Shown in pieces: positions 1 to 27,979 of a stretch of DNA of 27,979 nucleotides; the stretch's first letter is position 1; each line of letters begins with the position of its first letter. The stretch covers positions 1 to 27,979 of IMG/VR virus record IMGVR_UViG_3300031862_000550, one strand, 5' to 3'. Source of the DNA: a virus. A program made the position numbers and the translations under genes. A model generated the notes under the pieces. That model saw nothing but the letters and a program-made list of their open reading frames with translations. It was not told the DNA's origin and made no database searches.

Positions 1-43
1 GGCACATACTCAACATCATTAAGACTAAAATAATCTTCTTCAT
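1..43 (-). CDS. Partial secreted or lipoprotein-like protein (signal peptide only)
   Basis: The ATG at 41-43 overlaps the TGA of the gene before it (ATGA). Only 14 codons remain in the window; they read MKKIILVLMMLSMC, a Lys-Lys start followed by a hydrophobic stretch and a Cys. This looks like a Sec or lipoprotein signal peptide. It follows small late phage genes, so a lysis or spanin-like lipoprotein is possible, but the body of the protein is outside the window and nothing more can be said. Confidence 0.55.
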   Translation of the reverse strand, partial: MKKIILVLMMLSMC

Positions 44-207
44 ACCCTCTCCTTATCAAACAAAGCCAATTTATCGCCTATTTCCTTTAACCTTTGTTCA
101 ATCTCTGCGTCAATAGAGCCATTCACACGCTTATCAATATTAAAAGTGCGTTCCTTGATTACCTGAATATCAGCAAATAGTTGCTGGTGTTGCTCGCAAA
201 AGTTCAT
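40..207 (-). CDS. Small charged helical protein, 55 aa
   Basis: The start at 207 (MNFCEQHQQLF...) is chosen because GAGGAGAGGAA sits directly upstream; a longer reading from 249 would ignore this site. The product is predicted to be almost wholly helical, with one Cys near the N-terminus and alternating charged residues (EIEQRLKEIGDKLALFDKE). It resembles the N-terminal coiled-coil part of XhlA-type hemolysin-associated phage proteins but lacks their C-terminal membrane segment. It overlaps both neighbours by ATGA, so it is probably translationally coupled. Function unknown. Confidence 0.65.
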   Translation of the reverse strand: MNFCEQHQQLFADIQVIKERTFNIDKRVNGSIDAEIEQRLKEIGDKLALFDKERV

Positions 208-260
208 TTCCTCTCCTCTACTTCTCCGAGAAAACCCTCCTGCTTGCATTCGTGTGTCAT
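204..260 (-). CDS. Mini-cistron, 18 aa, coupled to the next gene
   Basis: ATG at 258-260 is preceded by GGCGGAG at a good distance and the frame runs 18 codons (MTHECKQEGFLGEVEERK) to a TGA that overlaps the next ATG (ATGA). It contains the SD of the next gene within its coding sequence. It may be a real micro-protein or simply a device that couples translation. An ancestral fusion with the 55-aa gene, separated by a one-base shift, is also possible. Confidence 0.35.
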   Translation of the reverse strand: MTHECKQEGFLGEVEERK

Positions 261-308
261 AATTACTCCGCCTTTTCTATTGCTTCATCCAACCTTTTGG
301 CTCAACAT

Positions 309-479
309 CTATACCACTTTTTCCAAATTTTCAATCTTAGCCAGTTTTTCATTTATTACCGCAAGTTCTTTTTCGAGTTGTTCTTTCCTTCTTTGAAGTT
401 GTGTCTTATCCTCTTTGGTTATTTTCGGTGCGGTATCTGTAAATTCATAAAGACTGCCTACAATTTTTTTTACTTCCAT
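309..479 (-). CDS. Small coiled-coil protein, 56 aa
   Basis: The start ATG at 477-479 follows GGAGGTAAGTT, a strong ribosome binding site that lies over the stop codon of the upstream gene. The product (MEVKKIVGSLYEFTDT...) ends in a Lys/Glu-rich heptad-like helix (RRKEQLEKELAVINEKLAKIEN) that should form a coiled coil. It stands in the run of small genes after the glycosyltransferase. No family was recognised; a chaperone or structural accessory protein is possible. Confidence 0.7.
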   Translation of the reverse strand: MEVKKIVGSLYEFTDTAPKITKEDKTQLQRRKEQLEKELAVINEKLAKIENLEKVV

Positions 480-482
480 AAC

Positions 483-653
483 TTACCTCCTTTTTGATGA
501 TACATTCACGCCGTTTAATCTTATGATGATACTTCCGTCCTCGCACCTTACCACCTGCGGGGGATTAGGAACTACTACAATATTTTCTTTATCAAGAAAT
601 TCTTTTAATATCTCCGCTGGGTTTCTTTTTTCATTGTCTTTTGGGTCAAACAT
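483..653 (-). CDS. Small phage protein, 56 aa, unknown function
   Basis: ATG at 651-653 begins inside the end of the glycosyltransferase gene (8-nt overlap). The product starts MFDPKDNEKRNPAEILKEFL, then a proline-rich turn (VVVPNPPQVVRCEDGS) and a short beta-rich tail ending in KRR. Its last codons form the AAAAGGAGGTAA that serves as SD for the next gene, so the two are translated in series. No family recognised. Confidence 0.7.
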   Translation of the reverse strand: MFDPKDNEKRNPAEILKEFLDKENIVVVPNPPQVVRCEDGSIIIRLNGVNVSSKRR

Positions 654-1260
654 TTTGTTCCTTTCTTATGTGTTGGCAAATCACATCTCCATCCATATAA
701 AGTTTATAACCTGACTTTTGAGCGTTCTCCCCGAATTTTGCGGTGATGCCTTTATAAATATTCTTGCCGTCGCCGTCTTTTATAAATTCCTCTAATCCAT
801 CCTCAAATTTTATCTTTTCCAACACTTCTCTTTTTATGAGCATACATCCTAAAGGAGACATATCAACCTCAACAATACCCTTTTCTGGCGCGTAGTAATG
901 ACAAAGTTTATCGCCATTCCATCTTGCCGCTATCCATTTTTTATCGTTAGCCATAAGCGACCAGCCAGAGATTATGTCCTTATCTCTTGACAAAAGTGTC
1001 TCAAGGGCATTTAAGGGAAGAACGGTATCACTATCAACCATAAGAAAATGTGTTGAGTCCGTTCCTAACACCGCCTTTCTCATCTCGTTCCTGTTCCTCA
1101 CCGAATTAAGGGTTTTATTCTTCGGGGGCAATGAGTCTAACTGTAAGGGGTTTAATTGGTGTATGATTATTGCCCTATCGGTAAAAGTCTGCCTTCTTAA
1201 TGCCTCGTAACAGGCTCTTTCAATATAATCCTTTATGGGAACAAGAATAGTTACTTTCAT
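646..1260 (-). CDS. GT-A fold glycosyltransferase, GT2-like
   Basis: The 204-residue product begins with the beta strand VTILVPIKDYIERACYEALRRQ typical of GT-A enzymes and has a DSD motif at residues 76-78 (FLMVDSDTVLP) that would bind the metal and nucleotide sugar. A second region (DMSPLGCMLIKREVLEKI) matches the acceptor-side part seen in phage GT2-like proteins. It is short, so it is probably a cytosolic single-domain enzyme acting on a virion or cell-surface acceptor. It lies in the structural region behind the fiber-like gene, which makes virion glycosylation possible. The specific sugar cannot be told. Confidence 0.8.
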   Translation of the reverse strand: MKVTILVPIKDYIERACYEALRRQTFTDRAIIIHQLNPLQLDSLPPKNKTLNSVRNRNEMRKAVLGTDSTHFLMVDSDTVLPLNALETLLSRDKDIISGWSLMANDKKWIAARWNGDKLCHYYAPEKGIVEVDMSPLGCMLIKREVLEKIKFEDGLEEFIKDGDGKNIYKGITAKFGENAQKSGYKLYMDGDVICQHIRKEQNV

Positions 1261-1295
1261 ACTGCATCCTTTGCTACCGCTACTTTTGTTATCAC
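1257..1295 (-). CDS. Candidate 12-aa leader mini-cistron before the glycosyltransferase
   Basis: GTG at 1293-1295 follows AGGAGGAAGT and the frame encodes MITKVAVAKDAV, ending in a TGA that overlaps the glycosyltransferase ATG. The glycosyltransferase itself has only a weak GGA upstream, so coupled re-initiation from this mini-cistron would explain its translation. It is too short for any family assignment. Confidence 0.3.
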   Translation of the reverse strand: MITKVAVAKDAV

Positions 1296-1307
1296 ACTTC
1301 CTCCTTG

Positions 1308-2099
1308 TTATTGAACGTATAAAATTCCCGTGTTTGTATCAACATAAAATACTCCCGTTGTGTTAATGGTTGCAGGTGCTCCTGCTCCACTTTGAAGTCC
1401 AGAAAATGTCGCACCTCCATTTGAAACCAAGTCTGCATACTGAATAGTTAATTGCTGACCGCCCCAATCAAGAGTTTCATAATTAGTTCCCTCAAAATGA
1501 AGTGCACCAAGAGAATTTATGGCGTAAGTGCCGTCACATAACCCCAGAGTGCGAGTCCCATCTCCAAGTCCTGTTAAATTATACCCAGCCGCATCTATAT
1601 TTGAAGTCCACGGGGTTTGAGAACCACTGCCACAAGATTGCCAAGACAAATTTCCATAGCCGTCATTGTAAAGATAACCATTACTATCGTATGGATAACT
1701 GTGTCCAGCCCAATTCTCTGCTGAACCTGCACTATCGGCATAACTTGCGTTATACGCATAGTCGGCATATTCAACTACGTTGTCATAATCGGTATCGTAG
1801 ACTGATTTGCACATATCGCCGCCGCCTCCTTGCAGAATCCAACTATTTGTAGATTCACAATAATAAATCCTTTGACCAGAAGGAGCATCATCTTTAGCAT
1901 AGATCTCCCCTTGGATACACGTAGCAGGTAAAGTATTACTATGCCGTAGGCCTCTACGATAATAATAATCTGGCTTACGTGTATGAGGATTTAGTATTGT
2001 TTCAAAGTGAGATAGTGGTGGTGGAGGATCTGCCAAAGAAAACTTAAGAGAACTAGTCAGAAATAAAAATACTCCTAAAAATATCCTATGACACTTCAT
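1308..2099 (-). CDS. Secreted fiber or spike-like protein with signal peptide
   Basis: The 263-residue product has a clear Sec signal (MKCHRIFLGVFLFLTSSLKFSLA, cleavage probably after SLA), then a proline turn. The middle (about 95-130) carries YDTDYDNVVEYADYAYNASY-type repeats with YADSAGSAENW, the pattern common in trimeric phage tail fibers and host surface fibers. The C-terminal half is Gly/Ser/Thr-rich with short strand repeats. Its start overlaps the stop of the upstream gene (TAATG) and GAGGTG is the likely SD. Tail fibers normally lack signal peptides, so it may instead be displayed on the cell surface. It lies just before a glycosyltransferase that could modify it. Confidence 0.65.
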   Translation of the reverse strand: MKCHRIFLGVFLFLTSSLKFSLADPPPPLSHFETILNPHTRKPDYYYRRGLRHSNTLPATCIQGEIYAKDDAPSGQRIYYCESTNSWILQGGGGDMCKSVYDTDYDNVVEYADYAYNASYADSAGSAENWAGHSYPYDSNGYLYNDGYGNLSWQSCGSGSQTPWTSNIDAAGYNLTGLGDGTRTLGLCDGTYAINSLGALHFEGTNYETLDWGGQQLTIQYADLVSNGGATFSGLQSGAGAPATINTTGVFYVDTNTGILYVQ

Positions 2100-2347
2100 T
2101 AAAACACCTCATAGTAGTATTTATAAGTTAATTCTTCTCTAAGCCCCCAATAAGTCACGTAATTTTCCTCTCCCCGGTAATATCGATAAGTGCCATTAGC
2201 AGTATTCTCCTTTAGGATATAAAATGCCCCTTTCCTGTTGATATAACCATTATAAATGATAGTTTCGTCTCCAGCCTTCGGAAGACGATCAGAGACAAAA
2301 TACCCCTGCACCAGAAAGTGCATATAAGCAAGATCATTTAGGGTCAT
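2099..2347 (-). CDS. Small structural-region protein, 82 aa, Tyr-rich
   Basis: MTLNDLAYMHFLVQGYFVSD is followed by a beta-rich, strongly tyrosine-rich segment (TYRYYRGEENYVTYWG, YKYYYEVF). It lies between the coiled-coil protein and the secreted fiber gene and overlaps the latter by one base. Such position and composition suit a tail or baseplate accessory protein, but no family was recognised. Confidence 0.65.
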   Translation of the reverse strand: MTLNDLAYMHFLVQGYFVSDRLPKAGDETIIYNGYINRKGAFYILKENTANGTYRYYRGEENYVTYWGLREELTYKYYYEVF

Positions 2348-2379
2348 CGCCGCTCCTTAAGTTTCTTTCTATTCTTTTT

Positions 2380-2814
2380 CTAACTTTTTTTTAACTCTCT
2401 CAGATTAGTTAGAATCTTGTCTTTATAGGTCCTTTCATTTTCTTTTAAAGTAGTTTCTCTCTCTTCAAGTTTACGAATCTTAACCTTCATTTGGTCTTCC
2501 AGGTCCTTTAAAGCCCTGTCTCTAGCCATACAAGACCTCTCGAACTCATCTTTTGCCCTGACAAACTTTGCTTCTTTGTCCGCAATAACCTCCAAATCAG
2601 TTTTAATCTTATTCGTTAAGGCAACCACATCCTCAATCTTTTTTACAGCTGCCTCTCTCTTAACTACATCGGCTTCCCGGATATCTAAATCTGCACACCG
2701 CTTAGCAAATGCATCCCTGTCTCTAGCTTGTGCTGCTTTCTCATCATCCACTTTCTTAAGACGCACCACTAACATATCGTAAAGGTCACGAATCGCTTTA
2801 AGTATCTCCTGCAT
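2380..2814 (-). CDS. Long coiled-coil protein, 144 aa
   Basis: Nearly the whole product is a charged heptad pattern (LKKVDDEKAAQARDRDAF, KREAAVKKIEDVV, KIRKLEERETTLKENE) without Pro or Gly breaks after residue 10, so it should be one long coiled coil. It lies in the head-to-tail part of the structural operon, after the adaptor gene. A tail-associated rod or chaperone is conceivable, but coiled coils are not diagnostic. Confidence 0.75.
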   Translation of the reverse strand: MQEILKAIRDLYDMLVVRLKKVDDEKAAQARDRDAFAKRCADLDIREADVVKREAAVKKIEDVVALTNKIKTDLEVIADKEAKFVRAKDEFERSCMARDRALKDLEDQMKVKIRKLEERETTLKENERTYKDKILTNLRELKKS

Positions 2815-2829
2815 TTATCCCTCCCTGGT

Positions 2830-3447
2830 TTAGGCCTCCTCTACATGAGTAGGCAATTCCTTAACCATATATTGAGCATCCATTACATCTATCCCCGCCT
2901 TGGCCAATGCCAATTTTTTATCAGCTAATTTATTAGAATCCTCGTCGTAATCGGAATAATAAGTATATTTAGCAAGGTCCTTTATAATTTCTATCTCCGG
3001 CGCACTCCCATAGAAAGTATCAGATAAAGAAACATCGGATTCGTCTTTAAAATGTTCAACATAAATAGTCTTGGTCTCTTCGGCAGTCTTGTCAAAATAT
3101 ATCGTATTGCCAATAATCCAGTAGTAACTGGGATTGCCTTTAATAGTAGTATTTAACTCGTTGTAATTACTGCCATGATAACGCAAAATCCTAGTCCTTT
3201 TACCATCTACCTTATAGTAAACCCCATCTTCTCTTTCGGAAATAAAATCAGCCGGTAATGAGACATAATTGGTATCAATAGTTAAAGTCAACTCTGCGGT
3301 AGTTACGATCTTCCTGGACTTGGCAAAAGTGGCGAATCTGCGGATAGCGCCTTTTATACAGGTCAAAATCACAGAAAGCACCGTATCATCAGAAGAGTCC
3401 AAAGCCATCTCTTCAATCATTTCATCGCGAATCTCCGATATTAGCAT
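2830..3447 (-). CDS. Head-tail adaptor-like protein
   Basis: The 205-residue product starts MLISEIRDEMIEEMALDSSD, the helical opening typical of phage adaptor/connector proteins that seal the portal. The middle shows VSLPADFISEREDGVYYKVDG, a LPADF motif seen in this class, followed by beta strands and a helical C-terminus with DYDEDSNKLADKKLALAKAG. Its place two genes after the capsid protein agrees with a head-completion role. Start overlaps the upstream stop (TAATG). Assignment rests on motif and position, not on an alignment. Confidence 0.65.
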   Translation of the reverse strand: MLISEIRDEMIEEMALDSSDDTVLSVILTCIKGAIRRFATFAKSRKIVTTAELTLTIDTNYVSLPADFISEREDGVYYKVDGKRTRILRYHGSNYNELNTTIKGNPSYYWIIGNTIYFDKTAEETKTIYVEHFKDESDVSLSDTFYGSAPEIEIIKDLAKYTYYSDYDEDSNKLADKKLALAKAGIDVMDAQYMVKELPTHVEEA

Positions 3448-3716
3448 TATTTCCTTCTCCTTCTCCCAGATTTAACTTTACCTAAAGAACTTGCCCCCGG
3501 AGTCGGACCTGACTCATTTTTTGCTTGTGGGACTTTCTCTATTACTTTCTCAATACTATCCGGATACTTAGCAATAAAACGATCCTCTAAAATAGATTTA
3601 TCTTTATCCCCCTCAACACCAAAACCTGCTACATCTAAAGTCTGACTGGGATTAAGAATAATCCTTTTACTATTCCACGATAAGGTTATAGGATCTGTGC
3701 CTTTATTCCTTAACAT
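3447..3716 (-). CDS. Small head-region protein, 89 aa, basic C-terminus
   Basis: The N-terminal 40 residues look like a small beta fold (LRNKGTDPITLSWNSKRIIL, LNPSQTLDVAGFGV). The tail is proline/serine-rich and ends in KSGRRRRK, a nucleic-acid-like basic patch. It sits between the capsid gene and the adaptor and shares one base with the adaptor start. The beta part would suit a capsid decoration or stabilising protein, but that is inference. Confidence 0.65.
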   Translation of the reverse strand: MLRNKGTDPITLSWNSKRIILNPSQTLDVAGFGVEGDKDKSILEDRFIAKYPDSIEKVIEKVPQAKNESGPTPGASSLGKVKSGRRRRK

Positions 3717-3719
3717 AAT

Positions 3720-3950
3720 CTACCTCCATTTTATCTGCTCGTAGTTCTTCTGGTAAGTCTCAGAGGGCACAAAAATTACCGTGCCTTTAAATTTACAACC
3801 CAAATCAGAAGCAATCTCTTTAGCACCTTGAGCAATATCCTTATTAGAAGCCTCCCGGCGTGCCTCTTTATCTTTTAATGCCTCTTTTAAAAGCAGACCG
3901 CCGGCTTTCTCCTGAGCAGAATTAAATCTTTTAACCTTAAAATCAACCAT
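3720..3950 (-). CDS. Small helical protein after the capsid gene, 76 aa
   Basis: The product MVDFKVKRFNSAQEKAGGLLLKEALKD... is Lys/Glu/Ala-rich and mostly helical, with a short strand-rich end (CKFKGTVIFVPSETYQ). I prefer the ATG at 3948-3950; an in-frame TTG lies two codons upstream. No SD is visible, because the poly-U tail of the capsid terminator ends just before the start codon. Expression therefore needs terminator read-through or a leaderless start. No family recognised. Confidence 0.6.
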   Translation of the reverse strand: MVDFKVKRFNSAQEKAGGLLLKEALKDKEARREASNKDIAQGAKEIASDLGCKFKGTVIFVPSETYQKNYEQIKWR

Positions 3951-3953
3951 ACC

Positions 3954-4014
3954 CAAAAAAAGGCTAAAGGAAGATAGTCCTTGACCTCAAAGCCAAAAAC
4001 TATCCCCTTTAGTC
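3954..4014 (-). terminator. Rho-independent terminator after the major capsid gene
   Basis: On the minus strand CTAAAGGGGATAGT pairs with ACTATCTTCCTTTAG (one- or two-base bulge), followed by CC and seven T. It starts 12 bases after the capsid stop codon, a usual place to raise capsid output over downstream genes. Confidence 0.85.
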
Positions 4015-4025
4015 TTATATTAACC

Positions 4026-5282
4026 TTAGGGAACAGGTGTTTGAGCTGACATCCTGGCAGAAGACTTAAACTTTCGCGCGACAAGGTTGAAATAATATTT
4101 TAAAGTGCCTTCCCAGACGGTCCTATTAGAAGATGACCTCTTGAGGATCCCACCATGAGCATCAGCCTCTAACCAAGCAAAAGGTGTAGACATCTCTGCC
4201 AACGTAAGCGCATCAAAATCAACCATCTGAACATAACCAGACCAGGTATCAAAATCAAGCATTACCCCTACGTTGCCACCCATGAATTCCAGACCTTTCC
4301 ACCCACCAGATAAGACCTCTTTCAAATCAGCAGTCTTCTTCATAGAAGTTAAAAGAGATCCATAGTAAGCAAATAGCCCAGTATTCATAAATATTGTCTT
4401 GGCACCTCCGTAACGAGTAGTCTTTAAGTAAGTGGCAATCATATTCGCCTCGGTTAAGGTGGTAGGGGTGTCGTAAGTAAAAGCGTTTGCATAAGGAGTT
4501 CCAGATCTGGTTAAATTCTGAATCGTAGCAACATTATCACCGTCGTCAATAATCCCAGCCAAACCCATGGCCTCAGCATCATAAGCCTTAGTGATCACTA
4601 TATCGTTTGTCCAAGTTGCTCCAGCTGCTAAGGTTACCCCTGTAGCAGAATCAACAGAAGAAATCAATGCTGTAGAACCGGTGCCAAACTGAATATATTG
4701 CCCAGCGCAAAGATACTCTGTAGCATCTCCACCGGAAGGCGAAGACTCTACTGTTAAAGCTGTAGAATTTGCGCCTGTGCCGTTAGCTTGGCATAATTTA
4801 CCAGTCCCTGCACCATGCAAGATTCGGTTAAGATCGAGCTTAAAATCATCCTTCAAAGCAGTAATTTCAACTGTAAGGATGGATGCGATGGCCTTCACAT
4901 CTCCAGCTTGTGCAGCCTCAATAGCCTGGTCAGTCAACTCCAAGGTGCCAAAAGCATAAGTCATGCTAGTATATGGCTGTCCATAGGCAGCTTTGCCAGA
5001 AAATGGCTCAGTGCCTTCTGCGACAGAATATATACCAGAATGTCTGCCAGTGCGGGCCGCGATGTAGATCGTGTTGTTAGAAATCACTACCCCCACATTC
5101 TTTTTAATCTTCTGAAAAAGCACATTCTCAATAGGTAACTGACTCTGAATGACAGGGATAATGCGTTTCTTCAAAACCGCACTAATGTCGCTGATAGTCA
5201 GACTGCATCCTATTGGGACATCGAATCCCAGTAGTCTGAAAGTTCCTATCAGCAGAAGCAACATAAAAGCAAACTTTTCCAT
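4026..5282 (-). CDS. Major capsid protein, HK97-type
   Basis: The 418-residue product has the head region of HK97-fold capsid proteins of P22-unlike siphovirus/podovirus type: TIYIAARTGRHSGIYSVAEG, then ELTDQAIEAAQAGDVKAI and a helix with the LKDDFKLDLNRILHGAGTG pattern, with a variable Gly/Thr-rich domain in the middle and a strand-rich end. It follows the scaffold gene and is followed by a strong terminator. The ATG at 5282 has an ideal SD (GGAGGTTACT), yet the first 25 residues (MEKFAFMLLLLIGTFRLLGF) are hydrophobic like a signal sequence; family members I know start near TISDISAVLKK. No internal ATG would remove it. Confidence 0.88.
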   Translation of the reverse strand: MEKFAFMLLLLIGTFRLLGFDVPIGCSLTISDISAVLKKRIIPVIQSQLPIENVLFQKIKKNVGVVISNNTIYIAARTGRHSGIYSVAEGTEPFSGKAAYGQPYTSMTYAFGTLELTDQAIEAAQAGDVKAIASILTVEITALKDDFKLDLNRILHGAGTGKLCQANGTGANSTALTVESSPSGGDATEYLCAGQYIQFGTGSTALISSVDSATGVTLAAGATWTNDIVITKAYDAEAMGLAGIIDDGDNVATIQNLTRSGTPYANAFTYDTPTTLTEANMIATYLKTTRYGGAKTIFMNTGLFAYYGSLLTSMKKTADLKEVLSGGWKGLEFMGGNVGVMLDFDTWSGYVQMVDFDALTLAEMSTPFAWLEADAHGGILKRSSSNRTVWEGTLKYYFNLVARKFKSSARMSAQTPVP

Positions 5283-5300
5283 AGTAACCTCCGTCTCTAA

Positions 5301-6395
5301 TTACTTAGTTTTTTGACTTTCCTCAATTAGAGACTTCTCAATCCCTTCCTGGAGTTTATCAAATGTTACTTCTGATGCTTTCTCCCCTCCTTCTCCCCCA
5401 GTTCCGGGAAGAGAAGTGTGTTTAGTCTCAAGGTATTTCTTAAGTTTCGCCTCTCCGTATTTTTGAAGGGCAGCATGCATCTGTCTGCTTACTTCATTCA
5501 CAGTCTTAACAAAATCTTCCTGAGAGGCATATTCTTTCGGATTATCCTTGAGATAGGAAATAACCAGCATCCTCCAGAGTTTTTGACCCGTCTCTGTATC
5601 AAACTCAAGACCACCTTTCTTTGGATCAGTAAAATTCGCCAGGGCCTCATTTAAGACTTGCTGGGCAGCTACTATGGCTTCTTGAGTCTCTTTATCCGTT
5701 ATTTTAATGCCTGTGTCCTTAATGTCCTTATCAGTCTTATCTAACCGAGTCTCTAAAGCCTTAACCTTAGTCTGCAAACCTTTAATTACCTTACCCTCCG
5801 GGGAATCAGGATCTATCCCCTCGAGCAATTTATCCAGGTCTTCTTTAGTGTCCTCGACTACGCCTTCTAAGGTCTTAAGAACTCTATCTAAAACAGCCTC
5901 GTCAGATAACCCCTTTTCAGTCAAACCTACTAGTGCCTTAACCATCTTGGGATTCTTCCGGACTGCATCTGCGAATGTGATGAGGTCCTTGATTTTTTCT
6001 TTCTCTCCCGCAAGCATCTGGGTCTTCTGGGTATAATCCTCATTCAACATAAAACCTTTACGAAGATCTGCCAAACTGACTTTACGACCTTCTCCTAAAT
6101 CCAACTGGAAAGAATCGAAATCGGATTTTTTAACCTTTACTCCTGCGATGTCAATAACCTCACCTTTGTCTTTTTTCTTTGTGATATAATCTTTCTTTTC
6201 CTGTTCGATCCTGGTTGTCTTTGCTTCTTCTGTTTCTCCATCCGAACCCCTGGAAGGTAAAAAATCCTTGAGTAGCTTTTCTTCCTCTGTCTCCTGGAGG
6301 CCCAGCTCCTTCTCTAAATCCGCTGCAGGATCATCCTGAAATAGAATCGGCATACATAAGCCTATGAATTTAAACATCCTTAATAACTTAAACAT
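5301..6395 (-). CDS. Capsid scaffolding protein
   Basis: The 364-residue, very acidic and Lys-rich product is mostly helical. Residues about 110-127 (LRKGFMLNEDYTQKTQML) match the 'L.KGYM..ADYT.KTQ' motif of phage scaffold proteins. The C-terminus is a helix with basic charge that would contact the capsid protein. The gene is directly before the capsid gene and after the portal, as expected. The ATG at 6395 has a perfect AAGGAGGAAGAA SD. Like the capsid protein it opens with a short hydrophobic stretch (MFKLLRMFKFIGLCMPILF), which is not typical of scaffolds. Confidence 0.82.
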   Translation of the reverse strand: MFKLLRMFKFIGLCMPILFQDDPAADLEKELGLQETEEEKLLKDFLPSRGSDGETEEAKTTRIEQEKKDYITKKKDKGEVIDIAGVKVKKSDFDSFQLDLGEGRKVSLADLRKGFMLNEDYTQKTQMLAGEKEKIKDLITFADAVRKNPKMVKALVGLTEKGLSDEAVLDRVLKTLEGVVEDTKEDLDKLLEGIDPDSPEGKVIKGLQTKVKALETRLDKTDKDIKDTGIKITDKETQEAIVAAQQVLNEALANFTDPKKGGLEFDTETGQKLWRMLVISYLKDNPKEYASQEDFVKTVNEVSRQMHAALQKYGEAKLKKYLETKHTSLPGTGGEGGEKASEVTFDKLQEGIEKSLIEESQKTK

Positions 6396-6458
6396 TTCTT
6401 CCTCCTTTTTTCTCTACTGCTGTCTTTCTAAGGCAGCTTGGTAGAATGGTTAATAAAA

Positions 6459-6629
6459 TCACTTCGATCTATTGACTGCCTCTTGGTATGGATTCTGAGG
6501 GATATTTGCTCCATGCCTTCTGGCTTGGTCTAATGCCACTGCTCTCTTTTTGGCAAGTGGCCAGGACTTATGATGTTCTTTTATCACATCCATTATTTTG
6601 CCTACATCGCTGGTCTTTGGTAACGGCAT
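6459..6629 (-). CDS. Small conserved-type phage protein, 56 aa
   Basis: The ATG at 6627-6629 overlaps the portal stop (TAATG) and follows GGAGGTAAGTA. The product MPLPKTSDVGKIMDVIKEHH carries a helix with WPLAKKRAVALDQARRHGA, similar in pattern to the short 'HPHKQAVAIALSQARK'-like proteins often found near portal and scaffold genes in phages. Function is unknown. About 60 bases without a gene separate it from the scaffold gene. Confidence 0.7.
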   Translation of the reverse strand: MPLPKTSDVGKIMDVIKEHHKSWPLAKKRAVALDQARRHGANIPQNPYQEAVNRSK

Positions 6630-8512
6630 TACTTACCTCCGGGGCCCTGTGGTCCGGCTGCTAATCTTGCAGCAGCTTCCTGCTCCTGCAATAAATAGGT
6701 CTGATGCCCTTTCCTGTGTTCAATAATCTTCTGTTTTATTTCCTGTGGCAAAGTCATATATCTTTTAGTTTTCATAAAATTAGTAATGACTGTAAGGTGA
6801 ACTGTATGATCATCCCACTCCTCGACGTTAACGGCCATCTGGGGATCAAGCAGATGTTCAATTTCTTCTTTCTGTAAAGTCTCATCCAAAGAAATATAGA
6901 TCCCTTCCACGTCCCCAAACTGCAATAACTCCCTGGCTTTGGTTTTATCAATGTAAGCTTTCTCCTCAAGAAGCATAATATATTTCTGCCTCTCAAGTTT
7001 GGAAGCCGGCAAGGCAGAGCCAAGCGAAACTCTGATCCTGCGGTTGCCCTGGACATTCTCGCCCTTGAAAGTTTTGACTTTTACTCCGAATTGTTCTCCA
7101 GTTATTCCTAAGATCCTCGGCTCGGAGTATTTTTTCTCTATAATATCCAGGACTGTTTCAGCAAAGAAAGCTAAACCTTGCTCAATTGTAATGAGGTCCG
7201 GAGATAAAGCTCCTGCATCCATTTCAGAGAGAGCTTCAATTGCCACTCCAGATTTTGCCTGCTCAGGAATCCTGCCTAAAGAAGCATCATGGATACTAAC
7301 GACATCTTCCATATTAGTTTTAATCCGGGTTATATCCTCAAATAAATACTGAGGCGCAGAAGGTCCAACTTCATATTTAGGAGCTGGTGTGCCGCCGGCA
7401 TGATAAATAATCTGGCCAACTTCATCATCCCATTTAGTCTCAAGTTTGGAGTTTTTATCTACCATTACTTTACCGGCCATCCATTTCTTATAGGCAGCAA
7501 TCCTGGTAATGGTATAGTTAAGGTCTTCCTGCAAAGAAATAATCTGTTCAATCATGCCTTGGGCGAAAGATGAGAAAAGAAGATCAAGGTAGGTAAATTT
7601 GAATAAAGGAATCCTCTTTTTATACTCTTCGGGGATTGAACCTTTATATAAGATCTTCTTATTGGTATGGACTGCATATAATCCGTCTGGGTGGCGCGGA
7701 CAGGGGACATTCCATCTTTCAAAAATCCGGACTGCGTTCTCATACTTTTCGGTTCTGGTTTCCTCGAGAAGATTTATCAACCTCTGTTCTGCCTCCGTCA
7801 TCGTAATCTCTTCGGGTTCAACTTTCTGGTTGTATTGCTCCTCGATCTCATCTACAGTCAAAACCAACTGTTCAATCTTAAACTGCTTCATAGGATCCTC
7901 AAAGATATCAAAAGCATGTTTGACCTTTACTTCTACCTCTCCAATAGGAACAGTCGGCTCTATAATTTCTCCTTCTAAGAAAGTCTTGGCATAAGTCTTG
8001 GGGTTAAAATAAGGCTTAAGGTAGCCGGTGCCGATAGCTAGAATATATGTAAAAAGCCTTTTAAGAACCATAAGCATCCCAGCAAAATCCTGGCAGAGAT
8101 TCGGATTGTGCTTATTCACCATCTGCCAGAAATCTTCCAAGACTTCCTGGCCTACCTGAGCAACGATTTTATCTCTCTCTGCACTCGTAGTAGCATCTAC
8201 CATAATATTAGCTTTCATACTGAGCAACCTGGCTAATAAGGCCCTGAATAAAGGTAGGATATAATTGCAGACCCTTCGGACCTTCTTCTGGCGCAGCTCG
8301 TTTTTCAATTCCCAATGCACCCTTTCCTCGAGGCCAGAAGTAGCCATCTTGTCTATGGTAAAATAATGCTTACCGTAGAGAAAAGAGATATCTATTAGCC
8401 ATTGTTTTTCAAAGGAGGACCTGTTCTTCTGGATGGTATCGCGGTCCTTAACCCACTTTTGGCATTGCTCTAATTCAGAGAGATTATCGTTTTTTTCCTT
8501 ATCATTAAGCAT
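6629..8512 (-). CDS. Portal protein, P22-like
   Basis: The 627-residue product has the usual portal length and features: an N-terminal helix pair, RRVCNYILPLFRALLARLLS near residue 85, the clip/wing region with KFTYLDLLFSSFAQGMIEQI, the long helix EDLNYTITRIAAYKKWM and the GRIPEQAKSGVAIEALSEMD region that in this family marks the crown-side helix. It lies one small-gene block after the large terminase. It would form the dodecameric DNA gate and join terminase to the prohead. SD GGGAGAAC precedes the ATG. Confidence 0.9.
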   Translation of the reverse strand: MLNDKEKNDNLSELEQCQKWVKDRDTIQKNRSSFEKQWLIDISFLYGKHYFTIDKMATSGLEERVHWELKNELRQKKVRRVCNYILPLFRALLARLLSMKANIMVDATTSAERDKIVAQVGQEVLEDFWQMVNKHNPNLCQDFAGMLMVLKRLFTYILAIGTGYLKPYFNPKTYAKTFLEGEIIEPTVPIGEVEVKVKHAFDIFEDPMKQFKIEQLVLTVDEIEEQYNQKVEPEEITMTEAEQRLINLLEETRTEKYENAVRIFERWNVPCPRHPDGLYAVHTNKKILYKGSIPEEYKKRIPLFKFTYLDLLFSSFAQGMIEQIISLQEDLNYTITRIAAYKKWMAGKVMVDKNSKLETKWDDEVGQIIYHAGGTPAPKYEVGPSAPQYLFEDITRIKTNMEDVVSIHDASLGRIPEQAKSGVAIEALSEMDAGALSPDLITIEQGLAFFAETVLDIIEKKYSEPRILGITGEQFGVKVKTFKGENVQGNRRIRVSLGSALPASKLERQKYIMLLEEKAYIDKTKARELLQFGDVEGIYISLDETLQKEEIEHLLDPQMAVNVEEWDDHTVHLTVITNFMKTKRYMTLPQEIKQKIIEHRKGHQTYLLQEQEAAARLAAGPQGPGGK

Positions 8513-8521
8513 GAGTTCTCC

Positions 8522-8647
8522 CTACTTTTTGATACCTGCCTCTACCGCGTCAGCAAAATCCTTCTTGTCAATACCGATAGCCAAGACATCGAAAGATACG
8601 CGATTATTATTTTCTACCTTCTCTCGGCCCCAGTGTGCGCTTTTCAC
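8522..8647 (-). CDS. Small phage protein, 41 aa, GTG start
   Basis: A GTG at 8645-8647 opens 41 codons (MKSAHWGREKVENNNRVSFD...) that end just before the portal SD. The frame is closed directly upstream by TAG, so GTG is the only start. Codon use and the DVLAIGIDKKDFADAVEAG segment look coding. A competing 17-codon ORF starts at 8660 in another frame with ATGA overlap to the gene before. No family recognised. Confidence 0.5.
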   Translation of the reverse strand: MKSAHWGREKVENNNRVSFDVLAIGIDKKDFADAVEAGIKK

Positions 8648-8656
8648 CTAGCTCTA

Positions 8657-8863
8657 TCATGTCTCCTCCCCCTGGTAAAATTTACCTTCTTTAGCCAACT
8701 CCCTAAAAAATTGCTGACGTTTCTGTCTAGAGTAACCTTCTGCAATCATTCCCCGATTCAATAAATTTATATATTTCAAAGCAGCATCTCTTAATCTAGT
8801 TAATCGCCGCTCCCGGAGTTTCTGTCTAATCCGAGAGACCAAACCTTTCAGCAGATGAACCAA
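8657..8863 (-). CDS. Small basic helical protein, 68 aa, TTG start
   Basis: TTG at 8861-8863 is placed seven bases after GAGGAG inside the upstream gene, so a TTG start is well supported. The product is strongly basic in its first half (RIRQKLRERRLTRLRDAAL) and helical throughout, ending in KFYQGEET. It lies between terminase and portal genes. A role in packaging or DNA contact is possible; no family recognised. Confidence 0.6.
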   Translation of the reverse strand: MVHLLKGLVSRIRQKLRERRLTRLRDAALKYINLLNRGMIAEGYSRQKRQQFFRELAKEGKFYQGEET

Positions 8864-9020
8864 GTTTAATCTCCTCTTCTAATTCCTTAACTCCTGGGAT
8901 TTTCTCTTCCGGGGCATCTGCTTTAGACATCCCTAATCTAGTTAATAGGCTATCAATAAACCTTCGTAAATATGCGTTCTCTTGTTTTAAAATTTCACAA
9001 GATTTACATTTGCCAAACAT
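8826..9020 (-). CDS. Small CxxC leucine-zipper-like protein, 64 aa
   Basis: MFGKCKSCEILKQENAYLRR shows a CxxC close to the N-terminus followed by a leucine-zipper-like helix (LRRFIDSLLTRLG) and an acidic tail. It follows the large terminase gene with SD GGAGGAAGTT and overlaps the next gene by 38 bases. Such short CxxC/coiled-coil proteins are frequent between terminase and portal in phages; the function is not known. Confidence 0.7.
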   Translation of the reverse strand: MFGKCKSCEILKQENAYLRRFIDSLLTRLGMSKADAPEEKIPGVKELEEEIKLGSSAERFGLSD

Positions 9021-9032
9021 AACTTCCTCCCA

Positions 9033-10523
9033 CTATATACTCCTTGCTCCTTCTTTAGAGACCATATGCACTCGTTCTTCCTCAAAAGGTTGCAATCTTT
9101 CGATATCTTTCTTTACTGCATCCCAGAATTTAATTGCAGGAGAAAGTTCTGGCTGAGGTAAAACCGGGATCTCCGGCCTAGACATAATTGCGTATCTACC
9201 TTCATCTGCAGGATGATCTTCACCAGCTGTATCAAGGTCCTCTGGATCATGTTCATCATGGATACAGCCGGGAATGGTCCGGATAAAGTGTTTGCAGTTA
9301 TCAGTTACCAGAAACCTTGCGGTTAATTCCTTAAATTGGTTAAAATAAGCTTTTAAGCCTTCCTTAAACCTTACCCAACCTACATTTCGTCTATTATCGC
9401 CTTTGATTATCGGAAACTTATCTCCTATAACCTCCTGCATTACCTGATACCCTGATTTACCTTTGGCCTCCCCTGTCTTTACCTCAAGGTGCTTATCGTG
9501 GTGCTGCCTATCCCCCCAGATGGCCGGGTCTGCTACCATATAGCGGATGTCTGTTTCCTGGGTTTTCTTATTTGTCGCTAAGATTAAATGGGCTAAATCA
9601 AAATAAGTGTAACCTTCAACATACAATTCTCTATACCGAATTAGAGTGCCCTCAGGAAAAACTGCATACCAACCTACAGAGGCAGGCTTAGAATACCCGT
9701 AATCTAATGCTAGGAATTTAGTATTAGGAAGTTCAGAAAGCATCTGTCTAAGTCTTGAGAAAGGAATGACATGCAGGACCCTACGCCAAGTATCAAAAAA
9801 TTGGCCTTCAAATATATCCCAATCTCCTTCAAGAAGCGCCTTGCGATCTTTCTCAGGGAGGGCTTTAAGCCTGGCTAAATAACTTGGGTCATTCTTTAAG
9901 AGAATCGGGTTATCATAGACATTGGCAAATATGTAGCCTCTGGAAAGCGCGTCTGGATCATTCGGAGTCGTCTCTATATCTTCATCGTCTACCCTTTTAA
10001 AATATTTAGGTTTTCCGTCGGAAGAAAGTTTATCAATGAATCTTTGTTTAACCCAAGCATGGCCTACATTCCCGGGATTGGCGGTCGCCCTGATAAAAGG
10101 AATAATGTCCCGATCAGTAGAACGGCATTGTGCAGTAAGGAACAAATATTGTGTCTCAGTAAACTCTTCCAGTTGATCGAATCCTTCATAATGATACTCT
10201 TTACCTTGGTAATTATATTTATCCTGTTCGTTCTTACAATGACCGAACTCTAAGAAAGCCCTTGATGGCCAGGTCCAACGGCGCAATTCTCCGTTCCAGC
10301 AAGCTTTCTTACTAAACCAGCGCTGGGACCTATCAATTAAATCCTGTAATTTGGGGTAATTCCTGCGGAAGATGATTGCTTTGTAGTAAGGTTTGTCTAT
10401 CTGGTAAGTAGCATCAAAGAGAAGAGCGTCAGATTTGCCTCCTCCTTTGGCCCCACCATAAAGTAACTCCGAGAGAGAAGACCTAAGAAATGTTTCCTGT
10501 TTTTTCTGAGGATGCCATTCCAT
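9033..10523 (-). CDS. terL: Terminase large subunit (ATPase and nuclease)
   Basis: The 496-residue product has a Walker A motif YGGAKGGGKS at residues 22-31, a Walker B region YEGFDQLEEF near 112-121 and a coupling motif RATANPGN at 145-152. The C-terminal RNase H-like nuclease shows ALDYGYS (Asp274), VADPA (Asp332) and a late acidic site in EDHPADEGRYAIM. The length is standard. It pumps DNA into the prohead through the portal and cuts concatemers. It overlaps the small terminase gene by 41 bases, giving a classical terS-terL pair. Confidence 0.95.
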   Translation of the reverse strand: MEWHPQKKQETFLRSSLSELLYGGAKGGGKSDALLFDATYQIDKPYYKAIIFRRNYPKLQDLIDRSQRWFSKKACWNGELRRWTWPSRAFLEFGHCKNEQDKYNYQGKEYHYEGFDQLEEFTETQYLFLTAQCRSTDRDIIPFIRATANPGNVGHAWVKQRFIDKLSSDGKPKYFKRVDDEDIETTPNDPDALSRGYIFANVYDNPILLKNDPSYLARLKALPEKDRKALLEGDWDIFEGQFFDTWRRVLHVIPFSRLRQMLSELPNTKFLALDYGYSKPASVGWYAVFPEGTLIRYRELYVEGYTYFDLAHLILATNKKTQETDIRYMVADPAIWGDRQHHDKHLEVKTGEAKGKSGYQVMQEVIGDKFPIIKGDNRRNVGWVRFKEGLKAYFNQFKELTARFLVTDNCKHFIRTIPGCIHDEHDPEDLDTAGEDHPADEGRYAIMSRPEIPVLPQPELSPAIKFWDAVKKDIERLQPFEEERVHMVSKEGARSI

Positions 10524-10854
10524 CTTTTTTAGGTAGATAAATGCGCAAAAAGTCCCTTAATTCGTCCCCTGCCTCAACATCAGTTTGTTTTCTGTCTGGT
10601 ATAAATTTCCTCATAACGGCAATAAGGATATTGTTATCCTTAAAGGCCTGGCGAACGAAATGCTCAAATAATTTCTTTTTTTCCTCTTTCTCTACTTTCC
10701 TGATTGCTTCCTGTAAAACTTCAAGAGAGAAAGCAGATCTTGCACCTTTAGGTTTCCCCGGATATCCTTTTACAAAACGACCCTTTTTATCGCGTTGGAC
10801 TTTTCTGACGGATATTTTCTTAATTTTCCTTATCTTTCCCTTATTTATGGCCAT
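10483..10854 (-). CDS. Probable terminase small subunit
   Basis: The 123-residue product is basic at the N-terminus and contains KGRFVKGYPGKPKGARS, the motif of DUF5681-type phage proteins that sit before terL, followed by helices (FSLEVLQEAIRKVEKEEKKK). Position directly upstream of and overlapping terL supports a DNA-recognition small terminase. Start ATG at 10854; no strong SD is visible. The identity rests on motif and gene order. Confidence 0.72.
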   Translation of the reverse strand: MAINKGKIRKIKKISVRKVQRDKKGRFVKGYPGKPKGARSAFSLEVLQEAIRKVEKEEKKKLFEHFVRQAFKDNNILIAVMRKFIPDRKQTDVEAGDELRDFLRIYLPKKDGMASSEKTGNIS

Positions 10855-10860
10855 CTTAAG

Positions 10861-11538
10861 TTAAAAAAAATATGCGTATCTTACAATACAAAAGAGGGCG
10901 TTAAAACCATCCTTCCAGGATAATTTCTTGCCCTCTTCTTTGCACCTAGCCTCATAGCTAATTGGGATTTCTTTTATCCGGTAACCTCCCCGGGCCATCT
11001 TTAATGTAATCTCTGGTTCAAAACCAAATCTATTTTGGGTTAACTGAATATTTTTTATAGCCTCAGCTTTAAAAGCCTTGCTGCCGGTCTCCATATCAGT
11101 CAACTGGAGGCCAGTAAAGAGATTAGTAAGCCAGGTAAGAAACTTATTACCTAAGAAATACAAACTCTTCATGTTTTGAATTCTACCTTTAAATCTACTG
11201 CCGTATACTACTTCGGCTTCGTTTTTTAAGAGAGGTTGAATCATATCTTCTAAATCAGCTGGATTATATTCTAGGTCCGCATCCTGAATTGCAATAATAT
11301 CGCCGGTTGCAACTGCCAACCCGGACCTTATAGCCGCGCCTTTACCGCAATTAACAAAATGATAAATGATATGATTGACGCTTTGAAAGAGCCTGTTACG
11401 AAGAAAATCCTGAGTGCCATCAGTAGAAGCATCGTCTACTATGATAATCTCTACCCGAAAAGAAAGACTCCGTAAACAATAAATAATTTTTTCGATAGTC
11501 CTGGCTTCGTTATAACAAGGAACTATAATTGATACCAT
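10861..11538 (-). CDS. GT2 glycosyltransferase, DPM1-like polyprenyl-phosphate sugar synthase
   Basis: The 225-residue product contains all GT2 hallmarks: VSIIVPCYNEARTIEKI at the start, IVDDASTDGT at residues 34-42, QDADLEYNP with DAD at 86-88, VYGSRF near 112 and METGSKAFKAE plus NRFGFEPEIT, the last two typical of dolichyl-phosphate mannose synthases and bacterial homologues. It lacks a C-terminal membrane anchor. The expected product is a polyprenyl-phosphate-linked hexose. It stands three small genes after a TMTC-like GT-C enzyme that would need such a donor. It directly precedes terS, at the edge of the accessory island. Confidence 0.85.
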   Translation of the reverse strand: MVSIIVPCYNEARTIEKIIYCLRSLSFRVEIIIVDDASTDGTQDFLRNRLFQSVNHIIYHFVNCGKGAAIRSGLAVATGDIIAIQDADLEYNPADLEDMIQPLLKNEAEVVYGSRFKGRIQNMKSLYFLGNKFLTWLTNLFTGLQLTDMETGSKAFKAEAIKNIQLTQNRFGFEPEITLKMARGGYRIKEIPISYEARCKEEGKKLSWKDGFNALFCIVRYAYFF

Positions 11539-11581
11539 CTTACTTAAAGTATGATATATTTAAAAAAGTAAAACAAGCTCA

Positions 11582-11797
11582 TTAACCGGTTCCTTTTGAT
11601 TTTAAAAGTATTCTTCCGACGATGGATGCCGCATGGTCCAGTTGGTTACGAGCAACCTCAATCTGCCTCAATTTCCATATGATTTTTGCATGTTCTTTGG
11701 CTGTAAGAAACCGATGAGAATAAAAGAGTTTACGTAAGTATTTTTGCGGAATGTTTACATAGATACAATTCTTAGGTAATATTTTTTCTTTTACCAT
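11582..11797 (-). CDS. Small basic protein, 71 aa
   Basis: The product MVKEKILPKNCIYVNIPQKY is Lys/Arg-rich, with helices around KEHAKIIWKLRQIEVARNQL. The ATG follows directly on the U-tract of a terminator hairpin, so no SD is available. It may be expressed by read-through and leaderless initiation, or the start may be wrong. No family recognised. The 43 bases to the following GT2 gene hold no clear promoter. Confidence 0.55.
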   Translation of the reverse strand: MVKEKILPKNCIYVNIPQKYLRKLFYSHRFLTAKEHAKIIWKLRQIEVARNQLDHAASIVGRILLKSKGTG

Positions 11798-11850
11798 AAA
11801 ATAAAAAAGGCAAGGGCTACTGTATAAACTTACAGTATTTAACCCTTACC
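11798..11850 (-). terminator. Rho-independent terminator inside the island
   Basis: GGTAAGGG pairs with CCCTTGCC (one G-U) and TACTGTA with TACAGTA inside it, loop AGTTTA, followed by TTTTTTATTTT on the minus strand. It separates the TMTC-containing operon from the GT2-terS-terL operon. A weaker imperfect hairpin at 11855-11879 covers the stop of the gene before. Confidence 0.85.
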
Positions 11851-11876
11851 TATGTAACTCGGCCTTATCCGGCTAG

Positions 11877-12095
11877 TTAATCGGGCAAGAATCCTTTGTC
11901 AGTTTTCTTTAAAAATATAACCTTAATTTTAGTATTAGAAATTAAGTCGCAGACCTCTTTCTTTATGGCGCCAGCATTGACTAACGTTACTAATGCTTTT
12001 TTCTCTATTTTTATAAGTGCCTTAACTGAGGCAAGCATCACGGAAGGGATATCCCAAAAATTATATATAGGTATTTTATTTACTTTCTTCTTCAT
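11877..12095 (-). CDS. Small protein, 72 aa, unknown
   Basis: MKKKVNKIPIYNFWDIPSVM opens a product with alternating hydrophobic strands and helices (ALIKIEKKALVTLVNAGAIK, CDLISNTKIKVIFLKK). It could be a small alpha/beta domain. It overlaps the upstream 58-aa gene by 20 bases and ends at a strong terminator, so it is the last gene of its operon. No family recognised. Confidence 0.6.
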   Translation of the reverse strand: MKKKVNKIPIYNFWDIPSVMLASVKALIKIEKKALVTLVNAGAIKKEVCDLISNTKIKVIFLKKTDKGFLPD

Positions 12096-12252
12096 CTATT
12101 TTCCTATCTAGAGGAATCTCTTCAATCCTTAAATTTTTAACCTTAAAAGGCAGACTATCCTTATGCTCTAATTCATAGTCAACCTTACTACCCCCGGCTA
12201 ATTTAGAAATCAATTTTAGGATCTTCCAACAGTTCTTCTCTTCTTGATTCAT
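12076..12252 (-). CDS. Small acidic/basic protein, 58 aa
   Basis: ATG at 12250-12252 follows AAAGGT, four bases after the end of the TMTC-like gene. The product MNQEEKNCWKILKLISKLAG has one Cys and a charged C-terminus (RIEEIPLDRKIDEEESK). Position suggests co-translation with the membrane glycosyltransferase. No family recognised. Confidence 0.6.
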   Translation of the reverse strand: MNQEEKNCWKILKLISKLAGGSKVDYELEHKDSLPFKVKNLRIEEIPLDRKIDEEESK

Positions 12253-12256
12253 ACCT

Positions 12257-13693
12257 TTATGGTTTTATTATTCCTCCCCCTTGTTGAGGTCTATGAATTA
12301 TAATCCCTGCGCGTCTTGCTCTAATCTCTGCCTTCCTTCTTTTTATATCGTCTAATGCCTCTTGAAGTGCCTGGACCTCTCCTAATTTACGATCTAGTTT
12401 CTTTTCATCCTGTAAGGCAAGACCGGCCTGGTAGAGGTATTTCTCTGCCTCATCTAAATAACCCATAACTCTCAATAACTGACCTAAGTTAAAATTGAGC
12501 CAATAATCATTAGGCCGGTAATGTAATCCTTTAGCCCAAGCCCGGATAGCTGAGAACTTCCTGTTCTTGCCGGATTCCAGAATTCCTACCCAGTTCCAAC
12601 AGGCATAGTTATCCGGGAATTCCTGCAGATTCATCTCGATATAATCTTCCATTGATTTAAAGGCCGGCAGATAGTAAGAGATCTTGGTAGTATAAAAAGT
12701 CAAGAATATTGCTGCCATGTAATAGCCATAAGGTGCAATGCTTAATGTATAGGCGAGAGCCAGCATCATTCCTACCTGAGCCAAGTAAGAGTAGCGGTCT
12801 GTAATAGTCTGATAAAGGATAATAAAATTGCACCATTGACCGATAAAGAGGTTATACCAGAAAAGACCGAAACTTAAAGGAGTGCCCCAGAATTTAACGA
12901 TTAAGAAAAGATTTGCTATCATTAAACCCACGCCGGCAAAAAATAGAGGGCAGACTTTTTGCCATTTCTCAGTATCTGAGGTCGCCAGACCGAAAGAATA
13001 ACCAAATACATGAAAAATTCCTAGTCTCCGAGGGAATATGACATTAAAAGTATAATAGGCGTAGGTCTTGACGATAAAGATAAGTTTCTTTGGGTAGATA
13101 TGGGTAAGTGGCCAGGTGGCGTATTTGCCTCTTTCAAACATCGTAGCGTTATCTTGAACCTTATAAAGAGGAACCCTGCCTCTAGAAAGAAAAACAATTA
13201 GTATATAGGGGATGAATATAAAAGTCTTAGTCCAGGGGCCGAGATAAAGAAACAAAAAAGGCGCAAAGGCCGGAGTAAGGTGCCAAAGAAGAGTAAAGAG
13301 ATAAAAAGCTAAAGCCCAACCTTTTAAAATTACCATAAGCAAGACCATCATACAACTTACTCCGTAACCTATGGCATTAAGCCAGCAGGGGATCTGGTTG
13401 CCCCAAGGATTGACGCTGAATAATAATGCTGCTAAGAAAGAAACATTAGTCTTACCAAAAGCGATGTAAATAAGACAGCAGTTTATAATGTGGACTCCGA
13501 GGCGCTGGAGATGTTCTACTTGCGAATTATTGTAATATCGGCTTGTCAGTTGATACCAGAAGTTCTTGATAGGATTAGGATCCTTCTTTTGAGGGATAAC
13601 ATTGTCGTCGATTATATAGCCATAACGTAAAACCCGGCAATAGACTAAAAGATTAAGAAGGATTATTGTTAAAATTTTCTCGAGTTCTGACAT
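12257..13693 (-). CDS. TMTC-like GT-C membrane glycosyltransferase with C-terminal TPRs
   Basis: The 478-residue product has about nine to ten membrane segments and a C-terminal soluble part. Near the start, YGYIIDDNVIP holds the Asp-Asp of the first periplasmic loop, the catalytic motif in GT-C enzymes. The stretch HIINCCLIYIAFGKTNVSFL followed by AALLFSVNPWGNQ matches the TMTC/PMT pattern 'FH..N...H....LAALLFAVHP'. After the last membrane helix, YACWNWVGILESGKNRKFSA and WLNFNLGQLLRVMGYLDEAEKY are TPR repeats, the TMTC domain order. The family transfers sugars from polyprenyl phosphate to proteins outside the cytoplasmic membrane. This is very unusual in a phage. A DPM1-like donor synthase is encoded nearby. 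Confidence 0.75.
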   Translation of the reverse strand: MSELEKILTIILLNLLVYCRVLRYGYIIDDNVIPQKKDPNPIKNFWYQLTSRYYNNSQVEHLQRLGVHIINCCLIYIAFGKTNVSFLAALLFSVNPWGNQIPCWLNAIGYGVSCMMVLLMVILKGWALAFYLFTLLWHLTPAFAPFLFLYLGPWTKTFIFIPYILIVFLSRGRVPLYKVQDNATMFERGKYATWPLTHIYPKKLIFIVKTYAYYTFNVIFPRRLGIFHVFGYSFGLATSDTEKWQKVCPLFFAGVGLMIANLFLIVKFWGTPLSFGLFWYNLFIGQWCNFIILYQTITDRYSYLAQVGMMLALAYTLSIAPYGYYMAAIFLTFYTTKISYYLPAFKSMEDYIEMNLQEFPDNYACWNWVGILESGKNRKFSAIRAWAKGLHYRPNDYWLNFNLGQLLRVMGYLDEAEKYLYQAGLALQDEKKLDRKLGEVQALQEALDDIKRRKAEIRARRAGIIIHRPQQGGGIIKP

Positions 13694-14189
13694 CGTATAC
13701 CTGACCTTTCTCGTCAGGACAGTAAATCTCGCCCTTCCTCACTGGAAATATCGAATGAAAAGATGCAGGGCATAAGATGTTAGGATCATTTATTTTAAAA
13801 TCAAATATCTGCCCTGCCTTAAGGTAAAGACATTGGCCCTGCTGAATTATTATAATCCTTATCTGCCAATCAGGCCAATCAATAGGAAAGAGAAGCCTTC
13901 CCAGGATCCATTTTAACCCTCGTCGGAAACAAAACCAGCTGCGAGGCCTGCGTTCTATCCTCATCTTAATCCCTGTAAGGCTTGGACAACTGATTTCAAA
14001 GATATCCGAGATTGAATTATATAACAAAGATAAGAAATAAGGATAGGCAGTATGGTAAGCATCATAACAGAAACCTTCGCAGATATGCTGAGGCTGGTAA
14101 AATCTGTCTTTATACTTATGATACTTACATCTTTTTCTGGTCCGGACTGTAACTACAGTCGGAGATAAACTCCGAAAACAGGAAAACAT
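13653..14189 (-). CDS. Protein with two TIGR04076-like Cys domains, 178 aa
   Basis: Residues 14-75 (VRTRKRCKYHKYKDRFYQPQ, then CEGFCYDAYHTAYPYFLSLL and SCPS) follow the pattern of TIGR04076: C..(G)HK.GD.F, P..C..A...iyP, then CP. A second, shorter copy lies at about 108-172 (QQGQCLYLKAGQIFDFKIND, then ILCPASFHSIFP and YCPDEKG). The Cys and His residues may bind metal; the family's role is unknown. SD AAGGAGG precedes the ATG at 14189. It overlaps the upstream homologue by 65 bases and the membrane glycosyltransferase by 41. The resemblance is from motif reading only. Confidence 0.55.
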   Translation of the reverse strand: MFSCFRSLSPTVVTVRTRKRCKYHKYKDRFYQPQHICEGFCYDAYHTAYPYFLSLLYNSISDIFEISCPSLTGIKMRIERRPRSWFCFRRGLKWILGRLLFPIDWPDWQIRIIIIQQGQCLYLKAGQIFDFKINDPNILCPASFHSIFPVRKGEIYCPDEKGQVYDVRTRENFNNNPS

Positions 14190-14391
14190 CTCCCTCCTTG
14201 TGCATCGGACAAACGCGCACTCGCTTAACTATGACGTTATCCTTTGAAACCTTAACCCAAACTTCCCCTTTAGGACACTGGACGATTATAACTTGTTTAG
14301 CCCAAGTAAACCATCCTCCCTCTATAATAGTCAAAGCATAAGGATAAAGAGTATGGTATAAAGCTGGACAGATAGGGATTACAGGTAACAT
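14125..14391 (-). CDS. TIGR04076-like partial-domain protein, 88 aa
   Basis: The product starts with the second half of the domain seen in the next gene (PICPALYHTLYPYALTIIEG, then VQCPKGEV) and continues with the first half of another copy (VKRVRVCPMHKEGDVFLFSE). It is thus a permuted or split copy. Stop and start signals and the strong SD of the next gene argue for two separate proteins rather than a sequencing frameshift, though a frame change within the overlap could join them. It overlaps the radical SAM gene upstream by one base. Confidence 0.55.
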   Translation of the reverse strand: MLPVIPICPALYHTLYPYALTIIEGGWFTWAKQVIIVQCPKGEVWVKVSKDNVIVKRVRVCPMHKEGDVFLFSEFISDCSYSPDQKKM

Positions 14392-15440
14392 TATCTTCCT
14401 CCTCTTTTTAACTTACTCACTAATCTGATCCCATCCATAATCCCCCTTGCAGAAGTAAGTCTATCCCACTCCGGGATCCCCACGCAGAAACAATACTTAC
14501 AAGACAAATCTCCTACATGCTCCCAGCAGACTTCCCAACCTTCCTTAAAGATATTCTTTGGCTCATAAAGAGAAACTTCATGCCATAAGGCAGCGCAGGG
14601 GTAAAAATCTCCGTTTGAGTCAATATAGAACATCTGCTGACCAAAAGGACACTTCTTCTTAAAATAATCCCCTTCTAACCGGATACTCTTAAAATCATGA
14701 GGATAATGAATCATATAATCCAAGGACTCATAGGAGAAGAGGACCGGGGCGCCTTGCTGCTTCTTCATTTTAAGCAGAAGATAAAGCTTACGGACATCCT
14801 CATCATCTAATAAGATTTCTTTCTCCAGAGACTTCTGCGATAAAGGAAACCCTGCAGCCAGGGCAAAGGTCACAGGAACTCCCCTCTCTAATAACCAATT
14901 TATGTTGACAGGTGTCGCGGTCTGTTTAGTCATAACCGCATTGATTCTAGTAGGAATTTTGTTTTTCTTAAGTAGGACCAACGCATCAAAAACTCTCTGC
15001 CAATTCTGGCGGTTTGCCTCATGAGATTTTTTCATACCATCAAGAGAAAGCATTACGATATCACATTTCTTAAGGAGTTTTAAATTCTGCTCTACTAAAA
15101 GGCCATTAGTGGTTATATCACAGATACACTTGCGGCCCCGGATCTGGTCTATCAGCTGCTCGATCCCGGGGAAAAGTAAAGGTTCGCCTCCCATCAGGCA
15201 AATTTGTTTGCAACCGCGGTCTGTTAAAACATTAACCATAGCGAGCCACTCTTTAAGAGTAAATTCTTGCTGATCTCTATTACATTCCAAGAAACAATAC
15301 CGGCACTTCATATTGCATTGAGAGGTTAAAAGAAGATAGGCTACAGCCGGGACCCGAAAATTGAACTTCCGGGCCTTCCAGATGGTATAGAAAAGAGAAA
15401 CTTGTTTAAGCATATGTGCTTCGCTTAATTTCTTCATCAT
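14391..15440 (-). CDS. Radical SAM enzyme with SPASM-like C-terminus
   Basis: The 349-residue product has the cluster motif CNMKCRYC (Cys42, 46, 49), then GGEPLLFPGIEQLI, TTNGLLV and LSLDGMKKSHEANR, all standard for SPASM/PqqE-like radical SAM enzymes. The C-terminus has CPFGQQMFYIDSNGDFYPC and, near the end, CKYCFC, fitting auxiliary iron-sulfur clusters. Many relatives modify peptides, others sugars or lipids. Its stop and start overlap the TIGR04076-like gene and the B12-type enzyme, so the three are surely one operon. A substrate cannot be named. Confidence 0.85.
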   Translation of the reverse strand: MMKKLSEAHMLKQVSLFYTIWKARKFNFRVPAVAYLLLTSQCNMKCRYCFLECNRDQQEFTLKEWLAMVNVLTDRGCKQICLMGGEPLLFPGIEQLIDQIRGRKCICDITTNGLLVEQNLKLLKKCDIVMLSLDGMKKSHEANRQNWQRVFDALVLLKKNKIPTRINAVMTKQTATPVNINWLLERGVPVTFALAAGFPLSQKSLEKEILLDDEDVRKLYLLLKMKKQQGAPVLFSYESLDYMIHYPHDFKSIRLEGDYFKKKCPFGQQMFYIDSNGDFYPCAALWHEVSLYEPKNIFKEGWEVCWEHVGDLSCKYCFCVGIPEWDRLTSARGIMDGIRLVSKLKRGGR

Positions 15441-16690
15441 CTCCTCCCTATCTTAAAAAATACTGAATTAATAGATTCATACAAAATTTTAGGTTTTAAG
15501 AATTGCCGCGCTATGGCCTTTACCCCATGAAAATTTACATAGAATTTCCTGTAAGCATACCGGCCAAATGCCTTAAGTCTCTCCGGATCCCAGTTACTTT
15601 GCTCGAAATAAGGAATATAGATCTGGAATTGTGCAGTATCAGGTTTTAATTTACAGGCCCAGTTTATTGTATTCATTACTTCTTCTTCAGTCTCATCAAT
15701 CCCGATCATAAAGTCGCCATGGATCTTAAGGCCGACTCTTTTAGCATCATCGGTAAAATCTTCCATCTGGGCTATACTTATACCTTTATTGACTTTTAGT
15801 AAAGTCCCGGGATTACCACTCTCATATCCTACATGAAGATTAAGACAATTAGCGTCTTTCATTTTAAGTAAAGTGCAATAATCTATATTTGCCCTTACTA
15901 GACATGACCAAGGAATCTTTAAATGCCAAAGAATTTTTTTACAGGAAAAATCCCAACCTCTCTCTTGGGAAAAAGTATCATCTTCTATCATTACAGATTT
16001 AAAGGGTGTTCTTTTCTCAATAAATTCTATCTCCTGCATTACATTCAGCATTGACCTCTCAGTATAATCTTGCTTATAGGTCTTAGGCCAGAGACAAAAA
16101 GTGCATTTACCCCACTCACAACCCCTACCAGTTAAGATATCTACAAAAGGATATGGCTCTGAGGGAGTATGGTAATACTGATATTTAAGGTGCCGTAAGA
16201 AAAACTCCGAGACAAAAGGTATCTCATCTAGTTCCGGACCGCTCAGATGCCTCCCGACGATGGGCTTCCCGGGATCTACTTTTCCTTCTATCCAGGATAA
16301 TACTCCATCTTCTAAGCCGCCTTCGATGCCGGGGTCTTTATATCTGTTTGCATTTAAGGCGTAAAAAGGACCAATTAGTTTGGTATTGGGATATCTCTGC
16401 CGCCAGACTTGAGCAACCCTTAAATCGAACTCGAAACTCTCGTCTCCGGGGTAAATGCAGATATAATCAGGATGGAAGACTTCAAGTTCAACATTAACCT
16501 CTCTGCCGGTCATGTTATAGGCCTGAGCATCCAAGATCTTAACTTGATAACCTTTAGATCCTAAATAGGCACCACAATAACCCAAAAGCATAGGCCACCA
16601 CTGGGCCCCGCACCAGGAGACGAAATCACACCTAGCGTTGCGCATGTAGTTCGGCTTATAAGGAAGACTGATTAAGAGGATTCTTTTCAT
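15437..16690 (-). CDS. B12-binding-type radical SAM enzyme
   Basis: The 417-residue product has an N-terminal Rossmann-like region (RILLISLPYKPNYMRNARCD, GAYLGSKGYQVKILDAQAYN) that matches the cobalamin-binding domain of BchE-like enzymes but lacks the DxHxxG lower-ligand motif. The radical SAM motif is CEWGKCTFC (Cys191, 196, 199), a C-x4-C-x2-C spacing seen in some members. Further motifs are EDDTFSQERGW, HVGYESGNPGTLLKVNKG and FMIGIDETEEEVMNTINWA. Family members do methylations or ring formations on unreactive carbons. The start follows four bases after overlap with the next upstream gene. Confidence 0.82.
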   Translation of the reverse strand: MKRILLISLPYKPNYMRNARCDFVSWCGAQWWPMLLGYCGAYLGSKGYQVKILDAQAYNMTGREVNVELEVFHPDYICIYPGDESFEFDLRVAQVWRQRYPNTKLIGPFYALNANRYKDPGIEGGLEDGVLSWIEGKVDPGKPIVGRHLSGPELDEIPFVSEFFLRHLKYQYYHTPSEPYPFVDILTGRGCEWGKCTFCLWPKTYKQDYTERSMLNVMQEIEFIEKRTPFKSVMIEDDTFSQERGWDFSCKKILWHLKIPWSCLVRANIDYCTLLKMKDANCLNLHVGYESGNPGTLLKVNKGISIAQMEDFTDDAKRVGLKIHGDFMIGIDETEEEVMNTINWACKLKPDTAQFQIYIPYFEQSNWDPERLKAFGRYAYRKFYVNFHGVKAIARQFLKPKILYESINSVFFKIGRR

Positions 16691-17145
16691 TCTTTATGTT
16701 CCAACATTTTAAATTTTGTTTGTTCTAATTTCTCAAATAGAGTCTGACCCTCCAGATTAACTTGAATATAAGGCATAAAAACTTCCTGAATCTTAACCAT
16801 GTCGGTTTCAACTAAAGCTAATTGGGCTTGTAACCACCTTAATATTTGTCGCCAAGCAACGCGTTTTGCCTGGATGGTATCATCTTCAACCTTATGATGT
16901 AATCGTTCTCCTTTTTCTCTCCGTAAAATAAAGTTTTGGTGAACAGTTTGCCATCGACAAGGCAATCGAAAAGGAATATCTTTACCAAAAAGATTCATCT
17001 GAAAGAATACAGCGACGATTTCTCTTTTTTCATAAGTCATCATAATGCCTTTACAACCATACCGACCAAGCAACATCTGTATTTCGGTTACTGTTTTATT
17101 AGGCTCAATCCTTGTAGTTTCCATGTATAAAATTGTCTTATTCAT
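16687..17145 (-). CDS. Conserved phage hypothetical protein, 152 aa
   Basis: MNKTILYMETTRIEPNKTVT is followed by IQMLLGRYGCKGIMMTYE, PFRLPCRW and a helix AKRVAWRQILRWLQAQLALV, then VKIQEVFMPYIQV. This is a well-known prophage/phage hypothetical family with the conserved WRQI.RW..AQ motif; I do not know a function. Its real start may be at Met8 (METTRIEP), where most relatives begin. It is the most phage-like gene in the middle of the island, suggesting the island was inserted around it. It overlaps both neighbours by four bases. Confidence 0.75.
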   Translation of the reverse strand: MNKTILYMETTRIEPNKTVTEIQMLLGRYGCKGIMMTYEKREIVAVFFQMNLFGKDIPFRLPCRWQTVHQNFILRREKGERLHHKVEDDTIQAKRVAWRQILRWLQAQLALVETDMVKIQEVFMPYIQVNLEGQTLFEKLEQTKFKMLEHKE

Positions 17146-17273
17146 TTTGGAAAATCTGGTAATTTTAAATTACTAATAATTAATTCCGTTGCCTTCTTTT
17201 TTGTTTTAGTAGTTTGATAACCTACAGGGACTTCTTTAATATATATCCTTCTCCTTTTTACTTCACGGCCCAT
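17142..17273 (-). CDS. Small basic protein, about 35-43 aa, start uncertain
   Basis: The frame ends KKKATELIISNLKLPDFPK and overlaps the next ATG by ATGA. The first in-frame ATG (17273, MGREVKRRRIY) has no SD and lies inside the methyltransferase gene; AAAAGGAGAAGG lies just before an ATA/ATT region, so a rare start near 17243 is possible. Small partners of the 152-aa phage protein are common in phages. Function unknown. Confidence 0.4.
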   Translation of the reverse strand: MGREVKRRRIYIKEVPVGYQTTKTKKKATELIISNLKLPDFPK

Positions 17274-17965
17274 ATTGACACATACGGCGCAAATCCTTCT
17301 CGCCAAGGTTTGCCGTCGCCCCAATGATAATTTATCTTTACCTCACAGAATCCTAAGGTATCCTTAAGATAAGCCGCAATTACTTCCCCCCGGATCCCTT
17401 GACTATGAACCTCCGTGGATTGATAAAGGTCCTTTTCAACCTTATACCTTGCCGGCGCGTTACGAAACCATCTATAAATTACCAAAAGAACCTTAAAATT
17501 CCTGTAAAAATTCCAGTCCAAGTCAAGATCTGAATAAAATACTCCCCCGCGCTTTAATACTCTTTCAACTTCCTGTAAAATTTCCTCCGTGCATGTAAGA
17601 TGATGTAAGGTAGATAGACAAATAACCTTATCAAACATATTACTTTTAAAAGGCAACCTATGAGCATCCCCACATATACGAAGACAATCTGCCCTAATTT
17701 GCTTAAGCATATTAACTGAAATGTCATAGGCCGCTACGTTCTTTAAGGGCCTTTTGCCTTTACCCATCCAGTAGCCGGTCCCGGCGCCTATATCAAGAAT
17801 CCTCTCTGTTACCAAAAGTAATTTCTCAAATGAGCCGGTATATTTAAATTGCCCTAATTTCGTAAGTAGATACTCCGAAGCTACTTTACGTCTGCCGTCT
17901 GCTTCTTCATATCTTTCTGCCACCAGTTCGTAAAGTTCTTTATTGGATCGCGACGTGGAGTCCAA
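17258..17965 (-). CDS. SAM-dependent class I methyltransferase
   Basis: The 235-residue product has motif I ILDIGAGTGYW at 56-66, the acidic end of strand two in VAAYDISVNML, GDAHRLPF, and VICLSTLHHL followed by VLKRGGVFYSDL, all typical of Methyltransf_11. No substrate domain can be identified, so a sugar, lipid or small-molecule acceptor is possible. It overlaps the SDR gene by 85 bases, which indicates a tight functional unit. Start taken as ATG at 17965; no obvious SD because it lies in coding sequence. Confidence 0.8.
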   Translation of the reverse strand: MDSTSRSNKELYELVAERYEEADGRRKVASEYLLTKLGQFKYTGSFEKLLLVTERILDIGAGTGYWMGKGKRPLKNVAAYDISVNMLKQIRADCLRICGDAHRLPFKSNMFDKVICLSTLHHLTCTEEILQEVERVLKRGGVFYSDLDLDWNFYRNFKVLLVIYRWFRNAPARYKVEKDLYQSTEVHSQGIRGEVIAAYLKDTLGFCEVKINYHWGDGKPWREGFAPYVSIWAVK

Positions 17966-18711
17966 TATAATTCCCTCCTTGCTTTTGCATTAATGTAGTA
18001 TTTATATAAAAAGGCATTATCTACCAGAAAAGGATTGGCAAATAGCCTTACGATCTTACGGCTCCATCGAGGCAGAGGAATCGCGTATTTGTGCAGCTGC
18101 CGGAAGGTTATGTTTAAATCTGTAAGGAGATACTTGTTACCGGGCTGGCCATTTTCCATGGCAGCAATCATCCCATCCGCTACATCATGAACATCTATGA
18201 TATTGCATCCTCCGGGGGGAGCTACAAGAGAAAGAATTGCCCTGGTTGTAGAAGGCATAACTATAACTGAGGGGATATCCGGGTTCTGAAAACAAATACT
18301 CTCGGCTACACACTTTGAATAAACATAAGGATTGGTCTGCGGATCACCAATAAAATAAGTCTCATCCATTAAAATATTAGAAGAATCAGTCAAACCGGTA
18401 ACTAAGGCTGTGGAGGCAAAAACGATCTTTTTAATATGCCTTGCTGCCCTGGCGGCAGCGAATATATTGGCGGTTCCTTTTGTGTTGATAACAAAAATTT
18501 CCTGTGCGTCTTTCTTACAGAAACTTACCTTTGCTGCCAGATGGTATATGTAATCGACATCGCTACAGGCTTCTATCAACTGGTTAATATCCAAGATATT
18601 CTGGCCGGTCGAAGTAGAATATCCTATGACGCTATATCCTAAAGCCAAAAGTTTCTCAGTCAAGACTCTACCTATAAAGCCTGTGTGTCCGGTAACGAGA
18701 CATCTACCCAT
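17881..18711 (-). CDS. NAD-dependent epimerase/dehydratase (extended SDR)
   Basis: The start at 18711 (MGRCLVTGHTGFIG) is chosen because the Rossmann fold begins there; a longer frame upstream runs through the previous gene. TGHTGFIG at 7-14 binds NAD, YHLAAKVSF is the usual second motif, and YVYSK (Tyr-x3-Lys) is the catalytic pair. VVMPSTTR and IIDVHDVADGMIAAMENG follow the family order. Length 276 aa is slightly short. It would modify a nucleotide sugar or a related substrate, feeding the glycosyltransferases nearby. Confidence 0.8.
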   Translation of the reverse strand: MGRCLVTGHTGFIGRVLTEKLLALGYSVIGYSTSTGQNILDINQLIEACSDVDYIYHLAAKVSFCKKDAQEIFVINTKGTANIFAAARAARHIKKIVFASTALVTGLTDSSNILMDETYFIGDPQTNPYVYSKCVAESICFQNPDIPSVIVMPSTTRAILSLVAPPGGCNIIDVHDVADGMIAAMENGQPGNKYLLTDLNITFRQLHKYAIPLPRWSRKIVRLFANPFLVDNAFLYKYYINAKARRELYWTPRRDPIKNFTNWWQKDMKKQTADVK

Positions 18712-18734
18712 AAAATTTTCCGAATTTTTCCTTT

Positions 18735-19691
18735 TTAAAGCTTTTTCCAAAGGCCGCCCTTCTCTCCGGCTATGCAACTTAGGGCATATTCCTGGAACAT
18801 CTTGACCTCCAACATCCTCTCCCTGATTTTCCATAACGCTATCCTCCTTAAATTCCCAAAAGGAATTTGTATAAAAGGGCAGGCAAATACTTCTCCGTAA
18901 GGGTTAATATAAATGATCTCTTTTGCTGCACCGCAACCATATTTATAGTAATTGGCCTGAAAATCGGTCCGGACATAAGGATATTTTTCCTCCCAGTATC
19001 TTATATAACCGATATCTGACTCGGTAAGCATAATATCATCTTTACCTTCCCACCGGCCAATCGGAACTGGAAAAATTATCATTAGAATTATTTTGTATTT
19101 TAAAGAAATGCTGATTAACCGGCTAAAAAATCTTCCTTCGGTAATAGCATGAGAAGTCAAAACTGTAGCAATTGTAACTTTCAAACCCGCAGCTAAGGCA
19201 TTGTCTAGTGCCCTTGTGAAAATATTAGTTTCCTCAAAAGTATATTTTCTAAATTCATCCATACTAATCGTTACAATATCCACTCCCCAAGATTTTAACT
19301 CCTTGGCCTTCTCGTAAGTTAATAAAGTCCCATTAGTAGATACGGAGATAAGATTCTTATGTGGCTGCGCTGCTTTAATGTAATCCTTAAGGTCCGGATA
19401 TAATAGCGGCTCTCCTCCTTGGAATGAGAAATTAACCGCGCCTAACTTCATCGCATCTTTTACTACTTTTGCAAAGAAATGGGGCGGCATCCGGCCAAAT
19501 TCCCTCTTGTTGTAATAAGAAAAACAATGAGGACAAGAGAGATTACATTTGTAACCTATGGCCAGATCCACATAACGTAGGAGACACTTTTCAAATATTA
19601 AAATCCGGATAAAATTCCAGATAAGTCTTAAGATAAGTAGAGGTTTTTTAAGATTAAAGGCGTATTTAAAATTTATCAAGAATCGTCTCAT
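18735..19691 (-). CDS. Radical SAM enzyme with short SPASM-like tail
   Basis: Start Met at 19691 (MRRFLINF) follows a poly-G run that can act as SD. The 318-residue product has CNLSCPHC (Cys49, 53, 56), FSFQGGEPLLYPDLKDYI, SVSTNGTLLTYEKA and VTISMDEFRKYTFEET. The end has CGAAKEIIYINPYGEVFAC and one more Cys, a reduced SPASM region. Its first 35 residues are basic/hydrophobic and may touch the membrane. It follows directly the Ala/Trp repeat gene, so that protein is a conceivable partner, as is a lipid or glycan substrate (HpnH-like architecture). Confidence 0.82.
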   Translation of the reverse strand: MRRFLINFKYAFNLKKPLLILRLIWNFIRILIFEKCLLRYVDLAIGYKCNLSCPHCFSYYNKREFGRMPPHFFAKVVKDAMKLGAVNFSFQGGEPLLYPDLKDYIKAAQPHKNLISVSTNGTLLTYEKAKELKSWGVDIVTISMDEFRKYTFEETNIFTRALDNALAAGLKVTIATVLTSHAITEGRFFSRLISISLKYKIILMIIFPVPIGRWEGKDDIMLTESDIGYIRYWEEKYPYVRTDFQANYYKYGCGAAKEIIYINPYGEVFACPFIQIPFGNLRRIALWKIRERMLEVKMFQEYALSCIAGEKGGLWKKL

Positions 19692-19745
19692 AAATTCCCC
19701 CCCCATCTCTTGGTTACGGTAATGTCTGTGTTGCAAGCGCATACA

Positions 19746-20333
19746 TTATCCTGGGTTACTTGCCTTTAATAACCCCATCCCATATTCAAGAATTTTTAGT
19801 TGCATTGCTGACTCGGCGGCTGACCAGGCTGACTCGGCGGCTGACCAGGCTGACTCGGCGGCTAACTCGGCGGCTGACCTGGCGGCTGACCAGGCTGACT
19901 CGGCGGCTGACCAGGCTGACCTGGCGGCTAACTCGGCGGCTGACCTGGCGGCTAACTCGGCGGCTGACCTGGCGGCTAACTCGGCGGCTGACCAGGCTAA
20001 CTCGGCGGCTTCTTTATTTTTTTTAGATGGATTTTTTATACATTTTTTAGCCGCCTCGATTGCCTCCCTTGGTCTTTTATCATCGGGATATTCTTTCTCA
20101 TAAATATCAATAACCTGTTCAGCGGCAAAAACTGCGTAAGATACATAATCGTAGTAAGTCATAACTCTGACAATGAACCAGTTCGCCCAGTCATATTTCT
20201 TATCTCTAATAAGAAGTTCGAGTATCTTAATTGGAGCTCGTTCTTTCTTGTCCCACCAATCGCCTACCGCTTCTCGGCAGGGTTGGTTCTGCTTAATCCA
20301 GTCTTCGGTGATTTTGGAAATAATGGGTTTCAT
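19746..20333 (-). CDS. Imm5-like protein with Ala/Trp short-repeat domain, 195 aa
   Basis: Residues 1-105 contain WIKQNQPCREAVGDWWDKKE, AAEQVIDIYEKEYPDDKRP and REAIEAAKKCIKNPS. The 'EYPDD.RPR.AIEAA' signature is shared by putative-immunity (Imm5-like) proteins, whose tail is a long Ala-rich helix. From about 109 to 178 the chain is built from the four-residue units AAEL, AARS and AAES and the three-residue unit AWS, then ends in LKILEYGMGLLKASNPG. The unit order is variable and encoded by near-identical DNA, so copy number can change by slippage. SD AGGAGGAGAAT. Function unknown; a radical SAM gene follows after 54 bases. Confidence 0.7.
   Translation of the reverse strand: MKPIISKITEDWIKQNQPCREAVGDWWDKKERAPIKILELLIRDKKYDWANWFIVRVMTYYDYVSYAVFAAEQVIDIYEKEYPDDKRPREAIEAAKKCIKNPSKKNKEAAELAWSAAELAARSAAELAARSAAELAARSAWSAAESAWSAARSAAELAAESAWSAAESAWSAAESAMQLKILEYGMGLLKASNPG
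19808..20010. repeat. Mixed 21/24-bp tandem repeat array in the Ala/Trp protein gene
   Basis: The plus strand shows recurring CTGACTCGGCGGCTGACCAG (21-bp period) and CTAACTCGGCGGCTGACCTG followed by GCGG (24-bp period). These are combinations of 12-nt and 9-nt modules. All keep the reading frame, so length changes give longer or shorter helices rather than frameshifts. The opposite strand is also open here (Arg/Leu/Thr repeats), which I regard as a shadow. Confidence 0.9.
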
Positions 20334-21022
20334 TTTATTCTCCTCCTCCTATTTTTTAATTTCCAATAAGCCCTCCATCTTCTTAATCTAAATCTCCAGA
20401 ACTCTTGAAAATTACCAGGAACTTTCAACTCCCCTACTTGTATTGTTCTAGAATAAACTGTCTTCATTCCTTTCTTTCTGGCTACCTGACTTATATAAAT
20501 ATCTTCCGCAATAACATGAGGAGGAAATTTATCTAACATCTCCCGCCTCCAAGCACAGCATGTCCCTACAACAGAATGCCCAGTTAAGACTCGAATTTTA
20601 TTAGTAACATGCCAATAAAGTTGTTCTAACCAATAGCTCGATACAGGATAAACCCAGGCTCCTACTACCCCTATTCTAGGATCCTGAAAAGCTTCTGCGA
20701 TTCTCCTAAGGCAATCTTTTCTCATTAAACCGTCTACGTCCGTAGAAACTATAATTTTACCTTTTGCTAAAGCTAAGCCGTAATTTAACTGACAAATTTT
20801 ATTCCTAGAAGTAAAACAAACTTGCGCATCCCAATAATGCTGGAGAATCTCCCAGGTCCCATCAGTAGAGCCACCGTCCACGCAAATTATCTCAAAAGGA
20901 GAATAATCTAGCGCCTTTAGATTGGCCAATTTTACTTCAATGATGTCCCTTTCGTTATAGACCGGCACTATGACTGAGATGAAAGGGTAGCAGGTTTCGC
21001 TGCCCCTGCCGGACTGATACAT
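20330..21022 (-). CDS. GT2 glycosyltransferase with DxD, ED and RRW motifs
   Basis: ATG at 21020-21022 has GGAGG five bases upstream, so the short start (MYQSGRGSET) is preferred. The 230-residue product has ISVIVPVYNERDIIEVKLAN, ICVDGGSTDGTWEIL, STDVDGL (DVD at 95-97), HVIAEDIYISQVARKKG (ED near 173) and FRLRRWRAYW. This set of four motifs is that of GT2 enzymes of the cellulose/chitin/hyaluronan synthase type, but membrane helices are missing. It begins the accessory island and overlaps a zinc-ribbon gene before it and the repeat gene after it. Confidence 0.85.
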   Translation of the reverse strand: MYQSGRGSETCYPFISVIVPVYNERDIIEVKLANLKALDYSPFEIICVDGGSTDGTWEILQHYWDAQVCFTSRNKICQLNYGLALAKGKIIVSTDVDGLMRKDCLRRIAEAFQDPRIGVVGAWVYPVSSYWLEQLYWHVTNKIRVLTGHSVVGTCCAWRREMLDKFPPHVIAEDIYISQVARKKGMKTVYSRTIQVGELKVPGNFQEFWRFRLRRWRAYWKLKNRRRRIK

Positions 21023-21186
21023 GCATCCCTCCAATTATTTAATAAATTTATTAATTTTTCTTTACAGAATACGCAGATCTCTTTTTCTTTCGTCAAGGGT
21101 TTGCCATCGGGAGTCTCTACTTTTAATTTCCTCATATCTACTATTGGTATCTCCCGGCTACAGAGATCGCAAAATTTTTTGTCCAT
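20968..21186 (-). CDS. Small zinc-ribbon protein, 72 aa
   Basis: The product MDKKFCDLCSREIPIVDMRK carries CxxC at 6-9 and CVFC at about 38-41, a four-Cys zinc-ribbon or treble-clef finger, then a helix KEKLINLLNNW. SD AAAGGAGGCC precedes the ATG. The Ser/Ala-rich tail overlaps the glycosyltransferase by 55 bases and may be an effect of the overlap. Small zinc proteins at the end of replication regions are common in phages. Confidence 0.7.
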   Translation of the reverse strand: MDKKFCDLCSREIPIVDMRKLKVETPDGKPLTKEKEICVFCKEKLINLLNNWRDACISPAGAAKPATLSSQS

Positions 21187-21286
21187 AAAGGCCTCCTTTT
21201 TTAAAGAGAAGGTTGAAAAATTTAGTTTTCTTTAAAATCTTTTTAAAGATACTTATTTATATATTTAAGAATTTCTTTAAGATATT

Positions 21287-21322
21287 TTTAAAAGCTTTAA
21301 AAGCTTTAAAGCCTTTAAAGGA
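21287..21322. repeat. Four 9-bp tandem repeats (iteron or unwinding element)
   Basis: The plus strand reads TTTAAAAGC, TTTAAAAGC, TTTAAAGCC, TTTAAAGGA without spacers. Such short AT-rich tandem units resemble the unwinding elements or iterons of replication origins. Confidence 0.7.
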
Positions 21323-21411
21323 GATTATTTCCTAATTTAACCTTTTATTTCTCAATAGGTTATTAAAAAGTAGATTCCGTCACTCACCCGAAAATACCCT
21401 GTGCAAAAGTC

Positions 21412-21420
21412 TGTGGATAA
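21412..21420 (-). promoter_or_regulatory. DnaA box, perfect consensus
   Basis: TGTGGATAA on the plus strand is the reverse of TTATCCACA, the full DnaA consensus. A second site, TGTGAATAA, lies at 21438-21446 in the same direction with one mismatch, 26 bp away. Confidence 0.65.
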
Positions 21421-21452
21421 CTTTTCGTAAGTGAATTTGTGAATAAATCTGT

Positions 21453-21764
21453 TTATATCCGCCATAAGTCATAATCTTTGTTGAGAGTTACAATAAATCG
21501 TTCCTTGCTTCTTATGGTTATTATTAGGATTTTTCTGTCGTGGAGATCCATCAGGACGCTTTTAATGCCTTCTTTGGTAAAGCCAGTCTTTGTAGCATAC
21601 GCTTGATAATTAGTTTCTACTGACTTATGCCTAAAGCCATAGGTTATCCGGATAGTATAAAATATACACTTCTGCCAGGCACTATTATTTATTCGGTATA
21701 TAACGGCCTCTAGTAATTCATTACAGATCTTGGTATAGCCATGCTCCAACTGAGGATTCGCCAT
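21453..21764 (-). CDS. Phage O-like replication initiator, N-terminal domain only
   Basis: The 103-residue product starts MANPQLEHGYTKICNELLEA, the signature of the lambda O N-terminal domain ('PQ.ENGYTRIANELLEAL'), followed by FYTIRITYGFRHKSVETNYQ, TKTGFTKEGIKSVLMDLHDR and IITI, a winged helix that binds origin repeats. The C-terminal part that contacts helicase in lambda O is missing; the gene ends at about 103 codons, followed by the AT-rich region. It would mark the origin and recruit host or phage helicase. Start from ATG at 21764. Confidence 0.75.
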   Translation of the reverse strand: MANPQLEHGYTKICNELLEAVIYRINNSAWQKCIFYTIRITYGFRHKSVETNYQAYATKTGFTKEGIKSVLMDLHDRKILIITIRSKERFIVTLNKDYDLWRI

Positions 21765-21767
21765 CTT

Positions 21768-22016
21768 TTATACTATTGTAAATAGACTATCCGCATCTAC
21801 CAATCTATCGCCTTTGAGACTTAGTCCATCAAGCCAGATTTCCTTTGGGTTAGTAAAAAATGAGCAGACAACCGGCTGCCAGCGCGTAAAATTTCTGTAT
21901 TCTTTACTAACCCAGGTGCGGAGAGATCTGCCGCCTTCGGTTTTAAAAAAAATAGCATAGCAGATCCTTCCAGACCGGCTGGATACTTCTTTAATCTTAA
22001 TGATTTTGGCTTTCAT
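21768..22016 (-). CDS. Small beta-rich protein, 82 aa, replication region
   Basis: MKAKIIKIKEVSSRSGRICY, then FFKTEGGRSLRTWVSKEYRN and WQPVVCSFFTN suggest a small beta barrel with basic and aromatic residues, as in OB-fold or SH3-like nucleic-acid binders. It starts on the stop of the previous gene. A single-stranded DNA or RNA binding role would fit the location but is only inferred. Confidence 0.6.
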   Translation of the reverse strand: MKAKIIKIKEVSSRSGRICYAIFFKTEGGRSLRTWVSKEYRNFTRWQPVVCSFFTNPKEIWLDGLSLKGDRLVDADSLFTIV

Positions 22017-22357
22017 TAGTCCGCTGGTTCTTTAACCGGTTTCAAATGAATAACCCACTTAGATTCTCCAAAAACTAACTGACGGACTTTCATAACTTCA
22101 AGATGAGCGCCCACCCAATGTTCAGTTAAAGGGCCGAATCTCTCCGCTATATTTTCACGGTTAGTCCGGTTTATCGTCATTTTTTTGATCTTACCCGTGG
22201 GGAGTTTCATCCCTATCTGTAAAACCATCTTTTCTTCTTCATCTTCCCGACGGAAATTCGTAGTAATTATTTCTCCTGGATCCATAATTTCCAGGATATC
22301 TCCGTCTTCTACATCACTTGCGTTAATAAATACGTTTAGGTCTCTTGTATCTGGCAT
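22016..22357 (-). CDS. Putative OB-fold replication accessory protein, 113 aa
   Basis: The product has VFINASDVEDGDILEIMDPG, LQIGMKLPTGKIKKMTINRT and GPLTEHWVGAHLEVMKVRQL, then SKWVIHLKPV. This follows the pattern of phage proteins reading 'FLKAEDL..G....L.LNKTN...L...FG.DT..W.GK.V.L....V.......I.V', which I regard as OB-fold-like single-strand-binding or replication accessory proteins. The ATG follows AGGAGGTGGAGACAC. Family name not known to me. Confidence 0.6.
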   Translation of the reverse strand: MPDTRDLNVFINASDVEDGDILEIMDPGEIITTNFRREDEEEKMVLQIGMKLPTGKIKKMTINRTNRENIAERFGPLTEHWVGAHLEVMKVRQLVFGESKWVIHLKPVKEPAD

Positions 22358-22457
22358 GTGTCTCCACCTCCTCTTTTATCTCTCGTTCTATATCTTCATC
22401 GGCGCAGAGATCTAAATATGCGTTTATTTGTTCTATCGTAGCATTTACAGGTAACAC
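22323..22457 (-). CDS. Small protein, 44 aa, GTG start
   Basis: GTG at 22455-22457 follows GGAGGTGAA; alternatively the in-frame ATG at 22472 starts five codons earlier and overlaps the previous stop by ATGA. The product MLPVNATIEQINAYLDLCAD ends in a basic tail and overlaps the next gene by 35 bases. Acidic helix followed by KRPKR; unknown. Confidence 0.5.
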   Translation of the reverse strand: MLPVNATIEQINAYLDLCADEDIEREIKEEVETHARYKRPKRIY

Positions 22458-22468
22458 TTCACCTCCTC

Positions 22469-22666
22469 TCATTTTTTAATCCTGATCTTTTTGGGGTATT
22501 TAGCTATATCGCTGCAAAAAGGACAAGGGGTATACATCCGGCCCCTTAAATATAATTTTCCTCTTCCACAATGAGGGCAGAGTTTTACTCTCGGGTAGTC
22601 TTCAGGGTTACGTTTTGTTGGCCGGTATCTCTTTAAAATATTCTTATCCGAGGTAACGATAGTCAT
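22469..22666 (-). CDS. Zinc-ribbon protein, 65 aa
   Basis: The start at 22666 (MTIVTSDKNILKRY) overlaps the stop of the membrane-protein gene before it by ATGA. A longer TTG reading would run inside that gene. Two CxxC pairs (LCPHCGRGKLYLRG and PCPFC) form a zinc ribbon, with a basic end (KKIRIKK). Such small ribbons are common in phage early operons and can bind nucleic acid. Confidence 0.7.
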   Translation of the reverse strand: MTIVTSDKNILKRYRPTKRNPEDYPRVKLCPHCGRGKLYLRGRMYTPCPFCSDIAKYPKKIRIKK

Positions 22667-22812
22667 TTTATTATTAATACACACATTATCAAAATTGCCA
22701 CTGTGCCTATCAAGCAACCTGCAACGATTAAACCATTTATTGCATGTTCGTCGTAACGATCCTTGTAGTATTTCTCAAGCGCGTTATAAACTTCCGGTGC
22801 TTTCGGCATCAT
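22663..22812 (-). CDS. Small single-pass membrane protein, 49 aa
   Basis: ATG at 22810-22812 is placed five bases behind AAGGAGG. The product MMPKAPEVYNALEKYYKDRY has one C-terminal membrane helix (NGLIVAGCLIGTVAILIMCV) and ends LIIK. It is the first full gene of the early/replication operon, right behind a terminator. Small early membrane proteins can protect against superinfection, but no evidence for that is visible. Confidence 0.65.
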   Translation of the reverse strand: MMPKAPEVYNALEKYYKDRYDEHAINGLIVAGCLIGTVAILIMCVLIIK

Positions 22813-22824
22813 AAAGACCTCCTT

Positions 22825-22902
22825 AAATAAAAAGGCCGCTGCTTGGCTACTTTGACCCCCGCAACCCTTTCGGGCAGCAATTGCATTTCACCAGAGCAGC
22901 GG
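22825..22902 (-). terminator. Attenuator-like terminator overlapping ORF36
   Basis: On the minus strand CCGCTGCTcTGG pairs with CCAAGCAGCGG (11 bp, one bulged C) and is followed by CCTTTTTATTT. The loop is about 41 bases long and holds an inner hairpin with a GAAA loop (CCCGAAAGGG). The 5' arm is coding sequence of ORF36 and the TAG stop touches the 3' arm, so a translating ribosome would disturb the hairpin. I also considered a riboswitch; no class fits. Confidence 0.6.
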
Positions 22903-22957
22903 ATTTTGATTTTTGGGTTAATAAAAAATTGCTTTTTACTGCGGGGGATTTACTCAT
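22847..22957 (-). CDS. ORF36: small Cys-containing peptide or leader peptide
   Basis: ATG at 22955-22957 follows AAAGGATAAAAATT. The 36-codon frame reads MSKSPAVKSNFLLTQKSKSA and ends KCNCCPKGLRGSK, basic with a C-x-C-C. It lies between two terminators, 28 bases after the first and ending at the arm of the second. It could be a metal- or RNA-binding micro-protein or a leader peptide controlling attenuation. Coding evidence is limited to SD and position. Confidence 0.45.
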   Translation of the reverse strand: MSKSPAVKSNFLLTQKSKSAALVKCNCCPKGLRGSK

Positions 22958-22984
22958 AATTTTTATCCTTTCAATATCATCATC

Positions 22985-23021
22985 GTAAATAAAAAAACCG
23001 ATTGGATTTCTCCAGTCGGTT
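22985..23021 (-). terminator. Rho-independent terminator in the early leader
   Basis: AACCGACTGGA pairs with TCCAATCGGTT (11 bp with one G-T), loop GAAA, followed by TTTTTTTATTT on the minus strand. It lies about 155 bases after a promoter with no gene between, so transcripts end here unless antiterminated. Confidence 0.9.
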
Positions 23022-23065
23022 AATATTATTTAAGTAAAAACGATTAGTTAGTTACTTATCGTCGA

Positions 23066-23123
23066 GGTTTACCTACCTTATATCTTATGTTAACTTGATG
23101 GCAGGATATATGGCAGGTTAACC
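23066..23123 (-). other. Long RNA hairpin in the leader
   Basis: On the minus strand the arm GGTTAACCTGCCATATATC (23123-23105) pairs with GATATAAGGTAGGTAAACC (23084-23066): 16 Watson-Crick pairs, one G-U and two A-A mismatches, with a 20-base loop. The 8-bp direct repeat ATGGCAGG (23098-23105 and 23110-23117, plus strand) and two GTTAAC palindromes lie within it. Confidence 0.65.
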
Positions 23124-23145
23124 AACTGGACTGAAAAGAATTACA

Positions 23146-23176
23146 TAAATTGTCAAAGAGTAACTTTAAAGAGCAA
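23146..23176 (-). promoter_or_regulatory. Two boxA-like antitermination sequences
   Basis: The minus strand reads TTGCTCTTTAAAG at 23176-23164 and TTACTCTTTGACAATTTA at 23163-23146. The first contains TGCTCTTTAA, the rRNA-operon boxA core; the second agrees with the E. coli rrn stretch CTCTTTAACAATTTAT in all but one base of its first 15 positions. BoxA binds NusB/NusE and lets polymerase pass terminators. Confidence 0.6.
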
Positions 23177-23181
23177 TTCTT

Positions 23182-23210
23182 ACTATAAATCTAAATTTTA
23201 ACTTTGTCAA
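23182..23210 (-). promoter_or_regulatory. Sigma-70 promoter of the early leader
   Basis: TTGACA at 23210-23205, a 17-bp spacer and TATAGT at 23187-23182 on the minus strand. Transcription should start near 23175. It begins 12 bases after the regulator gene stop, and its product faces a terminator 150 bases on. Confidence 0.8.
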
Positions 23211-23221
23211 CACTTTTCTTT

Positions 23222-23635
23222 CTATGTCTGCATTTCCACATGGTAATCTTTCTTGCGCATCTCAGCATTGGAAGAAAATCTTGAATAAGGCACCCTACCT
23301 TCGTATTTCTCCTGATTCCAAAGAGGATGATTCGGATCTACCGGCTCGCCACTATCTATAATCTCATAATGCACCCACCAACTGCCGCGTAGATTTCCTA
23401 GAAGATAAGCCAGGCGTAAGATTACATTGTGGCTGACGGAGACCCGGCGTTTAGACATCATAGAGACATAGGCCCTGGTGATACCTAAAGCCGCAGCCAT
23501 TTCTCCATCTGTGCGCCAACCCTTTATATGCTTGATTCTCGCCACCTCCCATTTTTTAAATACCAATTTTAAATTGGGCGCAGGATTAGGTAACATAGAT
23601 TTACTTTTGCGGAAAATACCATTTAACTTAAACAT
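23222..23635 (-). CDS. HTH transcriptional regulator (phage repressor-like)
   Basis: The start at 23635 (MFKLNGIFRKSKSM) has GAGG nine bases upstream; a TTG five codons earlier is less likely. The 137-residue product has a helix-turn-helix at about 45-70: GWRTDGEMAAALGITRAYVS followed by MMSKRRVSVSHNVI, the XRE-type pattern where ALGITRAYVSM is the turn and recognition helix. The C-terminal 60 residues (WWVHYEIIDSGEPVDP...) are unlike CI-type protease domains. It is cotranscribed with a zinc-finger gene from a promoter that carries repeated operator-like sites, which suggests autoregulation. Confidence 0.7.
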   Translation of the reverse strand: MFKLNGIFRKSKSMLPNPAPNLKLVFKKWEVARIKHIKGWRTDGEMAAALGITRAYVSMMSKRRVSVSHNVILRLAYLLGNLRGSWWVHYEIIDSGEPVDPNHPLWNQEKYEGRVPYSRFSSNAEMRKKDYHVEMQT

Positions 23636-23669
23636 AGGGTTTATCCTCAACCTTTCTACCCCCTATTTT

Positions 23670-23819
23670 TTACTGACCCTTTAAATGCTCCCGTATATAT
23701 TCAAAATAACATTTTCTATTACAGAATTTTTTACGTTTCCCCTGATAACTTGGAGGAAGATAAATCGGTTTACTGCAGTTAAGACACATTTCATACTTGC
23801 CTGTTTTTTTGCGTCCCAT
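23670..23819 (-). CDS. Small zinc-finger protein, 49 aa
   Basis: ATG at 23817-23819 follows GAAAGGTATTT. The product MGRKKTGKYEMCLNCSKPIY has CxxC at 12-15 and CNRKC at 33-37, spaced as in phage zinc fingers of the 'C..C........kkFC...C' type, with a basic surface (RKKT, QGKRKKF). It is first in the regulator operon. It probably binds DNA or RNA; no finer assignment. Confidence 0.7.
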   Translation of the reverse strand: MGRKKTGKYEMCLNCSKPIYLPPSYQGKRKKFCNRKCYFEYIREHLKGQ

Positions 23820-23826
23820 AAATACC

Positions 23827-23868
23827 TTTCATTGATTGCAAACTATATAACATATTTTTCAATGATTG
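23827..23868. promoter_or_regulatory. Paired operator-like repeats TTTCAwTGATTG
   Basis: The plus strand has TTTCATTGATTG at 23827-23838 and TTTCAATGATTG at 23857-23868. The 12-mers differ only at the central base, share the TCAnTGA dyad and are exactly 30 bp apart, about three helical turns. One covers the expected start point, the other the -35/spacer edge, so a bound repressor dimer pair would shut the promoter. Confidence 0.65.
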
Positions 23869-23872
23869 TCAA
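23844..23872 (-). promoter_or_regulatory. Sigma-70 promoter of the zinc-finger/regulator operon
   Basis: TTGACA at 23872-23867, a 17-bp spacer and TATATA at 23849-23844 on the minus strand; start expected near 23837, giving a short leader before the ATG at 23819. Confidence 0.8.
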
Positions 23873-23882
23873 GAAAAAACTT

Positions 23883-24017
23883 CTACCGAGTAAGCGCTTT
23901 CAATAACTTCCTCAACGCTTTCGACGATAAATGGACTTTTGAAAGACCGCATTCATTAAGAAAAAATCTTAAATTTATCAGTTGTTTAGTTTCTTTTATG
24001 AGTTTTTTGGTAAGCAT
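23883..24017 (-). CDS. Small strongly basic peptide, 44 aa
   Basis: ATG at 24015-24017 is preceded by AGGAGGTGGTGAG. The product MLTKKLIKETKQLINLRFFL continues to SSKALRKLLKALTR, with high Lys/Arg and a helical pattern. Size and charge resemble N-like RNA-binding antiterminators, but sequence gives no family proof. It lies 11 bases upstream of the regulator promoter. About 70 bases without a gene separate it from the membrane protein upstream. Confidence 0.5.
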   Translation of the reverse strand: MLTKKLIKETKQLINLRFFLNECGLSKVHLSSKALRKLLKALTR

Positions 24018-24086
24018 CTCACCACCTCCTACTATAATAGACGTAAGAGATGGCAAAATCTAACAGGATTTTTTGGTAGGATTTAT

Positions 24087-24551
24087 TTATCTTAGAAGTA
24101 ACGGAACGGTTCCCACAATACTTGCTCCACGCAGACTTTCTTCTAACCAATCCTTACTTATAAAATGGCTCACTACAGCCACAAGAGCAGCATTTAAACC
24201 GCACCGGATCCCGAATCCCAACCAATGGCCAGAAGCCCAGGCGTAGAAGATCGCGGAGAAAGCTGTAAAGAAACCATGCAGACCGTAATGATACCATTTA
24301 TAATCTTTTGGCTTAGGTAGGAAATAACGGTAAGTAGTCAAAGCGGCAAAAAGTAACCCAAACGAAGGGATAAGGGATAATGCCTGCCAGAGGCCTTTTA
24401 TACCTCCTAAAAGCCATAATAAGGCACAAAAACAGGCACTTACGCCGATATCCCTAAATTTGGTATTCCAGCCGGCCCTGCCTCCCAGCCGGTATAAAAC
24501 TGCTCCTATTGCAGAGAGAATAGCTAGAATCCCTAACTTTTTAACCTTCAT
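24087..24551 (-). CDS. Phage membrane protein, 154 aa
   Basis: The product has four to five hydrophobic segments (LGILAILSAIGAVLYRLGG, SACFCALLWLLGG, ALSLIPSFGLLFAALT, and two near the end). The motif GGRAGWNTKFRDIG resembles a conserved signature 'GG.GWNTK.RD.G' of membrane proteins found in phages, whose function is not known to me. A role in lysis or superinfection exclusion is possible. ATG at 24551; SD is weak (TTATCA). Confidence 0.65.
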   Translation of the reverse strand: MKVKKLGILAILSAIGAVLYRLGGRAGWNTKFRDIGVSACFCALLWLLGGIKGLWQALSLIPSFGLLFAALTTYRYFLPKPKDYKWYHYGLHGFFTAFSAIFYAWASGHWLGFGIRCGLNAALVAVVSHFISKDWLEESLRGASIVGTVPLLLR

Positions 24552-24572
24552 TGATAATGATTACTATTCTTA

Positions 24573-24719
24573 CTATTTAAAACTTATCTTTATTCCCTTA
24601 TACTCAATCCCATCCGGAGTGCGGAATTTCCCGAATCGTATCTTTAATAATATCCTAACCCATAACGGGAGTTCACCCGTTTTTAGGTAATGGAGGGTTA
24701 TTTTTAAGATAACCCTCAT
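24573..24719 (-). CDS. Small basic protein, 48 aa
   Basis: The frame from ATG at 24717-24719 reads MRVILKITLHYLKTGELPLW and ends TPDGIEYKGIKISFK, a coherent amphipathic pattern. No SD is visible; it begins 11 bases behind the holin-like gene. The region also contains an 8-bp inverted repeat GAGGGTTA/TAACCCTC (24694-24717) without a U-tract that overlaps its start and could hide or regulate it. Confidence 0.45.
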   Translation of the reverse strand: MRVILKITLHYLKTGELPLWVRILLKIRFGKFRTPDGIEYKGIKISFK

Positions 24720-24730
24720 TGACCAGGGGA

Positions 24731-24928
24731 CTACTTTTTTGGGTCGCTTCTATGCTTTAGCCAATTGGCTAAACTTACTAAAGCGCCTGCGATTAAACTC
24801 CCTATAGTTACCTCAGCGATATTTTTAGGAATAAATTGAGTAACCATAGAAGGATTGGCCGCTATATATGCCACTATAAAAGTAGCTATACCTAACAACC
24901 CTTTGATACCTACTTTAGACCAACTCAT
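24731..24928 (-). CDS. Putative holin-like protein, 65 aa
   Basis: The product MSWSKVGIKGLLGIATFIVA has a first membrane helix (GLLGIATFIVAYIAA) and a second (EVTIGSLIAGALVSLANWL), with a charged end LKHRSDPKK. Size, two helices and the NWLKHR end fit small holins or related phage membrane proteins. No endolysin was found in this window, so lysis function is only inferred. Confidence 0.55.
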   Translation of the reverse strand: MSWSKVGIKGLLGIATFIVAYIAANPSMVTQFIPKNIAEVTIGSLIAGALVSLANWLKHRSDPKK

Positions 24929-25131
24929 ACGCCCTCCTTTTTTAAACCGTTCCTTTTCTGGATATCCTCATATAAAGCATCAAAAGTCCTCAGTAATCCT
25001 CCCACTATCGTAAGAACCCTCAACTGACTGATTTTAGGTTTATGGACCTCATCTGAAAGGGACCTTAACTTGCCGGCAACATTAGCTAAATCATGAAGGA
25101 TATTGCTGTTTACTAGAACTTTCTCTTCCAT
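24925..25131 (-). CDS. Small helical protein, 68 aa, unknown
   Basis: MEEKVLVNSNILHDLANVAG, KLRSLSDEVHKPKIS and LRTFDALYEDIQKRNG suggest a small all-helical protein without Cys or membrane helix. Overlap of four bases with the holin-like gene indicates coupling. It lacks a visible SD and its ATG is seven bases from the -35 of a divergent plus-strand promoter. No family recognised. Confidence 0.55.
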   Translation of the reverse strand: MEEKVLVNSNILHDLANVAGKLRSLSDEVHKPKISQLRVLTIVGGLLRTFDALYEDIQKRNGLKKEGV

Positions 25132-25137
25132 TTTTAC

Positions 25138-25166
25138 TTGACAAGGATAGAATCCTGGGTTATGCT
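25138..25166 (+). promoter_or_regulatory. Plus-strand promoter with a dyad in its spacer
   Basis: TTGACA (25138-25143), 17-bp spacer, TATGCT (25161-25166). The spacer contains the dyad AGGATagaATCCT at 25144-25156, a likely operator. The start point should be near 25173, four bases before an ATG. Confidence 0.65.
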
Positions 25167-25176
25167 TAATGGTGCG

Positions 25177-25362
25177 ATGAAGACCAAAAAAATTCGAGAG
25201 ATTATTTCAACTTTAATTCTTCTTGGCATCTTTGTTTGGATAATTATTTATAATTTCAACCGCCTTTTCAATCCCCCCAAACTCCCTAGAGGCCTTCAGA
25301 AATACTACGAGGCTTTTCCTCCTCCTCCTGAAGAAAGTATAAACTTAGGGCGATATAATTAA
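25177..25362 (+). CDS. Lone plus-strand membrane protein (moron candidate), 61 aa
   Basis: ATG at 25177 lies about four bases from the predicted transcription start, so the mRNA would be nearly leaderless; an earlier ATG (25162) lies in the -10 box. The product MKTKKIREIISTLILLGIFV has one membrane helix up to about residue 25 and a proline-rich outer tail (AFPPPPEESINLGRYN). It is against the direction of all other genes and has its own promoter, as expected of a prophage-expressed moron. Its stop is one base from the stop of the opposite gene, with which it shares the helix pattern. Confidence 0.6.
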   Translation: MKTKKIREIISTLILLGIFVWIIIYNFNRLFNPPKLPRGLQKYYEAFPPPPEESINLGRYN

Positions 25363-25363
25363 C

Positions 25364-25543
25364 TTAGTGGTAATATCCTTCCTCAATAAAAGGATTGTTT
25401 CTCCCTTTAGCCGGAGTAACTAACCAAATCACACGAACCAAAATCGCACCAACAAATACCCCAATAAGCAATAAAGTAGAGATAACTAACTTTATATCTT
25501 TAATCGTATCCGGCTTGAGCCAATTCCTTTTGTATCCTGACAT
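25364..25543 (-). CDS. Small single-pass membrane protein, 59 aa
   Basis: ATG at 25541-25543 follows AGGAGATAA inside the end of the large polyvalent gene (44-base overlap). The product MSGYKRNWLKPDTIKDIKLV has one membrane helix (ISTLLLIGVFVGAILVRVIW) and a soluble tail (PAKGRNNPFIEEGYYH). The helix resembles that of the convergent plus-strand gene (ISTL-L-G-FV). No family recognised. Confidence 0.6.
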   Translation of the reverse strand: MSGYKRNWLKPDTIKDIKLVISTLLLIGVFVGAILVRVIWLVTPAKGRNNPFIEEGYYH

Positions 25544-27979
25544 TTATCTCCTGGATCTTCTTAAGGTTTTTCTTCTCCTCAGCAACCCTTAGGTCCTTAA
25601 AGTGCCACTTGATAAGCCTGTTATAATAATATTGTAGATCCCTAAGTTTATCTAATTCCTGACGAGTAGCTATATCAGCCTGTTTCCTCTGGGATAACCT
25701 CTCGTAATCAGAAAAGAATGAATTTAACTGTCTTTGAGGTCTCTCCGGCATCCTTTGTAAAAGTTCCCCTAAGATAGGTATGTCGGCTTTCTCTTTTATC
25801 GGCCTAAGCGGTATTTGCTGTATGCCTCCGCCAGTGTAAGAATTCAAGAAATAATCTATCTGGATAGGAGAAAATTCTATCCCTAAAGTATTAAAACCCT
25901 TTGAAAGTTGCTTTGCAATCTCGGTAGTATAGTATCTGGATCTTTCCGTAGTAGGTAAGAATTTCATACCTTCTGATTCTATTGATCTACCTAAGAAATC
26001 CTTATTTTTCCACACTTCTATTAAAGGTTCTAAAACCGTAGGTGTTATATCCGGAACCTGCATCCTGATCTGCTGCATAAGACCTTCTACATAAACAGGG
26101 TCTTTCTCTTCCATTGTATCCAAAGCAGCCAGAGGCACAGAAGCAAAAATAATCCCCAATTCAAAAGGAATGGGTAGTCTATATATAGTATTTCCTATCT
26201 CTAAGAAAAAGTTATTATATTTATAGGACGGTGGTAGATTCTTATACCATTGTTTCTTGCGATTATGATTCCAGAGAAAGATTGCCGGTAAGGTAAGCCA
26301 AAGCAACCCTTTGACTATAATCCCGACCGGATTAGCCCTTACCTCTCTAAAGAGTTTCTCTGGACCGCGGATAGCCACATTAAAGAAAGCTGATACGGCA
26401 TTTACCCGCTTAGCAGCAAATCCTGACTTAGTAAAATTTACCGTAACATCCTGAGCATCATTAAAAGCCTGAATAAACCAATCCTCCTCGGACCAATCCG
26501 GATGTTCCTTTTTATATTTATTATACATACCCTCTATTTCCATGGTCCTTGGCGCTAATTCACTCCAAGATATTAACTCTCTCATATTTTGTAAAAATGC
26601 CGAAAGAGATTTTATAGGATGTTTGCATACCTTTAAACTTTTACCAAGAGGACTCAATTTCTGCCATAATAATTCATCATATACGGCCATCCTAGCTGCC
26701 CGGTCAAATCCCATCATACCTGCTAAAGATCCTCCGCCGAATTTGAACCTCCAAGCGATGTCCCCGGGTTTAGCAGTTAACTCTTTATATAGACCTACCG
26801 CAGGATCAAAGATAGTGGCGAATTTTCTTTTTGAAAACAAAGCATAAGTATAAGCATCCCTAAAAGGATTCCTGACTAATCCAAATGCAAATCTTAGTCC
26901 GGTAGCTCCCAACCTTCTTAATTTTGCGAATGGAGAAAAGAGTTTTATCAACAGGTTCGCTTGCAACTGATCTACTCCGCTAATCGCCCGGTAAAGGTCC
27001 GGATGGATCTCATAGAACTTGCGCTTGCCATCTTTCCAGATTGAGACGATATTATCTTTGCCCCTATATTGCCAACCCTGGGTAAAGACAGTTAAGACAG
27101 AATTTATATCCGCATCCCCTATCTCTATCCCCAACTGCTCGAGGGAATCCTTAAGTCTTTCTAAAGTAAAGGTAGTGGCCTCCATAGGCGCCGGGACCTC
27201 AATAATAAATCCTCCCACGCCTTGTTTCTCAGCAAGGTCAGCAATCGCCTTGGCTATCTTTATCTTCTGAGCCTTAGCGATAAACTCCGTAGCTTGGCCG
27301 ATCATAGCTTCAATAGGGTTAATTATAGGCCTACCAGACCCTTTAATTACCTTGACTGCCTGGCCCTTATTTACCATACCTCCGGCTCCCCGGATAACCT
27401 GCATCTCATCTATAAAGGCGCGCTTAAAAGGCATATAGATAGGGTTAAGATCTCTCATTAACTTTGCCTCATCAGGGCCTAACCCACCGGCTCTAACTAC
27501 CCAGTCAAGTAAATGGTTATTCCAGGCAGTTACTTCATCTAAAGTTTTATCCCATATATCTGACTTAAACTTATCCACAATATACTTAGCATCATCTATA
27601 TCTATCCCAGATTCAATTCCTCTTTCATCAAGCTTAATTGCTCTTTTTGAAACTCCATAAGCGATAAATTGCTTCATTTGTTTATTAGGTATGGGCTTTA
27701 AAATCTCTACCAATCCCGGGCCTACAGGGTTACCAGTCTCATCTATTGCCTTCTCCATCACAAAAGTCCTAGCTATCACAGAAGCTTTAGACTTAGCATA
27801 AGTGACCAAGGTAAAAGGGTCCTGGGAAGGTCGGAGTTTTTCACCGGTCCCTGGTTTTAAACCCATCTCGTCTTCTATTTTCTGCATAAGGTAAAACTCA
27901 TCATTCCAGTTTTTTAAAACCCAATCCTTAGCCTTTTCAAACTTATACCGCCAACCCGGCACCTCAACATGTTCTCCTT
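25500..27979 (-). CDS. Large polyvalent protein, LPD38-like C-terminal part (5' end outside)
   Basis: At least 826 residues are coded; the frame stays open to the window edge, so the start lies outside (a GTG at 27962 is possible but less likely). Regions: RTFVMEKAIDETGNPVGPGL, the GIDIDDAKYIVDKF helix, LRRLGATGLRFAFGLVRNPF with RDAYTYALF near residue 350, ELAPRTMEIEGMYNKYKKEH, DVTVNFTKSG and NAVSAFFNVAIRGPEKLFRE. This matches the LPD38 domain of phage/ICE polyvalent proteins. They are thought to be injected with DNA and to carry toxins, defence blockers or enzymes. One membrane-like segment follows (GLLWLTLPAIFLW). Confidence 0.75.
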   Translation of the reverse strand, partial: GEHVEVPGWRYKFEKAKDWVLKNWNDEFYLMQKIEDEMGLKPGTGEKLRPSQDPFTLVTYAKSKASVIARTFVMEKAIDETGNPVGPGLVEILKPIPNKQMKQFIAYGVSKRAIKLDERGIESGIDIDDAKYIVDKFKSDIWDKTLDEVTAWNNHLLDWVVRAGGLGPDEAKLMRDLNPIYMPFKRAFIDEMQVIRGAGGMVNKGQAVKVIKGSGRPIINPIEAMIGQATEFIAKAQKIKIAKAIADLAEKQGVGGFIIEVPAPMEATTFTLERLKDSLEQLGIEIGDADINSVLTVFTQGWQYRGKDNIVSIWKDGKRKFYEIHPDLYRAISGVDQLQANLLIKLFSPFAKLRRLGATGLRFAFGLVRNPFRDAYTYALFSKRKFATIFDPAVGLYKELTAKPGDIAWRFKFGGGSLAGMMGFDRAARMAVYDELLWQKLSPLGKSLKVCKHPIKSLSAFLQNMRELISWSELAPRTMEIEGMYNKYKKEHPDWSEEDWFIQAFNDAQDVTVNFTKSGFAAKRVNAVSAFFNVAIRGPEKLFREVRANPVGIIVKGLLWLTLPAIFLWNHNRKKQWYKNLPPSYKYNNFFLEIGNTIYRLPIPFELGIIFASVPLAALDTMEEKDPVYVEGLMQQIRMQVPDITPTVLEPLIEVWKNKDFLGRSIESEGMKFLPTTERSRYYTTEIAKQLSKGFNTLGIEFSPIQIDYFLNSYTGGGIQQIPLRPIKEKADIPILGELLQRMPERPQRQLNSFFSDYERLSQRKQADIATRQELDKLRDLQYYYNRLIKWHFKDLRVAEEKKNLKKIQEINVRIQKELAQAGYD

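Follow-up and report, generated by a model that had tools for sequence, protein, structure and literature searches.

A putative phage-encoded pathway for a modified, lipid-linked sugar between the replication and terminase genes of a metagenomic phage

Phages that alter the surface of their hosts usually do so with a two- or three-gene module. In the Gtr (GtrA/GtrB/GtrC) modules, by which temperate phages convert the O-antigen, a GtrB-like GT2 enzyme that loads polyprenyl phosphate is combined with a multi-spanning transferase. The locus described here appears to encode a similar pair. However, neither a GtrA flippase nor a tyrosine integrase was found in the ten contigs of these phages that were scanned, its transferase is TMTC-like and carries a TPR, and an SDR, a methyltransferase and radical SAM enzymes are added.

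AprD4 of the apramycin pathway is a radical SAM enzyme that acts on sugars. HpnJ, which likewise acts on sugars, functions in BHT cyclitol ether formation (PMC12583986). TMTC1-4 (GT105) are protein O-mannosyltransferases with a DD in the first outer loop, an ERxxY motif in the last outer loop and a C-terminal TPR (PMC7801869), and the acidic motif of the first loop is reported to be essential in various GT-C enzymes (PMC6801728). In bacteria, a cluster on plasmid 1 of Lawsonia intracellularis brings together GT2s, a GalE-type SDR, an HpnJ-like radical SAM enzyme (29%), a second radical SAM enzyme, methyltransferases, and HAD and GHMP-kinase genes. Apart from the HAD and GHMP-kinase genes, these are the enzyme classes of the phage locus, also in one stretch, although the cluster lies on a bacterial plasmid and its GalE and methyltransferases are not close relatives of those studied here. 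No radical SAM and glycosyltransferase island in phages was described in the paper titles or abstracts searched.

Gene content of the interval

The window, that is, the whole stretch of viral DNA analysed, comprises 27,979 nucleotides (IMG/VR record IMGVR_UViG_3300031862_000550). Between its RepO/DnaD-like gene and terS-terL, at positions 10,861-21,186, all named enzymes are intact open reading frames on the minus strand. Related contigs are referred to by G and L numbers.

9033..10523, minus strand: terL (flank; phrog_979, 2e-51)
10483..10854, minus strand: terS (flank; assigned because it directly precedes terL and is conserved in relatives, 91% in G001/L002/L003)
10861..11538, minus strand: GT2-b, polyprenyl-phosphate sugar synthase-like GT2 of the DPMS/ArnC/GtrB group (Pfam Glycos_transf_2, 9e-30)
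11582..11797, minus strand: s71, small conserved ORF (59% in G001/L002/L003; also in G012, G014 and L084)
12257..13693, minus strand: GTC-TPR, multi-spanning protein with GT-C (TMTC-like) motifs and a C-terminal TPR (from motifs and architecture; the Pfam match is a weak TPR alone)
13653..14189, minus strand: Cys178, weakly TIGR04076-like (NCBIfam, 3e-7, below cut-off; 67% in G001/L003)
14125..14391, minus strand: Cys88, weakly TIGR04076-like (NCBIfam; 83% in G001/L003)
14391..15440, minus strand: rSAM1, radical SAM enzyme with extra C-terminal cysteines (Pfam Radical_SAM, 2e-21)
15437..16690, minus strand: rSAM2, HpnJ/AprD4-like radical SAM enzyme with CX4CX2C, proposed to be sugar-modifying (Pfam Radical_SAM, 9e-12)
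16687..17145, minus strand: p152 (phrog_17260), phage protein (PHROG match, 3e-10)
17142..17324, minus strand: 60-aa ORF containing what is left of an ancestral small phage gene (by comparison with L003)
17258..17965, minus strand: MT, class I SAM methyltransferase (Pfam Methyltransf_11, 2e-19)
17881..18834, minus strand: SDR, NAD-dependent sugar epimerase/dehydratase-like (Pfam Epimerase, 3e-25; start uncertain, Rossmann core from about 18711)
18735..19742, minus strand: rSAM3, MoaA-like radical SAM enzyme with SPASM (Pfam Radical_SAM, 5e-19; SPASM, 2e-4)
19746..20333, minus strand: 195-aa repetitive Imm5-like protein, probably accessory (PF21805, 1e-6; phrog_38757, 2e-33)
20330..21034, minus strand: GT2-a, second GT2 (Pfam, 4e-27; likely start 21022, where there is an SD)
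20968..21186, minus strand: 72-aa zinc-ribbon-like Cys protein (CxxC pairs in the translation; weak PHROG matches only)
21453..21764, minus strand: RepO/DnaD-like helicase loader (flank; Pfam Phage_rep_O, 1.5e-12; phrog_16826, 6e-19)

The preliminary description had placed two GT2 enzymes, three radical SAM enzymes, an SDR epimerase and a methyltransferase between the replication and packaging genes, and Pfam profile matches in intact ORFs confirm them. Its Cys-domain proteins are present as ORFs, but their resemblance to TIGR04076 is weak and below cut-off. The operon-style overlaps are real as well: the genes overlap or almost abut, and AGGAGG-type sites are present, a pattern compatible with a single transcription unit. 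The interval also holds non-glycan genes, namely the Imm5-like gene, p152, several small ORFs and the 60-aa ORF, in which a 39-aa stretch is 72% identical to a larger L003 ORF while both ends differ. Recent acquisition of the island on grounds of composition was rejected, as GC and GC3 of most of its genes match the phage core values; p152 is lower (GC3 0.29).

Assignment of the enzymes

The best solved relatives of GT2-b are DPMS (5mlz, 3e-15) and ArnC (2e-11), and it matches the GtrB-like phrog_841 at 3e-28. It thus resembles the lipid-acceptor type, with DPMS/ArnC/GtrB as its nearest homologues. For GT2-a, the best solved relative is 6yv7 (3e-16).

rSAM2 matches the NCBIfam HpnJ model (TIGR03471) at 4e-57 with 194 bits, below the cut-off of 577.6, and AprD4 (6fd2) at 5e-14. 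It shares the radical SAM core with these sugar-acting enzymes and, with HpnJ, a CxFCLWP-type stretch. However, it is about 30% identical to HpnJ, it is shorter within the N-terminal part and at the C-terminus, and all five phage rSAM2 sequences have CX4CX2C where one annotated HpnJ aligned with them has CX3CX2C. The best NCBIfam family of the SDR is HpnA (9e-26, 91 bits, cut-off 368). As these best families are hopanoid families, the island might assist the host in making or modifying hopanoid-like lipids. This is very improbable: 194 of 578 and 91 of 368 bits are far below the cut-offs, rSAM3 does not have HpnH among its best families, and the bacterial, HpnJ-like relatives of rSAM2 on chromosomes sit among GT2/GT4 genes. 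Nor do hopanoid genes (hpnI/hpnK etc.) surround rSAM2, as all ten island proteins that were scanned score below the cut-offs of hopanoid families. With scores so far below family cut-offs, NCBIfam does not fix the exact reactions.

rSAM1 and rSAM3 match PADLOC pVip models (68 and 61 bits, respectively), as might be expected if they performed viperin-type nucleotide chemistry (ddhNTP) against competing phages. We give this even less credence than a role in hopanoid metabolism, as with the viperin model of NCBIfam they reach 64 and 59 bits (cut-off 180 bits), no better than with MoaA and SPASM models, and rSAM3 has SPASM. The two proteins also match RiPP maturases, among many MoaA/SPASM models, and small Cys proteins lie nearby. 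The SPASM-type enzymes might therefore modify a small Cys-rich phage peptide that the glycosyltransferases then glycosylate. Such peptide maturation is quite unlikely: MoaA models score equally well or better, so the matches are generic; the Cys proteins occur in G001/L003, where no radical SAM enzyme is seen, and were not found in G013/G021; and no precursor peptide is common to the genomes with the pathway.

The GT-C enzyme of the preliminary description is supported by motifs and architecture; its Pfam match is a weak TPR alone. Like TMTC1-4, GTC-TPR has a first-loop DD, an ERxxY-type motif and a C-terminal TPR. D29-D30 follow the first helix (first outer loop) in 10/10 sequences covering the region; [ED]RYxY lies at 299-303 in nine of the 11 sequences (L085/L086 have DRYCS), with R300, Y301 and L304 invariant. 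Unlike TMTC1-4, it has no match to Pfam TMTC_DUF1736, and the remaining TMTC motifs are only partly recognisable by eye. Pfam GT-C families matched none of the 11 members. The GTC-TPR profile matches the TPR domain of OGT at 1e-8; the AF2 model has a pTM of 0.79, and the best 50 Foldseek matches listed concern the TPR part, so the membrane fold is not addressed by them. When 299 genomes from the phylum to which the Tissierella locus belongs were scanned for TMTC_DUF1736, there was no homologue usable for a profile test. In 398 genomes of the same phylum, matches to GTC-TPR were confined to the TPR part, and plasmids gave no match. The assignment as a putative GT-C transferase rests on motifs and architecture. 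Its dN/dS of about 0.05 equals that of the portal, and GTC-TPR is, like the portal, under purifying selection.

Conservation of the enzyme set in related phages

Comparing the gene content of related phages at the same interval, as the preliminary description had proposed, shows that the enzyme set recurs with its order kept. Four other phage contigs (G011, G013, G015 and G021) have matching genes at the equivalent place. The order in G013 is that of the window (GT2-a, rSAM3, SDR, MT, rSAM2, GTC-TPR, GT2-b, before terS); the 5'-truncated G021 keeps rSAM3-SDR-MT-rSAM2, with the enzyme set before terS as in the window; and G015 and G011 have rSAM2-GTC-TPR-GT2-b-terS. The viral relatives of rSAM2 and rSAM3 were found by alignment scans, single-sequence viral scans having given none. 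GT2-b orthologues adjoin terS in all four contigs (42-49% identity), and rSAM2 orthologues are present in all four (43-61%). Counterparts in G013 and G021 are 34% and 31% identical for the SDR, 41% and 37% for MT, and 52% and 62% (the latter over a fragment) for rSAM3; GT2-a has a counterpart in G013 (32%) at the same site upstream of rSAM3. As the same gene order occurs in independent contigs, a chimeric contig is excluded. The lineage is known from metagenomes, and for the two key genes of the pathway a search of sequenced phage records gave no match.

Among the genomes showing both sides of GTC-TPR, rSAM2 and GT2-b, which lie on opposite sides of it, are jointly present or jointly absent in 11/11; on the trees this pattern takes two changes, for instance a single gain followed by joint loss in the near-copies G001 and L003, and the coupling rests on these two. 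GT2-b is absent in G001/L003, where terS comes directly next, and the comparison with the window shows exact junctions at GT2-b and at the p152/rSAM2/rSAM1 stretch. Lack of the island with a scar is thus true of the nearest relatives, G001/L003, only; more distant relatives keep the genes. A recent clean insertion of GT2-b and the p152/rSAM2/rSAM1 stretch was rejected as the sole reading, as distant relatives have GT2-b and rSAM2 in place. Because the genes are kept in these more distant relatives, loss in the G001/L003 branch, or two gains, would explain the absence.

The proposal of one glycan route needs amending, as not every gene of the interval belongs to it. The core enzymes are conserved in order, but rSAM1, p152, the Imm5-like gene and the Cys proteins stand apart. 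No counterpart of them was seen in the relatives carrying the pathway, and they look like lineage-specific extras. No rSAM1 orthologue was seen at the equivalent place in L003/G001 or the other contigs, and a scan of bacterial genome contigs gave only a 22% match; p152 was not found in the relatives compared; and among these contigs the Imm5-like gene was seen in the window only. GTC-TPR, in turn, belongs to the core genes of the phage group, kept also where the remaining pathway is absent: it lies just upstream of the terminase genes in 13/13 other contigs in which it was found. In eight genomes it occurs without GT2-b, so that it either functions or has another role outside the pathway.

These features could also mean that GTC-TPR and GT2-b are a Gtr-like surface-glycosylation pair and that the other enzymes are morons with no relation to it, carried in a permissive slot next to terS. 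The slot does carry lineage-specific cargo (other genes at 1133-2865 in G001; p152, the Imm5-like gene and rSAM1 in the window), and the persistence of GTC-TPR without GT2-b fits as well. We regard this as unlikely, though less so than peptide maturation, since rSAM3-SDR-MT-rSAM2 keep their order in G013/G021 at 31-62% identity, a divergence about that of the structural genes, and unrelated morons would hardly keep their order over such a time.

Proposed pathway and its significance

Our preferred reading, with a probability of roughly 0.55, is that the island encodes a pathway in which a modified, lipid-linked sugar is made and used to glycosylate the host envelope; we infer the reactions, their order, the acceptor and the benefit from intact genes, homologies, gene order, presence and absence, and purifying selection. 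The SDR (by epimerisation or dehydration), rSAM2 (by carbon-skeleton or deoxygenation chemistry), rSAM3 and MT would tailor a nucleotide sugar or lipid-linked sugar. GT2-b would place the sugar on host polyprenyl phosphate at the inner membrane face, and GT2-a might extend it or form another linkage. After a host flippase has flipped the lipid-linked sugar, GTC-TPR would move it from polyprenyl phosphate to an envelope acceptor (protein or glycan) at the outer face, with its TPR tail perhaps helping to select the acceptor. The altered receptor of the infected cell would block superinfection or keep progeny off spent cells, superinfection exclusion being perhaps the benefit.

The preliminary description had suggested a complete route to the glycan. 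A joint pathway is supported by the recurring set and order, the co-occurrence of rSAM2 and GT2-b, and the plasmid cluster with the same enzyme classes, but completeness is not. Because no sugar-activation gene was recognised in the island, and no GtrA flippase (PF04138) was found in ten phage contigs (fragments) in a scan that detected its positive controls, the host must supply these steps. A tyrosine integrase was likewise found in none of ten phage contigs, most of them fragments.

It had also been suggested that the island changes the host surface or the virion. Examples are known of phages that glycosylate DNA and virion proteins, and the site beside the packaging genes would suit enzymes decorating phage proteins or DNA. 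However, a GT-C enzyme using polyprenyl-phosphate donors acts at the outer membrane face, on the host envelope and not on virions assembled in the cytoplasm, and GT2-b is of the lipid-acceptor type. Virion or intracellular glycosylation is therefore disfavoured, being still less probable than peptide maturation, and the host-envelope part of the suggestion is favoured.

Starting from the envelope pathway, a more specific proposal seems possible, with the odds somewhat against it: an unusual-sugar pathway with a new CX4CX2C radical SAM subfamily, yielding a rearranged or deoxygenated sugar, and with a TPR-bearing GT-C beside the terminase throughout the group, where no integrase is seen. The island would represent an entire tailoring route whose radical SAM chemistry is typical of anaerobes and which has apparently long co-evolved with the phage lineage. 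If the pathway is real, its compact locus would provide new radical enzymes that modify sugars as well as a phage TMTC-like transferase. It would also offer an example, open to experiment, of a phage that writes a new sugar onto its host, and would mean that phage radical SAM genes can form a coherent pathway, not just single auxiliary genes.

Layout of the island

The window, which at 27,979 bases is the entire virus record, is very probably a fragment of the virus genome because most tail genes are missing and one end of the record cuts through the LPD38 polyvalent protein. The order on the minus strand is the LPD38 protein, small genes, a RepO/DnaD-like gene, the island, terS, terL, portal, scaffold and major capsid protein. 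The island enzymes have intact ORFs, neighbours overlap or almost touch, and AGGAGG-type sites precede many of the genes. Most island genes have GC3 values within the phage-core range.

Features of the island
10861-21186, minus strand: whole island, with glycosyltransferases GT2-a and GT2-b, the putative GT-C enzyme GTC-TPR, radical SAM enzymes rSAM1 to rSAM3, an epimerase-like SDR (start uncertain) and a methyltransferase, MT
21022: likely start of GT2-a, not that of its longest ORF
19746-20333: 195-aa protein with AAELAARSA/WSAAESA repeats, which also give rise to an 88-aa antisense ORF, and an Imm5-like stretch
13653-14391: tandem pair of TIGR04076-like Cys proteins, present also in the near relatives G001/L003

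Gene order and co-occurrence in relatives

The near relatives G001 (locus L004), L003 and L002 (TerL 80%) and distant ones were taken from IMG/VR by TerL and capsid scans, and G021, L083, L084, L085 and L086 were added by alignment scans with rSAM2 and GTC-TPR. The terminase in some contigs was recognised from cross-contig similarity and position.

Gene order in relatives
G013: GT2-a, rSAM3, SDR, MT, 180-aa ORF, rSAM2, GTC-TPR, small genes, GT2-b, packaging genes
G021 (contig starts within rSAM3): rSAM3, SDR, MT, two small ORFs, rSAM2, GTC-TPR, small genes, GT2-b, packaging genes
G015, G011 (contigs start near rSAM2): rSAM2, GTC-TPR, GT2-b, packaging genes
G001, L003, G012, G014, L083, L084, L085, L086: GTC-TPR ahead of terminase, without GT2-b

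The preliminary description had proposed comparing the gene content of related phages, and the same enzyme order was indeed present in G013 and, from rSAM3 on, in G021. Upstream of GTC-TPR, rSAM2 was not found in G001, L003, G012, L083, L085 or L086 (0.8 to 3.8 kb visible); the window's rSAM2 sits 1.7 kb upstream, and short views such as L083 are weaker evidence of absence. G014 (0.2 kb upstream) and L084 (cut within the gene) cannot show this side. Presence or absence of rSAM2 and GT2-b agreed in 11/11 genomes showing both sides. Together with the gene orders, this shows that GTC-TPR is core and that rSAM2 and GT2-b travel together. The rSAM3-SDR-MT genes occurred in all three contigs of sufficient length that carry this pair. 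Portal, capsid and GTC-TPR trees, with G014 and L084 scored as lacking the pair, each need two changes of state, a small number.

In G001, terS comes directly at the place of GT2-b, and ATATATCATRCTTTAA stands before terS there and before GT2-b in the window. In L003, the place of the window's p152 (a small protein), rSAM2 and rSAM1 is taken by a small gene (GYQTTKTKKK) that continues into the gene for the small protein Cys88; a 39-aa piece of the GYQTTKTKKK gene is retained in the window between MT and p152. One reading is joint loss in G001/L003, since distant relatives carry the genes; two gains are the alternative.

Between the window and four other phages, rSAM2 is 43-61% identical, a divergence similar to that of GTC-TPR (40-47%) and portal (49-56%). 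Against G001, GTC-TPR and portal each had a dN/dS (Nei-Gojobori) of about 0.05 and TerL one of 0.06, rough ratios as dS is near saturation.

Several relatives have features of their own. GTC-TPR of G011 is spread over two overlapping frames (L058 1368-1727, 1667-2809), by frameshift, assembly error or recoding. In G012, a 542-aa ParB-like protein adjoins GTC-TPR (L060 14347-15975; ParB_N 2e-28), and G001 has two HNH homing endonuclease-like ORFs on the opposite strand, seen by eye only (L026 5605-6243, 7956-8399). Diversity-generating retroelements occur in G021 (L087; VR 16879-17019, TR 17556-17696, reverse-complement coordinates) and G012 (L060, also with RT and a bAvd-like gene), where template and variable repeats match at 85% identity across 141 and 95 bases and 20/21 and 14/14 mismatches fall at template A, respectively; no such element was seen in the window.

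Enzyme assignments

Among solved structures, GT2-b comes closest to dolichol-phosphate mannose synthase (5mlz, 3e-15) and ArnC, the GtrB-type sll0501 being weaker. GT2-a has 6yv7 as a solved relative and TIGR04283 as its best NCBIfam match, under cut-off. GTC-TPR is multi-spanning with a TPR tail, DD at 29-30, invariant K203, K209 and H228, and [ED]RYxYL at 299-304 in most members; TMTC proteins carry DD in the first outer loop, ERxxY in the last and a C-terminal TPR (PMC7801869, PMC6801728). In its AF2 model (pLDDT 78.5, pTM 0.79), the first helix is long, the first loop holds a short helix and there are further helices, a predicted layout as expected of GT-C, but the matches listed by Foldseek are to the TPR part; a GT-C fold is therefore likely rather than proven.

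rSAM2 matched NCBIfam HpnJ at 4e-57, yet with a score one third of the cut-off, and AprD4 at 5e-14. Phage rSAM2 shares a CxFCLWP-type stretch with annotated HpnJ (Paraburkholderia) and a Lawsonia homologue. The cluster motif CX4CX2C, in 5/5 phage proteins, has one residue more than aligned HpnJ, the proteins are also shorter, and the first 150 residues of rSAM2 hold no DxHxxG cobalamin motif. HpnJ forms BHT cyclitol ether, the step following BHT glucosamine (PMC12583986); rSAM2 is not classed as HpnJ, from which it differs in score, motif and context.

Neither GTC-TPR nor rSAM2 had a tblastn match in 50,697 phage records, and GTC-TPR had none in 72,556 plasmids. Bacterial HpnJ-like genes (one phylum, 30-33% identity) adjoin GT2-b-like or GT2-a-like plus GT4 genes. 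A Lawsonia plasmid cluster holds GT2s, GalE, DUF2304, SIS, HpnJ-like rSAM, methyltransferases, a second rSAM, GT2, HAD and GHMP kinase; bacteria thus also bring these enzyme classes together in clusters of glycan type. On this Lawsonia intracellularis plasmid (L102), the HpnJ-like gene among glycosyltransferase and methyltransferase genes is annotated merely 'radical SAM protein'.

A putative glycan pathway

G013 comes from an Antarctic lake co-assembly (IMG metagenome 3300035698) that yielded Omnitrophota and Cloacimonadota genomes, phyla placed in anoxic settings (PMC8542988). Such a setting fits oxygen-sensitive radical SAM enzymes but does not single out a host. Ten contigs, most of them fragments, yielded no tyrosine integrase, so lysogeny is not supported.

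The best reading, at a probability of roughly 0.55, is a lipid-linked modified sugar that GTC-TPR would move onto the host envelope; the genes, their order, co-occurrence and selection are observed, and the reactions, acceptor and benefit are inferred. The island is not classed as a Gtr module, no GtrA having been found; by analogy, it may work like a phage Gtr module enlarged by sugar tailoring.
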